64,000 nt of DNA from Pseudobutyrivibrio sp. (lineage in GTDB: Bacteria > Bacillota > Clostridia > Lachnospirales > Lachnospiraceae), in NCBI RefSeq assembly GCF_017471675.1, contig NZ_JAFUSK010000068.1, positions 1-64,000 on the forward strand, written 5' to 3'. The position numbers and the translations under genes are program-made. Shown here one piece after another: positions 1-64,000 of this stretch. Numbering within the stretch: the stretch's first letter is position 1; each line of letters starts with the position of its first letter. A model generated the notes under the pieces. The model was not told where the DNA came from and ran no database searches. It saw only the letters and a list, made by a program, of their open reading frames with translations.

Positions 1-2
1 AT

Positions 3-572
3 TGCGGCTATGGCGGTAGATTTTTCGGCTGGATAAATGAAGATAATCATAATCCTTATAATAGCTGGGGTAATGGCTCAGCTATGAGAACATCATTTAT
101 CGGTGAGCATTATGATGATTACGAAGAAATGCAGCGCATGGCAGAAAAGGCAGCTGCGGTATCACATAATCATCCAGAAGGTATCAAGGGTGCGGTAGTA
201 ACTTCTACCTGTATTTGGATGGCAAGGCATGGTAAGAGCAAGCAGGAAATCTATGATTACGTGCTGGAGCAGTACCCAAAGGAAGAGTACGAATACAGTA
301 TCGCCTATAGTCTTGATGAGATAAGACCTCGCTATAAATGGAATGAGAGCTGCCAAGGCTCAGTTCCAGCAGCTATGAGATGCTTCTATGAAAGTACTGA
401 TTATGAGAGTTTCATGAGAAATATCTTTAGCCTCGAATGTGACAGTGATACCTTCGGAGCTATCGCTGGTGGAGTGGCAGAAGAGTTCTATGGTGGATTT
501 GGAAATGTGGATGCTGAGGGGATTTTGAAGAAATATTTGGATGAGGAATTGTTCAGAATATTGAATTACTAA
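3..572 (+). CDS. ADP-ribosylglycohydrolase family protein (5' truncated by window)
   Basis: The reading frame is open from base 3, so the ATG at 84 is internal and the gene starts upstream of the window. The visible part is the C-terminal half of a DraG/ARH-type hydrolase, which removes ADP-ribose from proteins or nucleic acids. Seen motifs are GNGSAMR, the SHNHPEG segment (equivalent of the family THxxPE region) and CDSDTFGAIAGG near the C terminus, equivalent to the family GGDTDTxAAIxG metal-binding stretch. Glycine-Gly-Asp is replaced here by Glu-Cys-Asp, but the DSDT acidic residues remain. Lying in element A, it is likely cargo. Substrate cannot be told from sequence. Confidence 0.72.
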   Translation, partial: CGYGGRFFGWINEDNHNPYNSWGNGSAMRTSFIGEHYDDYEEMQRMAEKAAAVSHNHPEGIKGAVVTSTCIWMARHGKSKQEIYDYVLEQYPKEEYEYSIAYSLDEIRPRYKWNESCQGSVPAAMRCFYESTDYESFMRNIFSLECDSDTFGAIAGGVAEEFYGGFGNVDAEGILKKYLDEELFRILNY

Positions 573-676
573 TTGCAGAAAAATCGCATAAACGCTGGGT
601 ATATCTGATATAATTGTTTTAGATTGGTATGGTGAAAACTTGACAATAGGCAATTCATATTAAGAGGGGGCTTCAT

Positions 677-2008
677 ATGGCAAACGGAGCAGGTATTAAT
701 GATCGCTTAAAGAAAATGAAAGATTTCTATTTAAAACTTGATGAGATGATGGATAAATTGCCTGATTCTATCCCAGCGGACACTAGGAAAATGATTAAGG
801 ATAAGATTCTTGGCGATAAGGAATTAAAAGAATTGATGGAGGGAATTGAAAAGAACCGTCCACCAAGAATATTCCTTGTTGGTAGAACTGGCGCTGGGAA
901 AAGTAGTCTTGTAAATGCATTATGTGGCGGTTATGTAGCAGAAGTCGGTGATGTCAGAAGCTGCACGGATGGTACTAAGATTTATAATTGCACTGATAAT
1001 GATAGAACTTTGATGGAAATATTGGATACCAGAGGAATCGCTGAATCTGAGGCTTTAAATGAAAGTAGTGCCGAAAAAACTCTTGTAAATGAGATTACGG
1101 AATTTTCTCCTGATGTAGCCATTTTAGTATTAAATTGTACACATAGGGATGATGTTGATAAAGATGCATTATTCATGAAGGATATCGCTGCACAGTATCA
1201 TAAAATCAACAACGTGAGATTGCCAGTAATAGTAGCTGTAAATAAATGTGATGAGATGTCACCGACAAGATTCAAAACAGCAGATGAATACCCTCAGAAT
1301 AAGATAGATAAGATTGAAGAAGCTGTTAAGTATTTTAAAAGCATAATTGTAAACAATGGGCTTAAAATTGACGACATCATTGGGGTATCTGCACTTATAG
1401 ATTGGCAGACAAAGGATGGATTAGAGATTGATCCAGAAAACATAAAAAATTTGCCACAACATGACATTGAAGAGCTAGAGATTGCATTTGATGGTAGATA
1501 TAATATCGACAAGTTATTACAGGTGTTGGATAAGGCTATTGTTGACACAGAAGCTCAGATGGGTTTGAGAATGGCATTTAGGCTTGAGGAACTTGTAAGG
1601 AGACTGTCTAATCATCTTACAAATATTTTTGCAGGTATATCTGCAACAGTTGCGATAACGCCAATTCCGATTGCAGATATTTATGTATTGGTAGTCTTGC
1701 AGGGCATATTAGTAACACTGATTGCATCGCTTAGTGGAAGAGACATTAGTTTGGAAACTGCGATTGAATTTATATTTAGTCTGGGAGGAGTTGCAGGAGC
1801 AGGTCAGATTTTCAAAATAATTGCTCAACAAGCTTCCAAACTGTTAAATGGTGTTTTTCCTGGCGCTGGCTCAGCTGTTAGTTCTACGGTTGCATTTGCA
1901 GGAACAGAGTCAATAGGAAAGACAGCAATTGCGTATTATATTGATGGCAAAGATATAAAAGCTGCTAAGAAGATATTTAAGAAACTTCAAAAAGAAAACA
2001 AGAAATAA
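677..2008 (+). CDS. Membrane-associated GTPase with DUF697-like C-terminal domain
   Basis: This 443-residue protein has a G domain with the P-loop GRTGAGKSS (about residue 70), switch/G3 DTRGI (about 117) and NKCDEM as G4 (about 190). A hydrophobic C-terminal part follows (about 320-430) with segments such as ATVAITPIPIADIYVLVVL, typical of YcjF/DUF697-type tails that place GTPases at the membrane. The start at 677 has a good ribosome site (AGAGGGGG). It sits between the hydrolase gene and a tRNA-binding protein gene in element A. The family includes stress and host-defence-like GTPases, but nothing here fixes its role. Family call is firm, function is not. Confidence 0.75.
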   Translation: MANGAGINDRLKKMKDFYLKLDEMMDKLPDSIPADTRKMIKDKILGDKELKELMEGIEKNRPPRIFLVGRTGAGKSSLVNALCGGYVAEVGDVRSCTDGTKIYNCTDNDRTLMEILDTRGIAESEALNESSAEKTLVNEITEFSPDVAILVLNCTHRDDVDKDALFMKDIAAQYHKINNVRLPVIVAVNKCDEMSPTRFKTADEYPQNKIDKIEEAVKYFKSIIVNNGLKIDDIIGVSALIDWQTKDGLEIDPENIKNLPQHDIEELEIAFDGRYNIDKLLQVLDKAIVDTEAQMGLRMAFRLEELVRRLSNHLTNIFAGISATVAITPIPIADIYVLVVLQGILVTLIASLSGRDISLETAIEFIFSLGGVAGAGQIFKIIAQQASKLLNGVFPGAGSAVSSTVAFAGTESIGKTAIAYYIDGKDIKAAKKIFKKLQKENKK

Positions 2009-2102
2009 ACTTTCATTTATTCGTGTTTAAAATGATGTATGGTAAATCAAAGCTTCTTCTGTTAGTATGTAAAAGCATATTAACGGAAGGAGCTTTTGTA
2101 TT

Positions 2103-2552
2103 ATGGATAACATTAATGTAGAGAACGCAGCTGTCGAGGCAGTAGTTGAAGCACCAATAGATGAGGCAGTAGAGGCAGAGGAGTCAGGAGTAAAGCTTAT
2201 TCCTTTTGAGGAAGAGCCTGTAGACTTTGATACATTCTGCAAGTCAGATTTTAGAGTAGTGAAAGTTAAGGAGTGTATTGCAGTACCAAAGAGCAAGAAG
2301 CTATTGCAGTTCACACTTGATGATGGTACTGGAACAGACAGAACAATTCTTTCAGGTATCCATGCATTTTATGAGCCTGAAGAGCTTGTTGGGAAAACAC
2401 TTCTCGCAATTGTAAATCTTCCACCACGTAACATGATGGGGATTGACTCCTGCGGAATGCTTATGTCAGCAATCCATGAAGAAAATGGCGAAGAGAAGCT
2501 TAACCTTGTGATGCTGAATGATGTAATACCAGCTGGAGCAAAATTAGAATAA
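2103..2552 (+). CDS. Free-standing MetG C-terminal-type tRNA-binding protein (copy 1)
   Basis: The protein has 149 residues. An acidic N-terminal tail of about 40 residues is followed by an EMAP/Trbp111-type OB-fold tRNA-binding domain (SDFRVVKVKECIAVPKSKKLL ... DRTILSGIHAFYEPEELVGK ... AGAKLE). It is closely similar to the two metG fragments at 8465 and 16502, but differs in two ways. It has its own ribosome site (GGAAGGAG) and ATG, and it lacks the FPTMK att-core coding stretch. Family members bind the outside corner of L-shaped tRNA, usually as dimers, alone or joined to MetRS. Here it could supply the domain in trans when metG is split. That role is inference. A terminator follows. Confidence 0.82.
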   Translation: MDNINVENAAVEAVVEAPIDEAVEAEESGVKLIPFEEEPVDFDTFCKSDFRVVKVKECIAVPKSKKLLQFTLDDGTGTDRTILSGIHAFYEPEELVGKTLLAIVNLPPRNMMGIDSCGMLMSAIHEENGEEKLNLVMLNDVIPAGAKLE

Positions 2553-2562
2553 TACGATAGAG

Positions 2563-2591
2563 AACAGAGGTGTTTGTAGCCTCTGTTTTTT
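2563..2591 (+). terminator. Terminator after tRNA-binding gene
   Basis: AACAGAGG and CCTCTGTT form a hairpin with a 9-nt loop, followed directly by a T run. It lies just after the stop of the 2103 gene. Confidence 0.8.
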
Positions 2592-2703
2592 AGTGCCTTT
2601 AAAGATAGTAGTTACTGTCTTTCAGATGATTATTTTTATGATAGCTTTTTACTACAATATAGCAGTACAAACACTTTCATAATAGTAAGGAGGTGTGAAT
2701 ACT

Positions 2704-3063
2704 GTGACTGTAGTAGATATGCAAAACAGAATTGAAGAGATACTGGAAGATAAGGGCTGGAGTAGATATAAGCTATCTAAGGAAATGGGCGTGACGGACA
2801 CGCAAGTAAAGAGGCTCTTGGAAAGAAAAACATATCCAAATTTACAGACTATAGTATCGGTATGTAGAGCGTTTGATATGACAGTAGGTGATTTCTTTTC
2901 ATTTGACACAAGTAAGACTTATGGAACGAATCTTACCCCAAGTGATATGGACTTAATTGAAAAGAAGCATAGACTTGAACGACGGAAGGTCGAAAGACTT
3001 ATTACATATGCTGATATATTGCTGGATATGCAGATTTATGACCCAGAGCAATTAGAAGAATAA
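2704..3063 (+). CDS. XRE-family helix-turn-helix regulator
   Basis: The N-terminal half is a Cro/CI helix-turn-helix (KGWSRYKLSKEMGVTDTQVK, then LLERKTYPNLQTIVSVCRAFDM), followed by a charged C-terminal tail of about 50 residues. A GTG at 2695 is only one base from the AAGGAGG ribosome site, so the GTG at 2704, ten bases away, is preferred; this gives 119 residues. Such small repressors commonly control element or prophage genes. Its target is unknown, although it opens the regulatory block 2704-4108. A strong terminator follows at 3116. Confidence 0.75.
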   Translation: MTVVDMQNRIEEILEDKGWSRYKLSKEMGVTDTQVKRLLERKTYPNLQTIVSVCRAFDMTVGDFFSFDTSKTYGTNLTPSDMDLIEKKHRLERRKVERLITYADILLDMQIYDPEQLEE

Positions 3064-3115
3064 AATTCATGTGATAACTTTGTAGTTTGAGGGACAACAT
3101 GGCATTTAGGATTAT

Positions 3116-3160
3116 AGCAGGAAGAATGAGAGAAGTTTCACTGATTCTTCCTGCTTTTTG
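3116..3160 (+). terminator. Terminator after XRE gene
   Basis: AGCAGGAAGAAT (3116-3127) pairs perfectly with ATTCTTCCTGCT (3144-3155), followed by TTTTG. A half copy of this sequence (TATAGCAGGAAGAA) occurs again at about 19852, far outside the element. Confidence 0.8.
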
Positions 3161-3190
3161 TATGTAAGTATTTTGAGGGGAGTATTTATC

Positions 3191-3721
3191 ATGAGACAAT
3201 TAGACGCTTATAAGAGGATAGCTTTCATGTGCGAGCAGGCAGATTTTGATCCAAAGGATGTGTATGCTCTTTCCAAGATCCTTTTTACACTATATCAGGA
3301 TTCAAAAATAGCAGCTGTTCCAAGGAAAAGCTCAATCAGTAAAGAAGAGGAAACGCTGCAGAAGCAAAAGCTTAGAAGAGAGTTCTTGGCAATAATGAGA
3401 TTGCCAGTAAGTGAATCATTTGAGAGGCAGAAAGCCTTTGTTTGGGATGCGCTCTCTGTAGAATGGATAGATGATAAAATCAGCATGGTAATTGATAAGA
3501 TTTCCAATTTTCCACCTGATGGGGCAATTTATAAAAAAATATTGGAGCTTAGCTATCTGCAGAATCACTACATGAGTGATTTGGAGCTCTTTGAAGCTTG
3601 TAACCTGAGAAAGTCAGCTTTTTATAAGAAAAGAGAGGCTGCGCTGACCTTGTTTGGTATCACACTTTGGAACTATGCAGAGGCAAGGGAACAGGAAGAT
3701 AAAGCACTTGGAATTGTTTAA
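3191..3721 (+). CDS. Unknown protein with sigma-region-4-like / ArpU-like C-terminal helices
   Basis: The upstream frame is open, but the ATG at 3191 has the only good ribosome site (GAGGGGAG), giving 176 residues. The protein is alpha-helical and charged. Its C-terminal part (LSYLQNHYMSDLELFEACNL RKSAFYKKREAAL) resembles the helix-turn-helix of phage ArpU-type activators and sigma region 4, which drive late genes. It is followed immediately by an array of 11-bp repeats and a -10 element without a clear -35, so it may activate the promoter of the 3866 gene. That link is inference. Exact family not recognised. Confidence 0.55.
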   Translation: MRQLDAYKRIAFMCEQADFDPKDVYALSKILFTLYQDSKIAAVPRKSSISKEEETLQKQKLRREFLAIMRLPVSESFERQKAFVWDALSVEWIDDKISMVIDKISNFPPDGAIYKKILELSYLQNHYMSDLELFEACNLRKSAFYKKREAALTLFGITLWNYAEAREQEDKALGIV

Positions 3722-3730
3722 TGGAAGATT

Positions 3731-3791
3731 TGCGGAAGAAGTGCGGAATGTTTGCGGACAAAGCGTGGAGTAAGTGCGGACAAAATGAGGA
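3731..3791 (+). repeat. Six-copy TGCGGA array with exact 11-bp spacing
   Basis: TGCGGA or a one- to three-base variant starts at 3731, 3742, 3753, 3764 (CGTGGA), 3775 and 3786 (TGAGGA). The spacing of 11 bp is close to one helical turn and is not a multiple of three, so the pattern is selected at DNA level and not as protein. The last copy ends at the place where a -35 element would be for the -10 at 3814. It looks like a protein-binding array. Confidence 0.7.
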
Positions 3792-3813
3792 CTGCTTAAA
3801 GAGTTTTAAATGT

Positions 3814-3819
3814 TATAAT
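3814..3819 (+). promoter_or_regulatory. -10 element downstream of repeat array
   Basis: TATAAT lies 22 bp after the last repeat. At 17 bp upstream the sequence is ACTGCT, a poor -35, so an activator bound to the array would be needed. It would drive the zinc-ribbon gene at 3866. Confidence 0.45.
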
Positions 3820-3865
3820 CATACCATTGCTTGAGGGGAATATTACTAGAAGGAGATATTTGGTT

Positions 3866-4108
3866 ATGAAACATGACAAAGAGAAAAGCAACAGTAGTCT
3901 GTGGGTTAATTGTCCTGCTTGTGGTAATAGGATTTTAAGAGCAAACTTTGGAAGATTGCAATACCACTGTAAATGCGGAGTGGATTTTACAGCTTGTATA
4001 GCAGACAGTGTAGTTACTACTGTTGTAACAGATGGCAACGAAAATGTCTCAATGACTGAACAACTTGATAAGTATCGTCATCAATTCGATAGCTGTCTTG
4101 ATGGCTGA
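3866..4108 (+). CDS. Small zinc-ribbon protein (Com-like)
   Basis: The protein has 80 residues and starts at the ATG at 3866, behind AAGGAGA. It has CPACGNRI early and YHCKCGVDF about 20 residues later, giving four metal-ligand cysteines (CxxC ... CxC). The layout resembles phage Com-type translational activators and other small zinc ribbons, but the match is by pattern only. The C-terminal half is polar and not recognised. It is placed downstream of the 11-bp repeat array and may be its regulated product. Confidence 0.5.
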   Translation: MKHDKEKSNSSLWVNCPACGNRILRANFGRLQYHCKCGVDFTACIADSVVTTVVTDGNENVSMTEQLDKYRHQFDSCLDG

Positions 4109-4420
4109 TATAAGCTGAGGAAACTCAGTAATATAACAATTTAATATGGATGAGGTAGTGATTGGACTAGTGCAGAGCTTTAGAGCCAGGAACAGCATCA
4201 CTACCAAGAGTTTGCCAAGAGCTGGATTTGACGAAAGCAGCTGAAAAATGCTGACTGGGATCATCATGGAGTCTGCAAAACGGAGATATGACCAATGGGT
4301 TAAGACCTATAGGTTTTATTCGAGTTTTGTAGGCTCTTTTAATTTTGCAATGTAACTATAGTAATGCTCTTGGCAGCGGTTTGTATTTCCGTTTTGTGAG
4401 AACTCCAGATTGGAGGAAAA
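4109..4420. other. Intergenic region without recognised gene
   Basis: No convincing gene is present. A 32-codon ATG frame at about 4147 has no ribosome site. A short GACCTATAGGTTTT hairpin near 4307 could be a weak terminator. The region ends with the GGAGG ribosome site of the next gene. Confidence 0.4.
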
Positions 4421-4792
4421 ATGGAAATCAAAAACTTAGGAACAATCGGAGGAAGATTGAAGGAACTGAGACTGGATGCAGGCATCAGTCAGGAGAAGCT
4501 TGCCAAGGAGCTGCATTTAGGATCAAGAAGTATGGTGTCGCAGTTTGAAAGTGGTAAGAGGACACTTACGATTGATGCGCTGCTGGAATATTCTGCGAGA
4601 TTCAATGTGACAACTGACTGGATTTTAAAGGGAGTGCTGGCACCGATGAAAATAGAAAAAGAGGATTTGGAAATGGTGCTGGGATATGAAGAGCTGCGTG
4701 AGACATATTTCGATATTAAGGATTCACGTATGCGTATGATTGCTCTTGAACAGATGAAGGTTTTAGCAAAGTATCGTGGTCAAGAAATTTGA
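4421..4792 (+). CDS. XRE-family helix-turn-helix regulator
   Basis: The 123-residue protein has a clear helix-turn-helix (LRLDAGISQEKLAKELHLGS then SMVSQFESGKRTLTIDALLE), followed by a predicted helical C-terminal part ending in ALEQMKVLAKYRGQEI. The ATG at 4421 is preceded by GGAGGAAAA. Downstream, between this gene and the nuclease gene, lies a perfect 19-bp palindrome that could be its operator. Its position next to a YhcG-type nuclease would suit a control gene for that module. Target binding is inferred. Confidence 0.78.
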   Translation: MEIKNLGTIGGRLKELRLDAGISQEKLAKELHLGSRSMVSQFESGKRTLTIDALLEYSARFNVTTDWILKGVLAPMKIEKEDLEMVLGYEELRETYFDIKDSRMRMIALEQMKVLAKYRGQEI

Positions 4793-4858
4793 CCTCGATA
4801 TTTAAAGAAATTTGCGATTGTGGTATTCTAATCAATAGTTTTATATGAATTTGTATTT

Positions 4859-4877
4859 GTGTCACCAGTGGTGACAC
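4859..4877. promoter_or_regulatory. Perfect 19-bp palindrome before the YhcG nuclease gene
   Basis: GTGTCACCAGTGGTGACAC has 9-bp arms around one central base. It ends 18 bp before the nuclease start. A related site, sharing TGGTGACACAAATT, occurs inside the nuclease gene at about 5178-5202. It is a candidate operator or recognition site. Confidence 0.6.
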
Positions 4878-4895
4878 AAATTTGAAAGGAATAAT

Positions 4896-5903
4896 ATGGC
4901 AGACAATGAGATAAGAGTTGCAGCAGGCAATTTGATTGAAATTATCAATAAATCAAGAGAAAATGCCTTACGCAAAGTAAATGAAGAACTTATTAATATG
5001 TACTGGCAGGTAGGAGAGTATCTTCATAAAGAGGCTAAGACTGCATCCTTTGGCGATGCCTATATTGATTCAATATCCGAAGAGATTCAATCAGCATTTC
5101 CTGGCATCAAGGGATTTAACAGGCGTGGACTATACAGAATGAAGCAATTTTATGAAACTTATGCTGGAAATGAAATTGTGACACCACTGGTGACACAAAT
5201 TAGCTGGACTAATCATTTGCTGATAATGTCAGGATGTAAGTCGGATGAAGAGCGAGAGTTTTACATCCGCTTATGCATAAAGGAAAATTATTCCAAGAGG
5301 CAGTTACAGAGGCAGCTGGATAGCGGATATTATGAACGTTATATGCTTTCTAAACAGGTTTTGCTTCCTGAAGAGGTTAAGAAGCTTGGTGAGAATCCAT
5401 TTCTCGACTCATATGTCATGGAATTTTTGGATTTGCCTAATGAATTTCATGAAAATGATTTAAGAAAAGCCCTCATACGCAATATGAAAGATTTTATTCT
5501 TGAACTTGGAAAAGACTTTACTTTCATAGACGAAGAATACAGAGTACAAGTCGGAGGAGAGGACTACAGGATTGATTTACTTTTCTTCCATAGAGAATTA
5601 CAGTGCTTGGTAGCAATAGAGCTTAAGGTCGGGAAATTCAAACCTGAATATGTTTCAAAAATGGACTTCTACCTTGAAGCATTGGATAGGCAGGTAAAGA
5701 AGGAAAAAGAAAATCCAAGTGTCGGTCTGCTGTTGTGCGCAACAAAGGATGATGAAGTGGTAGAATACTCAATGAGCAGAACGATGTCACCGATGCTTGT
5801 TGCTGAATACAAATTGAAACTTCCTGATAAGGCGATATTACAAAAGAAATTACAGGAACTTGTAAATATTCCTATGATTGATGATGATTCAAATATAGAA
5901 TAA
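4896..5903 (+). CDS. YhcG/DUF1016-type PDDEXK nuclease
   Basis: The protein has 335 residues. The N-terminal DUF1016 domain (about 1-150) has INMYWQVGEYL, FNRRGLYRMKQFYETY and ISWTNHLLIM. The C-terminal PDDEXK nuclease domain carries YRIDLLFFHRELQCLVAIEL K, that is Asp ... Glu-x-Lys (about residues 226-250). Proteins of this family are common on mobile elements and near restriction systems, and are thought to act on DNA. No partner methylase or specificity gene is adjacent. The ribosome site is AAAGGA before ATG 4896. The gene contains in its own coding sequence a copy related to the upstream palindrome. Confidence 0.85.
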   Translation: MADNEIRVAAGNLIEIINKSRENALRKVNEELINMYWQVGEYLHKEAKTASFGDAYIDSISEEIQSAFPGIKGFNRRGLYRMKQFYETYAGNEIVTPLVTQISWTNHLLIMSGCKSDEEREFYIRLCIKENYSKRQLQRQLDSGYYERYMLSKQVLLPEEVKKLGENPFLDSYVMEFLDLPNEFHENDLRKALIRNMKDFILELGKDFTFIDEEYRVQVGGEDYRIDLLFFHRELQCLVAIELKVGKFKPEYVSKMDFYLEALDRQVKKEKENPSVGLLLCATKDDEVVEYSMSRTMSPMLVAEYKLKLPDKAILQKKLQELVNIPMIDDDSNIE

Positions 5904-5925
5904 ATCACACGACATAGTTGATTAT

Positions 5926-5955
5926 GGAGTAGCAAATATAGCTGCTCCTTTTTTT
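5926..5955 (+). terminator. Terminator after YhcG nuclease gene
   Basis: GGAGTAGC and GCTGCTCC pair around a short loop and are followed by seven T. Confidence 0.8.
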
Positions 5956-6079
5956 ATGTCACAAATTGAGAACATGGTGTAACGCATTGAGACCGCATTA
6001 TGTGGGTATTTTGCTCTATGATAGAAGAGTCTTAAGATTCAAGGAAATTTCCACAACATCATTTCAAAGGAGGGGAACG

Positions 6080-6670
6080 ATGGCTAGAAAAAATATTGTT
6101 GAGCTTTACAGTACATCATCAACCAGCAAGCGGGTGGATATCATCTTAAACAACTTTGCTGGGTTTGAGAGAATCCTTAGCGGTTATGAAAAAAGCTTAA
6201 GCGCCACTATCAAAAGAGAGCGTGAGTTTAACAGAAGACAACGCCTTGGTGATATTGGCATTAGGGTACAGACTTCGGGTATCAGTGATCCAACCTGCAA
6301 CGAGGTTGTAAATCGTTTAGAGATACAGGAAGCCATTCACCGTGGAGACTGGAGAAATGCGCTCAAAGATGCAGATGATTTTTTCAAACATCGTAATGAG
6401 ATTCAAACGATAGAACTGATGCGAAATGATTACGATATAGTCAGCGGTCAGTTGGATTCTTTGAATGACGATGACTACAGGCTTTATGTCAAATACCTTA
6501 ATACAAATATGACATATATAGAGCTGGCAGATGATTTTGGTCTGACACACGATGCGGTAAGGACAAGATTGTACCGCTCAAGAGCCACGGTAAAAGCAAA
6601 TTCCATATTTTTTATGGAGTCGGATACAGACAGTGACTTGATTAACTTGCAGCTAAGCAAATGTGCATAG
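6080..6670 (+). CDS. Sigma-70 region-4-like regulatory protein
   Basis: The ATG at 6080 follows AAAGGAGGGG and gives 196 residues; the longer open frame upstream has no ribosome site. The C-terminal third (YIELADDFGLTHDAVRTRLY RSRATVKAN) is a sigma-region-4 type helix-turn-helix. The N-terminal part is helical and polar, with no clear region 2. Similar small proteins sit just before xis and int in Tn916-like and related elements. It is probably a regulator of excision or transfer genes. Spacing to the following xis-like gene is 13 bp, so they are co-transcribed. Confidence 0.6.
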   Translation: MARKNIVELYSTSSTSKRVDIILNNFAGFERILSGYEKSLSATIKREREFNRRQRLGDIGIRVQTSGISDPTCNEVVNRLEIQEAIHRGDWRNALKDADDFFKHRNEIQTIELMRNDYDIVSGQLDSLNDDDYRLYVKYLNTNMTYIELADDFGLTHDAVRTRLYRSRATVKANSIFFMESDTDSDLINLQLSKCA

Positions 6671-6683
6671 GGAGGATATTTTA

Positions 6684-6881
6684 ATGGCAACACCAAAGAG
6701 AAATCAGTATGACGATGTAGAGTACCTAAGACCAAAGGAAGCGGCACGCAATTATGGTATGGGTTATGACCTTGTTATAGAGGTAGCTAAGGAATGTGGT
6801 GCATATCGTAAGCTTACAAAAGCTGTCCTTATTAATAAGAAGATAATGGGTAATTATATCGAAGCACACAACGTATTTTAA
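6684..6881 (+). CDS. Excisionase-like DNA-binding protein of element A
   Basis: This 65-residue protein starts at the ATG at 6684 behind GGGAGGA. YLRPKEAARNYGMGYDLVIE VAKECGAYRKL followed by KAVLINKKIMGNYIEAH fits the winged-helix fold of Tn916-type Xis proteins, which bend DNA and bias the integrase toward excision. Its place just before the integrase gene is the normal one. It is less canonical than the xis of element B, so a pure transcriptional role is possible. Confidence 0.6.
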   Translation: MATPKRNQYDDVEYLRPKEAARNYGMGYDLVIEVAKECGAYRKLTKAVLINKKIMGNYIEAHNVF

Positions 6882-6904
6882 GAATTGATAATCGGCACAA
6901 TAAG

Positions 6905-7004
6905 ACATGACATGGTTAGATTTTTAGCTTGAATCAGCCTTTAAGTTGATTCATAATAGAGAAGGATGATAGTCCTGCTTATTTCTAGACATGTCATGTT
7001 TTTC
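6905..7004 (+). terminator. Long-loop terminator-like structure between xis and int (element A)
   Basis: ACATGACATG (6905-6914) pairs perfectly with CATGTCATGT (6990-6999), followed by TTTTTC. Inside the loop TGAATCA and TGATTCA form a second hairpin. The layout would make integrase expression conditional on read-through. Element B has an analogous ACATG-type hairpin at the same place. Confidence 0.55.
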
Positions 7005-7019
7005 ATTTAAGGAGATAAC

Positions 7020-8255
7020 ATGGCAAAGAGAAGAGATAGCAAAGGAAACATTTTAAAAAGGGGCGAATGTGTTCGCAAAAGTGATGGAAAGTATGTATAT
7101 ACCTTCACAGATCCAATGGGCAGGAGACGTTTTATCTATGCCAATTCGCTGGTAGAGCTTAGAAATAAAGAAACAGAGCTTAAAAGAGACCAGCTTGACG
7201 GATTGGATGCTTATGTCAGAGGATATGCTACCATCAACATGACTTTTGACAGATACATTTCGACCAGAAAAAGCTTACGTGATTCTACCCTCAGTAATTA
7301 CACATATATGTATGACCGCTTTGTGAGAGAATCGTTTGGCTTAAGAAAGATAGCGGATATCAAGTATTCAGATGTGGTGCAGTTTTATCTGTATCTGCTT
7401 GATGAGCTGGATTTAGCACCAGCAACTCTTGATAACATCCACTGTATGTTAAGACCGACATTTGAACTCGCAGTAAGGGATGATATTATTAGGAAAAATC
7501 CCACAGATGGAGTGGTAGCCGATGTGGTTAAGCAATCGGGGAAGAGTAAGGGCGTGAAGAATGCTCTTACCAAAGCTCAACAAAGAGCATTTATGGATTA
7601 CGTGGCAAATCATCCTATCTATAGCCATTGGTGGCCATTGTTCACAGTACTGCTGGGAACAGGCACACGTATAGGAGAGTGCTTAGGTCTCCGCTGGGAG
7701 GATATAGATCTTGAGAAAGGATTTATAGAGATAAATCACTCAGTAGCCTATTATCCAACTAAAGGAACAAGAACCTCAGTATTAAAGGTGCATCTTCCAA
7801 AGACAGAAGCAGGAATAAGAAAGATTCCTATACTGGAGCAGGTAAAAGATGCATTTGAAATGGCAAAAGAAGAGCAGGATGAAGAAGGTATAGAGCAGCC
7901 TTATCTTGATGGCATGACAGGATTTGTTTTTCTGAACAGATTTGGTGACGTTATGAATCCTCAATCTGTAAATCGTGTTATCAAGCGCATTATTTCAAGT
8001 TATAATAATGAAGAGGAGCTTGAAGCCGCCAGAGAGCATAGAGAACCAGTTTATTTACCTAATTTCTCATGCCACATATTGAGACATACATTTGCAACTC
8101 GTCTATGTGAGAAATGTAGTAATCAGAAAGTCATCCAGTCAGTTATGGGTCATAAGGACATCAGAACTACGTTGGAGGTATATGCAGATGCTACTGATGA
8201 GAAGAATAAGGAAATCTTTGAAATGCTCTCGTATGATTTAAACGACCTTTTCTGA
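7020..8255 (+). CDS. Tyrosine integrase of element A (Tn916 type)
   Basis: The protein has 411 residues and the full three-part build. An N-terminal arm-binding domain (about 1-60, RRDSKGNILKRGE ... YTFTDPMGRRRFIYA) is followed by a SAM-like core-binding domain (about 65-165) and a catalytic domain. Catalytic residues are visible: Arg in TRIGECLGLRWED, His-x-x-Arg in CHILRHTFATRLC, His in MGHKDIRTT and Tyr in LEVYADAT. It catalyses site-specific integration and excision. It ends 212 bp before the metG-type core at 8468, its probable crossover site. It is related to, but clearly distinct from, the integrase at 15104. Confidence 0.93.
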   Translation: MAKRRDSKGNILKRGECVRKSDGKYVYTFTDPMGRRRFIYANSLVELRNKETELKRDQLDGLDAYVRGYATINMTFDRYISTRKSLRDSTLSNYTYMYDRFVRESFGLRKIADIKYSDVVQFYLYLLDELDLAPATLDNIHCMLRPTFELAVRDDIIRKNPTDGVVADVVKQSGKSKGVKNALTKAQQRAFMDYVANHPIYSHWWPLFTVLLGTGTRIGECLGLRWEDIDLEKGFIEINHSVAYYPTKGTRTSVLKVHLPKTEAGIRKIPILEQVKDAFEMAKEEQDEEGIEQPYLDGMTGFVFLNRFGDVMNPQSVNRVIKRIISSYNNEEELEAAREHREPVYLPNFSCHILRHTFATRLCEKCSNQKVIQSVMGHKDIRTTLEVYADATDEKNKEIFEMLSYDLNDLF

Positions 8256-8290
8256 TAAGGTCACAGTTGGCGAAAGCCAAAAAGTAGAAT

Positions 8291-8310
8291 GACTCTTAAA
8301 GAGTCTTTAT
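8291..8310 (+). terminator. Weak terminator after int of element A
   Basis: GACTCTTAAAGAGTC is a 7-bp-arm inverted repeat followed by TTTAT. The region to 8464 also holds TGTAACA(C/T)T direct repeats at 8321 and 8351 that could be integrase arm sites. Confidence 0.4.
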
Positions 8311-8464
8311 CGAAGAAAATTGTAACACTGATTACCGAATACAACATTCCTGTAACATTAATTCGAGGAATAAGCGGTAATAAACAGGTATAAAAGCCAG
8401 TTGGTTGGTGAAGCAAAACCCACATAATAAGGGATAATCGGGTATAAGAGGAGTAGATGTACTG

Positions 8465-8953
8465 TTGTTCCCAACAATGAAGAGTCTTGATGCACCAAAG
8501 AAGGAAAATAAGGCTTCTAACGGTGTTGAAGGTCAGTCTTACGACCAATTTACGACTCCTTCAGAGAAAATTGATTTTTCAAATGTAAAGATTGAACCTT
8601 TATTTGAAGAGACAGTAGATTTTGAGACTTTCTCAAAGAGTGATTTTAGAGCAGTAAAGGTTAAGGAATGTGTAGCTGTACCTAAGTCGAAGAAGCTTCT
8701 TCAGTTCACTCTTGATGATGGTACAGGTGTAGATAGAACAATTCTTTCTGGTATTCATTCATTCTATGAACCAGAGGAACTTGTAGGTAAGACACTTATT
8801 GCTATAACAAACCTTCCACCACGTGCTATGATGGGTATCGAGTCTTGCGGAATGTTACTCTCAGCAGTTAACAACTTTAAAGATTCTGATGAGGAAGAAT
8901 TGCATCTTATTATGGTTGATAATCATATCCCAGCAGGGGCAAAATTGTATTAA
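8465..8953 (+). CDS. metG 3' fragment: tRNA-binding domain (copy 2, left end of element B)
   Basis: The reading frame LLFPTMKSLD ... AGAKLY corresponds to the end of a methionyl-tRNA synthetase: the LFPx linker that follows the anticodon-binding domain, a variable linker, then the EMAP/Trbp-type tRNA-binding domain. The catalytic part is missing. As it stands, translation could begin at TTG 8465 (AAGAGGAG eleven bases upstream) or ATG 8477, making a free-standing tRNA-binding protein. In an isolated element B insertion this piece would be joined to the host metG 5' part and restore a full enzyme. The variable linker holds two TTACGAC repeats that match the other end of element B. A terminator follows. 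Confidence 0.8.
   Translation: MFPTMKSLDAPKKENKASNGVEGQSYDQFTTPSEKIDFSNVKIEPLFEETVDFETFSKSDFRAVKVKECVAVPKSKKLLQFTLDDGTGVDRTILSGIHSFYEPEELVGKTLIAITNLPPRAMMGIESCGMLLSAVNNFKDSDEEELHLIMVDNHIPAGAKLY
8468..8482 (+). other. Attachment core at A/B junction (att)
   Basis: TTCCCAACAATGAAG lies at the start of metG fragment 2. It differs by one base from the core at 16493-16507 and encodes FPTMK in both places. It is the probable crossover segment joining element A to element B. Confidence 0.72.
8539..8556 (+). repeat. Left-end arm-type repeats of element B
   Basis: TTACGAC occurs at 8539 and 8550, spaced 11 bp, inside the variable linker of metG fragment 2. The same motif and spacing recur at 16360-16390 near the right end, in the same orientation. 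Confidence 0.65.
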
Positions 8954-8983
8954 AACAAAAAAGAGAACATGCGATAGTGTGAT

Positions 8984-9019
8984 AAAAGCATTGAATCTAC
9001 AATGATTCAGTGCTTTTTT
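8984..9019 (+). terminator. Terminator after metG fragment 2
   Basis: AAAAGCATTGAATC and GATTCAGTGCTTTT pair with one mismatch and end in a T run. Confidence 0.8.
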
Positions 9020-9062
9020 GTTTGTATAAATGAAGTGCCATACAAAGAAGGTTATAAAAGCA

Positions 9063-9092
9063 TTGACAATTTGCGGATAGGGGGGGTATAAT
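9063..9092 (+). promoter_or_regulatory. Consensus promoter of secreted cargo gene
   Basis: TTGACA, an 18-bp spacer ending in seven G, then TATAAT. It lies about 60 bp upstream of the ATG at 9153. Both hexamers are perfect, so strong constitutive expression is expected; the G run is unusual in this AT-rich DNA. Confidence 0.75.
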
Positions 9093-9152
9093 AACGATAT
9101 TGGATTTATGTTTGAAATCTCCGCGAGGGGATGAAAGGTAGGTAACAATTTT

Positions 9153-9989
9153 ATGAAAAAGTTTTTATCAAAAGTATTAACACTTGCTCTCGTATGCGCA
9201 ATTGTTGTAACAAGTACATCAATCACATCTGAAGCAAAGGGTAAAAAGTCTTCAAAGAAGGCTGTAGCTACAACTTATAGTAGCAACGCTGTAGTAAATG
9301 ATTTTGTAGCAACTATGCTCAAGTCTAATGGTTTAACCATCAGCGGAAAGTCTTATAATTCACAGGAATTAATTACTTTAGGTTTTGCTGCAAATCCAGC
9401 TGTAACAGTATCACCTATGTATTGGCAGGACGATGGAATATTCGTTCACGATAACGGTTATGTTGAAAACACTGGCGGTCGTTGCTGTGGTTTTTATTTA
9501 TCGTCTGATGGTATAGGTGGATTCAATCCATATGCTGATTGTTCAGGTACAGAACTGATTTATAATTCAGATATTGCTGAGTATGAATTAGGTGATATGA
9601 AAGCTTATGGTTATACTAATTATGACGATAACGCAATACTTAACAGCAACGGTGTATGGTATACAGACACATTTGTAACAAACGGTGTTAACGCTCAATA
9701 TATTAGTTCTTGGATGCAGTCCCGTGGGCTTAATACAGCAACTGATGTTTATAATTATCTTGTTGCTAACGGTGCTACATTTACAGCAGATGCAGGTCTA
9801 GTAAACACAGGTCGTCTTGGTGCTACTGTACAGTCATTTGGTTGTGTTCAGTGTCCAAATTTATATTATGATATTGATGACCAAGGTACACGCATTCATT
9901 ACACAAATGATAAATTGTCTGGTGTTAATATAGTTGATATCAGTTCATATTCCACATCTACTCTGTGGTGTAGCGCATTACAGCACTAA
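9153..9989 (+). CDS. Secreted protein of unknown function (cargo of element B)
   Basis: The 278-residue protein begins with a classical signal peptide (MKKFLSKVLTLALVCAIVV, cleavage expected near TSEAKG, about residue 29). The mature part is rich in Tyr, Asn, Asp and Ser. It has four clustered cysteines (GGRCCGF, ADCSG) and CVQC near residue 230, plus CSALQH at the C terminus, which suggests disulfides or metal binding outside the cell. No anchor motif or known enzyme motif was seen. It has its own strong promoter and terminator and sits alone between metG fragment 2 and the toxin locus. A role in interaction with neighbours is a guess. Confidence 0.7.
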   Translation: MKKFLSKVLTLALVCAIVVTSTSITSEAKGKKSSKKAVATTYSSNAVVNDFVATMLKSNGLTISGKSYNSQELITLGFAANPAVTVSPMYWQDDGIFVHDNGYVENTGGRCCGFYLSSDGIGGFNPYADCSGTELIYNSDIAEYELGDMKAYGYTNYDDNAILNSNGVWYTDTFVTNGVNAQYISSWMQSRGLNTATDVYNYLVANGATFTADAGLVNTGRLGATVQSFGCVQCPNLYYDIDDQGTRIHYTNDKLSGVNIVDISSYSTSTLWCSALQH

Positions 9990-10003
9990 AATTCAAATTA
10001 CAG

Positions 10004-10032
10004 GCCCGATACGAGATGTATCGGGCTTTTTT
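10004..10032 (+). terminator. Terminator of secreted cargo gene
   Basis: GCCCGATAC and GTATCGGGC form a perfect 9-bp stem with a 5-nt loop, followed by six T. Confidence 0.92.
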
Positions 10033-10255
10033 CTTTTAGTAAACTCACAGATATGTGAGTTTACGTGGGTCATTTATATGCGGTTGGAACACACAAGTTG
10101 ATGAATCCAACCCCAGATGATGAAGAAAAATAGTCATTTGGTTCGATTGGTGTGCACAATTAGAGGGTCATACGCAAGCTCATATATTGATTGACTACTT
10201 CTAATCTATGTGATACATCAAGAGAAAGTACATAATTATTTAACTGCTGAATTAC

Positions 10256-10284
10256 TTGTGGAGATATATTTACAGTGATATACT
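10256..10284 (+). promoter_or_regulatory. Toxin mRNA promoter
   Basis: TTGTGG, a 17-bp spacer, then TATACT. Transcription would begin near 10291, giving an mRNA of about 200 nt to the shared terminator. Confidence 0.65.
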
Positions 10285-10296
10285 AATGGACGTTGC

Positions 10297-10327
10297 CACC
10301 CCTAGACTAGGCATCAGAAAGGGGGTG
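10297..10327 (+). promoter_or_regulatory. Leader hairpin hiding the toxin ribosome site
   Basis: CACCCC (10297-10302) can pair with GGGGTG (10322-10327), which is the ribosome site of the toxin ORF. Hiding the ribosome site in the leader is a hallmark of Fst/par-type toxin mRNAs. Confidence 0.65.
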
Positions 10328-10355
10328 CTTCATTGGAAATTCTTATTTCATTTCT
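10326..10355 (+). repeat. Direct repeat a of the toxin-antitoxin locus
   Basis: TGCTTCATTG (10326-10335, covering the start codon) and ATTTCATTTCT (10345-10355) recur at 10497-10506 and 10518-10528 within the antitoxin RNA region. Because the antitoxin is read on the other strand, the repeat makes it complementary to the toxin start region. Confidence 0.8.
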
Positions 10356-10440
10356 AGTTTCCGTTATGGCAAGTATAACAGCCTATTATATTTGCAAATG
10401 GTTCGACGGCGACGATAATGGCAATGAGCCTAAGGCATAA
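10333..10440 (+). CDS. Type I toxin, 35-residue membrane peptide (Fst/par-like)
   Basis: A TTG start behind GGGGG opens a 35-codon frame. The peptide has a short N terminus (MEILISFLVS), one membrane-spanning helix through VMASITAYYI, then CKWFDGDD and a charged tail ending NEPKA. Size, single helix and polar C-terminal tail match Fst/Ldr-type toxins that damage the membrane. The locus has every expected part: a promoter, a leader hairpin over the ribosome site, a bidirectional terminator, a convergent strong promoter, and direct repeats that make the small RNA complementary to the toxin start. On an integrative element it would stabilise maintenance. The exact peptide family was not identified. 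Confidence 0.78.
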   Translation: MEILISFLVSVMASITAYYICKWFDGDDNGNEPKA

Positions 10441-10465
10441 GCCACCTTGACCAAAATGGCATAGA

Positions 10466-10497
10466 AAAAGCTAGGAGTTGCAGCTCCTAGCTTTTTT
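10466..10497. terminator. Bidirectional terminator of the toxin-antitoxin locus
   Basis: AGCTAGGAG pairs with CTCCTAGCT around a 6-nt loop, with a T run on each strand outside the stem (AAAAA before, TTTTTT after). It can stop both RNAs. Confidence 0.9.
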
Positions 10498-10528
10498 GCT
10501 TCATTGTTGAAACTCTAATTTCATTTCT
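10497..10528 (+). repeat. Direct repeat b of the toxin-antitoxin locus
   Basis: Second copy of the TGCTTCATTG ... ATTTCATTTCT repeat, inside the antitoxin RNA region; spacing between the two blocks is 11 bp here against 9 bp in repeat a. Confidence 0.8.
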
Positions 10529-10539
10529 TGCCTAAGGTT

Positions 10540-10567
10540 ATTATAGCAACTGAATTGGATAAGTCAA
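10540..10567 (-). promoter_or_regulatory. Strong antitoxin promoter
   Basis: On the minus strand: TTGACT, 16-bp spacer, TATAAT. It points toward the toxin gene. It is stronger than the toxin promoter, as expected for excess antitoxin. Confidence 0.78.
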
Positions 10568-10586
10568 TGAATTGTGAATATTTTTA

Positions 10587-11393
10587 TTAGTTAATCGGTT
10601 CGAAAAAATCGTAGTTACGAAGAATTGTTTGATATTTTTCAAGTAATACATAATCTAGAATCATTGAGTTATAATCATCGTCTGAGATATTGAATTTTTG
10701 CTTGTAATCTTTTGATGGCATATCATAAAAGTCGGAAGGGAAATTAGAAACATATTCATAAGCTTCTTTTATAAGAGCAATATTAAGTCGTTTTTCTGTA
10801 ATGGATTCAAATTGCTTTACTAGGGCATACAAGATGTAATGGTCAAGCATGCTAGTGGTAATGTGGGTCTCGTAATCATCAGATGGGATATTATTCATTT
10901 TATTATTTTCAAAGTCCATAATATAAAAATAGGGAATGTAATGCACATTTTTCCATTCTTCAAAAGTTGGTGGAACAACAGAGGGATTGAAATCAGTTAT
11001 GGCGCTTTTAAATAATAAATATTGCTCCTTTAACTCTTCATCAGTAGAATCGGCGAAGAAGTATTGTTTGAAAAGTCTGTCATTAAGTGTTTGTTTATTG
11101 TCGATTTCTTTTTTGTAATTTGTAAGGTGAGCTGATAAGTAGGCATTAATCTTATTCCTAACTTTTGGGCGTTTTTTGCTATTCACATATTTTTCAAGCA
11201 TTTTATCTCTAATGGTTATATATATAAAAATCTCTCGTTCAAAATCCGTTAATTCACTTAGTTTTTTTCCTTTGTGGTATTTGTCTAACTGACGTCTGAT
11301 AAATTCGCTGGCATTTGCAGCTGCAGATGTATCTTTTCGTATTTCATACAAATCAAAGATTTCTGTAAAGTCATTTCTAGGTTTATCACTCAT
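10587..11393 (-). CDS. Unknown protein of element B
   Basis: The 268-residue protein is read opposite to the other element B genes. It is predicted to be mostly helical and soluble, rich in Lys, Asp, Tyr and Asn, with no signal peptide or membrane segment. Stretches such as LTDFEREIFIYITIRDKMLE and ISDDDYNSMILDYVLLEKYQ were not assigned to any family. The ATG at 11393 follows AGGAGGG. Its 5' leader holds two copies of ACGTGTAATT. Its 3' end lies 20 bp before the antitoxin promoter, with no terminator in between, so read-through could add antitoxin RNA. Function unknown. Confidence 0.65.
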   Translation of the reverse strand: MSDKPRNDFTEIFDLYEIRKDTSAAANASEFIRRQLDKYHKGKKLSELTDFEREIFIYITIRDKMLEKYVNSKKRPKVRNKINAYLSAHLTNYKKEIDNKQTLNDRLFKQYFFADSTDEELKEQYLLFKSAITDFNPSVVPPTFEEWKNVHYIPYFYIMDFENNKMNNIPSDDYETHITTSMLDHYILYALVKQFESITEKRLNIALIKEAYEYVSNFPSDFYDMPSKDYKQKFNISDDDYNSMILDYVLLEKYQTILRNYDFFEPIN

Positions 11394-11420
11394 AGTACCC
11401 TCCTAAATGTAATAAATATT

Positions 11421-11455
11421 GAAAACGTGTAATTATTTGAAAAAACGTGTAATTG
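11421..11455. repeat. Two direct repeats AAAACGTGTAATT in divergent intergenic region
   Basis: AAAACGTGTAATT occurs at 11422-11434 and 11442-11454, spaced 20 bp (two helical turns), between the divergent genes 10587 and 11603. It is a candidate operator. Confidence 0.5.
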
Positions 11456-11602
11456 AAAAAACATAGTAATTATAAGGGATAGAGGTGAAATTTTAGTGAA
11501 AAATGTGGAAATGGCAAAACTAATGAAACGTTGGATTATTTACATTATTATAAGCATAATCGATGAGCTCAATGATTAATTTTAAGTAAAGGAGGTGATT
11601 AG

Positions 11603-11839
11603 TTGAAGAAAATTGATTACTATACTCAACCCCTACAAATGGGAGACTTACTTGCTGTGCAAGGAGTAAATTTCGAAGACTATCCTCATTGGAAAGTTGC
11701 AAAGCTTAGGAGAAAGATTGAGAAGTATATGGATTCGGGTACAGCAGAGAAACCGCTTATAGTAAGTCTGAAGACATTTAAGCTTGTCATACAAGGTTCT
11801 GATGAGGCAGCGATACTATTAAACTATATTCCAGAATAA
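11603..11839 (+). CDS. Small unknown protein, first gene of the mobilization operon
   Basis: A TTG start with an excellent ribosome site (AAGGAGGTGATT) gives 78 residues. The protein is soluble and mixed in charge (YTQPLQMGDLLAVQGV, FEDYPHWKVAKLRRKIEKY, ending LLNYIPE). It is not recognised. It is followed after 12 bp by the next gene and appears to be part of one transfer operon with 11852, 12288 and 13640. Small proteins at this place in Tn916-like elements may regulate or help DNA processing, but nothing specific supports that here. Confidence 0.6.
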   Translation: MKKIDYYTQPLQMGDLLAVQGVNFEDYPHWKVAKLRRKIEKYMDSGTAEKPLIVSLKTFKLVIQGSDEAAILLNYIPE

Positions 11840-11851
11840 GGAGGAAATAAT

Positions 11852-12295
11852 ATGTTAGTAAACACATTTTTATATACAAAAACAATCATTAAAGGACAAG
11901 AATTGATAGATGCAATGCATAATCAATTTAGGGTGGTTTCGTGTAGTGACTACACTGATAAGAATGGGAAACTACCTGATGGAAAGCGTCTGACATTGCA
12001 AGTTATGTATGATGATACTGATTATGGTGTGGATAAAAAAACAGGGAAACCACGTGATAATAACGTATATCAGACATTTGATGTAACAGTGTTAAATCGT
12101 AATACAGATTTTGAAAAGGGTGATATTGTAGCATTATATGATTTCGATGAAGAGCATTCATATGCATTTGATTTCAACCTGATACTTAGATTTAGGGACT
12201 GCAAAAAGATACAATCTAAGGTTAGCGCTAAGACAGTGAAAACTGGACAGTCAGTCCCAACAGGTAAAGCTCAAGTAGGAGTGACTAATGTGTAG
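11852..12295 (+). CDS. Unknown conserved-type transfer-operon protein
   Basis: The 147-residue protein begins MLVNTFLYTKTIIKGQELID and contains DGKRLTLQVMYDDTDYGVDK and NVYQTFDVTVLNRNTDFEKG, a beta-rich pattern. It precedes the coupling protein gene and overlaps it by 8 bp, implying translational coupling. Position corresponds to the small YdcP/Orf22-23-type genes upstream of the coupling ATPase in Tn916/ICEBs1, but sequence similarity to them is not evident to me. The ribosome site is AGGAGG. Function unknown. Confidence 0.6.
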   Translation: MLVNTFLYTKTIIKGQELIDAMHNQFRVVSCSDYTDKNGKLPDGKRLTLQVMYDDTDYGVDKKTGKPRDNNVYQTFDVTVLNRNTDFEKGDIVALYDFDEEHSYAFDFNLILRFRDCKKIQSKVSAKTVKTGQSVPTGKAQVGVTNV

Positions 12296-13577
12296 GCGTG
12301 ATGCCACGAGACTAGTGATATTGTTATTCTCAATGGTACTCTTTGTGCTGTGCTACAGCACAAAGAGCATATATAAAGAATATAGCTATTCTGTAATTAA
12401 TGATATATCGATAGTTTCGTTAAGAATAGGGGTAATTGGCTTATTATTTTTGACAATGGAGGTTTTGTTTAGCAACAAGATATATAAGGGGGTGCGATAT
12501 TGTTTTTGGCATATGTATGTTAAGCACTCACTAGAAAGACAGATGATAGATGCTGGAATGTATATACAACGTGGAGAGTATATTGAGGTTCCACGAATCA
12601 GAATTGAATTTGATAAAAATATGCGCGGAGGAACGTTAAAAGTAGAAAACTCGATAAAATTTGATAAAAAGCTAGATGATGTAGTATTGACATCTGCGCT
12701 TAAGAAATTTGTAGTCGAACGTCATTATCTAACAGATGATGGAAATTATTATGTATATGAATTTTTAGATGGCTCAATTAGCTTTAAATTGGATTTTAAA
12801 AGTATTGAAGATTTTAGAGAGTATAATTCCCAGATACCGTTGTATAAGATTTTTCTGGATAAAAGGAGTGTTGTAAATTTGCAACATACTTTGATTGTAG
12901 GCGTAACGGGAAGTGGTAAAACATATTGTTTGTATAATATTTTGTTGCAATTTGTTAACAAACGAAAACCTTACGTGATATATTTTGCTGACCCTAAAGG
13001 AAGTTCGCTAGCTGTACTTGGAAACAAGATAGCGCCAGATAAAACTGCTGTTGACATGGCAGACATTATTGATAAATTGGAAGAATTTGTTTTAGCTATG
13101 CAAAATCGAAAAAAGGAGATAGCAGAATTATTGCGGGGTAAACTAGATGCTGATTATTCTACTTTTAGAAAAACGCCATATATATTTTGTTTCGATGAAT
13201 ATGCAAGTTTTGTCTCTGTTTTAGCAAATGAGGACAAGAAGACTCGTGACAAAGTGAATGCACTTATGTCTGAGGTTATTTTGCAGGGAAGGCAATTAGG
13301 ATTCTTTATGCTTATTATAATGCAAAAATCGGATGCAAATTTAATTAGTACATCGCTTCGAGACAACATTCCATTGAAGCTAGTGCTAGGTAATTCGGAA
13401 CAGCAAACTTATGTGACAGCATTTGGAACAGGTATTGATGTTCCAAATCGACATTATAAAGTTGGTGAGGGTGTATTCACAGAGCCTGTGATCGCACCCA
13501 CACCCAAAATAGTACAATGTCCATCTCTAAAATTTGACATATTGAAGTCATTCAAAATGGCAACCCCCGTGATGTAA
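12288..13577 (+). CDS. FtsK/TcpA-type coupling ATPase
   Basis: The 429-residue protein has two N-terminal membrane helices (about 10-28 and 38-58), then an FtsK-HerA type ATPase. Walker A is VGVTGSGKTYC (about residue 207) and Walker B is PYIFCFDEYASF (about 300); QGRQLGFFMLIIMQKSD is a downstream conserved strand. Such proteins recruit relaxase-bound DNA to a mating pore. Its neighbours (relaxase downstream, oriT-like hairpin at its stop codon) match ConQ/Orf21 in ICEBs1 and Tn916. No pore genes are present, so a helper's pore would be needed. It starts inside the preceding gene (ATGTGTAG). Confidence 0.87.
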   Translation: MCRRDATRLVILLFSMVLFVLCYSTKSIYKEYSYSVINDISIVSLRIGVIGLLFLTMEVLFSNKIYKGVRYCFWHMYVKHSLERQMIDAGMYIQRGEYIEVPRIRIEFDKNMRGGTLKVENSIKFDKKLDDVVLTSALKKFVVERHYLTDDGNYYVYEFLDGSISFKLDFKSIEDFREYNSQIPLYKIFLDKRSVVNLQHTLIVGVTGSGKTYCLYNILLQFVNKRKPYVIYFADPKGSSLAVLGNKIAPDKTAVDMADIIDKLEEFVLAMQNRKKEIAELLRGKLDADYSTFRKTPYIFCFDEYASFVSVLANEDKKTRDKVNALMSEVILQGRQLGFFMLIIMQKSDANLISTSLRDNIPLKLVLGNSEQQTYVTAFGTGIDVPNRHYKVGEGVFTEPVIAPTPKIVQCPSLKFDILKSFKMATPVM

Positions 13578-13589
13578 TCACGGGGGTTG
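13561..13589. other. Candidate oriT: perfect 13-bp hairpin between coupling and relaxase genes
   Basis: CAACCCCCGTGAT and ATCACGGGGGTTG are perfect complements around GTA; the coupling gene's stop codon lies in the loop. No T run follows, so it is not a normal terminator. In Tn916 and ICEBs1 the origin of transfer lies at this same junction, and the ICEBs1 site also has a C-run/G-run inverted repeat. Confidence 0.62.
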
Positions 13590-13639
13590 CAGAAAAAAGG
13601 TGACGAATCTGATGCCCTCAATAGAATGGAGGTGGTTAT

Positions 13640-14818
13640 TTGATTGAGTTTGGTATTGATGAAATTACAGATGTCTTACAATACACAGATAACTGTAATT
13701 TGCTATATGGAGTATATGAATGGAAAGACATTGCCGAATACATGATACATAAATTTGAACGTAATGCAGATTTAGTAGGAGTATTTGGAAATAGAAGCAT
13801 TGAGAGAACAGCGCCAGCTGGATATACAATTGCATATAAATATGGCTGTCATGATTTTTACTTTGCAGTAGCATATCATGAATTTCATATGACAATGGGA
13901 ATAGTTGTGAAATTTTCTGCTAAAGCGCTTGACTTTTATTTGGAGAAAACAGGACTGACGGTCAGTAGTTTTTTGCAAAAAGTATCAGACAGAGAGTATG
14001 ACCAAAGATTATCTAGAATTGATTTGACAGCAGATTTTATTGATGAGCCAATCGATATATCTGAAATATATCAGACGTTGATGGATGAAAGAGTAGCCGT
14101 ATTTAGAAAGCAATTGAATGAATTAAATCATAGAGTAGAATACCGTAAAGTTCCAATGAAATATGAAGGCAGGATAGTTGGTGAGGAAGTAGAGACTATT
14201 TATGTGGGGTCAAATAAATCAAATTCACGATTGCGAATATACAACAAACGAAAAGAACAGATAGCTAATAATGGTAATAAGCTAGAAAAGGCTGTGAAAT
14301 GTAATAGTTGGGTTCGTTTTGAAGGAGTATTTAGAAATGATTATGCACATCAATTATCTGATGAATTATTTAAGATTAAAACCGATGTAGAGCTTTTGGA
14401 GTTAATAGCTTCTACATTGTGCAATAAATATTTTTTTATGAATGTAAATAAAGGTGTGGCGGAAAAACCAACGTTATATACACAGAGAATATTGGATGCT
14501 ATCTCGAACGGAGATTATAGGCTGAGAGCTCCAAGAAATAGAAGCTATGAATTATCTAAGAATATAGCATATATATTTAATGGTTCCGGAGTTATGAGTA
14601 CATTATATAAAATGAAAAAAATATGGGGCATTGAAGCTGTAAATTGGCTTTTATGTTACATTCAAGAATTAATACAAAATAAATATATTGGAAATGCGGA
14701 TTGTAAGTATTGGTTAACTAATAATCTAAAAGACTATCAAATGTACTATCCAGATTTTTCTACATTTGTAGGTGAAAATTTGTCTACTACTATTAAGAAA
14801 GGGGGCGGATGCTTATGA
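13640..14818 (+). CDS. MOBT-family relaxase / Rep_trans initiator
   Basis: The 392-residue protein matches the replication initiation factor (Rep_trans, PF02486) family, which includes Tn916 Orf20 and ICEBs1 NicK. Visible motifs are YDQRLSRIDLTADFID (conserved R-x-D-x-x-x-D strand, about residue 120) and SRLRIYNKRKEQIANN (about 200), holding the family YNK motif with the likely nicking tyrosine. N-terminal helix-turn-helix-like residues (about 1-60) may aid origin binding. It would nick at the 13561 hairpin region and lead transfer or rolling-circle replication. It starts at TTG 13640 behind GGAGGTGG. It overlaps the xis gene by 4 bp. Confidence 0.85.
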   Translation: MIEFGIDEITDVLQYTDNCNLLYGVYEWKDIAEYMIHKFERNADLVGVFGNRSIERTAPAGYTIAYKYGCHDFYFAVAYHEFHMTMGIVVKFSAKALDFYLEKTGLTVSSFLQKVSDREYDQRLSRIDLTADFIDEPIDISEIYQTLMDERVAVFRKQLNELNHRVEYRKVPMKYEGRIVGEEVETIYVGSNKSNSRLRIYNKRKEQIANNGNKLEKAVKCNSWVRFEGVFRNDYAHQLSDELFKIKTDVELLELIASTLCNKYFFMNVNKGVAEKPTLYTQRILDAISNGDYRLRAPRNRSYELSKNIAYIFNGSGVMSTLYKMKKIWGIEAVNWLLCYIQELIQNKYIGNADCKYWLTNNLKDYQMYYPDFSTFVGENLSTTIKKGGGCL

Positions 14819-15012
14819 GGAGTGAGGTATCTATAGCAGAAAAATCAAATCTAACATTAGAAGAGGCAGCTGCTTATTTTAATATTGGCATAAATAAGCT
14901 TAGAGAAATGACTGAATCAAATAGTTGTCCCTTTGTGTTATGGGTAGGTAGTAAAAGGCTTATTAAACGTAAAAAGATGGAGGATTATCTTGATAATACT
15001 TTTTCTGTATAA
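14815..15012 (+). CDS. Excisionase (Xis, Tn916 type) of element B
   Basis: This 65-residue winged-helix protein has LTLEEAAAYFNIGINKLREM, PFVLWVGSKRLIKRKKMEDY and a short tail, the usual Tn916 Xis pattern. An ATG at 14809 is too close to AAAGGGGG, so ATG 14815, overlapping the relaxase stop as ATGA, is preferred. Xis bends the element ends and directs the integrase to excise. It is directly followed by a hairpin and the integrase gene. Translational coupling with the relaxase links excision to mobilization. Confidence 0.87.
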   Translation: MRSEVSIAEKSNLTLEEAAAYFNIGINKLREMTESNSCPFVLWVGSKRLIKRKKMEDYLDNTFSV

Positions 15013-15042
15013 AAGGAGAAGTTTTTTATAGTCATAGACAAG

Positions 15043-15085
15043 GAGGACATGTTTGGTATAATTGAATCCAGCATGTTCTCTTTTT
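15043..15085 (+). terminator. Terminator-like hairpin between xis and int (element B)
   Basis: GAGGACATG pairs with CATGTTCTC (one G-U) and is followed by TTTTTG. Same place and same ACATG core as in element A, suggesting conserved damping of integrase expression. Confidence 0.65.
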
Positions 15086-15103
15086 GTCAGAAAGGAGTAT
15101 TTT

Positions 15104-16357
15104 ATGGCAATTGAGAGACGTAAAGATAATAAAAATAGAGTATTAAAGGAAGGCGAGTATCAGAGACCCAATGGAACCTTCGAATACAAGTGGAGAGATA
15201 GACGAGGAAAAAGACATTCTGTCTATGCAAAAACACTTGATGAATTGAGGGAAAAGGAAATTGATGTTTTAAGGGATGTTCTAGACGGAATAAGAGCGGA
15301 TAAGAACGACCTAATAATTAATGATTTATATCATCGTTGGGTACAGTTAAAAAAGGGATTAAAGGCAAATACATTTCAAAATTATAAGTACATGTATGAA
15401 CAATTTGTTGAACCAGATTTTGGAGAGATGCACATTGTAGATTTGAAACGGTCAGATGTTAGAGCTTTTTATAATAATTTGGCTGATGAACAGCATTTGA
15501 AAGCTAGTACCATTGATACTATCCATACAGTGCTTCACCAAGTGCTAGAAATTGCAGTAGAGGATGATTATCTTAGATATAATCCATCAGATAATGCTCT
15601 TAGAGAATTGAAAAAAGCTCACAATAAAGATTCGGAGAAAAAGAGAGCATTGACTATCTCTGAACAACGATTGTTTGAAGATTTTTTATCTAAACAGGGG
15701 CAATACCATAGATGGTATCCGATATTCACAGTAATGTTATACACTGGTATGAGAGTCGGAGAAGTCACAGGACTTCGTTGGGAGGATATAGACTTAGATG
15801 AAGGTACAATTAGCGTTAATCATACGTTAGTGTATTTTGATAAAGGTGGTTCTGAAAAATGCGGTTTTGCGATTAACACACCTAAAACCAAGGCTGGTGA
15901 AAGAATTATTCCGATGCTACCAAAAGTGAGAGAGGCATTTATAAAGGAGCAAGAATATCAACAAGAATTAGGACTATCTTGTAAAGCTGTGGTTGATGGA
16001 TATACAGATTTTATTTTTATTAATAGATTTGGTAATACTCAGCATCAAGGTACACTGAATAAAGCACTTCGTCGCATAATCCGCGACTGTAATTATGAGG
16101 TCTTGAATAGAAATGAAAAAGGTGATATTATTTTACTTCCGAGGTTTAGTAACCATTCGCTAAGACATACATTTACAACTAGAATGTGTGAGGCGGGAGT
16201 AAATGTTAAAGCCATGCAGGATATATTAGGGCATGCAGATGCAGAGACTACTCTTCAAATCTATGCAGATGCTACGAAAGAGATGAAAAAGGCGGAACTT
16301 ATTAATTTTGAAGATTATTTCAACACTCTAAAGAAAGCTCAGAATGGTACAAACTAA
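15104..16357 (+). CDS. Tyrosine integrase of element B (Tn916 type)
   Basis: The ATG at 15104 follows AAAGGAG and gives 417 residues; the upstream frame runs through the terminator hairpin and is not used. It has an N-terminal arm-binding domain (RRKDNKNRVLKEGEYQ ... KWRDRRGKRHSVYA), a core-binding domain (about 60-165) and a catalytic domain. Catalytic residues lie in GMRVGEVTGLRWEDID, NHSLRHTFTTRMCE, LGHADAETT and LQIYADATKE. It acts on the metG core at 16493 and probably at 8468. Three TTACGACTGA-type repeats begin three bases after its stop, the likely arm sites. Confidence 0.94.
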   Translation: MAIERRKDNKNRVLKEGEYQRPNGTFEYKWRDRRGKRHSVYAKTLDELREKEIDVLRDVLDGIRADKNDLIINDLYHRWVQLKKGLKANTFQNYKYMYEQFVEPDFGEMHIVDLKRSDVRAFYNNLADEQHLKASTIDTIHTVLHQVLEIAVEDDYLRYNPSDNALRELKKAHNKDSEKKRALTISEQRLFEDFLSKQGQYHRWYPIFTVMLYTGMRVGEVTGLRWEDIDLDEGTISVNHTLVYFDKGGSEKCGFAINTPKTKAGERIIPMLPKVREAFIKEQEYQQELGLSCKAVVDGYTDFIFINRFGNTQHQGTLNKALRRIIRDCNYEVLNRNEKGDIILLPRFSNHSLRHTFTTRMCEAGVNVKAMQDILGHADAETTLQIYADATKEMKKAELINFEDYFNTLKKAQNGTN

Positions 16358-16359
16358 AC

Positions 16360-16390
16360 TTACGACTGATATACGACTGATTTACGACTA
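16360..16390 (+). repeat. Right-end arm-type repeats of element B
   Basis: TTACGACTGA (16360), ATACGACTGA (16371) and TTACGACTA (16382) are tandem with 11-bp spacing, right after the integrase gene. The same TTACGAC motif with 11-bp spacing is at 8539-8556 at the opposite end. Confidence 0.75.
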
Positions 16391-16420
16391 TTTATAAAGA
16401 GATATGTAGATTTATAAAAT

Positions 16421-16447
16421 TTGTTTAAATTAGAAACATCGTATAAT
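16421..16447 (+). promoter_or_regulatory. Outward promoter toward metG fragment 3
   Basis: TTGTTT, a 15-bp spacer and a perfect TATAAT lie inside the right end of element B. Transcription would start near 16454 and run through the core into the displaced metG 3' fragment. Confidence 0.45.
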
Positions 16448-16492
16448 AGGGCTATGTAGACTAATAAAGGTTTATAAATAGTTGGAAATAAT

Positions 16493-16507
16493 TTCCCGAC
16501 AATGAAG
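16493..16507 (+). other. Attachment core at right end of element B (attR)
   Basis: TTCCCGACAATGAAG matches the core at 8468 except for one base, and encodes FPTMK at the edge of metG fragment 3. Confidence 0.72.
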
Positions 16508-16960
16508 TCACTTAACCCAGCTAAGGCTTCTCAGTCTGCTGGTGACAACAATGGATTCTTTGCTCCAAACGCTAGCATTGATTTCTCAAACGTTAAGATT
16601 GAGCCATTATTCGAAGAGACAGTTGATTTCGACACATTCTCAAAGAGCGATTTCAGAGCAGTAAAGGTAAAGGCTTGCCAGGCAGTACCTAAGTCAAAGA
16701 AGCTTCTTCAGTTCACACTTGACGATGGTACAGGTACAGACCGTACAATCCTTTCAGGCATTCACGCATTCTACGAGCCAGAGGAGCTTGTTGGAAAGAC
16801 ACTTGTAGCTATTACAAACCTTCCACCAAGACCTATGATGGGAATCGAATCATGCGGTATGCTTCTTAGCGCTGTTAACAATCTTAAGGACAGCGAGGAC
16901 GAGGAGCTTCATCTTCTCATGATTGACAACCACATCCCAGCTGGTGCGAAGTTGTATTAA
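16502..16960 (+). pseudogene. metG: Displaced host metG 3' end (copy 3, tRNA-binding domain)
   Basis: The frame FPTMKSLNPA ... AGAKLY encodes the MetRS C-terminal linker and tRNA-binding domain, without the catalytic domain. Codon choice is that of a highly expressed chromosomal gene (CTT for Leu, few rare codons), unlike the AT-richer copy 2, which supports it being the original host 3' end pushed aside by insertion. Translation could start at ATG 16502, but there is no good ribosome site; a promoter in the element end could transcribe it. A strong terminator follows, as expected for the original metG. It may still make a free-standing tRNA-binding protein of 152 residues. Confidence 0.78.
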
Positions 16961-16977
16961 TAAAAAAGTATTATATT

Positions 16978-17027
16978 AAAGTAAACATACACATAGTAAT
17001 AGTACTGTGTGTATGTTTACTTTTTTT
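16978..17027 (+). terminator. Terminator after metG fragment 3
   Basis: AAAGTAAACATACACA pairs with TGTGTATGTTTACTTT and ends in a long T run; a strong stem marking the end of the original metG unit. Confidence 0.9.
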
Positions 17028-17077
17028 AATTATATGACATCATATAGTGTAGAATAGAAAGAAATGTAGTACAATTT

Positions 17078-17248
17078 ATGAAACTAACTATGCTAGGAAC
17101 CGGCAATGCTTGGTGACGGAGTGTTATAATACGTGTTTTATTATTGATGATAAAGGAAAGCTTCTTCACGAAGCATTTTGTCTATATTCGCAAAGAGATA
17201 TATGAGCGCGGAGATATCACTTTTGAAAAGATGATTTTAACGAAATGA
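17078..17248 (+). pseudogene. Remnant of MBL-fold metallohydrolase gene
   Basis: MKLTMLGTGNA opens the frame, then a one-base loss causes a frameshift; in the next frame LVTECYNTCFIIDDKGKLL continues the N-terminal pattern of RNase Z-like MBL-fold hydrolases. Most of the gene, including the metal-binding HxHxDH part, is missing, and a short tail (IYERGDITFEKM) follows before the next gene. It looks like an internal deletion plus a frameshift. Confidence 0.5.
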
Positions 17249-17260
17249 TGGGGATAATGG

Positions 17261-17707
17261 ATGGAATTTATAGTTAAGCACTTTAGTGAGCTCAGTACTA
17301 CAGAGCTATATGAGATATTGAAGACAAGATTTGAGATTTTTGTCACGGAGCAGGAATGTATATATCAGGACTTGGATGATAAAGACCAGGATGCGATACA
17401 TGTCTTTTGCTGGAATGATTCAGGGAGAGTTGCCGGATGTCTCAGGGTATTTTGGAAAGATCATGACAAGGCAGCAGGAGTAGCTCAGATTGGCAGAGTG
17501 GTAACACTTGAGCATGGTAAAGGCATTGGTGGTCAGATGTTACATGAAGGTGTAAGGATAGCAGTAGAGAAGCTTAAGGCTAAGAAGATATATCTTGAGG
17601 CACAGGAATATGCTATCGGATATTATGCGAAAGAGGGCTTCGAGGTAGTATCAGAGCCGTTTATGGAAGATGGAATTCCACATGTGAAGATGGAGAGGAC
17701 AGTATGA
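17261..17707 (+). CDS. GNAT N-acetyltransferase (ElaA-like)
   Basis: The 148-residue protein follows the ElaA pattern of GNAT acetyltransferases: [20 protein letters not shown] near the N terminus, [26 protein letters not shown] as the acetyl-CoA binding V-x-x-x-x-G-x-G-x-G-x-x-L region, and [20 protein letters not shown] near the C terminus. It probably acetylates a small molecule or protein amine; the acceptor is unknown. It starts at ATG 17261 behind GGGGATAATGG. Its stop overlaps the next gene's start (ATGA), so the two are translated together. Confidence 0.87.
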
Positions 17708-18087
17708 AAATTGAACATATAGCAATGTACGTTGCAGACTTGGAAGGGGCTAGAGATTTCTTTGTTAAGTATCTTGATGGGAAATCTAATGATGGCTACC
17801 ATAATCCCAAAACTGACTTTAGATCTTACTTCATATCATTTGATGATGGTGCAAGGCTTGAAATAATGAATAAGCCTGATATGTATGAAATAGATAAGCC
17901 GATTAACTGCACTGGTTACATTCACATCGCTTTTTCTGTTGGTGGCAAGGAAAAGGTAGATGCTATGACAGAGCAATTAAAATTAGATGGTTATGACATA
18001 GTTAGCGGACCACGTACTACAGGCGATGGATATTATGAGAGTTGTATTGTAGGGATTGAAGGGAATCAGATAGAGATTACGATATGA
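17704..18087 (+). CDS. VOC-family (glyoxalase/bleomycin-resistance fold) protein
   Basis: The 127-residue protein has the two-motif VOC layout: [19 protein letters not shown] with a metal-ligand His at the start, ARLEIM with a Glu in the middle, [20 protein letters not shown] with the second His, and NQIEITI ending in a Glu ligand. These are metal-dependent lyases, isomerases or binding proteins. It overlaps the GNAT gene by 4 bp. Substrate unknown. Confidence 0.87.
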
Positions 18088-18141
18088 TTGAAGGCAGCAA
18101 TTTACCAATTCAAGCAGGCTATTAAATTGAGGATGACTATG

Positions 18142-18957
18142 ATGAAAAGATTTGCTAAAATCGTTCTTATTTTAATGTTACTAGCATTGACGGGATGCAA
18201 TAAAGAAAATGAAGAGGAGGTAGCTGTAATAGGTGGGGCTGATGAACCAACATCTATTTATTTAGATGTGAGTAGCAAAGATGATTATACACAGATTGAT
18301 CAAGAAACTGCAAAGCTTATGATGCAGCAGGATGATGGTCATGTAATTGTGGATGTGCGTAGAGAAGATGAGTATGCTGCAGGACACATTCCAGAGGCAA
18401 TTTTGATTCCTAATGAAACTATTGGCAATGACCAGCCAGCAGAATTACCTGACTTGAATCAGATTATCTTGGTTTATTGCAGAAGCGGGAGAAGAAGTAA
18501 AGAGGCGTCACAAAAGCTTGCTAATATGGGATATACTAATGTCTATGAATTTGGTGGAATTATCGACTGGACAGGTGAAGTAGTGACGGATGAAAATGTT
18601 GATGAGGTGGAGGAAACTGATGCAATGAAGCTGAAAATTGATGGGACAGAGGTCCCTGTGAATTGGGAGGAAAATGCTTCTGTAGACGCTTTAAAAGAAA
18701 TGAGCCCCCTTACAGTGGAAATGTCCATGTACGGAGGTTTTGAGCAGGTAGGCTCAATCGGAAAAAGTATTGTCAGAGACGACAAGCAGACTACAACGGA
18801 CTATGGTGATATAGTTTTGTATTCTGGAAATCAGATTGTTATTTTCTATGGTAGCAATTCCTGGGCATACACAAGACTAGGTCATATTGATATGTCGCAG
18901 GAAGAATTGACAGATTTACTAGGAAGTAAGGACGTGACAGTAACGCTGGAAAAATAG
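18142..18957 (+). CDS. Lipoprotein with rhodanese and cyclophilin-like domains
   Basis: ATG 18142 is preferred because of GAGG ten bases upstream; it gives 271 residues. The N terminus is a lipoprotein signal (MKRFAKIVLILMLLALTGC), so the protein is anchored outside the membrane. A rhodanese domain follows (about 60-155), with the active-loop VYCRSGRRSKEA keeping the catalytic Cys. The C-terminal part (from about 165, MKLKIDGTEVPVNW ... MSMYGGFEQVGSIGKSIVRD ... YSGNQIVIFYGSNSW) matches the bacterial cyclophilin-like fold. The fusion is unusual but known domain types are clear. Its last codons are duplicated at 19930. Confidence 0.83.
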   Translation: MKRFAKIVLILMLLALTGCNKENEEEVAVIGGADEPTSIYLDVSSKDDYTQIDQETAKLMMQQDDGHVIVDVRREDEYAAGHIPEAILIPNETIGNDQPAELPDLNQIILVYCRSGRRSKEASQKLANMGYTNVYEFGGIIDWTGEVVTDENVDEVEETDAMKLKIDGTEVPVNWEENASVDALKEMSPLTVEMSMYGGFEQVGSIGKSIVRDDKQTTTDYGDIVLYSGNQIVIFYGSNSWAYTRLGHIDMSQEELTDLLGSKDVTVTLEK

Positions 18958-18966
18958 GGATTTAAA

Positions 18967-19051
18967 ATGTGCTGAGGTAATCGCATTCGTTTACTACAAA
19001 GATGAATTGAAGAAAAAGCAGTGCTAGAGAAGATTTTGCATGTAGCACTGC
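18967..19051 (+). repeat. Partial copy of the 3' end of the membrane-protein gene at 20671
   Basis: About 85 bp, including CTACAAAGATGAATTGAAG, match the end of the gene at 20671-21018 and its downstream hairpin (20944-21035). The copy follows directly on the lipoprotein gene. It ends in a hairpin GCAGTGCT/AGCACTGC. Confidence 0.7.
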
Positions 19052-19079
19052 TCAAATGAGACATAAAGGGAGAATTAAA

Positions 19080-19847
19080 ATGATTATTAAAAGCGAAATA
19101 CCAATATTAGAATATGATGACAGTTCAATGGAGGTTATAGCTCCAAATCATGACATGGAGGATTTACAGCTTCCTGAAAAGTGTTTATTTGCTTTCCTTG
19201 GGGATGTTATTCATGAATACGCCAAAGAAAATAATGCGGATGTGGCAGAGGAACTGATAACTGTATCCCATAATATTAAGATATATGTTCTACACGAGGG
19301 AAATGAAGATTTGTGCTTAGTGCAGTCTCCAATTGGAGCTGCAGCGGCAGCGCAGGTACTTGATGCACTTGTAAGCTGTGGATGTAAGAAAGTCATAGCT
19401 GTAGGTTCCTGTGGCGTGTTGGCTGACATTCCAGAGAATGCGTTTCTTGTACCCACAAAAGCCCTTAGAGCTGAGGGAACATCTTACCATTATCTTCCAG
19501 CAACCCGCTTTATTGAACTGGATGAAGAACCTGTAAAAGTAATAGAAAGCTGTTTTAAAAAGCACGAACTGCCTTTTGTCACCTGTACAACATGGACTAC
19601 AGATGGATTTTTCCGTGAAACAAAGGATATGGTTAAGTATAGGCTAGAAGAGGGCTGTAGTGTGGTTGAAATGGAGTGCTCTGCCCTTGCAGCCTGCGCT
19701 AGAAAGCGAGGCGCATCATTTGGCCAGTTCTTATTTACAGCAGATTCACTTGCTAATGTTCATGATTATGATACAAGAGATTTTGGCACTGGTTCCCATG
19801 AAAAAGCATTGCTATTAGGTATGGATGTGCTAAGAGATTGGAATTAA
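19080..19847 (+). CDS. Nucleoside phosphorylase family protein
   Basis: ATG 19080 behind GGGAG gives 255 residues. The PNP/UDP-type fold is supported by QSPIGAAAAAQVLDALVSCG, IAVGSCGVLADIPENAFLVP and the C-terminal VVEMECSALAACARKRGASF, where the Met-Glu pair binds the ribose. These enzymes split nucleosides with phosphate to free base and ribose-1-phosphate for salvage. The base preference cannot be read. The gene lies between two copies of a duplicated 19-bp piece (18943 and 19930) and may have been inserted or moved here. Confidence 0.85.
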   Translation: MIIKSEIPILEYDDSSMEVIAPNHDMEDLQLPEKCLFAFLGDVIHEYAKENNADVAEELITVSHNIKIYVLHEGNEDLCLVQSPIGAAAAAQVLDALVSCGCKKVIAVGSCGVLADIPENAFLVPTKALRAEGTSYHYLPATRFIELDEEPVKVIESCFKKHELPFVTCTTWTTDGFFRETKDMVKYRLEEGCSVVEMECSALAACARKRGASFGQFLFTADSLANVHDYDTRDFGTGSHEKALLLGMDVLRDWN

Positions 19848-20049
19848 GGTTATAGCAGGAAGAAAAGTTCACTGCGATAATAACAGAGAAATTGAAATAA
19901 GATATAAAAAAACAACATATAATTTCATGACGCTGGAAAAATAGGGATGTAAAAGACTTTTTACATCATTATTTTGAGGATATGTAAAAGGTTTTTGATG
20001 GCAGATATATCGCCCTTTGGGTAGTATTAGGACAACAAGGAGAAAACAA

Positions 20050-20640
20050 ATGGAACTTGGAAAAAGAATAAAGGATTTTAGAAGCTTACACAATTGGAAT
20101 CAGGATGAGCTAGCAGAGAAGATGTTTGTGTCGAGGCAAACAATTTCTAATTGGGAAAATGATAAAAGCTATCCTGATATTCAAAGTATTCTTTTACTAA
20201 GTAATCTTTTTGAAATTTCTCTAGATCAACTAGTCAAAGGAGATGTAGAACAAATGCAAGAGATTATTAATGAACAAGATGTAAAACAAATGAAGTATTA
20301 CGGAAAAATGATGCTAGCATGTGTGGGAATTCTAATTGTTACATTCGGTCCGCTGTATTTACGTATGGGTATGTGGTCACTGATTCCAGAAGGCATTATA
20401 GCTTTAGCAGTGTTGTATTTTTCATTCAAGCTAAATGCAATTGAAAAAGAAAATGACATAGTCACCTATAAGGAAATAGTGACATTTATGAATGGCAAGA
20501 GCCTAGATGAAAAAAGTAAACAGCAGGAAATTGGTAAACGCCCATATCAGACTGTAGCAGTTATGATACTTGCTGGATTAATTTCAGGTATATTAAGTTG
20601 CACGGTAGTGTTTATTTGCAAGAATGTATTTGGTTTATAA
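20050..20640 (+). CDS. XRE regulator with C-terminal membrane helices
   Basis: ATG 20050 behind AAGGAGA gives 196 residues. The N terminus is a helix-turn-helix (LHNWNQDELAEKMFVSRQTI SNWENDKSYPDIQ), followed after residue 90 by two hydrophobic helices (MLACVGILIVTFGPLYL and LIPEGIIALAVLYFSFKL) and a third at the C terminus (VAVMILAGLISGILSCTVVF). This is the build of membrane-tethered XRE regulators common in Firmicutes. The gene is probably co-transcribed with the small membrane protein that follows 30 bp downstream. Confidence 0.83.
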   Translation: MELGKRIKDFRSLHNWNQDELAEKMFVSRQTISNWENDKSYPDIQSILLLSNLFEISLDQLVKGDVEQMQEIINEQDVKQMKYYGKMMLACVGILIVTFGPLYLRMGMWSLIPEGIIALAVLYFSFKLNAIEKENDIVTYKEIVTFMNGKSLDEKSKQQEIGKRPYQTVAVMILAGLISGILSCTVVFICKNVFGL

Positions 20641-20670
20641 GAAGGTTTAATGCATAGGAGGATAATTATT

Positions 20671-21018
20671 ATGATGAGTCAGACATTTTTAGCAGTAGTG
20701 GGAATAATTGCAGGGGTTTTCGTTTTAGGCTGGGCTATTTGGATGATATATGTTGGAGTTAAATATAAATCAAATCAAAATGCTGAAATAAAAACTATAA
20801 TCACTAAGGCGAAGGCAGTTTCATCGTATGTATTGTGGTATATGGTAATTGTGTGGGGATTAATTACAGCATTTATAGGTGAAAAAACTACACTTACTAT
20901 TTCACAGGTTAGATTATTTGTTATGCTTTTACTAGGAATTCAATGTGCAATAGAGGTAATTGCATTCTTTTACTACAAAGATGAATTGAAGAAAAAGCAG
21001 TACGAGAGAAGATTTTAG
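20671..21018 (+). CDS. Small membrane protein of unknown function
   Basis: ATG 20671 behind AGGAGGATAA gives 115 residues with three likely membrane helices (FLAVVGIIAGVFVLGWAIWM, VLWYMVIVWGLITAF, LFVMLLLGIQCAIEVIAFFY) and a charged tail KDELKKKQYERRF. Not assigned to a family. It forms a pair with the membrane-tethered XRE gene, which might respond to it. Its 3' end is duplicated at 18967, and a third shorter copy of the hairpin that follows lies at about 21044-21079. Confidence 0.65.
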   Translation: MMSQTFLAVVGIIAGVFVLGWAIWMIYVGVKYKSNQNAEIKTIITKAKAVSSYVLWYMVIVWGLITAFIGEKTTLTISQVRLFVMLLLGIQCAIEVIAFFYYKDELKKKQYERRF

Positions 21019-21122
21019 CGCTAGCACTGCTTAAAGAAGCCGAAATGGGCAGTATGGGAGAAGATTTTGACAGTAGCACAGCCAACAAGAATCCTACTGC
21101 ACATGATATCAAGTAGATGAAT

Positions 21123-21209
21123 CAAGTATCTGCATATAAAATAGAGAATTATATGCAGATACTGCTTGAGTATCTGCATATTTTTTTGTATATTATATGC
21201 AGATACTTG
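21123..21209. repeat. Four alternating inverted copies of TATCTGCATAT
   Basis: The outer copies, CAAGTATCTGCATATAA (21123-21139) and TTATATGCAGATACTTG (21193-21209), are perfect 17-bp complements. Two inner copies (21149-21163 and 21168-21181) are also opposite in orientation. The last copy runs into the ribosome site of the truncated Fic-like ORF, so the structure could hide it or act as an operator. Confidence 0.75.
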
Positions 21210-21221
21210 AGGAGGTACAGT

Positions 21222-21311
21222 ATGCATAAATTTGATTATTCATTTTTAGATGAAGGAATGTTGCCTGCTTCACACTTTAAAGTGTTAATGCATTGTATTT
21301 CCTTTGTCTAA
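21222..21311 (+). pseudogene. Truncated Fic-family gene start
   Basis: A 29-codon frame with a good ribosome site (GAGGAGG) begins MHKFDYSFLDEGMLPAS, which matches the usual N terminus of Fic/DUF4172-type proteins, then diverges after HFKVL and stops. The remaining gene, with the HxFx(D/E)GNGR motif, is absent. It is most simply a deletion remnant that kept its promoter region. Confidence 0.5.
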
Positions 21312-21348
21312 AAAACGTCATTTTATAGAGGGGAAACTTTAATCGTGA

Positions 21349-21385
21349 TATAATACATAGCGCTGTCGCTTGTCGGCAGCGCTAT
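21349..21385 (+). promoter_or_regulatory. -10 element and 5' stem-loop before the permease gene
   Basis: TATAAT (21349-21354) is followed by a 9-bp perfect stem ATAGCGCTG/CAGCGCTAT (21357-21385) that would sit at the very 5' end of the mRNA, a position that can stabilise transcripts. No clear -35 was seen. Confidence 0.45.
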
Positions 21386-21411
21386 ATTGTTTTAAAAGGA
21401 AGTTGAGTAAA

Positions 21412-22938
21412 ATGAAAGAAAAGAAACTAGGACTTATGTCCCTCATTCTGATGATTTTTACATCAGTATATGGGTTTAACAATATCCCACGTTCTTATTA
21501 TTTGATGGGATATGCAGCAATCCCTTGGTTCGTAATTGCCGGAATCCTGTTCTTTATTCCATTTGCATTTATGGTAGCAGAATTTGGTTCAGCATTCCGT
21601 GAAGAGACAGGCGGTATGTACTCTTGGATGGAAAAGTCAGTAGGACCTAAGTATGCATTTATCGGTACATTTATGTGGTATACATCTTATGTGCTTTGGA
21701 TGGTTAATGTATCATCAGGTATCTGGGTTCCAGTATCTAATGTTATTTTTGGTGAAGATAACACAGCTACATGGTCATTATTTGGTTCAGAGCTTTTATC
21801 AGGCTCAAGACTTCTTGGCCTTATGGCAGTAATCTTTTTCATCTTTATCACATACTTTGATTCAAAGGGAATTGATAAGATTAGCAAGGTTACATCTGTT
21901 GGTGGTACAGCAGTGCTTGTAATTAACATTATGGTAGTTGTTGGTTCAATTGTTATGATTATCGCAAGACATGGTCAGCTAGAGCAGCCATTCCTTGGTA
22001 GAGAATCCCTTGAGGTTCCACTTAACGTGGCATACCAGGGCAACCCAATTATGATTTTGTCATTTATTGTATATGCACTTTTTGCTTACGGCGGAATTGA
22101 GGCTGTTGGTGGTCTTGTTGACAAGACAGAGAATCCTAAGAAGACATTCCCTAAGGCAATTGTTTCAGCAGCACTTGTAATCGTTGTTGGATATGCACTT
22201 TTGATTCTTCTTGTAGGTTCATTTACAAACTACAGTGAAATCCTTGGTGAAGATAACATCACACTTGGTAACGTATCTTATGTAATTATGTCAAACTTTG
22301 CAGCAGCATTTGGTAAGGCATTTGGTGCAACAGAGGCTACACAGATTGCACTTGCTCATGGATTTGCAAGAGTTTACGCACTTATCATGCTTCTTGCACT
22401 TATGGGTGCAATGTTTACACTTGTTTATTCACCACTTAAGCAGATTATCGATGGAACTGAAAAAGAGCTTTGGCCAGGCAAGATGGGTGAGATTGAAGCC
22501 GATGGTATGCCAAAGAACGCTATGTGGATTCAGTGCGCAATTGTATGTGTAATGATTCTTCTTGTTTCATTCGGTGGAGATACAATGCAGCAGTTCTTCG
22601 TAATACTTACTGCAATGGTAAATGTTGGAATGACAGTTCCTTATATGTTCATTTCATTTGCATTCCCTAAGTTTAAGAAGATGAAGGGTGTAGATAGAAG
22701 CTTTGAAGTTTACAAGTCTCAGAAATCAGCAAACTTCTGGGGATATGTTGTTACACTTACACTTTTATTTGCAAATGTATTTGCAATTATCCAGCCAGCA
22801 CTTGATGGAGATTTCAAGACAACATTCTGGTCACTTAGTGGACCTGTTATCTTTGGGTTAGCTGCATGGATTATTTATACACGCTACGAGAAGAAAAAGA
22901 AGGTAAAGTCTAAAGATTCTGTGAAATCAGTTGCGTAA
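21412..22938 (+). CDS. yjeM: APC-family amino acid permease (YjeM-like)
   Basis: ATG 21412 behind AAAGGAAG gives 508 residues with about 12 membrane helices. The N terminus (KLGLMSLILMIFTSVYGFNN IPRSYYLMG) and EETGGMYSWMEKSVGPKYAF are typical for the glutamate:GABA antiporter branch of the APC family and especially YjeM. It would exchange or import an amino acid across the membrane. The strong bias to CTT, GCA and ACA codons suggests high expression. It seems to be a single gene with its own promoter. Substrate not known; symbol by similarity only. Confidence 0.82.
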   Translation: MKEKKLGLMSLILMIFTSVYGFNNIPRSYYLMGYAAIPWFVIAGILFFIPFAFMVAEFGSAFREETGGMYSWMEKSVGPKYAFIGTFMWYTSYVLWMVNVSSGIWVPVSNVIFGEDNTATWSLFGSELLSGSRLLGLMAVIFFIFITYFDSKGIDKISKVTSVGGTAVLVINIMVVVGSIVMIIARHGQLEQPFLGRESLEVPLNVAYQGNPIMILSFIVYALFAYGGIEAVGGLVDKTENPKKTFPKAIVSAALVIVVGYALLILLVGSFTNYSEILGEDNITLGNVSYVIMSNFAAAFGKAFGATEATQIALAHGFARVYALIMLLALMGAMFTLVYSPLKQIIDGTEKELWPGKMGEIEADGMPKNAMWIQCAIVCVMILLVSFGGDTMQQFFVILTAMVNVGMTVPYMFISFAFPKFKKMKGVDRSFEVYKSQKSANFWGYVVTLTLLFANVFAIIQPALDGDFKTTFWSLSGPVIFGLAAWIIYTRYEKKKKVKSKDSVKSVA

Positions 22939-22987
22939 AATTTAAAATGATTATATTCTGTCATCAAAGGGAAACAGGAGGCAGAAT

Positions 22988-24463
22988 ATGAGTTTAAAAG
23001 AAAAACATATTTTTGAAAGTAACAAATTAGCCTTTTGGTTCGCGATTATTGTCCAAATATTTCAATTATTGGCAACAGTATTATATGCGGATCAAAGAGT
23101 TGGATTCGTAAACACAGCATTTATGGCTACATGCCAGGCGATTGTTTTTGCCATTAGTATATATGGGTTTGCCCGTTATAGTCACAGGACCAGGGGCAGA
23201 TATATTCTGATGGGCTGCCTGGTGTGTAGCTATTTTGTTACCATGATTGGTTCTGTTCACATCACATACATGTGGGCATTTGGACCAGTAATCCTAATGA
23301 ATACACTTCTGTTTACGGACACTACTGTTACCATAGTTGCTTCCATAGCAACAACGGTGATTAACATTTTGTACGTTCCATTATTCTATAAGTATTCAGT
23401 AGAAGTGGCTGATCGCCATTGGGCAGTACTTACAGATGCTATTTTTATGGTGTTAGTATCCCTTGCAAGCATTGCCTATGTAAGGCAGAATGAAAGACAA
23501 AATAAAGAGACTATAGATGAGATAGAATCTGCAGCCGAAAAGCAGCAGGAAAGTGCCAAAATTATGGCAACCACTGGCTCTCAGATAGCAGCTAAGCTAG
23601 AGGATGCTAATGATGCCATGGAATCACTGGCTGACAAGGTAAGCTCAAGTGCCGATGCGGCTGAGCAGATTAGCCAGTCTATCACAATGACAGCTGAGGC
23701 TATTCAGACTCAGACAGAGATGAATTCTAATATTACAGAATCCTTAGAGCAGATTGCCCACCAGGCTAGGGCAATGCGCAGAAATTCTGATGAAGTTACA
23801 GGAAACATTAGCGAAGGTAATGCGCTTATTGAGGAGCTGAGGGCTAAATCAGATGAAGCATCTACCATCAATGCAGAGACTGCTACCATGACAGGGGAGC
23901 TTCAGGAATCAGCTGCTACTGTCAAGGATATTGTAGGAACCATTCTTGATATTTCAGGTCAGACCAATCTGCTTGCCCTTAATGCATCTATCGAGGCAGC
24001 CAGAGCTGGTGAGGCAGGCAAGGGCTTTGCGGTTGTAGCTGATGAAATCAGGGCATTGTCTGAGCATACAAAGGAATCTGCAGAAGAGATAGCATCTACA
24101 ATTGATGATTTGATTAAGCGAGTAGATACTGCATCTGCTAATATGCAAAGAAGTGTTGATTCTGCAACAGAGCAAAGCGAAATGATTGTGGAGACAGGTG
24201 AGAAGTTTGAAATCATTCTTGAAAAGATTACAGATTTAAGTAGGCGCGTTGCTGCTATATCAGATAACGTGGAAGGCTGTGTTGATGCTAATGGCAAGGT
24301 AATGGATGCCATCAGCAATCTGTCTGCCACATCAGAAGAGGTGGCTGCATCTTCTGAATCCAGCATCACTATTAGCAAGGATTGCGAGAGTGATATGGAG
24401 GTTACCAAGAATATCCTTCATGAGATTTTGCAGATTTCCAGAAAAGGAATTAAAAATATATAA
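22988..24463 (+). CDS. Methyl-accepting chemotaxis protein with six-helix membrane sensor
   Basis: The 491-residue protein has about six N-terminal membrane helices (residues about 14-165) and no sizeable outside domain or HAMP. The cytoplasmic signalling domain (about 175-491) carries the conserved hairpin tip [32 protein letters not shown] (about 320-350), which binds CheW and CheA. A sensor buried in the membrane suggests detection of membrane state, light or a hydrophobic signal, which is inference. The start at 22988 has CAGGAGG. It fits with the flagellar cluster at the end of the window. A structured RNA candidate follows its stop immediately. Confidence 0.9.
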
Positions 24464-24613
24464 AGTTTCCCGAGAATCATCCGATAACTAAGATATAAAA
24501 CAAAAAGAGTTGTCCAAAGCTTTCGGAACAATTCTCCATTATCCGATTTGGCAGAGGTCTTACCGGTTGATGTGAAGTGAAGTAATCTTTAGGATGATTC
24601 GTGAAAGGAAACT
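24464..24613 (+). ncRNA. Candidate structured RNA (possible 6S-like) with long closing stem
   Basis: AGTTTCC (24464-24470) pairs with GGAAACT (24607-24613), and GAATCATCC (24474-24482) pairs with GGATGATTC (24592-24600), forming a 16-bp closing helix with an internal loop over about 110 nt. Inside is a hairpin GAGTTGTCC/GGAACAATTC. A strong terminator follows at 24643 and the next gene has its own promoter, so the RNA seems independent. Length and rod-like closing stem recall 6S RNA, but no diagnostic motif was checked. Confidence 0.45.
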
Positions 24614-24642
24614 AGATATGCAATTAACAGTCATTGGATAGG

Positions 24643-24686
24643 GGCTGCTTTCTAATTTTAAGAATTGGAAGGCAGCTCATTTTTTG
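24643..24686 (+). terminator. Terminator after the RNA candidate
   Basis: GCTGCTTTCTAATT pairs with AATTGGAAGGCAGC (G-U pairs included), followed by ATTTTTTG. Confidence 0.8.
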
Positions 24687-24693
24687 CTATAAT
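24665..24693 (+). promoter_or_regulatory. Promoter of the aminotransferase gene
   Basis: TTGGAA, a 17-bp spacer and TATAAT; the -35 lies inside the preceding terminator stem. Confidence 0.6.
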
Positions 24694-24731
24694 CAGTTTA
24701 ATGATTTAAAGCGATAGAGAGGATGATGATT

Positions 24732-25925
24732 ATGGTTATTTCAAAGAATATGGAAAGCCTTGTGGCTGGTAGTTCGGTAATTAGAAAGTTATTTGAGGAA
24801 GGATTGCAGATGGCTCAGGTAGTGGGCAAGGAGAATGTGTATGATTTCAGCCTGGGAAATCCTGCATCACCTGTACCAGATGAGGTTAAGGCTGCAATAA
24901 ATGATGTGCTTGCAAACAACAGCGAAGCCTATGTCCACGGCTACATGAAAAACGCAGGCTTTGATGAGACTAGGGAAGCGGTGGCAAATCATCTTAATAA
25001 AAGCTTTGCCATGGACTATGATAAGGACGATATCATTATGACAGTAGGTGCAGCAGGCGCTATGAACTGCATCTTCAGGGCAATGCTAAATACAGATGAT
25101 GAGGTTATTGCCTTTGCTCCATTCTTTGGAGAATATAAAAACTACGCAGCTAACTTCGGTGGAAAGCTTGTGGTAGTTCCAGCCAGTTTGCCAGATTTTG
25201 ACCTTAATTTAGATGAGCTTGAAAACAAGATTACCGAGAAAACAAAATGTATCATTGTAAATAATCCTAATAATCCATCAGGTAGAATCTATCCTAAGGA
25301 AACTATTGAAAAGCTAAACGAAATAATTGTAAAGGCTGAGGAGAAGGTGGGACATCCTATTTATGTGCTTTGCGATGAGCCATACAGAGAGCTTGCCTAC
25401 GATAACACTCCTGTGCCATATATTCCATCAATTATCAAAAACAGCATCTACATCTACTCCTATAGTAAGACTTTGTCTTTGCCGGGAGAGCGTATTGGAT
25501 ACCTGGCGTTATCTAAGGAGGCAGATGGATACAGTGAGCTTATAGGAGCTCTTGTTGTAGCAAACAGATGCTTGGGCTATGTAAATGCCCCATCCTTATT
25601 CCAGCTTGTGATAGGCAGATGCCAGGATGTGGGAGTGGATTTGGACTTCTATGATAGAAACAGAAAATTGCTTTATAACAAGCTGACAGAGCTTGGCTTT
25701 GAAGTGGTTAAGCCAGAGGGAGCCTTCTATCTACTTGTAAAATCACCATTTGAAGATGAAAATGAGTTTGTAGAGCTTGGCAAGAAACAGCATATAATCA
25801 TGGTTTCTACAACTACATTCGGCTGCCCTGGTTATGTAAGAATCGCTTATTGTGTTGATTACAAAATGATAGAAAGATCAATAAGTGCATTTGAAAGATT
25901 GGCAATTGAATGCAATATTAGATAA
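24732..25925 (+). CDS. PLP-dependent aminotransferase (class I/II)
   Basis: Of several ATGs, 24732 lies nine bases from AGAGAGG and is preferred, giving 397 residues. The fold-type I signs are FSLGNPASPVPDEVKAAI, NNPNNPSGRIY (about 180), CDEPYRELAY and the PLP-lysine motif YSYSKTLSLPGERIGY (about 245). It transfers amino groups between an amino acid and a keto acid, most likely in the aspartate/alanine aminotransferase group. It is a single gene with its own promoter. Substrate cannot be fixed. Confidence 0.88.
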   Translation: MVISKNMESLVAGSSVIRKLFEEGLQMAQVVGKENVYDFSLGNPASPVPDEVKAAINDVLANNSEAYVHGYMKNAGFDETREAVANHLNKSFAMDYDKDDIIMTVGAAGAMNCIFRAMLNTDDEVIAFAPFFGEYKNYAANFGGKLVVVPASLPDFDLNLDELENKITEKTKCIIVNNPNNPSGRIYPKETIEKLNEIIVKAEEKVGHPIYVLCDEPYRELAYDNTPVPYIPSIIKNSIYIYSYSKTLSLPGERIGYLALSKEADGYSELIGALVVANRCLGYVNAPSLFQLVIGRCQDVGVDLDFYDRNRKLLYNKLTELGFEVVKPEGAFYLLVKSPFEDENEFVELGKKQHIIMVSTTTFGCPGYVRIAYCVDYKMIERSISAFERLAIECNIR

Positions 25926-26024
25926 ATAGATTAAATTGGGTAGTAAGCAACATAAATATTTTAAAGTTTATTCACAATTTAATGGTAGTATAACCCTATC
26001 GAATTATGTTTAGGGGTATTACTT

Positions 26025-29000
26025 ATGGACAAGATTGGTCAGCTTAAGAATAATCATGATGATTTAACAGGCTTGTTAGAAAAGCAAAGCTTCTATATTT
26101 GCGCTCAAGAACTGATCGATACAGCTGGTGACATCAAAGAACTTGCCTTCATTTTCTTTGATATGGATAATTTTAAGCTGTTTAATGCAAACTATGGATT
26201 TGAAAAGGGCGATGATCTACTTGTAGAAATTGCTAAGATAATACAAGAAGTATGCGAAAATCAGCTTGTCGCAAGATTTTCCGGGGACCATTTTGTTGTC
26301 TGCACTAATAAAGCTCAAATTATAAATTCTATAGCAGAAATACAGATTAGAGTTAAAAAGATACAAAAGAATATTAATTTGGAATTAAAAGCTGGTATAT
26401 ATGTATTGGATGGGGCTATAACAGACGCCATCAGATGTAGTGACAGGGCAAGAATGGCCTGCGCCAGCATCAAGAAAAAATACGATGTTTCTTATAAATT
26501 CTACGATGAAGAGCTGGGGGGCTCTTTAATTCGTAAGCAATATATTCTGGATAATCTGGATGAAGCGCTAGAACAGGGCTATATCAAGGTTTATTATCAA
26601 CCGATAGTTCGTGCTCTAAGTGGTGAAGTGTGTGCCTGCGAGGCTTTGGTTAGGTGGATAGACCCTGTTAAGGGAATAGTATACCCAAATGAATTTATTT
26701 CTGTACTAGAGGAATATAGATTTGTTTACAAGCTTGACAGTTATGTTATTGAGCAGGTTTTCAAGGATATCGCAAGATTGCGAGATGAGGGAAAGCCATC
26801 TATTCCAATTTCTATTAATCTATCCAGGATAGATTTTGAAGCTCTTGATATTGTTCCATATATCGATGAATTAGCAGCTAAATATAACATCAATCCCAAT
26901 CTGTGTCATTTTGAGATAACAGAAGGGGTTTTGATGGAAAATCCTCACTTTATACAAAAGCAAATTCGGCGCCTGAGAGATAAAGGTTATGGCGTATGGA
27001 TGGATGATTTTGGAAGTGGATACTCTTCACTTAATGTTCTAAAGAATTTTGAGTTTGACCTGGTAAAAATTGACATGGAATTTTTGCGGGATTTTGACTC
27101 TTCTGATGATGGGAAAATCATAATCAAACATTTGATTTCTATGATAAAAAACTTAGGCTTTCATACTCTTGCAGAGGGTGTTGAAAGTCCAGAACAATAT
27201 GAATTTCTTAAAGGTCTTGGATGTGAATTAATTCAAGGCTATCTGATAGGCCGTCCTATGCCTTTAGGTGAGGGCATGGCAATTCTAGATAGATTAGGCA
27301 TAAAATACGAAAGCATCGACGATAGAGAATTTTATAACATAGTTGGAAAAATCGATTTATTAAAACAGAATCCTCTTGAAGGAGCGTGGAATTCTGTAGA
27401 GGCATATACACTTCCTTTGTCTATTGGAATTATAAAGAATGGCAAATGGAAATATATATATGCAAACGAAGGCTTCTACAGGGAAATGGCAATTCTAAAA
27501 AAGGAATCTTTGGAAGAAATGGAAGAATTGATAAATAACCCTGATTGGGGATGGCTCCAGCGGAATGCTTTTTGGGAGCTGTGTTTTTCCAGCAAAAAGA
27601 GTAATACAGTCAGGAGCATGGAATTTGTATCCCTGGGTCAAATTGTAAACATCAAAGTAAGGCATATAACCACCAATGTGCAAACAGGTGATGGGGCGTA
27701 TATTACAGCCATTAGGACACTATCCAAGATAGAAAATGATAGTATCGAACATAAAATCAGTATTATTAGCAATTATTTGTTCTCAATGTTTGAATGTATC
27801 GATATATTCGAGATTAATAATCGGTTTATGGAAAATATTTTTGTGACCGATGAGCGACTGCATGTGGAAACAAAGGGAAAATTGCCTAAAGATATTATTC
27901 AGTTAATAGCAAACGAGAAAGTTCATGAAGATGATAGAGAAATATTTCTCAGTCATATGAATATAAGCGACATAAAGGAGCGACTTGAAAAAGAGAAAAA
28001 TGGAATAGCAGTGAAATATCTTAGAATACTAAACAAGCATAAACAGTATGTATGGAAAGCAATAGTAGTTCGCCTGGTAAATTTTATGGAGAACGAAGTG
28101 ATGCTTGTTTGTGTAAAAGAAACCACTAACGACATTTCCAAGAATATGGATGCATACCTTAGAAGCGGCGAACTTGGAGTTTTTAACAGTTTTGATTTCC
28201 AAAGTGAAAATGCAGACCAGTATGCCTTGGATAATATCCTAAAGCTTATTCCAGTTGGAGTTTTTTGGAAGGATAAAGAACGAAGATTTGTGGGAGCAAA
28301 TAGAATGTTCTTAGATTATTACGGTTTTACATCGCTAGAGATGATTAAAGGCAAGACTGACGAGGATATGGGGTGGCACATTAATCCTGAGCCTTTTATG
28401 AAGGATGAGATAGACGTAATAACAGAAGGAAAAATAATAAAAAATGTAGAAGGCGAATGTATTGTAAATGGAGAAGTAAGAAAGATAGTAGCAAGTAAGC
28501 GTCCATTTATTGTGGATGGAGAAATTATCGGCCTCATTGGATTTTTTAGCGATGTGACAGAGCAATATGTGGAGAAATCAAAATTAGAAAATCTGTCTAA
28601 CACAGACGAGCTTACAGGCCTGCTAAACAGGAGGGCATTTGATTCAATTATTGAAAAGTACATAAGTCAATTTGAATTGGATGAAACAGATTTTGCACTT
28701 CTTATTATTGATATTGATAAATTTAAGCAAATAAATGATATGTACGGACATGATTTTGGTGACAGGGTGTTAAAGGAATCAGCTTCGATAATAAGAAATA
28801 TTACCTCAAATAGCAGTGTTGCTTTTAGAATTGGAGGGGATGAATTTGCAATACTTCATCAATACAAATCAGATGAAGAAATCAAAAGCATAATTCAAGA
28901 AATCTATATCAAATTCGTTAAAATCAATCGCATAGGAGGCATGGATATAAAGGTTAGGGCATCTGTAGGCGAAGCAGTGTATTCACTGAATAGGGAAGTG

Positions 29001-29060
29001 CACGCCTTATTAAATGAAGCAGATAGGAATATGTATCTAGATAAGGAGAAACATAAATAA
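26025..29060 (+). CDS. Cyclic di-GMP signalling protein: GGDEF-EAL-PAS-PAS-GGDEF
   Basis: This 1011-residue soluble protein starts with a diguanylate-cyclase-like domain (about 10-160) whose active loop is RFSGDHF instead of GGDEF, so it is probably inactive or regulatory. An EAL domain follows (about 185-425) with ACEALVRW, ITEGVL, MDDFGSGYSSL and LAEGVE, so the phosphodiesterase residues look intact. Then come two PAS-type regions (about 440-720 and 745-855) and a C-terminal cyclase domain with a perfect RIGGDEFAIL (about 935). Both making and breaking of c-di-GMP are possible. It lies upstream of the fructose operon, and flagella are encoded nearby, a common target of c-di-GMP. Confidence 0.88.
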   Translation: MDKIGQLKNNHDDLTGLLEKQSFYICAQELIDTAGDIKELAFIFFDMDNFKLFNANYGFEKGDDLLVEIAKIIQEVCENQLVARFSGDHFVVCTNKAQIINSIAEIQIRVKKIQKNINLELKAGIYVLDGAITDAIRCSDRARMACASIKKKYDVSYKFYDEELGGSLIRKQYILDNLDEALEQGYIKVYYQPIVRALSGEVCACEALVRWIDPVKGIVYPNEFISVLEEYRFVYKLDSYVIEQVFKDIARLRDEGKPSIPISINLSRIDFEALDIVPYIDELAAKYNINPNLCHFEITEGVLMENPHFIQKQIRRLRDKGYGVWMDDFGSGYSSLNVLKNFEFDLVKIDMEFLRDFDSSDDGKIIIKHLISMIKNLGFHTLAEGVESPEQYEFLKGLGCELIQGYLIGRPMPLGEGMAILDRLGIKYESIDDREFYNIVGKIDLLKQNPLEGAWNSVEAYTLPLSIGIIKNGKWKYIYANEGFYREMAILKKESLEEMEELINNPDWGWLQRNAFWELCFSSKKSNTVRSMEFVSLGQIVNIKVRHITTNVQTGDGAYITAIRTLSKIENDSIEHKISIISNYLFSMFECIDIFEINNRFMENIFVTDERLHVETKGKLPKDIIQLIANEKVHEDDREIFLSHMNISDIKERLEKEKNGIAVKYLRILNKHKQYVWKAIVVRLVNFMENEVMLVCVKETTNDISKNMDAYLRSGELGVFNSFDFQSENADQYALDNILKLIPVGVFWKDKERRFVGANRMFLDYYGFTSLEMIKGKTDEDMGWHINPEPFMKDEIDVITEGKIIKNVEGECIVNGEVRKIVASKRPFIVDGEIIGLIGFFSDVTEQYVEKSKLENLSNTDELTGLLNRRAFDSIIEKYISQFELDETDFALLIIDIDKFKQINDMYGHDFGDRVLKESASIIRNITSNSSVAFRIGGDEFAILHQYKSDEEIKSIIQEIYIKFVKINRIGGMDIKVRASVGEAVYSLNREVHALLNEADRNMYLDKEKHK

Positions 29061-29183
29061 CAGATTTTGTAATCTGAGGATTAGAAATATAGGCTAAAGT
29101 AAAAACCTGTACAAAATTGTATTATTTGATTTGTTAAAATTGACCGAATTTGATTATTTGTGACTATTTATGATTGAGTTTGA

Positions 29184-29212
29184 TTGCATGATTAAAGAAA
29201 TGATGTTATTCT
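29184..29212 (+). promoter_or_regulatory. Promoter and operator region of the fructose operon
   Basis: TTGCAT, 17 bp, TATTCT is a plausible promoter. TTTGATT or its complement AATCAAA recurs at several places from about 29127 to 29230, as expected for a DeoR-type repressor site. Confidence 0.45.
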
Positions 29213-29261
29213 ACTTTTAGAACAATCAAAAGTAATCGAAATTGTTCAAGGGGTGTTTGAG

Positions 29262-30014
29262 ATGCTTACAGAAGAACGAAGGACAAGAATAGTCGAAATA
29301 GTTAATGAAAAAAAGGCGGTATCAGTTAATGAGCTTGTGGAGCTCTTAGATACATCCGCTGCCACTATCCGTAGAGATATCACTGAATTAAACAGGGCAC
29401 AGCTTTTGGTTAAGGTTTTTGGTGGAGCTACTGCCAAGTCATCTTTGGATGTTAACACTAAGGAGGATGCAGTTGGACAGAAGGCTAAGAAGCATGTGGT
29501 TGAGAAGGATTTAATCAGTAGATACGCAGCCAGCCTTATTAATGATAATGATTTTGTTTATATAGATGCAGGCACTACAACACTTAGTTTGATTGATTAC
29601 ATAGAAAATCGAAATGCTAAATTTATTACAAATGGAGTTGTTCATGCCAAGAAGCTGATTGATAAAGGACTGGAAACAATCATGATTGGTGGACGTCTTA
29701 AAGCATCTACTGAAGCAGTTGTTGGTCCTGATTGTGTGGAATTTATCCGCAAGTATCATTTTACAAAGGCTTTTATGGGAACTAACGGAATTTCTATGGT
29801 TGCAGGCTATACTACTCCTGATGTGGATGAGGCTATGATTAAGACAGAAGCCATCAGACATGCTTACAAGTCTTACATCTTAGCAGACCATAGCAAGTTC
29901 GATCAGATTAACTCCGTTACCTTTGCGGCCATTAATGAATGTAACATCATTACAGATAAGCCTGCTGCTAAGGAATATATGAATCATACTGTTGTGAAAG
30001 TATGCGAGGAGTAA
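29262..30014 (+). CDS. fruR: DeoR-family repressor of the fructose operon
   Basis: ATG 29262 behind AAGGGG gives 250 residues. The N-terminal helix-turn-helix is RRTRIVEIVNEKKAVSVNEL with DTSAATIRRDITELNRAQLL. The C-terminal effector domain has FVYIDAGTTTLSLIDY, FITNGVVHAKKL and ADHSKFDQINSVTFAAI. Family repressors of fruK-fruA loci release DNA when fructose-1-phosphate is present. It heads the operon fruR-fruK-fruA (18 bp and 11 bp gaps). The family and context make the name safe. Confidence 0.9.
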   Translation: MLTEERRTRIVEIVNEKKAVSVNELVELLDTSAATIRRDITELNRAQLLVKVFGGATAKSSLDVNTKEDAVGQKAKKHVVEKDLISRYAASLINDNDFVYIDAGTTTLSLIDYIENRNAKFITNGVVHAKKLIDKGLETIMIGGRLKASTEAVVGPDCVEFIRKYHFTKAFMGTNGISMVAGYTTPDVDEAMIKTEAIRHAYKSYILADHSKFDQINSVTFAAINECNIITDKPAAKEYMNHTVVKVCEE

Positions 30015-30032
30015 TATTTAGGAGGAAAGCTA

Positions 30033-30938
30033 ATGATTTACACAGTTACTTTTAACCCTGCAATTGATTACGTTGTGCGTATGGATGGAGATTTACTCCC
30101 AGGTATGACTAACCGTTCCTCAAGTGAAGAGTACTACTTCGGAGGAAAGGGAATCAATGTTTCAATGGTTCTTTCAGAACTAGGTTTAAAAAGTACAGCA
30201 TTAGGTTTTATTGCTGGATTTACAGGTAATGCTATCAATGATGGCGTTAGGGCAGCCGGTATTGAGACAGATTTCATTGAATTAAAAGAAGGCCTTTCAA
30301 GAATCAATGTAAAGCTTAAAGGCACAGAAGAGACAGAAATAAATGCACAAGGACCTAAGATTGATGAGGATTCTCAGATAGCTCTTTACAATAAGCTTTC
30401 AAAGCTTGTGGAGGGTGATGTACTTATCCTTGCAGGTTCAATACCTAATTCACTTCCAGATGATGTTTATGAGAAAATCCTTTCTATGCTAGCTGGCAAG
30501 GGTATCGAATTCGTTGTTGATGCTACAAAGGATTTACTTACAAATGTGCTTAAGTATCATCCATTTTTAATAAAGCCAAACAATTTTGAGCTTGGCGAAA
30601 TCGTTGGTAAGATTCTTACTACTGACGATGAGATTTATGAGGGAGCTAAGAAGCTTCAGGAAATGGGCGCAAGAAACGTGCTTATTTCCATGGCAGGCAA
30701 CGGTGCCATGTTTGTAGATGAAAGTGGCAAGCGTTACCGCATTGGTGTTCCAAAGGGAAAGGTTAGAAATTCCGTTGGTGCAGGCGATTCCATGGTGGCA
30801 GGCTTCGTGGCAGGCTACATGAAATCAAATGATTATGAAACGGCTCTGAAAATGGGGACAGCAGCCGGTTCTGCAACAGCGTTCTCAGACGGCTTAGCAA
30901 AGGCCGCTGATATAGAAGAATTATATAAAGGTTTGTAG
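30033..30938 (+). CDS. fruK: 1-phosphofructokinase
   Basis: The 301-residue PfkB-family kinase begins MIYTVTFNPAIDYVVRMD. It has GGKGINVSMVLSELG (about 38-52, sugar site) and the C-terminal ATP/anion-hole signature VGAGDSMVAGFVAGY (about 245-260) with the catalytic Asp. It turns fructose-1-phosphate from the PTS into fructose-1,6-bisphosphate. The start behind AGGAGGAAAG is clear. It lies between the repressor and transporter genes of one operon. Confidence 0.95.
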   Translation: MIYTVTFNPAIDYVVRMDGDLLPGMTNRSSSEEYYFGGKGINVSMVLSELGLKSTALGFIAGFTGNAINDGVRAAGIETDFIELKEGLSRINVKLKGTEETEINAQGPKIDEDSQIALYNKLSKLVEGDVLILAGSIPNSLPDDVYEKILSMLAGKGIEFVVDATKDLLTNVLKYHPFLIKPNNFELGEIVGKILTTDDEIYEGAKKLQEMGARNVLISMAGNGAMFVDESGKRYRIGVPKGKVRNSVGAGDSMVAGFVAGYMKSNDYETALKMGTAAGSATAFSDGLAKAADIEELYKGL

Positions 30939-30949
30939 GAGGGAATATA

Positions 30950-32854
30950 ATGAAAATCTCAGAGTTCATCGATCCTAGAGGGATCAAACTACAGGTTGCA
31001 TTGGCTAATCAAGAAGAAGCAATCGACAAGCTTATTGCTCTTCATGATGAAGTAGGCAATCTCAAGGACGTAGCAGGATTCAAGGAGGCAATTCTTGCAC
31101 GCGAGGCAAAGGGAAGCACAGCTATTGGAAACGGCATTGCTGTTCCTCATGGCAAGTCAGCTTCTGTTGCTAAGGCTGGTCTTGTAGCTATCACATGTCC
31201 TGATGGCGTTGATTACAAGGCAGTAGATGGTAAGCCATCTAACTTATTATTCATGATTGCAGCACCAGAGGGTGGCGCTGACACACATATTGAAGTATTG
31301 GCAAAGCTTATGCAGCTTCTTATGGATCCAGCATTTTGCAAGACACTTGTAGATGCTAAGTCTGTTGATGAATTTTTAAGCTTAATCGACAAGAAGGAAG
31401 CTGAAAAGGACGCAGCAAGCGGACAGGCTACAGCAGCTGCAGGCGCTAAGAAGATTGTTGCTGTTACAGCATGCCCAACAGGTATTGCTCATACATTTAT
31501 GGCAGCAGAGTCTCTTGAGCAGAAGGCTAAGGAGCTTGGCATTGCATTCAGAGTAGAGAAGGACGGCTCAGGCGGAGCTAAGGATCCACTTACAGCAAAG
31601 GAAATTGAAGAGGCTGATGCAGTTATCGTTGCTGTAGATAAGAACATTGATATGGGACAGTTTGATGGCAAGAAGGTTGTACTTGCTTCTACAAAGGAAG
31701 CAATTCACGAGCCAGAGAAGCTTTTTGAAAAGGCTAAGACAGCTTCTGTATATCATCATACAGGTGCTGTTACTAAGAAGGATGACGGTGCTAACGAATC
31801 CATCGGTCGCCAGCTTTACAAGCACTTAATGAATGGTGTATCACACATGCTTCCATTCGTTATTGGTGGTGGTATCCTTATCGCTATCGCATTCTTACTT
31901 GATGATTATTCAATCGATCCTAGCAACTTTGGTATGAATACACCAGTAGCTGCATGGTTCAAGACAATCGGTGGTGCAGCATTTGGATTTATGCTTCCAA
32001 TACTTGCAGGTTTCATTGCACAGTCAATCGCTGATAGACCAGGTCTTGCGGTTGGTTTCGTAGGTGGTGCTCTTGCAGCTAGTGGTGCTACATTTGCTAA
32101 CCCAGGCGGAGATATCCCATCTGCATTCCTTGGCGCTTTAGTTGCTGGCTTTGCAGCTGGTTACTTTATGAAGTGGCTTGAGAAGCTTTGTGATAAGCTT
32201 CCACAGTCTCTTGAAGGCATTAAGCCTGTACTTATCTATCCACTTTGTGGTATTACAGTAATCGGTATTGTTATGTGTGCAATCAACCCAATCGTTGGTG
32301 CACTTAACGCTTGGATCTCTGGTGTACTTTCTGGCATGGGAACAACATCACTTGTACCTCTTGGAATTATCCTTGGTGCAATGATGGCAACAGATATGGG
32401 TGGTCCACTTAACAAGGCAGCATACGTATTTGGTACTGCAGCTCTTGCAGAGCAGAACGAAGTAGGCTGGATGATTATGGCAGCAGTTATGGTTGGTGGT
32501 ATGGTTCCTCCAATCGCTATCGCGCTTGCAACACTTATCTTCCCTAAGAAGTTTACAGTTGCTGAGAGAAAGGCTGGTCCAGTTAACTTTATCATGGGCT
32601 TCTGCTTCATTACAGAGGGTGCTATCCCTTATGCAGCAGCAGATCCACTTCATGTAATCCCATCACTTATGGTAGGCTCTGGTGTAGCTGGTGCTCTTTC
32701 AATGGCATTCAAGTGTACACTTATGGCTCCACACGGTGGAATTTTCGTATTCCCTGTAGTTGGTAACTGGGCACTTTACCTTGTGGCACTTGCTATTGGT
32801 TCAGTAGTTAGCTGCTTACTTTTAGGCATACTTAAGAAAACAGTGGAAGATTAA
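30950..32854 (+). CDS. fruA: Fructose PTS transporter EIIABC
   Basis: The 634-residue protein has domains in the order IIA-IIB-IIC. IIA (1-150) has the active His in GNGIAVPHGKSAS (about 65). IIB (about 165-265) has the active Cys in VTACPTGIAHTFMA (about 172). A linker and the membrane IIC (about 285-634, about eight to ten helices) follow. It imports fructose as fructose-1-phosphate, taking phosphate from HPr (encoded downstream). High-expression codon bias is strong. A good terminator follows. Confidence 0.95.
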   Translation: MKISEFIDPRGIKLQVALANQEEAIDKLIALHDEVGNLKDVAGFKEAILAREAKGSTAIGNGIAVPHGKSASVAKAGLVAITCPDGVDYKAVDGKPSNLLFMIAAPEGGADTHIEVLAKLMQLLMDPAFCKTLVDAKSVDEFLSLIDKKEAEKDAASGQATAAAGAKKIVAVTACPTGIAHTFMAAESLEQKAKELGIAFRVEKDGSGGAKDPLTAKEIEEADAVIVAVDKNIDMGQFDGKKVVLASTKEAIHEPEKLFEKAKTASVYHHTGAVTKKDDGANESIGRQLYKHLMNGVSHMLPFVIGGGILIAIAFLLDDYSIDPSNFGMNTPVAAWFKTIGGAAFGFMLPILAGFIAQSIADRPGLAVGFVGGALAASGATFANPGGDIPSAFLGALVAGFAAGYFMKWLEKLCDKLPQSLEGIKPVLIYPLCGITVIGIVMCAINPIVGALNAWISGVLSGMGTTSLVPLGIILGAMMATDMGGPLNKAAYVFGTAALAEQNEVGWMIMAAVMVGGMVPPIAIALATLIFPKKFTVAERKAGPVNFIMGFCFITEGAIPYAAADPLHVIPSLMVGSGVAGALSMAFKCTLMAPHGGIFVFPVVGNWALYLVALAIGSVVSCLLLGILKKTVED

Positions 32855-32875
32855 TTAAAAATATTATATAATTAC

Positions 32876-32909
32876 CATTCCGAGAGTTTTCCTCTCGGAA
32901 TGGGTTTTT
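32876..32909 (+). terminator. Terminator of fruR-fruK-fruA
   Basis: CATTCCGAGAG and CTCTCGGAATG form an 11-bp perfect stem, then GGTTTTTA. Confidence 0.93.
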
Positions 32910-32918
32910 ATGTTTTTG

Positions 32919-32949
32919 TACTCTGTAGACCCTGGGAAGCTACAGAGTA
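32919..32949 (+). repeat. Perfect 10-bp inverted repeat before ptsH
   Basis: TACTCTGTAG and CTACAGAGTA flank an 11-nt loop and have no T run. It lies between the fruA terminator and ptsH, either a leader hairpin or an operator. Confidence 0.6.
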
Positions 32950-33007
32950 TAGAGATATAAAAGACTAATAATATTTGACAGATTGTTGAAACGAAAGGAG
33001 TTATATT

Positions 33008-33271
33008 ATGGTTTCAAAGATAGTTAAAGTTACAAATGAGCAGGGTATGCACATGCGTCCAGCTACAGTTTTTTCAGCTGCAGTTACACCATTTGATTCA
33101 GAGGTAAAGATTAAGTTTAATGGTAACGAGTATGATGGTAAGAGCGTTATGATGCTTATGGCAGCTTGCATTAAGTGTGGCGCTGAAATCGAAATCGTTT
33201 GCAATGGTGCTGATGAAGAGGCTGCACTTGCAAAGGCTGTTGAACTTGTTGAGAGTGGATTAGGAGACTAA
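33008..33271 (+). CDS. ptsH: Phosphocarrier protein HPr
   Basis: The 87-residue protein has the active His15 in EQGMHMRPATVF and the regulatory Ser46 in DGKSVMMLM, target of HPr kinase and used for carbon catabolite control in Firmicutes. It passes phosphate from enzyme I to the EII proteins, including the fructose and glucose transporters in this window. It forms an operon with ptsI 4 bp downstream. Confidence 0.95.
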   Translation: MVSKIVKVTNEQGMHMRPATVFSAAVTPFDSEVKIKFNGNEYDGKSVMMLMAACIKCGAEIEIVCNGADEEAALAKAVELVESGLGD

Positions 33272-33275
33272 AAAT

Positions 33276-34979
33276 ATGTACAAAGGCATAGAAGCATCTA
33301 GGGGAATTGGAATAGGAAGTATCTGCCTTATCGTAGAGCACGATCTTTCATTTGAGTCAAAGCATATTGACGACACAGAAGCTGAAAAGGCTAGATTTAA
33401 TTCAGCAATTGATACATTTAAATCCGAGACAGCTGCTATGGCTGAAAATATCAGAAAGAACATCGGTCCTAAGGAAGCTGAAATCATGGAAGGCCATCTT
33501 GCAATGATTGCTGACCCTACTATGGCAGGGGAAATGACTAAGATGATTGAGGCAGGCCAGTGCGCAGAGGCAGCCGTTACTGCTGTTTGCGATATGTTCA
33601 TCGGAATGTTTTCTAAGATGGAGGATGATATGATGCGTCAGCGTGCATCTGATATCTCCGATATCAAAATCAGCTTACTCAAGCTTTTACTTGGCATTGA
33701 GGATGTTGATATCAGCAAGGTTGCACCTGGAACTGTTTTAGTTGCACATGACCTTACACCATCTATGACTTCACAGATTGTAAAGGACAATGTTGTAGGT
33801 ATCATTACAGAGGTAGGTGGTAAGACATCTCACTCTGCAATCTTAGCACGTGCACTTGAGATTCCAGCGGTTCTTTCAGTACCTAACATTACAGAGCTTG
33901 TTCACGATAAGGATACAGCTATTGTTGATGGTACAGAGGGTGATGTTTACATCAATCCTGATGGAGAGGTTATCTCTCAGTATGTTATCAAGCGTGAGGA
34001 GTTCGTTAAGGCTCAGGCTGAGCTTAAGAACTTCCTTGGTAAGAAGACAGTTACAGCTGATGGTACAGAGGTAGAGCTTTTCTGTAACATCGGTACACCT
34101 AAGGATGCCAGAAAGGCTGTTGAATGTGACGGCGAAGGCATCGGATTATTCCGTTCAGAGTTCTTGTTTATGGATAGACCACATCTTCCAACAGAGGATG
34201 AGCAGTTCGAAGCTTACAAGGAAGCTGTTGAGACAATGAAGGGTAAGACAGTAATCATTCGTACACTTGATATCGGTGGCGATAAGGACATCCCTTACCT
34301 TGGTCTTGAGAAGGAAGAGAATCCATTCTTAGGATATAGAGCAGTTAGATATTGCTTAAGCAATTCTGATACATATAAGATGCAGCTTAGAGGAATCTTA
34401 AGAGCCAGTGCATTTGGTAAGGTTAAGATTATGATTCCTCTCGTTACATGCGTAGAAGAGGTACGCGCTGTAAAGGCATTAGTTGAGGAATGCAAGAATG
34501 AGCTTAAGGCAGAAGGCGTAGCCTTCGATGAAAATATTGAGGTTGGTTGCATGGTTGAGACTGCAGCAGCATCTCTTATCGCAGATATGCTTGCTAAGGA
34601 AGCTGATTTCTTCTCAATCGGAACTAACGATTTAACACAGTACACAATGAGCGTTGATAGAGGAAATGCTAATGTTGCTTACCTTTACTCAGCATTCCAG
34701 CCAGCAGTTCTTCGTTCAATCAAGAACATCATCGAAGCTGGTAACAAGGCTGGTATCACAGTTGGTATGTGTGGTGAGGCAGCAGCAGATCCACTTATGA
34801 TTCCATTGTTGATTTCTTTCGGTCTTAACGAGTACAGTGTTAACCCAGTGCTTGTGCTTACAGCACGTTCAATCATTTCTAAGTGGTCTAAGGAAGAGGC
34901 TGATGCTCTTGCAGCAAAGGTACTTAGCCTTACTACAGAAAAGGAAATCGTTGAGCTTCTTAAAGCAGAGGCAAAATAA
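33276..34979 (+). CDS. ptsI: PTS enzyme I (phosphoenolpyruvate-protein phosphotransferase)
   Basis: The 567-residue enzyme has an N-terminal HPr-binding helical domain, the phosphohistidine in GGKTSHSAILAR (about 186), FRSEFLFMDRPHLPTEDEQF and the PEP-binding barrel with the late active-site Cys in GMCGEAAADP (about 500). It takes phosphate from PEP and gives it to HPr. The length is normal. It starts 4 bp after ptsH with its own AGGAG site and ends before a strong terminator. Confidence 0.95.
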   Translation: MYKGIEASRGIGIGSICLIVEHDLSFESKHIDDTEAEKARFNSAIDTFKSETAAMAENIRKNIGPKEAEIMEGHLAMIADPTMAGEMTKMIEAGQCAEAAVTAVCDMFIGMFSKMEDDMMRQRASDISDIKISLLKLLLGIEDVDISKVAPGTVLVAHDLTPSMTSQIVKDNVVGIITEVGGKTSHSAILARALEIPAVLSVPNITELVHDKDTAIVDGTEGDVYINPDGEVISQYVIKREEFVKAQAELKNFLGKKTVTADGTEVELFCNIGTPKDARKAVECDGEGIGLFRSEFLFMDRPHLPTEDEQFEAYKEAVETMKGKTVIIRTLDIGGDKDIPYLGLEKEENPFLGYRAVRYCLSNSDTYKMQLRGILRASAFGKVKIMIPLVTCVEEVRAVKALVEECKNELKAEGVAFDENIEVGCMVETAAASLIADMLAKEADFFSIGTNDLTQYTMSVDRGNANVAYLYSAFQPAVLRSIKNIIEAGNKAGITVGMCGEAAADPLMIPLLISFGLNEYSVNPVLVLTARSIISKWSKEEADALAAKVLSLTTEKEIVELLKAEAK

Positions 34980-35004
34980 ATATATTGTGATTTGTCATTT
35001 TTAT

Positions 35005-35035
35005 GGGACTGCCAGTTGTTGCAGTCCCTATTTTT
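35005..35035 (+). terminator. Terminator of ptsH-ptsI
   Basis: GGGACTGC and GCAGTCCC pair around an 8-nt loop, then TATTTTT. Confidence 0.9.
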
Positions 35036-35089
35036 AATGGTATAATATCCATATTACGGAGGGATATTACACCAAGGAGTAAAGCATTA

Positions 35090-36061
35090 ATGAATAAAAT
35101 TTACTTAGCGCCACTTGAGGGCGTGACTGATAGCATATATAGAAATACATTTGAAAGATATTATGGGGGCGTGGATAAATATTTCACGCCCTTTATTTCG
35201 CCAAACTCTACTTTCAAATTTACAACTAGAGAGTTTAAGGATATTGACCCTGAAAAGAATGATATAAATAAAACAGTGCCACAGATTCTTACTAATAACA
35301 GTGAACATTTTCTTTGGGCGGTGAAGGAAATTGCAGCTCTAGGATTTAAAGAGATAAACTTCAATCTAGGTTGCCCTAGTGGAACTGTTGTTGCAAAGAA
35401 AAAGGGTTCAGGGCTACTGTATTATCCAGAGGATTTAGATAAGCTATTATACGAAGTTTTTGAAGGACTTCCTACAGGTGTAGATATTTCAATCAAGACA
35501 AGATTAGGGAAAAATGAGCCTGAAGAATTTTATGAGATATTAGGCATTTATAATAAATATCCGGTAAGCGAGCTTACAATTCATCCAAGGATACAAAGTG
35601 ATTTTTACAAGGAACCTATAAGGCCTGATTTTTTTGAGTATGCTGTAAATCACAGTAAGGCGCCTTTAGTATTCAACGGAGATATTACTAGTATCGAAGG
35701 CATTAGTGATACATTTCATAAATATGATAATATAGCAGCAGTGATGCTAGGTCGTGGCCTGATTGCAAATCCTGGATTGGCATATGGATACAAAAAAGGC
35801 CTAGCCGATGCTGACATCAAACTAGACCTTGTATTATTTAAAAAGTTCCACGACGATTTGCTTAATCAATACACTGAAGTACTTTCAGGTGAAAAACCTG
35901 TGCTCCATCGTATGAAGGAATTCCTAAGCTTCTGGCAGGGCAATTTCCCTAATGAGGAAAAGCTTATCAAAAAGCTAAGAAAAGCAAATCGTATTATTGA
36001 ATATTGCGATTACATGAATCAGTTAATCTCTTCTGCGACTACCGCTGACAATCATAACTAA
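35090..36061 (+). CDS. dus: tRNA-dihydrouridine synthase family protein
   Basis: ATG 35090 begins MNKIYLAPLEGVTDSIYR and gives 323 residues; the longer upstream frame covers a terminator. FMN-barrel signs are APLEGVTD, NFNLGCPSGTVVAKKKGSGL with the active Cys, LTIHPR and VMLGRGLIANPGL. It reduces uridine to dihydrouridine in tRNA loops using a flavin. Its last 39 bp overlap the convergent protease gene, so the two transcripts could pair at their ends. Confidence 0.9.
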   Translation: MNKIYLAPLEGVTDSIYRNTFERYYGGVDKYFTPFISPNSTFKFTTREFKDIDPEKNDINKTVPQILTNNSEHFLWAVKEIAALGFKEINFNLGCPSGTVVAKKKGSGLLYYPEDLDKLLYEVFEGLPTGVDISIKTRLGKNEPEEFYEILGIYNKYPVSELTIHPRIQSDFYKEPIRPDFFEYAVNHSKAPLVFNGDITSIEGISDTFHKYDNIAAVMLGRGLIANPGLAYGYKKGLADADIKLDLVLFKKFHDDLLNQYTEVLSGEKPVLHRMKEFLSFWQGNFPNEEKLIKKLRKANRIIEYCDYMNQLISSATTADNHN

Positions 36062-36733
36062 ACGAAGTAACTGTAAGATTGTTGCAAACAATGCTGCTAC
36101 ATAGGTAAGGGCTGCGGCCTTTAATACCTTTGTTGCACCTGCATGCTCATCTCCCTCAAGTATATGGTCCTGGTCAAGGATTCTAAGGGCTCTTGCACTA
36201 GCATCAAACTCTACAGGAAGAGTAATAAGCTGGAAGGCAACAACAAATGTAAACAGGAACACACCAGCCTCTGCGAGGGGAGTGTATCTAATTAAAAGAC
36301 CAATAAGAATCACTGGCCATGAAATCCATGAACCAATATTTGCAAGTGGCACAGAAGCTGAGCGAAGCTTAAGTGGTGCATAACCCTGCTGATGTTGGAT
36401 AGCGTGTCCACATTCATGAGCTGCAACGCCAAGAGCTGCTACACTTGTCTGTCCATATACTGCATCTGAAAGACGAAGCACCTTTTCATTAGGTGAATAA
36501 TGGTCTGTTAAGTTTCCTCTGATTCTTTCTATTCTAACATCATATATACCAGCAGCATGAAGAATATGCTCTGCCACCTGGTTAGATGTGAGGCCTCTAT
36601 AATTCCTTATCTTGCTATATTTGTTATAAGTACGTTGTACATTCATGGAAGCAATTCCACTGATAAGTGCACCGATGAGTACTAATATTATTGTTGGGTC
36701 ATATCCAAATCCATATCCATATCCATAGTACAT
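36023..36733 (-). CDS. Membrane zinc metallopeptidase (YugP-like)
   Basis: The 236-residue protein has an N-terminal membrane helix, the zinc-binding motif LGVAAHECGHAIQHQQGY (about 105-122) and two or three C-terminal helices, with the family segment LPVEFDASARALRIL (third metal ligand region). These are DUF2268/YugP-type membrane proteases without a known substrate. The N terminus is glycine- and tyrosine-rich (MYYGYGYGFGYD). RBS GGAGGA on the minus strand supports the start. Its 3' end overlaps the dus gene by 39 bp. Confidence 0.9.
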   Translation of the reverse strand: MYYGYGYGFGYDPTIILVLIGALISGIASMNVQRTYNKYSKIRNYRGLTSNQVAEHILHAAGIYDVRIERIRGNLTDHYSPNEKVLRLSDAVYGQTSVAALGVAAHECGHAIQHQQGYAPLKLRSASVPLANIGSWISWPVILIGLLIRYTPLAEAGVFLFTFVVAFQLITLPVEFDASARALRILDQDHILEGDEHAGATKVLKAAALTYVAALFATILQLLRLVMIVSGSRRRD

Positions 36734-36903
36734 ATATTTATCCTCCTCTTGCTTTCTTTTATTTTAGTATAGTATTTGTATCAAGGTTTTACTAATAAAA
36801 AATTATTAAATGTTTATAAAGAGATGTTTAACATACTGGTCTAAGGCGATTTATATTGCCATCCGATAAATAAGATGATAGAATGATATGGCTGTTATAT
36901 GTA

Positions 36904-36975
36904 GGTAATTTAAGCTTTAGCTTGAATTGCCTGCCAGAAAACTGCTTATTGCCGAAGGCAATCTTAAATGCAGTT
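36904..36975 (+). promoter_or_regulatory. Structured leader before ECF transporter gene
   Basis: The 313-bp gap before 37047 holds two strong hairpins: GGTAATTTAAGC/GCTTGAATTGCC (36904-36931) and a two-tier stem AACTGC-ATTGCC/GGCAAT-GCAGTT (36940-36975). A GGAGGAGACCAG stretch follows at about 37004, ahead of the true ribosome site. It may be a regulatory leader for pantothenate-linked genes; no known riboswitch class was recognised. The rest of the gap (36734-36900) shows nothing clear. Confidence 0.4.
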
Positions 36976-37046
36976 CTTCATTGCGCTTACGCATAGTGTA
37001 CTAGGAGGAGACCAGTTAATAGGCTTCTACCAAAAGGAGGAAATTT

Positions 37047-37967
37047 ATGCAAAGCAACAATTCTAAGACCTATGAGCTTGTGCTCACAGCGTTATTCGTA
37101 GCCATTATTGTAGTAATGGCATCAACACCACTCGGATTTATTCCACTTGTAGTTATTAATGCAACCACACTTCATATTCCAGTTATCATTGGTTCATTAT
37201 TCTTAGGACCAAAGAAGGGCGGATTCCTTGGAGGTGTGTTTGGACTTACCAGCTTAATTAAGAGCTCACTTGGAGCAGCATCACTTTCAGCATTCGTATT
37301 CTCACCAGTCGCTGCACTTTCAATGCTTCCACACGATACAGTAGGAGCAGCTGTTTTACTAGTTTTAAAGAGCACATTCATCGCTGTTGTACCTAGAATT
37401 CTTATCGGTGTAGTACCTTATTTCGTATATGTTGGTATTAAGAAGGCAATCGGTTCTGACAAGAAGCTTGTTTACGGTTCAGTTATCAATGCAGTAATTT
37501 CATTCATCCTTGGCTTTGGTGTATTCGCATTCTTTAATAGAATGATTGCACAGGAAGTACTTGGCATGTCTGTTACAGTTGCAAGAGTAATCGGAATCAT
37601 CGTAGGCATTGCAGCTTTTGCAGGCATTGAATATCTTTTCATGAACAAGGATGCTAAGGCACTTGGCTTTATCACAGCAGGTATTGCTGGAGCCATGACT
37701 AACACACTTCTTGTTATGGGAAGCATTTATGTATTCTATAAATATCCATACGCCGAGGCAGTTGGGGTAGACCCAGATGCACTTATGGCAATGATTGGCG
37801 GCGTTATCAGCTTCAACGGTGTTATCGAAGCTATTGTTGGTGCAGTTATTGTATACCTAGTAGGTATCGTGCTTGATAAGATTAAGCCAGCAGGTGTATA
37901 TGCCGGCAAGGATGCTAAGATTAAAGCAGTATCATCTGGGGCAAAAGAAAGCCAGATGGCACAGTAG
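37047..37967 (+). CDS. ECF transporter S component, predicted pantothenate (PanT-like)
   Basis: The 306-residue integral membrane protein starts with LVLTALFVAIIVVMASTPLG and has about six to eight helices, with the family motif LGPKKGGFLGGVFGLTSLI, typical of ECF S components that bind a vitamin and recruit the shared energizing module. It is followed by coaBC, which uses phosphopantothenate, so pantothenate is the most likely substrate. That is inference from context. RBS AAAGGAGG is strong. A stem-loop separates it from coaBC. Confidence 0.82.
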   Translation: MQSNNSKTYELVLTALFVAIIVVMASTPLGFIPLVVINATTLHIPVIIGSLFLGPKKGGFLGGVFGLTSLIKSSLGAASLSAFVFSPVAALSMLPHDTVGAAVLLVLKSTFIAVVPRILIGVVPYFVYVGIKKAIGSDKKLVYGSVINAVISFILGFGVFAFFNRMIAQEVLGMSVTVARVIGIIVGIAAFAGIEYLFMNKDAKALGFITAGIAGAMTNTLLVMGSIYVFYKYPYAEAVGVDPDALMAMIGGVISFNGVIEAIVGAVIVYLVGIVLDKIKPAGVYAGKDAKIKAVSSGAKESQMAQ

Positions 37968-37983
37968 AGAATAAAGTTAAGAA

Positions 37984-38019
37984 TTCTTGCGGGCAAGTAG
38001 ATGAAAAAGCCCGCAAGAA
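37984..38019 (+). terminator. Stem-loop between ECF gene and coaBC
   Basis: TTCTTGCGGGC and GCCCGCAAGAA form a perfect 11-bp stem with no T run. It could be an mRNA-processing or partial termination structure, so that coaBC is still read through. Confidence 0.5.
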
Positions 38020-38081
38020 CATGTAAAATGGTAAGCGTAGCAAACAGCAATATTAGTTTTAGATAAAACTCGGAGGTAATT

Positions 38082-39272
38082 ATGTTAAAAGGTAAATGTG
38101 TAGTACTAGGAGTAACGGGCTCCATAGCTGCTTATAAGATTGCAAATCTTGCATCTGCACTTGTCAAATTGCACGCAGATGTTAATGTCATTATGACTAA
38201 GAATGCAACCAATTTCATTAACCCTATTACCTTTGAGACACTTACTTCAAATAAATGTCTTGTAGATACTTTTGATAGGAACTTTCAGTTCAATGTAGAG
38301 CATGTGGCTCTTGCAAAAAGGGCAGATATATTTATGGTGGCGCCAGCCAGCGCTAATGTAATCGGAAAGATAGCAGGGGGCATAGCAGATGATATGCTAA
38401 CTACCACTATCATGGCTGCTAAATGCAAGAAGCTCATTAGCCCTGCAATGAATACAAACATGTTTGAAAATCCTATTGTTCAGGACAATCTTGAAAAACT
38501 TCGTAAATACGGATATGAGATAATAGATCCTGCTAGCGGGTATCTTGCTTGCGGGGATACAGGAGCGGGGAAAATGCCTGAACCAGATGTACTGCTTCAG
38601 TACATCCTAAGAGAGCTTGCCCATGAGCATGACCTTTCAGGTAAAAGAGTAATGATTACAGCAGGTCCTACTGAGGAGGCTATTGATCCTGTTCGCTATA
38701 TTACAAACCATAGCACCGGTAAGATGGGATATGCCATTGCCAAGGCTGCTATGGAAAGAGGGGCAGATGTTACATTAGTAACTGGTCCAGTGGCATTAGA
38801 GCCACCTATGTTTGTAGATGTAGTAAATGTAAGAAGTGCTGCTGAGATGGCAGATGCTGTAAAGATGAGAGCCAGCGATTGCGACATAATTATTAAGAGT
38901 GCAGCAGTTGCAGATTACAGACCAATTAATGTAGCAGCAGAGAAGATTAAGAAGAAGGATGGTGAAGGCTCTACTATTGAGCTTGAGCGTACAGAAGATA
39001 TTTTATCTTACCTTGGGGCACACAAGAAGGACAATCAGTTTATCTGTGGATTCTCTATGGAAACGGAAAATATGCTAGAGAATTCTAAGAAGAAGCTGAA
39101 GAAGAAAAATGTAGATATGATTGTAGCTAACAACCTTCGTACAGAGGGGGCAGGTTTTGGCACAGACACCAATGTAGTGACTATTATTATGGCTGATGAA
39201 ACCTGGCAGCTTCCAATTATGTCTAAAGAAGAGGTGGCAAACGCCATTTTTGATACCATACTTGGTAAATAG
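38082..39272 (+). CDS. coaBC: Bifunctional phosphopantothenoylcysteine decarboxylase/synthase
   Basis: The 396-residue protein has an N-terminal CoaC flavodoxin-like domain with GVTGSIAAYKIA, the active His in FNVEHVALAK, VAPASANVIGKIAGG and the substrate clamp PAMNTNMFENP (about 127), then the CoaB domain with ITAGPTEEAIDPVRYITNHS TGKMG and a Lys-rich C-terminal part. It makes 4'-phosphopantetheine in coenzyme A synthesis. Start and ribosome site GGAGG are clear; a terminator follows. Confidence 0.95.
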   Translation: MLKGKCVVLGVTGSIAAYKIANLASALVKLHADVNVIMTKNATNFINPITFETLTSNKCLVDTFDRNFQFNVEHVALAKRADIFMVAPASANVIGKIAGGIADDMLTTTIMAAKCKKLISPAMNTNMFENPIVQDNLEKLRKYGYEIIDPASGYLACGDTGAGKMPEPDVLLQYILRELAHEHDLSGKRVMITAGPTEEAIDPVRYITNHSTGKMGYAIAKAAMERGADVTLVTGPVALEPPMFVDVVNVRSAAEMADAVKMRASDCDIIIKSAAVADYRPINVAAEKIKKKDGEGSTIELERTEDILSYLGAHKKDNQFICGFSMETENMLENSKKKLKKKNVDMIVANNLRTEGAGFGTDTNVVTIIMADETWQLPIMSKEEVANAIFDTILGK

Positions 39273-39280
39273 TGTAGATT

Positions 39281-39317
39281 AAAAAGCAGTTATCACAAAA
39301 GTGATAGCTGCTTTTTG
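39281..39317 (+). terminator. Terminator after coaBC
   Basis: AAAAAGCAGTTATCAC pairs with GTGATAGCTGCTTTTT around AAAA. Confidence 0.9.
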
Positions 39318-39397
39318 GCTATTCTGCTTAAACGATTAAGTATTGACAATCCCTATATAATCATGGTAAATTGTCCAAGTAAAATTAAAATTTTGTG

Positions 39398-39471
39398 AAG
39401 TATGTAACTTTAAGTAGGCATAAACGACACAAGGCGCTAGAGGCGTTTTCTGTTTTTGTGCCTATTTTTTT
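39398..39471 (+). promoter_or_regulatory. Antiterminator target (RAT) and overlapping terminator before ptsG
   Basis: TGTAACTTTAAGTAGGCATA (within 39398-39427) resembles the LicT/GlcT target consensus. It overlaps the 5' arm of a terminator in which TAGGCA (39415) pairs with TGCCTA (39459-39464) before a T run. A TTGACA at 39343 suggests the upstream promoter. The PRD antiterminator is encoded just after ptsG. Confidence 0.65.
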
Positions 39472-39516
39472 ATTGCCAAAAACTCGCCTCAAAAAATATT
39501 ATAGGAGGTCTTTATC

Positions 39517-41646
39517 GTGAAAGACAAAATTTTTGCAGTTTTACAACGCGTTGGACGTTCATTCATGCTTCCAATCGCAATTCTTCCAGTAGCAGGTTTG
39601 CTTCTTGGAATCGGTGGTTCATTCACAAACTCAACAATGCTTGAGACATACCACCTTACATCAGTGTTAGGTCCTGGTACAGTAGGTAACGCTATTCTTA
39701 CTGTTATGAACGACGCTGGTAACATTGTATTTGGCAACTTGCCAATCATCTTTGCAATCGGTGTAGCAATCGGTATGGCAAAGAAGGAAAAGGAAGTAGC
39801 AGCTCTTGCAGCAGCTATCGCATTCCTTATCATGCACGCTTCAATTGGCGCTATGATTACAATCAATGGCGGCGTTGAAAAGATGCTTGACGGTGCAACA
39901 ACATCAGTATGTGGTATCACTTCACTCCAGATGGGTGTATTCGGTGGTATGATTGTTGGTCTTGGTGTTGCATCACTTCACAACAGGTTTTATAAGATTC
40001 AGCTTCCACAGGTATTATCATTCTTCGGTGGTACAAGATTCGTTCCTATCATCTCAGGTTTGGTATACACAGCAGTTGGTATTCTTATGTTCTTTGTATG
40101 GCCTTTCGTACAGCAGGGAATTTATGCTGTAGGTGATGTTGTACAGGCTTCTGGTTACGCTGGAACATGGGTATACGGTTTGATGGAAAGACTTCTCATT
40201 CCATTTGGTCTTCATCACGTATTCTACCTTCCATTCTGGCAGACATCTGTTGGTGGTACTTTTGAAGTTGCTGGTCAGATGGTAGAAGGTGCACAGAACG
40301 CTTTCTTCGCAGAGCTTGGTGCACAGAACACAATTACTCACTTTAATGTAGCAGCTACAAGATTCATGTCTGGTAAGTTCCCACTCATGATCTTCGGTCT
40401 TCCTGGAGCAGCACTTGCTATGTACAGATGCGCTCTTCCAGAGAAGAGAAAGGAAGTTGGTGGTCTTCTTCTTTCAGCAGCCCTTACTTCAATGCTTACA
40501 GGTATTACTGAGCCAATCGAGTTTACATTCTTATTTGTAGCTCCAGCTCTTTATGGTATCCACTGTGTATTCGCAGGTTTAGCTTACATGTTAATGCACA
40601 TTTGTGGTGTTGGTGTTGGTATGACATTCTCAGGTGGTCTTATCGACTTAACACTTTTCGGTATTCTTCCAGGTAACAAGATGACTAGCTGGGTATGGGT
40701 ACCTATCGTTGGTATTGGTTATTTCGTAGTTTACTACTTCTTATTTAGCTTCCTTATCAAGAAGTTCGACCTTAAAACCCCTGGTCGTGACGCTGATGAA
40801 GAGGTAAAGCTTTACAGACGTTCTGATTACAACGCAAAGAAGGAGTCTATGGGTGATGAGACTTCTATGAAGATTACACAGGGCCTTGGCGGAAAAGCTA
40901 ACATCTCTGATGTAGATTGCTGTGCTACAAGACTTCGTTGTACAGTACACAACTCTGACCTTGTAAACGACGGACTTCTTAAGGCAACAGGCGCTTCAGG
41001 TGTTGTTCACAAGGGTAACGGTGTTCAGATTATTTATGGACCACACGTTACAGTTATTAAATCAAACCTCGAGGATTACCTTGAGACAGCTCCAAACGAG
41101 CTTTATACTGCAGACGCAGTTGATGCTACTCCTGCAGCAGAGGCTGAGAAGCCAGCAGATGCGGCTCCTAAAAAGGTAGTTAAGACTGTTACAATATACA
41201 GCCCTGCAGATGGTAAGGCTGACGATTTATCTACTACTCCAGATGAAGCTTTCGCAAGCGGAATGATGGGTAGTGGTGCAGTAGTTACACCAGAATCAGA
41301 CACAATATGTGCACCATTTGATGGTACAATAGGTTTTATCTTCGATACTAAGCATGCAATTGGATTTATGGGCGATGAAGGTCTCAACCTTTTAGTTCAT
41401 GTTGGTATTGATACAGTTAAGCTTGGCGGCCAGGGCTTTGAAGTATTAGTTTCAGCTGGTCAGAAGGTTAAGAAGGGTGATCCACTTCTTAAGATTGACC
41501 TTGATTACTTAAAGGCTAATGCTCCTTCAATCGCAACACCCGTACTTTGTACAGATGTTGATGAAGACAAGATTGATGTTCGTCTTGTTAAGTCTGGCGA
41601 AGTTAAGGCAGGCGAGCCATTATTTGAAGTTGATTTCTTTGAATAA
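39517..41646 (+). CDS. ptsG: Glucose-type PTS transporter EIICBA
   Basis: A GTG start behind AGGAGG gives 709 residues. Domain order is IIC (about 1-420, LQRVGRSFMLPIAILPVAGL and about ten helices), IIB (about 445-525) with the active Cys in SDVDCCATRLRC, an Ala/Pro-rich linker (about 530-560) and IIA (about 575-705) with LNLLVHVGIDTVKLGGQGF carrying the active His. It imports and phosphorylates glucose or a related sugar such as N-acetylglucosamine. It is controlled by the RNA target upstream. High-expression codons. Confidence 0.9.
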   Translation: MKDKIFAVLQRVGRSFMLPIAILPVAGLLLGIGGSFTNSTMLETYHLTSVLGPGTVGNAILTVMNDAGNIVFGNLPIIFAIGVAIGMAKKEKEVAALAAAIAFLIMHASIGAMITINGGVEKMLDGATTSVCGITSLQMGVFGGMIVGLGVASLHNRFYKIQLPQVLSFFGGTRFVPIISGLVYTAVGILMFFVWPFVQQGIYAVGDVVQASGYAGTWVYGLMERLLIPFGLHHVFYLPFWQTSVGGTFEVAGQMVEGAQNAFFAELGAQNTITHFNVAATRFMSGKFPLMIFGLPGAALAMYRCALPEKRKEVGGLLLSAALTSMLTGITEPIEFTFLFVAPALYGIHCVFAGLAYMLMHICGVGVGMTFSGGLIDLTLFGILPGNKMTSWVWVPIVGIGYFVVYYFLFSFLIKKFDLKTPGRDADEEVKLYRRSDYNAKKESMGDETSMKITQGLGGKANISDVDCCATRLRCTVHNSDLVNDGLLKATGASGVVHKGNGVQIIYGPHVTVIKSNLEDYLETAPNELYTADAVDATPAAEAEKPADAAPKKVVKTVTIYSPADGKADDLSTTPDEAFASGMMGSGAVVTPESDTICAPFDGTIGFIFDTKHAIGFMGDEGLNLLVHVGIDTVKLGGQGFEVLVSAGQKVKKGDPLLKIDLDYLKANAPSIATPVLCTDVDEDKIDVRLVKSGEVKAGEPLFEVDFFE

Positions 41647-41665
41647 GAAATTATAAAATAGGACT

Positions 41666-42502
41666 ATGTATAAGGTAAAAAAAGTATTAAATCATAATTC
41701 GGTCATAGCCGTAGAGACAAATGAATTAGTGGAATACCTGATTATGGGCAAGGGAGTAGGCTTCGGAATGAAGCCTACTCAAGAGCTTAAATTAGGTGAT
41801 GACTGCAAGGTCTTTTCATTAGCAGAGACTTCGGAGCGTGGCGATGTTAAGGACATTGTTAAGCACGTGGATCCTGTCTATTTGGAAATGGCTGAGGCAG
41901 TTTTACAACACGCTGAAGAATATTTTGATAGTGTAGATCACAATATTTTATTCCCAATGGCAGACCACTTAGAGTACGCTGCAAAACGAATCCAAAGCAA
42001 CGACCAAATCATAAACCCTCTTCTTAATGATATAAAGCTGCTTTTCTACAATGAATATAAGGCAGCGGAGATTGTAAAGGATTTGTTTAAAGACAACCTT
42101 GGTCTTGATATGATGGATGATGAAATTGGCTATGTTGCTATGCATATACATTCCGCCACTTCCCAGGATAAGCTTTCTCAAACACTTGAGACTGCTCATG
42201 CGGTTCGTAATTGCATTACCAAGATAGAAGATATCACAGGACGCACTATCCCAACTGATTCATTTTCTTATAATCGAATGATGAATCACATTAGATACAT
42301 GGTCGCACGTATACAAAAGCACGAGGCCTTAAAAATAGATATGAACGATTACGTATCAACTACCTTTCCTGAATCTTTTAAGATTGCAGCTGAAATATGC
42401 CACGAACTTAGTAAAAGTCTGGGCTCCCCTACAGATGAGCTGGAGATTGGATATTTAGCAATGCACATCGAAAGGGTTAAGGCTGATGTGTTAGATTCAT
42501 AA
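41666..42502 (+). CDS. licT: BglG/LicT-family transcription antiterminator
   Basis: The 278-residue protein has an N-terminal CAT RNA-binding domain (about 1-55, KVLNHNSVIAVETNELVEYL IMGKGVGF) and two PRD domains. PRD1 (about 65-170) has HNILFPMADHLEY and IGYVAMHIHSA; PRD2 (about 175-278) ends in IGYLAMHIERVKAD. PTS-dependent phosphorylation of these histidines sets its activity. It would bind the RNA target before ptsG and prevent termination; whether it is better called GlcT depends on the sugar. The gap to ptsG is 19 bp. Confidence 0.92.
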   Translation: MYKVKKVLNHNSVIAVETNELVEYLIMGKGVGFGMKPTQELKLGDDCKVFSLAETSERGDVKDIVKHVDPVYLEMAEAVLQHAEEYFDSVDHNILFPMADHLEYAAKRIQSNDQIINPLLNDIKLLFYNEYKAAEIVKDLFKDNLGLDMMDDEIGYVAMHIHSATSQDKLSQTLETAHAVRNCITKIEDITGRTIPTDSFSYNRMMNHIRYMVARIQKHEALKIDMNDYVSTTFPESFKIAAEICHELSKSLGSPTDELEIGYLAMHIERVKADVLDS

Positions 42503-42507
42503 GTGTA

Positions 42508-42551
42508 AAATAGCCACTTAGTTGTTAGAAACTAAGTGGCTATTTCTTTTT
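42508..42551 (+). terminator. Terminator after the antiterminator gene
   Basis: AAATAGCCACTTAGT and ACTAAGTGGCTATTT form a long stem with a T-rich tail. Confidence 0.88.
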
Positions 42552-42625
42552 GTTTGGCTTAAGGATGAGAGGTCCTTAAGCCTGTTAGAGAATTATATCA
42601 ATATAGAGAATTAAGAAATAAGCAA

Positions 42626-44617
42626 TTATTCATAGATGGCATCTTCTGATTCATCGTAGCCCATTACTTTGTTGTATTCATAATTAGTAACAAGCTCAGA
42701 ATCTTCTGTGTAGAAGCCTTCATCTTTTAGAGCCTTAAGTGTGTGCTTACATTCTGTAGTAAGCTGAGCATATATATCTTGCTGGTATGAAGGCTCTTCA
42801 TTTTCATTCTGCCAATCCCAGTATGCTTGCTCATCTGAAAAATATGGAGTATTGTCGCTTTCAATAGTAAAGCTAAAGTCGTTAAATAACTGAATTTTTT
42901 GTAACTCCTTGTTATTGTATGTATCACCAAAAGTGGTAGTAAATATGTTTCCATCATCGATGTCTTTAAGGAAAGCAGCGTAAATGCGATTGTACTTTTC
43001 AATCTGCTCAGTTTCCTTTAAATCATCGAAGTTAGCAAAGTTAGCGAAATAATCGTTGTCTTTCTCGCTGTAGATGTACTGGCTAAACTGAAGTGAGGTA
43101 ACATTGCAATCATCCCATATATTTCCTATTACATGTTCTTTGATACGAGTAGGATTGTTGAGATAATCAACTATCGGCTCACATGCTGCCAGATAAGTAG
43201 CAGATACCTTGTCTGAATTAGTGTCTACAACAGAATATGTTCTACTAACTAATTTGCCATTCTTAAGCTTGTATTTGATTGTGAAGATAGAACCATCTAC
43301 ATCATCGAATAGTCTGTTTACATCCCGAAGCTCCTTTTTATCAGCAAGGAAGTTAGAATGAAGCTCTCTAACTGAGTTAATATCCTCTGGTTTTGAAAAT
43401 ACCATGGTGTAGTCGCTTGATATACCAACCCATGCAATGTCATCTGCAGCAGGGACCTTGTCTTCTACCTTAAATACATCAAATCTCATACACAAAAGCA
43501 CGGCAAAGGTTGCAAGGCTGTAACCAATCAAAAATCCAAATTTCTTAGATGAAAATACCCTGAAGGTCTTTTCTATTAGCATCTGGGTAGCGTAGAAAAT
43601 GATGCAACCAATAATAAGTGTAGATACAATGGCAATAGCGTATCTGGTGTTGTAATACTGAAGCTTTAGTGCATCAATCATGCCTGCTACTAAGGCTCCA
43701 GCAACCATTGAAATGAAGAATGACATTCCAATAGTAAATACTGGCTTAAGGAATGGCACAGCAATGAAATCCTGAACAGTCTCAAGCTTTTTGTGAGTAT
43801 AAAGTATATAGGAAATAGTTATAAAAATCACTGCCACAATAGCGTATATAATTAAATACTTCATGCCAGGTAATGTGTAGGTAAAGCTTTTAACATTACC
43901 CATCGAATCGTAAGATTCTAAAACATTAACCAAGCAATTCTCTCCTATAAAACAAACAGGTGTGAAAGGGGTGTAGGCTATGGTGCTCATGGCATCAGAC
44001 ATACCAAACATCAATATGCCGGCAGCAATCTTAAATGCAAACTCCATCATTAAGAATAGATAGTTGAATATAAGATAGAACACGATACTGGTAACAATCT
44101 GACCTGAGGCCATTAGTGAAAACATGGCAATGCCAATAAATAATAAGGTGGAAACACATACTGTTAAAGCCCAGAACCATATAGCATCAAAGGCATAGGC
44201 CTTTTCTACAGCTGCTACTATAGAAGTAATACATGCAATAAGTATAACTGGAACAATTGTAACAGTAATGCTTGAAATCACGCCTGTGAAATAAAGACTT
44301 TTTCTGCTAACAGGAAAAGAGTGCATCATATAATTGTCTCGCTTGAAGAATAAATACCAGAAGGTAATTGCCGTAACAATAATGGCAATGGTAATTCCCC
44401 ACATACTAGTTGGTATGTAAGCTATATGATTGAGTAAGACTAAAGTCTTGGTATACCCTTTACCATAAATATCCTGATCGAAAGAAGCCAAATCCATAAT
44501 TAACATGATAGGTATTAATATCAAAAGGATAATGAAATATAACAGCCCAACTATCCATGTCCTGCTTATATTTTTCTTAAACAAAGCTAGATTAAAAAAT
44601 GATGTCTTTGACTGCAT
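42626..44617 (-). CDS. ABC-2-type transporter permease
   Basis: The ATG at 44617 lies eight bases from AGGAGGTG, giving 663 residues. It has about seven N-terminal membrane helices (to about residue 290), two more near 330-390, and a long hydrophilic C-terminal region (about 400-663) facing outward or inward, rich in Asp, Tyr and Asn. It pairs with the ATPase gene, with which it overlaps by 26 bp. GntR(YtrA)-ATPase-permease operons of this type answer to cell-wall stress or antimicrobial compounds. The specific substrate is unknown. Confidence 0.83.
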   Translation of the reverse strand: MQSKTSFFNLALFKKNISRTWIVGLLYFIILLILIPIMLIMDLASFDQDIYGKGYTKTLVLLNHIAYIPTSMWGITIAIIVTAITFWYLFFKRDNYMMHSFPVSRKSLYFTGVISSITVTIVPVILIACITSIVAAVEKAYAFDAIWFWALTVCVSTLLFIGIAMFSLMASGQIVTSIVFYLIFNYLFLMMEFAFKIAAGILMFGMSDAMSTIAYTPFTPVCFIGENCLVNVLESYDSMGNVKSFTYTLPGMKYLIIYAIVAVIFITISYILYTHKKLETVQDFIAVPFLKPVFTIGMSFFISMVAGALVAGMIDALKLQYYNTRYAIAIVSTLIIGCIIFYATQMLIEKTFRVFSSKKFGFLIGYSLATFAVLLCMRFDVFKVEDKVPAADDIAWVGISSDYTMVFSKPEDINSVRELHSNFLADKKELRDVNRLFDDVDGSIFTIKYKLKNGKLVSRTYSVVDTNSDKVSATYLAACEPIVDYLNNPTRIKEHVIGNIWDDCNVTSLQFSQYIYSEKDNDYFANFANFDDLKETEQIEKYNRIYAAFLKDIDDGNIFTTTFGDTYNNKELQKIQLFNDFSFTIESDNTPYFSDEQAYWDWQNENEEPSYQQDIYAQLTTECKHTLKALKDEGFYTEDSELVTNYEYNKVMGYDESEDAIYE

Positions 44618-45491
44618 AGTTCTCACCTCCTAGCTCATAAATAAATATTTCTTCCAGGGTAAGTGGCAACACATCCATAAGAAGAGGATTAAGAGCGCTG
44701 ATAGTTTGCTCAGCTACCCTTGGCTCGCCCTTAACTATTAGGGTGTGAACCCTACCTGTTGTAATTTTTTTAAGCACCTGAACCTCAGGTGGAAGGGAAG
44801 GCATATCACCTTCGAAAGCAAGCTGAATCTTAGTGATAGATGTCTGCAATTCATCAAGAGAACGTTCTATTAAAAGCTTGCCGTGATTCATAATGCCCAC
44901 ATGGTCGCATACATCCTCCAGCTCTCTAAGGTTGTGGGAGCTGACAAGCACTGTAAGACCATGCTCGGCCACATCGGACATGATAAGGCTCCAAATCTGA
45001 CGGCGCATAACAGGGTCAAGTCCGTCAACAGGCTCATCTAAAATCATAAGCTCAGGACGGGCAGCGATAGATAGCATGAAAGCTACCTGCTTTTGCATAC
45101 CCTTTGAAAGGCTTCTAACCATCTTCTTAGGATTGATTTCCGGGAAGCAAGCCAGAATCTTTTTAAACAATGCTTCATCAAACTTAGGATACATGCTTTT
45201 GTAGAATTTCATCATATCCATAGTATTTGCCTGGGTGAAAAAGAATATTTCATCAGGAATAACTGTGAAGCGCTGTTTCAGCTTTTCATTCTCATAGACA
45301 GGTTGTCCATCAATAGTGACAGTGCCTTCATCTTGTTTGTAGACACCAGATAAGTGTCTTATTATAGTAGATTTACCTGCACCGTTAGGACCGACCAGAC
45401 CATAGATAGCGCCGCGCTCAACATGCATATTCAATCCATCAAGCGCAACAAAATCACCAAATCGCTTAGTGACGTTATTAACTTCTATCAT
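44592..45491 (-). CDS. ABC transporter ATP-binding protein
   Basis: ATG 45491 (MIEVNNVTKRFGDFVALDGL) behind GGGAGGGG gives 299 residues. Motifs are Walker A GPNGAGKST (about 38), the signature VRSLSKGMQKQVAFML, Walker B LMILDEPVDGLDPVM and SSHNLRELEDVCDHVG. The C-terminal 80 residues follow the YtrB/BcrA pattern. It powers the adjoining permease. It overlaps the regulator gene by 14 bp and the permease gene by 26 bp, so the three genes form one operon. Confidence 0.92.
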   Translation of the reverse strand: MIEVNNVTKRFGDFVALDGLNMHVERGAIYGLVGPNGAGKSTIIRHLSGVYKQDEGTVTIDGQPVYENEKLKQRFTVIPDEIFFFTQANTMDMMKFYKSMYPKFDEALFKKILACFPEINPKKMVRSLSKGMQKQVAFMLSIAARPELMILDEPVDGLDPVMRRQIWSLIMSDVAEHGLTVLVSSHNLRELEDVCDHVGIMNHGKLLIERSLDELQTSITKIQLAFEGDMPSLPPEVQVLKKITTGRVHTLIVKGEPRVAEQTISALNPLLMDVLPLTLEEIFIYELGGENYAVKDIIF

Positions 45492-45861
45492 CCTTTGCCC
45501 CTCCCTTCGCAAGTTCTTCAATTCGTTTAATGAGGACATCCTTATCCTCGCACAGATACAGAAGTTCTTTTACAATTTCATCGAATTCTTTCATCAATTC
45601 ATCGCTCCTTACTGAGGCAACGAAGCCGCGTTCAGCTGCATAGCTGCCCTTTCCTGCAATCGTGTAAATGTAACCTTCTTGTTCTAACTCCCTATAAGCT
45701 TTTTGGATAGTGTTAGGATTGATTGATAAGCTTGTAGCAAGCTCCCTTACACTAGGAAGCTTTTCATCCTTCTTAACAGCGCCGGTAACAACCAGACGTC
45801 TAAGACCATCCTTAATCTGCTCATATATAGGTTTAGAATCTCTGTAATTCAATTGGATCAT
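45478..45861 (-). CDS. GntR-family (YtrA-type) repressor
   Basis: The 127-residue protein has a winged helix (SKPIYEQIKDGLRRLVVTG, KLPSVRELATSLSINPNTIQ KAYRELEQEGYIYT) and the short dimerisation tail of the YtrA branch. It is the first gene of the operon with the ABC ATPase and permease, whose expression it should hold down until a cell-envelope signal appears. Its promoter overlaps a palindrome fitted to autoregulation. Confidence 0.92.
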   Translation of the reverse strand: MIQLNYRDSKPIYEQIKDGLRRLVVTGAVKKDEKLPSVRELATSLSINPNTIQKAYRELEQEGYIYTIAGKGSYAAERGFVASVRSDELMKEFDEIVKELLYLCEDKDVLIKRIEELAKGGAKDDRS

Positions 45862-45901
45862 CTAATACCTCCTGATTCTTAGGTAAAGTTTGACCTTTGA
45901 C

Positions 45902-45951
45902 TGTATTACGTGTTCTAATACACTTATAGCACAGTAGTTAATCGGTGTCAA
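45902..45951 (-). promoter_or_regulatory. Promoter and operator of the GntR/ABC operon
   Basis: On the minus strand TTGACA, 17 bp, TATAAG. Directly downstream TGTATTA and TAATACA form a perfect 7-bp inverted repeat with a 7-bp centre (45902-45922), a likely YtrA-type operator covering the start of transcription. Confidence 0.78.
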
Positions 45952-45985
45952 TAAATAAAAATTTGAAAAAAATTAAAAAATACTA

Positions 45986-46012
45986 TAAAGTTTTCTTAAG
46001 TAGTACCGATAA
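45986..46012 (+). promoter_or_regulatory. SigD (sigma-28) promoter before flgM
   Basis: TAAA, exactly 15 bp, ACCGATAA: a near-perfect flagellar sigma-28 promoter, driving the late flagellar operon from flgM. Confidence 0.85.
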
Positions 46013-46090
46013 ATGAAGTGTAAAGAAAAATGTAGCTCGAGATTTGATTACAAAAATCGGCATAATAAGGGAGGAAAGGAGTGTGGCGAT

Positions 46091-46372
46091 ATGCGTATAG
46101 AGGCTTACAATCAGGTAGCTCAGCTCTATCAAACATCAAACACTAAAAATGTAACACAGGCAGCAAAGACAAATGGTATGGGTCGTGATGAGGTTCAGAT
46201 TTCATCAACAGGTCGTGATTACCATGTTGCAAAGGCCGCTGTATCTGAGGCTGCGGACATTAGAGAGGATTTAGTAGCTGATATCAAGGCTAGAATCAAA
46301 GATGGTACTTATGATGTCAGTCCTGATGATTTCGCAGAGAAGTTGTTATCTCAGTACGGATCAATTCTTTAG
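46091..46372 (+). CDS. flgM: Anti-sigma-28 factor FlgM
   Basis: ATG 46091 (MRIEAYNQVAQLYQ) gives 93 residues; the longer upstream frame covers the promoter and leader. Short, polar N terminus, then GRDEVQISSTGRDYHVAKAA and the C-terminal binding region REDLVADIKARIKDGTYDVS PDDFAEKLL, as in FlgM proteins that hold SigD until the hook is complete. It starts the operon flgM-flgN-flgK under a SigD promoter, giving feedback. Confidence 0.9.
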   Translation: MRIEAYNQVAQLYQTSNTKNVTQAAKTNGMGRDEVQISSTGRDYHVAKAAVSEAADIREDLVADIKARIKDGTYDVSPDDFAEKLLSQYGSIL

Positions 46373-46389
46373 TTTTGTGAGGGTAAAGC

Positions 46390-46902
46390 GTGGCTAGTTT
46401 AATGGATGAGTTGCTCTTAACTATGGATGGTGAAGCGGAGCAGTATGAAAAGTTAATCAGTCTTAATGGTAAGAAGAAGGATTCTATTATCTATAAGAAG
46501 CTTGACGTACTGGAGGATATTACCGTCAAGGAGCAAGCCATTGCTGACACCTTACGGGTTCTAGAGAAAAAGCGTCTTTCTATACTTAACAGTATAGGGC
46601 AAGTGATGGGACATGATGGTGAGCAGGTTACTGTGTCATGGATGATTGATAACTTGGCGAACCAACCTGTACAGCAGAAAAAATTAAGTCAGGCCAAGGA
46701 CAAGCTGGTAAAAGTAGCTGACGATGCTCAGGTTTTGAATTTTCAAACCCAGAATCTACTTAGGCAGGCTTTAGAGATGGTGGAGTTTGATATAACACTT
46801 ATCAAAAGTGCAAAGCAGGCACCACAAACCTCCAACTATGGAAGAAATGCTGAAACTACAGGAAACATTTTAGGAAATAGAGGATTTGATGCTAAACAGT
46901 AG
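46390..46902 (+). CDS. flgN: Flagellar export chaperone FlgN
   Basis: The GTG at 46390 behind GAGGG gives 170 residues, all helical, with MDELLLTMDGEAEQYEKLIS and LEDITVKEQAIADTLRVLEK KRL. FlgN binds the hook-associated proteins FlgK and FlgL in the cytoplasm and brings them to the export gate. Position between flgM and flgK is the standard one. The sequence of FlgN is poorly conserved, so the name rests partly on context. Confidence 0.83.
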   Translation: MASLMDELLLTMDGEAEQYEKLISLNGKKKDSIIYKKLDVLEDITVKEQAIADTLRVLEKKRLSILNSIGQVMGHDGEQVTVSWMIDNLANQPVQQKKLSQAKDKLVKVADDAQVLNFQTQNLLRQALEMVEFDITLIKSAKQAPQTSNYGRNAETTGNILGNRGFDAKQ

Positions 46903-46949
46903 GAAAAGGATGTCCTTAGAGTTTTAGTAGGAACTTGGAGGGCAGACTT

Positions 46950-48776
46950 ATGGCTAATAGTTTTGGAAGCTTATATGTTGGGGCATCAGGCCTACAGTCA
47001 GCATCACATGGATTAAATACAACATCAAACAACCTTACTAACGTTAATACAGAAGGTTACGTTAGAGAGCAGGTTGTTTACGAAGATAGAACATATAGAA
47101 AAATAGGCAACGCAGCGATCAGCACTCAGTATGCTGGTCTTGGCGTGCAGGTAGGAACAATCGTCCACAACCGCGATATCTTTTTAGACAAAGCATATCG
47201 ACAGGAAAATGGGCGATATTCTTTTTATAGTGCTAGTTCTGAAGCAGTGCAAGAGGTTATCACCCATCTTCAGGAAACAGAGGGCAAGGCTTTCAAGGAA
47301 GCTATAGCAGATTTTGAGGAAGCTTTTGAGGAATTTGCAAAGGAGCCATCTGATACCGTGAAGCAAAACCTTGTATTGCAGAAGGCTAGTCTTTTTTTGG
47401 CTAGAAGTAAGGCAGTACAGCAGGGATTTGAAGATTACCAGACTATTATCAATTCCAAAATCAAGGAAAAGCTTAATAGGATAAATGATATTGGAAAAGA
47501 AATAGTTGATTACAATAAACGAATCCAGGCAATCGAGGCAGCTGGTGTTGAGAAGGCCATGGATTTGAGAGATAAAAGAGATTTACTCTTAGATGAGCTT
47601 TCTGGTATGGCGAAGATTTCTTACAACGAAGATCATACTGGTGTAGTTCATGTAGAAATAGAAGGTGTGGAATTTATTGACGATATAAAATACTACCCTG
47701 TTGGCACATTGGAGGATAAAAGAACAAAGTATGTTACTCCATACTGGCCACAGCTTTCTGAAATCGTAAGTGAAGAGGATGAAAGCCTTAATACATACTA
47801 CAAGATGTTTGATACTACTAATGTTGCAGCAGACAAGAATACAGACATCGGTGAAATTAAGGGAATGCTTCTTGCCAGAGGAGATGGCTGGAGTACCTAT
47901 AGGGATTTTTATGATGAAGAAGGAAATAGCCTAACTTCAGAGGATTATAAAAAAGGAATTGCAAATTCCATAATGATGAATTCTGAGGCTGAGCTGGATA
48001 CACTGTTCCATGAAATGGTAACAGCTATAAACGATATATATAGTCCTCTGACAACGGTGGAGAGTGCATATGCTACAGCAACCAACATGTCTTACACATA
48101 TACAGACAAAAATGGAGATTTAGTAACAGTATCTGGTGATGATATTCCAAAGAACCTTAGAATCCTTGATAAAGAAAAGTGTTCCGTAGGTTCGGATGGT
48201 GAGCTTCCACCAAGAGAATTGTTCGTACGAGTAGGCTGTGATAGGTATCAGGAGGTTACTCTTACATATACTGATGAGAATAATCAGCCACATACAGAAA
48301 CAATGTATGTGTATAACGAGGAAAACCCAGATGACCCTGGCCAGTGGTACACACTTAAGTCTACCTTTGTTAATGAAGAGCTGATTAAGCAGGAATCTTA
48401 TTTACCACATCTGAAATATGGCGTAAATAAGGGCGCTGTAGACTACGACATTGGAATCAGCCTAAGTAGTATTTGGAATGAGCAGAATTTCCACTTGAAT
48501 CCTAGCGATACCACTCCATGTGGCTACAATGGTTTTTACGTAAAATGGATTGGTGAGATTGCCAATACAGGAAACGTATATAAGAGCACAGAACAGTCAT
48601 TGGAAGGCACAAGAGAGGAAATCGAATTTAGCCGTCAGGGTGTTATCGGTGTATCTTCCGATGAAGAATTAACAACAATGATTAAATATCAGTCAGCTTA
48701 CAACGCAGCTAGCCGATATATAAATGTAGTAAACGAAATGATTGAGCACTTGCTCACATCTCTTGGTCACCAGTAG
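46950..48776 (+). CDS. flgK: Flagellar hook-associated protein FlgK (first copy)
   Basis: ATG 46950 behind GGAGGG gives 608 residues. The N terminus SLYVGASGLQSASHGLNTTS NNLTNVNTEGYVREQVV is the rod/hook-family helix, and the C terminus SAYNAASRYINVVNEMIEHL is the matching coiled coil. The central part (about 200-540) is variable and will face outward. It forms the junction of hook and filament. A second flgK-like gene follows 25 bp downstream; the two differ in length and central sequence, so they are not a recent duplication. Confidence 0.88.
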   Translation: MANSFGSLYVGASGLQSASHGLNTTSNNLTNVNTEGYVREQVVYEDRTYRKIGNAAISTQYAGLGVQVGTIVHNRDIFLDKAYRQENGRYSFYSASSEAVQEVITHLQETEGKAFKEAIADFEEAFEEFAKEPSDTVKQNLVLQKASLFLARSKAVQQGFEDYQTIINSKIKEKLNRINDIGKEIVDYNKRIQAIEAAGVEKAMDLRDKRDLLLDELSGMAKISYNEDHTGVVHVEIEGVEFIDDIKYYPVGTLEDKRTKYVTPYWPQLSEIVSEEDESLNTYYKMFDTTNVAADKNTDIGEIKGMLLARGDGWSTYRDFYDEEGNSLTSEDYKKGIANSIMMNSEAELDTLFHEMVTAINDIYSPLTTVESAYATATNMSYTYTDKNGDLVTVSGDDIPKNLRILDKEKCSVGSDGELPPRELFVRVGCDRYQEVTLTYTDENNQPHTETMYVYNEENPDDPGQWYTLKSTFVNEELIKQESYLPHLKYGVNKGAVDYDIGISLSSIWNEQNFHLNPSDTTPCGYNGFYVKWIGEIANTGNVYKSTEQSLEGTREEIEFSRQGVIGVSSDEELTTMIKYQSAYNAASRYINVVNEMIEHLLTSLGHQ

Positions 48777-48801
48777 GATTAGAAAGACGAGGTAATAGCT
48801 T

Positions 48802-50682
48802 ATGTCTTCAACATTTTTTGGATTAACAATTGCAGCGTCAGGCCTGAACACCTCTCAGGCTCAGATTAATACCACTGCAAACAATATCTCAAATGTAAAT
48901 ACAAATGGCTATAGCAGGCAGGTGGTGAACACAGTTGCTTCATCGGCTCTGCGTGTTTATCAAAGCTATGGTACTACTGGAACTGGTGTTGAAGCAAAAT
49001 CAGTAACGCAGCGTCGTGACCTGTATTATGATGAGAAATATTGGAATAATCAGGCTGCTCTTGGCTACTATGAGAAAAAACAATATTACATGAATCAGAT
49101 TGAGGATTATTATAATGAGAATTCCTCTAATACAGGATTCACCACAATCTATACCAAGATGTTTAATGCCATGAGCACATTGCAGGGTAGCCCTGGCGAT
49201 GACACTGTAAGAAAGCAGTTTATTTCTAATGCTAAGCAGCTTACAGAATATTTTAATCAGTTATCAACAAAGCTTAAGGATTTGCAGAACTCTATCAACG
49301 ATGAAATAAAGACAGCTATCGATGATATTAATGCTATATCAGAGAAGGTAGCTGTTCTTACAAAGCAGATAAATGTTATTGAGCAGGGTGGCGGTCATGC
49401 TAACGAGCTTAGAGACCAGAGAGCGCTGCTTATTGATGACCTTTCTAAAATATGTGATGTAAGCGTCAAAGAGACCGATGTTCTTAATTCTAATGACCCG
49501 GATATGAAGACTGGTGCTACCTACTATATGGTATACATCAATGGTCAGCAGCTGGTGGATACATACGAATACAACACACTGACTGTAAAATCCCGTGCAA
49601 CAGAGCAGATGTACAATCAGTCTGATATAGATGGCTTGTACGATATTGTATGGGCAAAGGATGGCGATAGATTTAATGCAGTGCCAAGCTCCAGTGGTGG
49701 ATTTCTCAAATCGATGTTTGAAGTGCGTGATGGAAACAATAATGAAAACATGCACGGCGTAGTTGAATCTGCAACAAATACCACTATCACTATTAAGGAT
49801 ATCAGCATAACAGATTTGAACGAGTTTAATATGCCACTAAAGGGGCAGATTAGCACCAATAACATGCTATTCACCTATGATGGATTTTCTTTTAATACAG
49901 ATGGTAATGGCAAGGTTACTTCCGTTACATTTAATCTGATTGACCCTATTCGCGATGATGTTGCCACAGGTCTTGTTGATAAGACATTCCAGATTGGTGA
50001 TGATGTGGATTATATGGGGATTCCATATTATCAGAACCAGATGAATCTTTTCCTAAGAAACTTCTGCGAGAAATTTAACAAGATTGAGGAAAGCGGAGTG
50101 GACTTGAATGGTGACGATATGGGAGCCTTCTTTATAGCAAGGGATTTGGTAGATTCCCACATCGAATATCAGATGACAGATGAGCTGACCGCTCAGGATC
50201 CGGCAAACCCTGATGATCCAGAGGCAAGAATTGGAGTAACCCTAACCAGCAACGATAACATATATTATTTGCTTACAGCAGGTGATGTTTCTATTGCTAA
50301 AAAGACTGACAAGGATTCAAGATTATTTGCTACAACTACTAAGGAAAATTATTCTTCCGGAGTAGATGCAGCAGATTTGGTAGTAGAGCTTCAAAAGCTA
50401 CAGAAAAAGGAAAAGCTTTTCAGAGGTGGCGGTGGCGATGCATTCCTTCAGTGCATTTACGCAGATGTTACCATCGATGCACAGGAGTGTAATATTTTTA
50501 CAGAGAATTTTACCAACATCCAAAAATCAATATCTGAGCAGCGCATGTCCGTAGCAGGCGTAGACGAAGATGAAGAGGCTCTTGATTTGATAAAATTCCA
50601 AAATGCATATAACCTGGCCTCTAAATGTATTTCAGTTTTCTCCGAAATATATGATAGGTTGATACTTAATACTGGTGTTTAA
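48802..50682 (+). CDS. flgK: Flagellar hook-associated protein FlgK (second copy)
   Basis: The 626-residue protein has the same end helices: FFGLTIAASGLNTSQAQINT TANNISNVNTNGYSRQVV at the N terminus and NAYNLASKCISVFSEIYDRL at the C terminus, with the family GGHANELRDQRALLIDDLS region near 200. It matches canonical FlgK better than the first copy at the N terminus. It may be the true junction protein, with the first copy a specialised paralogue, or both may be used together. Its start behind GAGGTAATAG is clear. Confidence 0.88.
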   Translation: MSSTFFGLTIAASGLNTSQAQINTTANNISNVNTNGYSRQVVNTVASSALRVYQSYGTTGTGVEAKSVTQRRDLYYDEKYWNNQAALGYYEKKQYYMNQIEDYYNENSSNTGFTTIYTKMFNAMSTLQGSPGDDTVRKQFISNAKQLTEYFNQLSTKLKDLQNSINDEIKTAIDDINAISEKVAVLTKQINVIEQGGGHANELRDQRALLIDDLSKICDVSVKETDVLNSNDPDMKTGATYYMVYINGQQLVDTYEYNTLTVKSRATEQMYNQSDIDGLYDIVWAKDGDRFNAVPSSSGGFLKSMFEVRDGNNNENMHGVVESATNTTITIKDISITDLNEFNMPLKGQISTNNMLFTYDGFSFNTDGNGKVTSVTFNLIDPIRDDVATGLVDKTFQIGDDVDYMGIPYYQNQMNLFLRNFCEKFNKIEESGVDLNGDDMGAFFIARDLVDSHIEYQMTDELTAQDPANPDDPEARIGVTLTSNDNIYYLLTAGDVSIAKKTDKDSRLFATTTKENYSSGVDAADLVVELQKLQKKEKLFRGGGGDAFLQCIYADVTIDAQECNIFTENFTNIQKSISEQRMSVAGVDEDEEALDLIKFQNAYNLASKCISVFSEIYDRLILNTGV

Positions 50683-50839
50683 CTTGCAATAAGGAGGGGC
50701 CCACTTTAGTGGGAAGATAGGAAGTAAGAGTTTTAAGTGAGTTAGTAGCTATCAAGCTATTACTTTACTCAAGTGAAACATACGTTGAACGGAGTAAAAT
50801 AATGCTTGAGAGCGTAACTAACGGACTAGAGGTAAGAGT

Positions 50840-52399
50840 ATGAGAGTTACAAACAAAATGATAATGAACAACGCATCTTCTAACATCAACACCACAAAGG
50901 AGTTCGTTAACAAGCGTAACACCCAGATGACATCTCAGAAGAAGATTGATAGACCATCTGACGACCCGGTTATCGCTGTGCGCTCACTGCGTCTTTCAAC
51001 AACACTTGCCCAGGTAACACAGTATCATGAGAAGAACATCCCTGATGCATCACAGTGGATTAGCGTAACAGAAACAGCCCTTATTAATATGCGAAATATT
51101 GGTAATGACTGTAAGCAGATTGCGGTAGCTGGCTCAAGTGACCCTAAGAATACCCAAGATGATAGGAAGACAATGCTAAAACAGCTTCAGGAGCTACAAA
51201 AGCAGCTGTTTGCAGAGGGTAATGCAGATTATGCTAACCGTACAGTATTTACAGGGTATAGAACTAACTGCAATCTTACATTTACAGAGGATGAGTTAAA
51301 TACAGAATATGAAATTACACAGACTATAGCCATCGAAGGAAACATGGAAGACCATAGATATTACGATGGAAATGTGGAGGTACCTACTACAGAAGGCGAG
51401 CTGCTAGCCCCATCCTTAGATACAACAGATCCTAATTACAAGAATATCTCTGATATAGTTCAGACCAACTATTACAGATTACGATTAAACTATGACAAGG
51501 TTGGCGATTTAACTAAAGATATCGATATAAAGATTAATGACACTACATTTAATGCAGATGATTACAATGTAATCACTTATGAAAGTGAGGCTAAATGGAG
51601 CGAAGCACAGGGCGGAAAGAATGTTCCAGAAAAAACTATGATACTAATCAAAGAGACTGGAGATTTTATTCTTTCTAATGATACCGCAGAGGTGCTAAAG
51701 AAGGGTGATGCCCAGCTTACCTTTACCTATGAAAGAAAGGGCTTTACAGAAGGTGAACTTCGTCCTGAATACTATTACAATTGTGTAAAAACTGCAGACC
51801 CTCTTGATGTTCATGTCCCAGTAACTTACACTAAATATAATGAAGCAGGCGAGCGTATTCATTTTGATATCGAATATACCATAGCTGCAAGCCAGACTGT
51901 TGCAATCAACACTGAGGCTGCAGATGTTTTCGATAGCTCTATCTATAGAGACGTAACTGAGATGATAGATGCCTGCCAGCGTGCTATTTCAGCTTTCGAT
52001 AAGGTAAAGACCTTAGAAGATATGGCAAGCGAATCTCAGTATGCATCTGACGAAGATCAGGAGTGGATTAAAATATGGAAGGATGCAGCTCAGAAGGAAT
52101 TTGATTTCTACAATGATAATATGCAAAAACTTTTTAATACAGAAATAGGCAAAATTGATGCATATTATGGTAAAATGAACTTAGCAATTGCTGATTTAGG
52201 ATGTAAAAAGGATTCTCTTGATCTTACAAAGACAAGAGTGGGGGATCAGCAGCAGACTGTACAGAGCTTGCAGTCACTCAATGATGATATTGATTTATCA
52301 AAGATAATCATTGATTATACAGCAGCATACACAGCATATCAGGCATCACTTACAGCTGCTGGAAAGCTTGGGGAATCAACGTTACTTAATTACATTTAA
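50840..52399 (+). CDS. flgL: Flagellar hook-associated protein FlgL
   Basis: The 519-residue protein starts MRVTNKMIMNNASSNINTTK and has the flagellin-like N-terminal domain (KKIDRPSDDPVIAVRSLRL) and C terminus (SKIIIDYTAAYTAYQASLTA AGKLGESTLLNYI). It is much longer than the usual 300 residues because of a central insert (about 150-370). It forms the second layer of the hook-filament junction. The 157-bp leader upstream contains two hairpins but no SigD promoter was found. Confidence 0.9.
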   Translation: MRVTNKMIMNNASSNINTTKEFVNKRNTQMTSQKKIDRPSDDPVIAVRSLRLSTTLAQVTQYHEKNIPDASQWISVTETALINMRNIGNDCKQIAVAGSSDPKNTQDDRKTMLKQLQELQKQLFAEGNADYANRTVFTGYRTNCNLTFTEDELNTEYEITQTIAIEGNMEDHRYYDGNVEVPTTEGELLAPSLDTTDPNYKNISDIVQTNYYRLRLNYDKVGDLTKDIDIKINDTTFNADDYNVITYESEAKWSEAQGGKNVPEKTMILIKETGDFILSNDTAEVLKKGDAQLTFTYERKGFTEGELRPEYYYNCVKTADPLDVHVPVTYTKYNEAGERIHFDIEYTIAASQTVAINTEAADVFDSSIYRDVTEMIDACQRAISAFDKVKTLEDMASESQYASDEDQEWIKIWKDAAQKEFDFYNDNMQKLFNTEIGKIDAYYGKMNLAIADLGCKKDSLDLTKTRVGDQQQTVQSLQSLNDDIDLSKIIIDYTAAYTAYQASLTAAGKLGESTLLNYI

Positions 52400-52459
52400 C
52401 AATTCAGTTGTTTTAGGGTTTTTAGGCTGAATTTGTAAACAAGCAAAGGAGAAGGGACA

Positions 52460-52912
52460 ATGCAGGTAAAAACTAGACTATTCGGCGAAATCGAGATTTC
52501 CGATGAAAAAGTCATCAATCTACTTCATGGACTTATTGGTTTTCCAGACATGAAGAGATACACTCTCATTTTCGACGAAGAAAAGAAGGACAAAGGAAAC
52601 ATCATGTGGTTACAGTCATTAGATGAGACAGATTTTGCTATGCCGGTTATGCTACCACACGTAGTTAAACCAGATTATTCACCAGCTTTAAACGTAGATT
52701 CGTTGTCACAATTAGGAAATCTTACTGATGAAAATACATATTTACTGGTTACAGTAAGGGTACCAAAGAATCCAAAGGAAGCTTCTATTAACCTTAAGGC
52801 TCCTATCATCATCAATACAGATACAAACGTAGGTGACCAAATCATCATTGATGGAGATGAGCCAGTTCGATTCCTAATTCATGATGCAATACATGGAAAG
52901 GATGGTGAGTAG
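52460..52912 (+). CDS. fliW: Flagellar assembly factor FliW
   Basis: The 150-residue protein has MQVKTRLFGEIEISDEKVIN LLHGLIGFPD and SINLKAPIIINTDTNVGDQI, as in FliW. It binds CsrA and free flagellin: when flagellin is held inside the cell FliW leaves CsrA, which then blocks flagellin translation. csrA follows 2 bp downstream, and flagellin is in the same cluster, so the whole feedback circuit is present. Confidence 0.95.
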   Translation: MQVKTRLFGEIEISDEKVINLLHGLIGFPDMKRYTLIFDEEKKDKGNIMWLQSLDETDFAMPVMLPHVVKPDYSPALNVDSLSQLGNLTDENTYLLVTVRVPKNPKEASINLKAPIIINTDTNVGDQIIIDGDEPVRFLIHDAIHGKDGE

Positions 52913-52914
52913 CG

Positions 52915-53136
52915 ATGTTGGCATTAACAAGAAAAACAGGCGACGCGATTATGATCAACAACAACATCGAGATTACAGTCCTTGAAGTTCGCGGCGATCA
53001 GGTCAAAATAGGAATTTCAGCTCCAAAGGAAGTGTCTATCTACCGCAAAGAAGTATACCTTGAAATCCAGAAAGAAAACGAAGCAGCCAAGGGAATCAGC
53101 ATGGATGACCTTGAGGCACTTAAGAATTTGCTATAA
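52915..53136 (+). CDS. csrA: Carbon storage regulator CsrA
   Basis: The 73-residue protein MLALTRKTGDAIMINNNIEI ... QVKIGISAPKEVSIYRKEVY is a complete CsrA with the RNA-binding Arg/Lys strands and the C-terminal extension used for FliW binding in Gram-positive bacteria. It binds GGA motifs in RNA leaders; matching sites are seen before flagellin at 58249-58318. A terminator lies inside the repeat region that follows. Confidence 0.96.
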   Translation: MLALTRKTGDAIMINNNIEITVLEVRGDQVKIGISAPKEVSIYRKEVYLEIQKENEAAKGISMDDLEALKNLL

Positions 53137-53142
53137 TCCGAC

Positions 53143-53260
53143 GCGGCCTCGTAGGTTTTCGTGCTCCCGCAGGCCATCTCCCATACTTTCGCTCCGGTGC
53201 AGTAGCTCCTCACTCGGTATGGGGCCCTCCTGCTCGCGCTTGCGTAGGTTGTGTGGCCGC
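53143..53260 (-). repeat. GC-rich stem-loop unit 1
   Basis: A 118-bp GC-rich unit, read on the minus strand, closed by GCGGCC/GGCCGC. On that strand it has CAAGCGCGAGCAGGAGG at one end, CACCGGAGCGAAAG in the middle and GGGAGATGGCCTGCGGGAGC at the other end. It is about 90 percent identical by eye to unit 4 (62627-62762) and pairs as an inverted repeat with unit 2. Confidence 0.82.
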
Positions 53261-53288
53261 TTGGTATATAAAAGCGAAAGTTTATAAT

Positions 53289-53330
53289 AGAAAGTTGACA
53301 GTACAAATTGCTGTAGGCTTTCTTTTTTTT
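53289..53330 (+). terminator. Terminator after csrA
   Basis: AGAAAG and CTTTCT, with inner ACAGT/GCTGT, form a stem followed by eight T. It lies between stem-loop units 1 and 2. Confidence 0.78.
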
Positions 53331-53338
53331 GTTATCAA

Positions 53339-53522
53339 GATACGGCTTCATAACCTTGGCAAGCGCGAGCAAGAGGTTGCTAAAGGTCCGGTGGACCTTT
53401 GCTTAGCAACGACCGGAGTGGAACGGAGAACCCCATGCAGTTAAGGAGGGACCCTTTAGGGAGGATTCCTTGGCTGCAATGGGAGATGGCTTGCGGGAGC
53501 ACGAAAAATTAGGTGCCGTATC
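53339..53522 (+). repeat. GC-rich stem-loop unit 2
   Basis: A 184-bp unit closed by GATACGGC/GCCGTATC. Conserved ends GGCAAGCGCGAGCAAGAGG and GGGAGATGGCTTGCGGGAGC flank two extra nested hairpins: GTTGCTAA/TTAGCAAC around GGTCC/GGACC, and TGCAG/CTGCA around AAGGA/TCCTT. It is inverted relative to unit 1. Bases 53523-53680 hold nothing clear apart from the flaG ribosome site. Confidence 0.8.
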
Positions 53523-53680
53523 GTAATATTTAGAAAAATTTCACTGTAGCTATAAACTTTCGATAACGTGGTGACGATAATAAGATTAGAAAACTAAAAA
53601 TTTCCCATATTACAAGGATGTATATTGCCTTACGGATTGAGGAGTGGGACCGAATTCGTATAGGCGTAAGGAGGAAAGAA

Positions 53681-54100
53681 ATGAAAATAGGCGAAGTAAG
53701 TAGCCAAGTTAGCTACCAGGGACAAGGAAGTTCAGTAAAAACAGCGCCAGCACAAGCAGTGCAAAAGGAAAGTGCAATAGTTGATTTCTCAGTTGCCAAG
53801 GAGTCCAAGGCAGCTGAATACGATAGAACCCTTTCGGCGGACCCTGAAAATGAAGGCGCTGAGAAAAATCCTGCAAAACAGGCAACATCTTCTTTGAAGG
53901 AAGCTGTTGAAAAAATCAATTCTGCAAATGGAAATGCAGAGGCTGTATTTGGTATCCATGAAGGCACTAATCGTGTCACTATCAAGATGGTAGACAAGGA
54001 GACCAAGGAAGTTATCAAGGAATTTCCAGCAGACAAGACTCTCGATCTTATCGCAAAGGCATGGGAGCTTGCAGGTATTATGGTTGATGAGAAGAGATAG
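53681..54100 (+). CDS. flaG: Flagellar protein FlaG
   Basis: ATG 53681 behind AAGGAGGAAAG gives 139 residues; the frame extended upstream has no support. The N-terminal half is low-complexity and polar (Ser, Gln, Ala, Lys). The C-terminal FlaG domain has SLKEAVEKINSANGNAEAVF, VTIKMVDKETKEVIKEFPAD and a final helix. FlaG affects filament length and is normally found just before fliD, as here (10 bp gap). Confidence 0.9.
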   Translation: MKIGEVSSQVSYQGQGSSVKTAPAQAVQKESAIVDFSVAKESKAAEYDRTLSADPENEGAEKNPAKQATSSLKEAVEKINSANGNAEAVFGIHEGTNRVTIKMVDKETKEVIKEFPADKTLDLIAKAWELAGIMVDEKR

Positions 54101-54110
54101 GAGGTAGAGT

Positions 54111-56669
54111 ATGCCTATTAGATTATCGGGCTTGGCATCTGGTCTCGACACCGAGGCTCTTGTAGGTGCCCTTGTATCTGCCTACAGTTATAAAAAAGAT
54201 AAATATGTAAAGGCTCAGACCAAGCTGTCCTGGAAGCAGGATGCCTGGAAGACCCTAAATAGTAAGGTGTATGGATTCTACACAAATGTAGGTGCCATGC
54301 GTCTATCATCTAATTATCAGGTGAAGAAGACCACAGTAAGTGATACCACAAAGGCCAAGGCTACAGCCAGTGGCGATGCCATTAATGGTACCCAGACACT
54401 GGAGATTAAAAAGCTTGCAAAGACAGCCTATATCACAGGTGCAAAGCTAGACGGTAGTGTTAGTGGCTCCACAACACTTGCTTCTCTCGGCGTGAAAAAT
54501 AGTAATGCCATGGAGAAGGCTAGCATTTCTGTTAGAACTGGAACCAAGGCTACTAATATTGAGCTTGACAGTTCAATGACCATAAATCAGTTTGTTAATA
54601 AGCTTGCTGACGCAGGTGTTAATGCTAATTTTGATGAGAAGAATCAGCGATTCTACATTAGCTCTAAGACATCTGGTGCAGCAGGTGATTTCTCGATATC
54701 TGCCAATAGCTCACAGGGCTTGAATGCTTTGATGAAGCTTGGACTACTCTCCGACAGAGAAGTTGAGGATATCTCTAACACCACTGGTGGAAATATGGCC
54801 AAGAAGCTGTTTTCTACAGGTGAAACCGGCTATGATTATCTGCTTGATGAGTCGGAAATGCAGACTCTCTTAACAGATTTGAAAAACTATAAGAATGGTA
54901 CAGCTACATTCGACGATGACAAGAAAGCGCAGCTTGATGATTTAGAAGCTTATCTAAATACTAAGTATGCTAATTCTGAATATACTGTTACAACAAAGGG
55001 TGATGACGGCAAGGATGTTGTTAACACCTATACTTATGGAACAGATGGCGCCATTGATTTTAGTACAATCAGCGATGATGCTCTAAATGCACTTGCAAGC
55101 CAGGCTTATAAGGATGCAGCATATGATACAACAGGAACTAAATCTACAGTCATCAGCAGAACCTTGACCTTTACAACAGGAGAGGGAAGCGAGGCTAAGA
55201 CATATTCATTTGTTAAGAATGTAGATGGCTTCAAGGATTTGATTAAGAGCATTCAGGAAGGTTCAGAAGACGAGGATATCGTAGCCTTAAAGGAATATCT
55301 TAACAAGACATACGCTGATGAGGTGTACAAGACCACATCTACAAATGATGGAATCACAGTAGAAAAATATGGAACCGATGGAAACATCGACTGGGATGCA
55401 CTGGTTAATGATGAGGATAAGCTTACAGCTTTTGCCAACAGACTATATGCAGATTCTACTTATGATATGTCATCTGATGCAACCTACCAGGAAATCTCCA
55501 AGGCAGTAAATGCAGTGCGAGATGGATATGTTGCTATTGCATCTGCCAAGGCTCTTCCGCAGGAGACATCAGAGGAAATCGCTATTAGAGCACAAGCAAT
55601 AGCAGATGCAGAGGCAAAGCTTAAGGAAGCCTTAGATGATCCTACTAATAAAAAGTGGGCTGATTATATTGAGCAGAACTTTGGTGCGCAAAACTCTGAA
55701 TACGATAAGAGCTACAGCGATTTCTGGATTCAATCTGATAACATTGATTTAGCTAACAGCGTATTTTACCGAGTTGATTTAGCAGCCAATGTGGCAGCAG
55801 GAAATATAACTATCGAAAATACGGATAGGGCAATCAAAATCGATGGGCAGGATGCAGTCATTACCTTAAATGGTGTTGAATATTCCAACGGTACTAATTC
55901 TATTACCGTAAATGGACTTACTATAGAGGCACTGGCTGAGACGACTGACGCCATCTCTGTAAATGTATCCAGCGATACTGATGCATTATATGACAAGGTA
56001 AAGGATTACTTAACCACATACAACAGTCTGATGAATGAAATGCAAAAACTTTACAATGCAGATTCAGCTAAGGACTATGAACCACTTACTGATGATGAAA
56101 AGGCAGAAATGTCTGAATCAGAAATCGAAAAGTGGGAGCAGAAGATTAAGGATTCCCTACTTAGAAGAGATGGCACCCTTTCAAGCATTATTTCTGCAAT
56201 GACCATGTCAATGATGAGCACAGTGGAGATAAATGGCAAGACATATTCCTGGTCTACATTTGGTGTTCATACACTTGGTTCATTAAATGCAGAAAAGAAT
56301 GAGGGCTATGCTTATCATATTGATGGAGATACAGAGGACAGCTATACATCAGGTAATAAGGAAAAGCTTCGCGCAGCTTTAGCTGAAGAGCCTGAGGTTG
56401 TTATCGAATTCCTAAAGAAAATAACAAGCAACCTGTACACGGCATTAGATGGCAAGATGAAATCATCTGCAATCAAATCTGTATACACTGTCTACAACGA
56501 CAAGGAAATGGCATCCGAATATTCTGATTACAGCAGAACAATCAAAACCTGGACTGACAGGGTAACAGACATGGAGGATGCATACTATAAGAAATTTGCT
56601 GCAATGGAAAAAGCTTTGGCAACATTGCAGGGCAATTCATCTTCAATATCATCGCTACTGGGCGGTTGA
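54111..56669 (+). CDS. fliD: Flagellar filament cap protein FliD (large form)
   Basis: The 852-residue protein begins MPIRLSGLASGLDTEALVGA with the FliD N domain (to about 110), and ends with the FliD C domain: YDKVKDYLTTYNSLMNEMQK ... YKKFAAMEKALATLQGNSSS ISSLLGG. It is longer than the usual 450-600 residues due to inserts (about 235-520) rich in Asp, Lys, Thr and Tyr. It caps the filament and folds exported flagellin. It is followed by fliS. Start behind AGGAGG. Confidence 0.92.
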   Translation: MPIRLSGLASGLDTEALVGALVSAYSYKKDKYVKAQTKLSWKQDAWKTLNSKVYGFYTNVGAMRLSSNYQVKKTTVSDTTKAKATASGDAINGTQTLEIKKLAKTAYITGAKLDGSVSGSTTLASLGVKNSNAMEKASISVRTGTKATNIELDSSMTINQFVNKLADAGVNANFDEKNQRFYISSKTSGAAGDFSISANSSQGLNALMKLGLLSDREVEDISNTTGGNMAKKLFSTGETGYDYLLDESEMQTLLTDLKNYKNGTATFDDDKKAQLDDLEAYLNTKYANSEYTVTTKGDDGKDVVNTYTYGTDGAIDFSTISDDALNALASQAYKDAAYDTTGTKSTVISRTLTFTTGEGSEAKTYSFVKNVDGFKDLIKSIQEGSEDEDIVALKEYLNKTYADEVYKTTSTNDGITVEKYGTDGNIDWDALVNDEDKLTAFANRLYADSTYDMSSDATYQEISKAVNAVRDGYVAIASAKALPQETSEEIAIRAQAIADAEAKLKEALDDPTNKKWADYIEQNFGAQNSEYDKSYSDFWIQSDNIDLANSVFYRVDLAANVAAGNITIENTDRAIKIDGQDAVITLNGVEYSNGTNSITVNGLTIEALAETTDAISVNVSSDTDALYDKVKDYLTTYNSLMNEMQKLYNADSAKDYEPLTDDEKAEMSESEIEKWEQKIKDSLLRRDGTLSSIISAMTMSMMSTVEINGKTYSWSTFGVHTLGSLNAEKNEGYAYHIDGDTEDSYTSGNKEKLRAALAEEPEVVIEFLKKITSNLYTALDGKMKSSAIKSVYTVYNDKEMASEYSDYSRTIKTWTDRVTDMEDAYYKKFAAMEKALATLQGNSSSISSLLGG

Positions 56670-56719
56670 TAAGTAAGTATTAAAAGCGAAACGAAAAGGA
56701 TTTACGAGGGGGCGGTACT

Positions 56720-57130
56720 ATGACACCAATGAATGGTTACGATGCTTACGCAAAAAACAGGATACTCACAGCTAGTCCAGCAGAGTTGACATTGATGCTT
56801 TATGAAGGAGCAATCAAGTTTTGCAACATAGCCATTGTGGCTTGTGAAAATCATGATATCGAAAAAGCACATAACAATATTCGTAAGACTGATAGAATAA
56901 TTGAAGAGTTCGAATTGACCCTGGATGATAAATATCCAGTGGCAAAAGACTTCCATGCAGTGTATAGTTATCTTAGGAGCTGCTTAAGACATGCCATGAT
57001 AACTAAGGAACCTGATGAGCTGGAGGAAGTGCTAAAGCACTTGCGCACCATGAGGGACACTTGGAAGGATGTAATGAAGCTCACCGCCAACGGCAAAAAG
57101 GTGGATGGGCAGACAAACATAGCAGGTTAA
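56720..57130 (+). CDS. fliS: Flagellin export chaperone FliS
   Basis: The 136-residue protein has NGYDAYAKNRILTASPAELT LMLYEGAIKFCNIA, the classic FliS N-terminal helices, and LRSCLRHAMITKEPDELEEV. It binds flagellin's C-terminal end before export and stops it polymerising early. Located after fliD in the common fliD-fliS order. RBS GAGGGGG supports the start. Confidence 0.95.
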   Translation: MTPMNGYDAYAKNRILTASPAELTLMLYEGAIKFCNIAIVACENHDIEKAHNNIRKTDRIIEEFELTLDDKYPVAKDFHAVYSYLRSCLRHAMITKEPDELEEVLKHLRTMRDTWKDVMKLTANGKKVDGQTNIAG

Positions 57131-57136
57131 TTTACG

Positions 57137-57158
57137 TAGCCCCTCTTGTGAGGGGCTA
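57137..57158 (+). terminator. Hairpin after fliS
   Basis: TAGCCCCTC and GAGGGGCTA form a perfect 9-bp stem; no T run follows, so termination is uncertain. Confidence 0.5.
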
Positions 57159-57177
57159 TAGTTATGTAGGTTCTGTT

Positions 57178-57259
57178 CGCTGGTTACGGTAACAATCATT
57201 TATATACACCGTCGCGGGATTGGCTCCTTGCGTATATAAATAATTGCTACCTACCAGCG
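57178..57259. repeat. AT-rich long imperfect hairpin 1
   Basis: CGCTGGT ... ATTTATATAC pairs with GTATATAAAT ... ACCAGCG over about 28 bases with few mismatches. Located in the fliS-fliT-like gap. Confidence 0.65.
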
Positions 57260-57289
57260 TCTGGAACGTACTAGGGTTGCTGATAATGA

Positions 57290-57377
57290 GTATTCGTAGT
57301 AGACAATAATTGTTTTATTTAAGCGAAGCATTTCTAGCTGAGCGTAATGAAATAATTATTGTCTGCGTAACGAATAC
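57290..57377. repeat. AT-rich long imperfect hairpin 2
   Basis: GTATTCGT...AGACAATAATT pairs with AATTATTGTCT...ACGAATAC around a loop of about 44 bases. It lies 18 bases before the ribosome site of the next gene. Confidence 0.65.
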
Positions 57378-57396
57378 GGACTAGGAGGAGATAGGT

Positions 57397-57879
57397 ATGG
57401 AAAATATGGATTATGTTGTAATGCTTAGGGAGTCACTTGAGAAGAAAGCTGATGTGCTAAGGGTGCTTAATATCAGAAATAAGGAGCAGGAGGCTATTCT
57501 AAAAGATCCTAATTCTACTCCAGATGATTTGGAGAAGAATATGAATATGAAGTCTGAGCTAATCGAGCGAATTATAATGCTTGATGATGGCTTCGAGCAG
57601 CTATTTAACAGGGTTAAGGCTATTATAGAAACTGACAGGGATACCTATGCAGATGAAATCCGCCTGATGCAGGAGCTAATCAAAAAGGTGACAGCCCTTA
57701 CAGCGGATGTGGAAGCTTCAGAATATCGTAATAAGGAATACGCCAAAACCAGGTTTGCTAATGTAAAAAAAGAGATACGTGAAATCAAAAAATCCTCTGA
57801 TGTGGTTTCATCTTATTATAAGCACATGATGAGCCCACAGACTACAGCGGACCCAGCTTTCCTTGATAAAAAGAAATAG
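57397..57879 (+). CDS. fliT: FliT/FlgN-like flagellar chaperone
   Basis: The 160-residue helical, charged protein (LRESLEKKADVLRVLNIRNK EQEAILKD ... LIKKVTALTADVEASEYRNK EYAKTRFANVKKEI) fits the FlgN/FliT-like chaperones that follow fliS in many Firmicutes. These bind FliD or other late export substrates. Sequence conservation in this family is poor, so the assignment rests mostly on place between fliS and flagellin and on overall shape. The ribosome site GGAGGAG is strong. Confidence 0.62.
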   Translation: MENMDYVVMLRESLEKKADVLRVLNIRNKEQEAILKDPNSTPDDLEKNMNMKSELIERIIMLDDGFEQLFNRVKAIIETDRDTYADEIRLMQELIKKVTALTADVEASEYRNKEYAKTRFANVKKEIREIKKSSDVVSSYYKHMMSPQTTADPAFLDKKK

Positions 57880-58037
57880 TGTCCTGCGAAGCAGGATTAA
57901 TGTTAGAGAGTTCATTGCTTGCCCTTTGTTTTTGGTGGGCACGGCTGTGGGAGAAAAATGTGCTTTAAATATAGCTGATTGGTGGAAATAATAGCATTTT
58001 TAACAAAAAAATTGTTATAAATTTTAACAAAAATTAA

Positions 58038-58081
58038 AGTCGCGAAAAGCCAGTAAAATCAAGGCTTTAGCGGCTTTTTTC
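58038..58081 (+). terminator. Terminator before the flagellin promoter
   Basis: AGTCGC plus AAAAGCC pair with GGCTTT plus GCGGCT, followed by a T run. It isolates the flagellin gene from upstream transcription. The gap 57880-58037 holds a small TCCTGC/GCAGGA hairpin and AT-rich DNA, nothing else seen. Confidence 0.75.
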
Positions 58082-58137
58082 TTATACCCCAAAAGTGGCC
58101 AAAATGGAATAAAAATAAAAAATTTTCTAAAAAAGGC

Positions 58138-58164
58138 TAAAGTTTTCAGAATGTGTCTCGATAA
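58138..58164 (+). promoter_or_regulatory. SigD (sigma-28) promoter of flagellin
   Basis: TAAA, exactly 15 bp, CTCGATAA. The mRNA would have a leader of about 155 nt. Confidence 0.85.
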
Positions 58165-58248
58165 ATAAGGTGTAAGGAACAAATGAACTAATCAGCAGCA
58201 CCTTACAAATCGAATTCGAATCTTATTTAAATTTAATAACCAGGCCAG

Positions 58249-58318
58249 ACACGGATGTTGGGCTATCAAACAAAACGGATTTAAATGCTAAAAGGATTTA
58301 GCAGAATCTCATGGAGGA
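58249..58318 (+). promoter_or_regulatory. Likely CsrA-binding sites in the flagellin leader
   Basis: ACACGGATGT (58249-58258) matches the CsrA consensus. GCTAAAAGGATTTAGC (58287-58302) puts GGA in a hairpin loop, and the ribosome site GGAGGA (58313-58318) holds further GGA. An ACGGAT lies between, at about 58275. Binding across these would cover the ribosome site, as in B. subtilis hag. Confidence 0.7.
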
Positions 58319-58325
58319 ATTAACT

Positions 58326-59843
58326 ATGGTAGTACAACATAACATGCAGGCAGCTAATGCTTCAAGAACATTGAACATTACAACTGATTCTCAGTCTAAG
58401 TCTACAGAGAAGCTTTCATCTGGATATAAAATCAACAGAGCAGCAGATGACGCAGCTGGACTTTCAATTTCTGAGAAGATGAGAAGACAGATTCGTGGTT
58501 TGACCCAGGCTTCTACAAACGCATCAGACGGTGTATCTTCAGTACAGACAGCTGAAGGTGCCCTCACAGAAGTTCACGACATGCTTCAGAGAATGAACGA
58601 GTTAGCAGTACAGGCAGCTAACGGTACAAACTCAGAATCAGATCGTGACGATATCCAAAACGAAATTGATCAGCTTTCACAGGAAATCGATAGAATCGCT
58701 TCAACAACAAAGTTCAACGAGACATTCTTACTTAAAGGCGACATCGGATTAAAGAAGATGTATATCGCAGCTCACGATGCAGGTCTTGAGGGAACATTGG
58801 TACAGAACTCTACAAGAGCAACATTTACAATGGAGTCTCTAGAAGCTGGTGAGAGATATAGAATCGGTGGAACTCAGTATACTATCGGTGCTCAGACAAA
58901 TGAAGAAGTAGCAAGAGCCCTTAAGTTCTCTGAGGGAATGTATGATAAGACAAAGGCCAACACAGTAGAAGATGGTTGGAATCTTACAGCTGGTGATACA
59001 ATTTCTATCGATGGAAAGACATATACAATTATCGATGGATCAGCAAGTGATGTTGCAAACGCCAAGGTTACAAATGGCTACCTTCATAATCTTATCGTTG
59101 AAGGTTCAACTCTTAAATATAATGGTAATGAAGTAACAAGATTTGCTAAGCTTGATCACACAACTGGTATTGACAAGTCTAATGCAACACTTATTACAGC
59201 TACAGCAGCATACAACATGGTAGCAATCGAGCTTAAGGCAGCATCTTCTGTAGGTGCAACAGACGGCGCAGCAGATGTTGATAAATTTAAAGAGACAGAT
59301 GCTTCTAAGCCAGGAGTTAAGGCTGGGAATTACGCTTGGAAGACAACAGAGATTGAGCAGACAGTTGGTGGTGAAACACAGAAGACAACTACAATCAGCT
59401 TCTCAATCGACAAAGGCCATGTAAACGTACAGAATGCACTTACACTTAACCTTCATGTTGGTGCTGATGCAGCAATGTCAAACAAGATTAACGTAGCAAT
59501 CGAAGCGATGAACTCTAAGTCAATCGGTATCAACGGTATCAACGTATCCGATGCAACTGGTAAGGCAGCTACATATGCAATCGATGCTATCGCAGATGCA
59601 ATCCAGAGAGTTTCAGCACAGCGTGCAGAGCTTGGTGCTATCCAGAACAGATTAGAGCATTCTATTAGAAACCTTGACAACGTAGTTGAGAACACAGAAG
59701 CAGCTGAGTCTCGTATCCGTGATACAGATATGGCTGACACAATGGTTGAGTACTCTAAGAATAACATCCTCCAGCAGGCAGGTCAGTCAATGCTTGCTCA
59801 GGCAAACCAGGCTACACAGGGTGTTATGAACTTACTCCAGTAA
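58326..59843 (+). CDS. fliC: Flagellin
   Basis: ATG 58326 is seven bases after GGAGGA; the ATG at 58311 overlaps the ribosome site and is not used. The 505-residue protein has the conserved N domain (VVQHNMQAANASRTLNITTD, LSSGYKINRAADDAAGLSIS EKMRRQIRGL) and C domain (ESRIRDTDMADTMVEYSKNN ILQQAGQSMLAQANQA ... LLQ). The central 190-390 part is the variable outer region, rich in Thr, Asn and Ala, and a possible glycosylation target for the nearby transferases. It has its own SigD promoter, CsrA leader and terminator. Confidence 0.97.
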   Translation: MVVQHNMQAANASRTLNITTDSQSKSTEKLSSGYKINRAADDAAGLSISEKMRRQIRGLTQASTNASDGVSSVQTAEGALTEVHDMLQRMNELAVQAANGTNSESDRDDIQNEIDQLSQEIDRIASTTKFNETFLLKGDIGLKKMYIAAHDAGLEGTLVQNSTRATFTMESLEAGERYRIGGTQYTIGAQTNEEVARALKFSEGMYDKTKANTVEDGWNLTAGDTISIDGKTYTIIDGSASDVANAKVTNGYLHNLIVEGSTLKYNGNEVTRFAKLDHTTGIDKSNATLITATAAYNMVAIELKAASSVGATDGAADVDKFKETDASKPGVKAGNYAWKTTEIEQTVGGETQKTTTISFSIDKGHVNVQNALTLNLHVGADAAMSNKINVAIEAMNSKSIGINGINVSDATGKAATYAIDAIADAIQRVSAQRAELGAIQNRLEHSIRNLDNVVENTEAAESRIRDTDMADTMVEYSKNNILQQAGQSMLAQANQATQGVMNLLQ

Positions 59844-59870
59844 CCTAAGATTGATACCATAAATTAATCT

Positions 59871-59894
59871 CCCCACCTCATCAAAGAGGTGGGG
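59871..59894 (+). terminator. Terminator after flagellin
   Basis: CCCCACCTC and GAGGTGGGG form a perfect 9-bp stem with a short loop; the tail is AAATTA instead of T-rich. CCACCTCATC here is also complementary to GATGAGGTGG at 59994-60003. Confidence 0.7.
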
Positions 59895-59956
59895 AAATTA
59901 CTAAAGAGAACTAAAAATTAAATATTTAACAATGAAAACAATGCTTACATACCTAG

Positions 59957-60003
59957 CCTTCTCCTTGAGGAGAAGGGGGACCACGAAGTGGTGGATGAGG
60001 TGG
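59957..60003 (+). repeat. Two-hairpin intergenic repeat
   Basis: CCTTCTCC/GGAGAAGG with a 4-nt loop is followed by ACCAC/GTGGT and GGATGAGGTGG. Intergenic repeats of this style are familiar in clostridial genomes, though I cannot check this copy. Confidence 0.6.
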
Positions 60004-60035
60004 TAAGATTCATATAAGATAGAGAGGTAAGGCTT

Positions 60036-60533
60036 ATGGCATATTTTACAAGAAACAAGATGTTAACAATGGTTTTAGAGCTCTACACAGCCAACCACAG
60101 ATTCGCTCAGGGAGGAACGGGTGATGATGCAGCTGATCTTCAAGTCCTAATCGGATGTCAGCAGAAAGCCTTAGTATTAGGAGAATACTTAGAATCCATG
60201 GGAATGGATTATTCAGATATCGTAGAAAAATTTGAAAAATATTGCAACATGATTTACGATATAAGTGAAAACTTAAAAGACACAGAATTAGTAATGGACC
60301 ATAAGGTTTCAATCGAAATGACCTTAAGTGATATCTTAAGTGAGATTGAAAATAGAATAATAGAAATAAAAAGTATTGATGTTTACGACTTTAGAGGACT
60401 CGTTGATGCACCTGGTGAGAAGGCCATCGTAGCAGGAGAAATCAATCGATTGATTGATAGCTGCTTAGGAAAGGTGGAAGGGCTCACAGAAGGAGAAGAG
60501 ATGTACAGACCACTAGTTGTTGGAACATATTAA
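60036..60533 (+). CDS. Unknown protein in flagellar cluster
   Basis: The 165-residue helical and acidic protein (FTRNKMLTMVLELYTANHRF AQGG, LQVLIGCQQKALVLGEYLES, FEKYCNMIYDISENL) has no membrane segment or signal peptide. It lies between flagellin and a glycosyltransferase and has a good ribosome site (GAGAGGTAAGG). Its shape resembles export chaperones, but I do not recognise the family. It may act on flagellin export or modification, by place only. A terminator-like hairpin follows. Confidence 0.6.
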   Translation: MAYFTRNKMLTMVLELYTANHRFAQGGTGDDAADLQVLIGCQQKALVLGEYLESMGMDYSDIVEKFEKYCNMIYDISENLKDTELVMDHKVSIEMTLSDILSEIENRIIEIKSIDVYDFRGLVDAPGEKAIVAGEINRLIDSCLGKVEGLTEGEEMYRPLVVGTY

Positions 60534-60545
60534 TATTAAAAATGC

Positions 60546-60569
60546 AAGGCTCGTCAGATGACGAGCCTT
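60546..60569 (+). terminator. Hairpin after the unknown flagellar-cluster gene
   Basis: AAGGCTCGTCA and TGACGAGCCTT are perfect complements with a very short loop, followed by CTTCTTC. It rules out the ATG at 60558 as the start of the next gene. Confidence 0.65.
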
Positions 60570-60599
60570 CTTCAGATTATGGGGATATGGGGGAAGAGC

Positions 60600-62468
60600 A
60601 TGAATAACAAGCCAAAAACAAAGCTACTTACAATTTCACTTCTGTGTTGCGGTAGACCTGATACTACAGAGCGCTGCCTGAAATCGCTTATGCCAATAAG
60701 GGAAGCAATCGACTCAGAGATTCAAGTGGTGGATACTGGATGTTCTAAAGAAACAAGGGCAATCATTGAAAAATATGCAGACGAGGTCTTTGAATTCACC
60801 TGGTGCAACGATTTTGGCAAGGCAAGAAACTTTCAGCTGGATCAGGCCAACGGCAAGATGTTTTTGTACATTGATGATGATGAATGGTTTTTGGATTGCA
60901 AATATATTATCGAATTTTTCAAGGAGCCAGATTGTACCAGCTACAATATTGGTGGCTATTTCCAAAGGAATTATCTGGATTTTGATGGCAGAGAATACCA
61001 GGATATTGAGGTTTGCAGAATGTGTTCGGTGACTCCTGAGACCACATTCAAAGGCAAGATTCATGAATATATTGAGCCGGCCTATGGCAATGCAATGTTT
61101 ATGGATGCCAGGGCAGGGCACTTTGGATATGTACATGTATCTGACGAAGAAAATATAAAGCATTCCATGCGAAACATCCCGCTTATTGAGGAGATGATGG
61201 CAGAAGAACCAGACAATATGCGCTGGCCTTATCAACTGGCTCAGGAATGGAAATCCATAAAACGATTTGAGGAAATGCTTAAGGTATGCACCGATGCTTA
61301 TGAGAAATTGAAGTCCATGGATGATAACGAAAGCCTGCGATACAGAGGTAGCTTCGTGTGTGGCATAGCTATCGCTTATCATCAGATGGATAGGAACGAT
61401 GAGCTTATTGAGCTTTATGAAAGAGAAGCCAAAAAGCCTGATATTATGGAAATTCCACTGGCCTGCATAGCCTTTTATGCAGCCACTGTATTTTTCAAAA
61501 CTGAACAGGCACAAAAGTGCAAGGATAGCTGCAATTATTATCTAAAGATATATGAAAAATACAAAGGTGACCAGGGGGCTATGTTTATACAGGGTGGTCT
61601 GTTTTCTAATGATTCCTTTGATGAAACTAAATCGAATATGATATATTGCTTCCTTATGGCTATCGGGCTGGAAGAAAACGACTATGGTCCACTGACCCAT
61701 TATTACAGAAGGATAAACTGGAATTCTGAAATAGTAAGATTGAATCGCGGCTTTGTGGTGACACTTCTTAAGAAAGCTTCTGAAGTGGGCTACAAAAAGG
61801 AAATAAGCACTGTATTAAACAAGTTCTTTACAACCGCAGGTTTCAGAGACATGATTGAATATCACATTGAAAATGTGAATGAACACCTAAATGAAGAAGA
61901 GCTTAGCAATATTCTAAATGCCTTTAAAGGTACTTCTGGTGAAAAAGAGATAAAACTTTTTATAGGCATCAGAATTCTTGAAAAGCAATTTGCACAGATA
62001 GAAGAGTGGGACAGCTACAGCCAGCTTGTAGCAGAGCTTAAAAACTATGCCAACACCACACTTGAATGGCAAGCGCTACATGATTCCTTCTTTAACAAAA
62101 AGAATGATGTTAAGCTTCCGGTGGACAGAACCACCATGCTAGGACAGGGCATACTACAATTCCTAGAGCATGCCGATGATGACGTAAAAGAAAGCCTCAC
62201 TATCCTAAAGAATCTATTTGGAATCAGGCCAGCCATGACAGGGGCCATCAGCAAACTATCAAGACTTTACAGCGAACGCGCCAAAGTAATTAGCGCTCGC
62301 CAGCAAAACCCCGAAAAGTTCGCGGAAATGTACAACCTGGAGGAGGCTCTACTTCACCAAATCGCCGACTTAGATGCCACAGGCCACACCGAAGAAGCCA
62401 TCTCCACCTACCGCCAACTGGTGGACGTGCTACAGGCTAGCTTTGGGGTAGATACTTTGCACATATAA
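60600..62468 (+). CDS. Family 2 glycosyltransferase with helical repeat C-terminal part
   Basis: ATG 60600 behind GGGGGAAGAG gives 622 residues. The N-terminal GT-A domain (about 10-220) shows TISLLCCGRPDTTERCLKSL, VVDTGCSKETRAIIEKYADE, NDFGKARNFQLDQANGKMFL and the metal motif YIDDDEWF, with GKIHEYIEP later. The remainder (about 225-622) is helical and TPR-like. Transferases of this build in flagellar clusters often glycosylate flagellin; that role is inferred from place. The next gene, another transferase, lies after an inverted repeat pair. Confidence 0.82.
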   Translation: MNNKPKTKLLTISLLCCGRPDTTERCLKSLMPIREAIDSEIQVVDTGCSKETRAIIEKYADEVFEFTWCNDFGKARNFQLDQANGKMFLYIDDDEWFLDCKYIIEFFKEPDCTSYNIGGYFQRNYLDFDGREYQDIEVCRMCSVTPETTFKGKIHEYIEPAYGNAMFMDARAGHFGYVHVSDEENIKHSMRNIPLIEEMMAEEPDNMRWPYQLAQEWKSIKRFEEMLKVCTDAYEKLKSMDDNESLRYRGSFVCGIAIAYHQMDRNDELIELYEREAKKPDIMEIPLACIAFYAATVFFKTEQAQKCKDSCNYYLKIYEKYKGDQGAMFIQGGLFSNDSFDETKSNMIYCFLMAIGLEENDYGPLTHYYRRINWNSEIVRLNRGFVVTLLKKASEVGYKKEISTVLNKFFTTAGFRDMIEYHIENVNEHLNEEELSNILNAFKGTSGEKEIKLFIGIRILEKQFAQIEEWDSYSQLVAELKNYANTTLEWQALHDSFFNKKNDVKLPVDRTTMLGQGILQFLEHADDDVKESLTILKNLFGIRPAMTGAISKLSRLYSERAKVISARQQNPEKFAEMYNLEEALLHQIADLDATGHTEEAISTYRQLVDVLQASFGVDTLHI

Positions 62469-62478
62469 TAAATAATAC

Positions 62479-62612
62479 GACGGCATCCAAGTGTGACCTG
62501 CTCCCGCAGGGCACCCTCCATGCCTAACCATGGGAGCCCGCCGGCGTGGGCACCCACCCATGGTCAGGCATGGCGCCCCCCTGCTCGCGCCTGCCTAGGT
62601 TAAGTAGCCGTC
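62479..62612 (-). repeat. GC-rich stem-loop unit 3
   Basis: A 134-bp unit, minus strand, closed by GACGGC/GCCGTC. Ends match the family (CTGCTCCCGCAGG on one side, CCTGCTCGCGCCTGCC on the other). The centre is a different hairpin, CCATGCCTAACCATGGG paired with CCCATGGTCAGGCATGG. Confidence 0.78.
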
Positions 62613-62626
62613 TTAGTTTTAGATGA

Positions 62627-62762
62627 GCTGGTATAACAGCATCACATCCTTGGCGAGTGCGAGGAAGAGGGCCCCATACCGAGCGAGGACCTACTGGACC
62701 GGAGTGAAAGTATGGGAGATGGCTTCCGGGAGCACGGAAACCTACGAGGCTGTTATACCAGC
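62627..62762 (+). repeat. GC-rich stem-loop unit 4
   Basis: A 136-bp unit closed by a perfect 14-bp stem GCTGGTATAACAGC/GCTGTTATACCAGC. The middle (GGGCCCCATACCGAGCGAGG ... GACCGGAGTGAAAGTATGGG) is close to unit 1. It is inverted relative to unit 3, ending 11 bp before the next gene. Confidence 0.82.
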
Positions 62763-62773
62763 GGGGTAAAAAT

Positions 62774-63931
62774 ATGAGAAAGATCTTAATGTATCGCTGG
62801 AAGGCGTACAACTACAAGGATATAAAGTTTACCTTTGAGAAGATGGGGTACGAGGTTAAGGAGGTCTACCAGGAGCTTCTTAATTATGATGTGGATGAGG
62901 AGTTTGCGGCTAGGCTTAGGGGGATTATTAAGGCGGAGGTGTTTGACTTCGTATTTACGGTAAATTATTTTCCGCTGATTTCTAATGTATGCCAGGAGTG
63001 TGGCTTGCTTTATGTGTGTTGGAGCTGCGATAATCCGCTGATTTCTATGTATCATAAGTCGGTGTTTAATGATGTGAATCGCATTTTTCTGTTTGACCTT
63101 ACCAATGTGGAAGAGTTTAAGGGGATGGGGGTAGAGCATGTGTACCATCTTCCGCTGGCGGTGAACCAAGAGAGACTGGATTATCTGTTTGCAAATAGCA
63201 AGGATGAAGAGATTTATCGTAATGATATTAGCTTTGTGGGTTCACTTTACGAGAAGAATTCCTACGATAAGATGGAATATACCCTGCCAGATTATTTGCG
63301 AGGTTATTTTGAAGCTACCATGGAGGCTCAACGAGACCTTCAGGGGGTTAACATCATAGATAGAATGCTTACTCCAGAGATACTGATGGAGCTAGAAAAT
63401 TATTTTGAATTAGAAAAATCAGAGGATTCTCTGTCTGATTTAAATTTAATATTTTCAGTAACAACTCTGGGATTTAAGATTGCAGAAAAGCAGCGAAGAA
63501 GGATATTAATAGACCTATCTAAGCATCATAATGTAAGTATTTATTCCAATTCCAGAACCACTGACTTAATACGAGTTAATGATAAGGGAAGCGTGGATTA
63601 TTGGAGCGAGATGCCTTTGGTTTTCAAAAACTCTAAGATAAATCTGAACATCACTATTCCAAATATTAAAAGCGGGGTGCCACTTCGTGTTTACGATATC
63701 TTAGGAAGCGGTGGCTTTTGCCTTACTAATTTCCAGGCGGAGCTGCCAATGCAGTTTGAAAATGAGAAGCATTTGGTGTGGTATTACAGTAACGAAGACC
63801 TCTACGAAAAGGCTGCCTACTACCTATCCCATGACAGTGAGCGGCTCGCCATCGTCGCAGCAGGAAGAGAATATGTAGCTACACAGTGTACCTATGAACG
63901 TAGATTGGAGGAAATAATAAAAAAGGCTTAA
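62774..63931 (+). CDS. DUF3880/CgeB-like glycosyltransferase
   Basis: The 385-residue protein has a GT-B-like layout. The N-terminal half has FDFVFTVNYFPLISNVCQEC and YVCWSCDNPLISMYHKSVFN, a DUF3880-type segment, then HVYHLPLAVNQERLDYL. The C-terminal half has INLNITIPNIKSGVPLRVYD ILGSGGFCLTNFQAE and a final CTYERRLEEIIKK, as in CgeB/spore-type transferases. It probably transfers a sugar, perhaps to flagellin or cell surface. The ribosome site is weak (GCGGGG) and the upstream 14-bp stem ends close to it, which may limit translation. Confidence 0.8.
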   Translation: MRKILMYRWKAYNYKDIKFTFEKMGYEVKEVYQELLNYDVDEEFAARLRGIIKAEVFDFVFTVNYFPLISNVCQECGLLYVCWSCDNPLISMYHKSVFNDVNRIFLFDLTNVEEFKGMGVEHVYHLPLAVNQERLDYLFANSKDEEIYRNDISFVGSLYEKNSYDKMEYTLPDYLRGYFEATMEAQRDLQGVNIIDRMLTPEILMELENYFELEKSEDSLSDLNLIFSVTTLGFKIAEKQRRRILIDLSKHHNVSIYSNSRTTDLIRVNDKGSVDYWSEMPLVFKNSKINLNITIPNIKSGVPLRVYDILGSGGFCLTNFQAELPMQFENEKHLVWYYSNEDLYEKAAYYLSHDSERLAIVAAGREYVATQCTYERRLEEIIKKA

Positions 63932-63938
63932 TCGGGAA

Positions 63939-63979
63939 GACGCACCCATTGTGATTGCCTGCGGCAAATGGGGTGCGTC
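63939..63979 (+). terminator. Hairpin at end of cluster
   Basis: GACGCACCCATT pairs with AATGGGGTGCGTC (one bulge or G-U) around an 18-nt loop. No T run follows. Confidence 0.6.
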
Positions 63980-64000
63980 GTGGCAAACAAAATGACTCAA

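What the first reader, a model, noticed from the sequence alone, without database searches (positions are those of the whole stretch)
8465..16960. Serial integrative elements target metG and carry their own metG 3' end
Three copies of the MetRS tRNA-binding domain lie within 15 kb. Copies 2 and 3 each follow a tyrosine integrase and each begin at a near-identical 15-bp core coding FPTMK, the linker start of MetRS. The simplest model: each element inserts in metG, joins its own metG 3' end to the host 5' part and pushes the old 3' end to its far side. Here two such elements are stacked, so copy 2 is the left end of element B and copy 3 the original host end. Gene-restoring insertion is known for other genes; I know of no account for metG, so it may be new.
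Basis: partly seen in the sequence, partly recalled or inferred. Interest (0 to 1): 0.87.

Follow-up and report, generated by a model that had tools for sequence, protein, structure and literature searches.

The report
Mobile elements reshaping lysyl-tRNA synthetase gene
Mobile DNA elements in gut and rumen bacteria insert into the gene for lysyl-tRNA synthetase just before its last domain, and so swap, remove or perhaps separately supply that tRNA-binding domain of an essential enzyme.

Summary
The three domain copies and the two integrase-core junctions are real, but the target is lysS, not metG. metG is intact on another contig and lacks the core. In 21 of 28 congeners the copy-3 type tail is the C-terminus of a lysyl-tRNA synthetase (LysRS) reading ...RDVLLFPTMK+tail. 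The core equals the published 13-bp repeat of vanD islands in enterococcal lysS (PMC8301612).

Copy 3 is the host's tail. Copy 2 is the left end of element B (8468-16492; Rep_trans, FtsK-like, Tn916-type Xis, integrase). Copy 1 is a free-standing tRNA-binding gene, probably on element A.

In relatives, some elements swap the tail (P. xylanivorans DSM 14809), with integrase arm-like repeats inside coding linker. Others end LysRS a few codons after the core; some of these genomes also hold a free-standing tail gene (L. multipara LB2003, C7, E. ramulus 21). Arm-like repeats follow the core in 33 of 56 tail-less lysS loci, against 0-2 of 45-53 in control windows.

The window's own lysS 5' part was not found. 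Supply of the tail in trans, the class of element A, and excision are inferred.

The parts
2103..2552 (+). Copy 1: free-standing tRNA-binding gene (149 aa), own ribosome-binding site and ATG, no core; probably cargo of element A
   Evidence: groups with free-standing copies of G006 and strain C7 (99/97)
4896..5903 (+). YhcG-type PDDEXK nuclease (DUF1016), cargo between copy 1 and integrase A
   Evidence: Pfam
7020..8255 (+). Tyrosine integrase of element A, with Tn916-type arm-binding domain
   Evidence: Pfam
8456..8482 (+). Core at the junction of element A and element B; lysS-like DNA begins at 8456
8468..8953 (+). Copy 2: LysRS tail carried as the left end of element B
   Evidence: same type as the fused tails of DSM 14809 and G003 (that clade is weak, 58/69)
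8538..8558 (+). Left arm-like direct repeats (TTACGAC) inside the linker codons of copy 2
12288..13577 (+). FtsK/SpoIIIE-like protein of element B
   Evidence: Pfam
13640..14818 (+). Rep_trans family (replication initiation factor) protein of element B
   Evidence: Pfam
14809..15012 (+). Excisionase of Tn916-Xis family, element B
15104..16357 (+). Tyrosine integrase of element B; 76% identical to the integrase of the DSM 14809 element
16360..16392 (+). Right arm-like direct repeats (TTACGAC) of element B
16493..16507 (+). Core at the junction of element B and the host tail
16493..16960 (+). Copy 3: the host's own LysRS tail, displaced
   Evidence: 100% protein identity over 155 aa to fused LysRS tails of G016 and G025; tree 99/95
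21370..22938 (+). Amino acid permease gene, chromosomal flank that directly follows intact lysS in five relatives

Best explanation
Tyrosine-recombinase integrative elements insert at a 13-15 bp core (TTCCC[A/G]ACAATGAAG) in lysS, at the end of the LysRS catalytic domain. In many Lachnospiraceae LysRS continues for another ~155 aa as a MetRS-beta-like tRNA-binding domain, so insertion separates that domain from the enzyme and the element's own end decides what the enzyme ends with. Swap elements (B here) bring a whole tail, with integrase arm-like repeats inside its linker codons. Truncating elements end LysRS a few codons after the core; some of these genomes carry a free-standing tail gene that may act in trans (probably element A with copy 1). 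The host's tail ends up behind the integrase. In the window the order is A, then B beginning with copy 2, then copy 3. Shown by sequence comparison: target, core junctions, swap, truncation, stacking in relatives. Inferred: the class of element A, action in trans, excision of these elements.
For: Target. Junctions: homology of the window to intact lysS starts exactly at 16493. In DSM 14809 two stretches match intact relatives, one running through lysS and its tail and one beginning at the displaced core. The displaced tail of DSM 14809 groups with the fused tails of its catalytic-domain relatives (100/99), its fused tail does not. LB2003 has truncated LysRS, a free-standing tail gene about 5 kb on and the displaced tail 53 kb on. 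An extra tail lies downstream of lysS on the same strand in 22 of 22 genomes with both on one contig. An integrase lies within 1.2 kb upstream of 22 of 28 displaced core-bearing tails inspected. DSM 14809 shares 19 exact bases between left and right ends. Repeats follow the core in 33 of 56 tail-less loci against 0-2 of 45-53 in controls. The tail's tree conflicts with the catalytic tree far more than equal catalytic segments do. Element B encodes a Tn916-type excisionase.
Against: The window's own lysS 5' part was not found. No integrase was found upstream of 6 of 28 displaced tails (only two integrase queries used). 23 of 56 tail-less loci show no repeats, so some may be tail-less for other reasons. 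7 of 12 left/right pairings share no convincing arm repeat. The clade that ties copy 2 to DSM 14809 and G003 is weak (58/69). Free-standing copies in genomes without a fused tail (6 of 6) are not beyond chance (about 0.07), and G290 has a fused LysRS plus a tail fragment without core or clear start.
Confidence: 0.87

Rival explanations
1. The elements target metG and carry metG 3' ends.
For: The domain is homologous to the MetRS beta domain.
Against: metG is intact on another contig without the core. The tail sits on LysRS in relatives, while the MetRS tails of the same genomes are only about 40% identical to it.
Confidence: 0.01
2. The copies are ordinary duplicated stand-alone tRNA-binding genes, spread by homologous recombination or duplication without integrase action.
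For: Copy 1 and its relatives are real free-standing genes with ribosome-binding sites. Tail remnants without integrase lie near lysS in G003, AD2017 and NK4A144.
Against: Homology breaks exactly at the core; integrases lie beside 22 of 28 displaced tails; end repeats.
Confidence: 0.05
3. Tail-less LysRS is the native state in much of the family and the repeats behind it are unrelated; elements only occasionally insert there. Free-standing copies are cargo without any link to LysRS.
For: About 64% of the 298 matched family genomes show no fused tail (hand count). 23 of 56 tail-less loci lack the repeats. The association of free-standing copies with tail-less LysRS is not significant.
Against: Repeats at a fixed distance from the core in 33 of 56 against 0-2 of 45-53 in controls, matching right-end repeats in G150, bin.43 and E. 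ramulus. LB2003 is truncated where ATCC 19207 of the same named species is not.
Confidence: 0.3

Closest known systems
vanD genomic islands Tn6711-Tn6713 in Enterococcus lysS (PMC8301612; passages and section 22 seen)
   Same: Same 13-bp core (TTCCCAACAATGA / TTCCCGACAATGA), same gene, integrase-mediated, part of the sequence close to Blautia; Tn6711 and Tn6713 circularise.
   Different: There the repeat lies 17 bp from the gene's end, so only a few codons can change. Here a ~155-aa domain follows the core and is swapped or lost. I did not have the island sequences.
Streptococcus ICEs in the 3' end of lysS (PMC4701971, PMC7168690; passages seen)
   Same: Tyrosine integrase, 13-17 bp repeats at the 3' end of lysS.
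   Different: Authors describe very little change to the protein's end; no domain exchange, no free-standing tail gene mentioned in the passages seen.
Tn916-family integration module
   Same: Integrases with PF02920 arm-binding domain, Tn916-Xis family excisionase, short direct repeats near both ends.
   Different: Tn916 itself has low site specificity (PMC4701971 passage); these are site-specific, and one arm lies inside codons.
Free-standing Trbp111 / MetRS beta proteins
   Same: Copy 1 matches solved MetRS-beta and Trbp111 chains.
   Different: Nearest relatives are LysRS tails; in LB2003 it lies among ParA, ParB, relaxase and secretion ATPase genes.

Membership tests
lysS-targeting tyrosine-integrase elements | Integrated in lysS at a short core repeated on both sides | tested here: met
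   Right junctions in the window; both junctions in DSM 14809, LB2003, C7. The left junction of the window itself is not in the assembly.
lysS-targeting tyrosine-integrase elements | Tyrosine integrase next to one core | tested here: met
   Window 2 of 2; 22 of 28 inspected relatives
lysS-targeting tyrosine-integrase elements | Excises as a circle | not testable with these tools
   No circle seen; L134 is a linear record. Published for Tn6711 and Tn6713.
Tn916-type integration module | Integrase_DNA domain plus Tn916-Xis excisionase | tested here: met
   Element B. Excisionase of element A not looked for.
Integrative and conjugative element (ICE) | Complete conjugation module | tested here: inconclusive
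   Element B (8 kb) shows only FtsK-like and Rep_trans proteins among the ORFs tested by Pfam, so it is at most mobilizable-size. Element A is cut by the contig end.
metG-targeting element | Host metG interrupted at the core | tested here: not met
   metG intact, no core
Gene-restoring insertion | Element end restores a full-length product | tested here: met
   Swap elements: DSM 14809 LysRS keeps a full tail. Truncating elements do not restore it.

The most novel reading that the evidence does not exclude
In Lachnospiraceae the C-terminal tRNA-binding domain of LysRS is in the hands of integrative elements: they swap it, delete it, or split the synthetase into two proteins by supplying the domain in trans, so that its patchy presence across the family mostly records element traffic at one core in lysS.
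Probability: 0.5. Interest if true: 0.78.

Novelty: new variant of a known kind. Interest (0 to 1): 0.62.

Why it matters
Integrative elements are thought to choose sites where insertion changes little (so argued for streptococcal ICEs in PMC4701971, passage). Here the site lies before a whole domain of an essential enzyme and insertion changes its architecture. That gives natural sets of tailed, tail-swapped, tail-less and perhaps split LysRS among close relatives, so what an appended tRNA-binding domain does can be tested directly. It shows arm-like integrase sites overlapping protein-coding codons, and it points to gut Lachnospiraceae as a place where the lysS specificity of the enterococcal vanD islands may come from.

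Tried and rejected
metG as target: rejected. LysRS in this strain replaced by a class I enzyme: not supported, only a weak hit at the start of metG. lysS 5' part elsewhere in the assembly: not found; its usual left flank gave no DNA match either, but that search had no positive control. IMG/VR contigs: no stretch matched the tail patterns. Excised circles among phage records: L134-L137 are linear records without terminal repeats; L134 holds only an integrase and a tail. Plasmid records: LysRS-type tails only in three records (60-80% identity), one of them L138, a Collinsella record with an annotated lysS. Rfam on the window: no match. Free-standing copies with tail-less LysRS: 6 of 6, base rate about 0.64, so not significant. 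Repeats in the linkers of fused tails: 5 of 23 and 3 of 68 reach 9 of 11; by eye only L235, L255 and L090 resemble arm sites, while copy 2 and DSM 14809 score only 8. In one search two positives (L320, L322) lie at +48 and may be something else. Paper searches found nothing; others gave listings of which I opened three papers.

Full report
WHAT IS THERE. The window is bases 1-64000 of contig C40 of a 3.1 Mb genome in 92 contigs; close named relatives are Pseudobutyrivibrio. Three tRNA_bind copies lie at 2103-2552, 8465-8953 and 16490-16960. Copies 2 and 3 each follow a tyrosine integrase with a Tn916-type arm-binding domain and begin at TTCCC[A/G]ACAATGAAG. Copy 1 has its own ribosome-binding site and ATG and no core.

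THE TARGET IS lysS. The genome has an intact metG on C68 whose linker lacks the core. Copy 3 is identical over 155 aa to the end of a 677-codon frame in G016 and G025. In L048 this gene reads ...AIRDVLLFPTMKSLNPAK... and matches lysine-tRNA ligase models far above their cut-offs (TIGR00499, 652 bits). Of 28 congeners, 21 show LysRS with the full tail, six show a shorter stretch (one, G024, ends FPTMKSVKD and stops; the others may be cut by contig ends, which I did not check for each), and one (G006) shows no catalytic part. In the window's own genome the LysRS catalytic part was not found, nor a class I LysRS. The contig starts at window base 1, so the left end of the locus cannot be seen.

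COPY 3 IS THE HOST'S TAIL. Homology of the window to intact lysS of relatives starts at the core, 16493. Copy 3 groups with the fused tails of SIG312, SIG311 and MD2005 (99/95). The amino acid permease gene at 21370-22938 directly follows intact lysS in L052, L054, L056, L057 and L059.

A COMPLETE SWAP IN AN ISOLATE. P. xylanivorans DSM 14809 (L067) has LysRS with a tail up to 1987, then about 8 kb with a DNA methylase, a Viral_Rep protein and an integrase 76% identical to the window's integrase B, then a displaced tail at 10001-10468. Against sp. 49, CF1b and YE44 one stretch of homology runs through lysS and its tail, and a second begins exactly at the displaced core. The displaced tail groups with YE44 and sp. 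49 (100/99); the fused tail falls outside the native clade beside copy 2 and the G003 tail, though that small clade is weak (58/69). In the catalytic tree DSM 14809 lies with CF1b and sp. 49 and G003 with YE44 (99/98; bootstraps of this tree had not fully settled); holding DSM 14809 and G003 together is rejected (p-AU 2.4e-5). So their shared tail type came separately from the rest of the gene.

TAILS MOVE INDEPENDENTLY. Fitting the tail to the tree of the catalytic part costs 877 log units for 77 LysRS, against 208-292 for three catalytic segments of equal length. Most of the 77 had been chosen by tail similarity, so I repeated it with 16 rows, 15 of them from the even family sample: 159 against 33-70. 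Each segment rejects the other tree, so the size of the difference is the evidence, not the p-value.

TRUNCATING ELEMENTS. L. multipara LB2003 has LysRS of 552 aa ending FPTLKSQNTSSTPNGSQK. A free-standing 142 aa tail gene lies about 5 kb on, among ParA, ParB, relaxase and secretion-ATPase genes. The displaced native tail lies 53 kb on, behind an integrase. ATCC 19207, of the same named species, has the tail fused; the displaced LB2003 tail is 96.8% identical to it in DNA, and the left homology ends 23 bases after the point, the core's first base, where the right one begins. Strain C7 and E. ramulus 21 also have truncated LysRS, a free-standing copy and a displaced tail, in E. ramulus on separate contigs. 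G149, filed under another genus number, has truncated LysRS and, about 5 kb on, the LB2003 free-standing protein with one residue changed. G204 and G284 have free-standing copies and no fused tail in the listing. That makes 6 of 6 with visible status, but about 64% of the matched genomes lack a fused tail, so this is only suggestive (0.64^6 = 0.07). G290 has a fused LysRS plus a tail fragment without core or clear start. Copy 1 belongs to the free-standing group (99/97 with G006 and C7). That element A is of the truncating class is inference.

HOW COMMON. Of 327 family genomes, 298 matched; by my hand count 108 have a fused tail and 35 listed genomes, besides the window's own, have a tail outside a long frame, two of these (G101, G279) at a contig edge (the listing was cut, so 35 is a lower bound for the listed kind). 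In 22 of 22 genomes where I could place lysS and an extra tail or tail remnant on one contig, the extra one lies downstream on the same strand (G025; L078; G061, G062, G066; G003, G008; G149, G150; G033, G121, G148, G187, G192, G211, G249, G282, G290, G311, G333, G379, G388; a fragment 530 kb away in G290 not counted). An integrase homologue lies within 1.2 kb upstream of 22 of 28 core-bearing displaced tails inspected (12 of these loci were picked because lysS was on the same contig or a copy looked free-standing) and of 2 of 2 in the window. Two displaced tails in a row occur in ACC2 and G187.

ARM-LIKE REPEATS. In DSM 14809 the linker of the fused tail, 70 bp after the core, shares 19 exact bases (ATTGCGACCAGAATGCGAC) with the right end, 136 bp before the displaced core. 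Element B has TTACGAC repeats at corresponding places (10 shared bases, weak by itself). G150, bin.43 and E. ramulus share 13-14 bases, in non-coding DNA after a truncated lysS. The other 7 of 12 pairings show nothing convincing: none in G033, three ACC2 pairings and STE_209, only AT-rich 9-11-mers in LB2003 and C7. In tail-less lysS loci, tandem repeats of period 10-12 with at least 9 of 11 matches lie at +48..+92 after the core in 33 of 56, against 2 of 53, 1 of 51, 2 of 46 and 0 of 45 in four control windows and 1.75% in shuffles. Without four loci that I had added because they were known or suspected cases it is 30 of 52. So many tail-less LysRS genes of this family seem to be joined to an element end or its relic; 23 of 56 are not explained this way. 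Right ends reach the threshold in 22 of 29, with a shuffled rate of 9% per stretch.

LITERATURE. lysS is a known ICE target in Streptococcus (PMC4701971 and PMC7168690, passages). The same 13-bp core is that of the vanD islands in Enterococcus, two of which circularise (PMC8301612, passages and section 22). Searches for the domain exchange, or for such elements in Lachnospiraceae, found no account; the library is open-access only, and beyond these three papers I saw listings only. That e14-like phages replace the end of icd is recalled; one search gave only a listing.

VERDICT. The kind is known; the variant, exchange or removal of a whole synthetase domain, appears new.

Noticed in passing
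window 21059-21269: A ~210-bp stretch with an internal inverted repeat is 95-99% identical near lysS in several Pseudobutyrivibrio species whose coding DNA nearby is 80-95% identical; it looks like a small mobile repeat. No Rfam match.
   Followed up: partly
L067:7297-8295: The DSM 14809 element carries a protein with Viral_Rep (PF02407) and RNA_helicase (PF00910) domains, as in small single-stranded DNA viruses.
   Followed up: no
tail-less lysS loci, e.g. L277, L278, L303, L267: A motif like CCAGTAAAATCAAGGGTTT or CCAGTATTTATGCGGGTTT follows the stop codon of truncated lysS in many genera (23 of 58 rows by a rough pattern); perhaps a terminator at the element end.
   Followed up: no
L138 (Collinsella record NZ_OY725717.1): An annotated actinobacterial lysS has a catalytic part only 50% but a tail 73% identical to the Pseudobutyrivibrio ones, hinting at transfer of the tail between phyla; the record may be misassigned.
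   Followed up: no
G000 and G006: Both genomes with a close copy-1 type gene lack the LysRS catalytic part in their assemblies, though they are 98% and 95% complete.
   Followed up: partly
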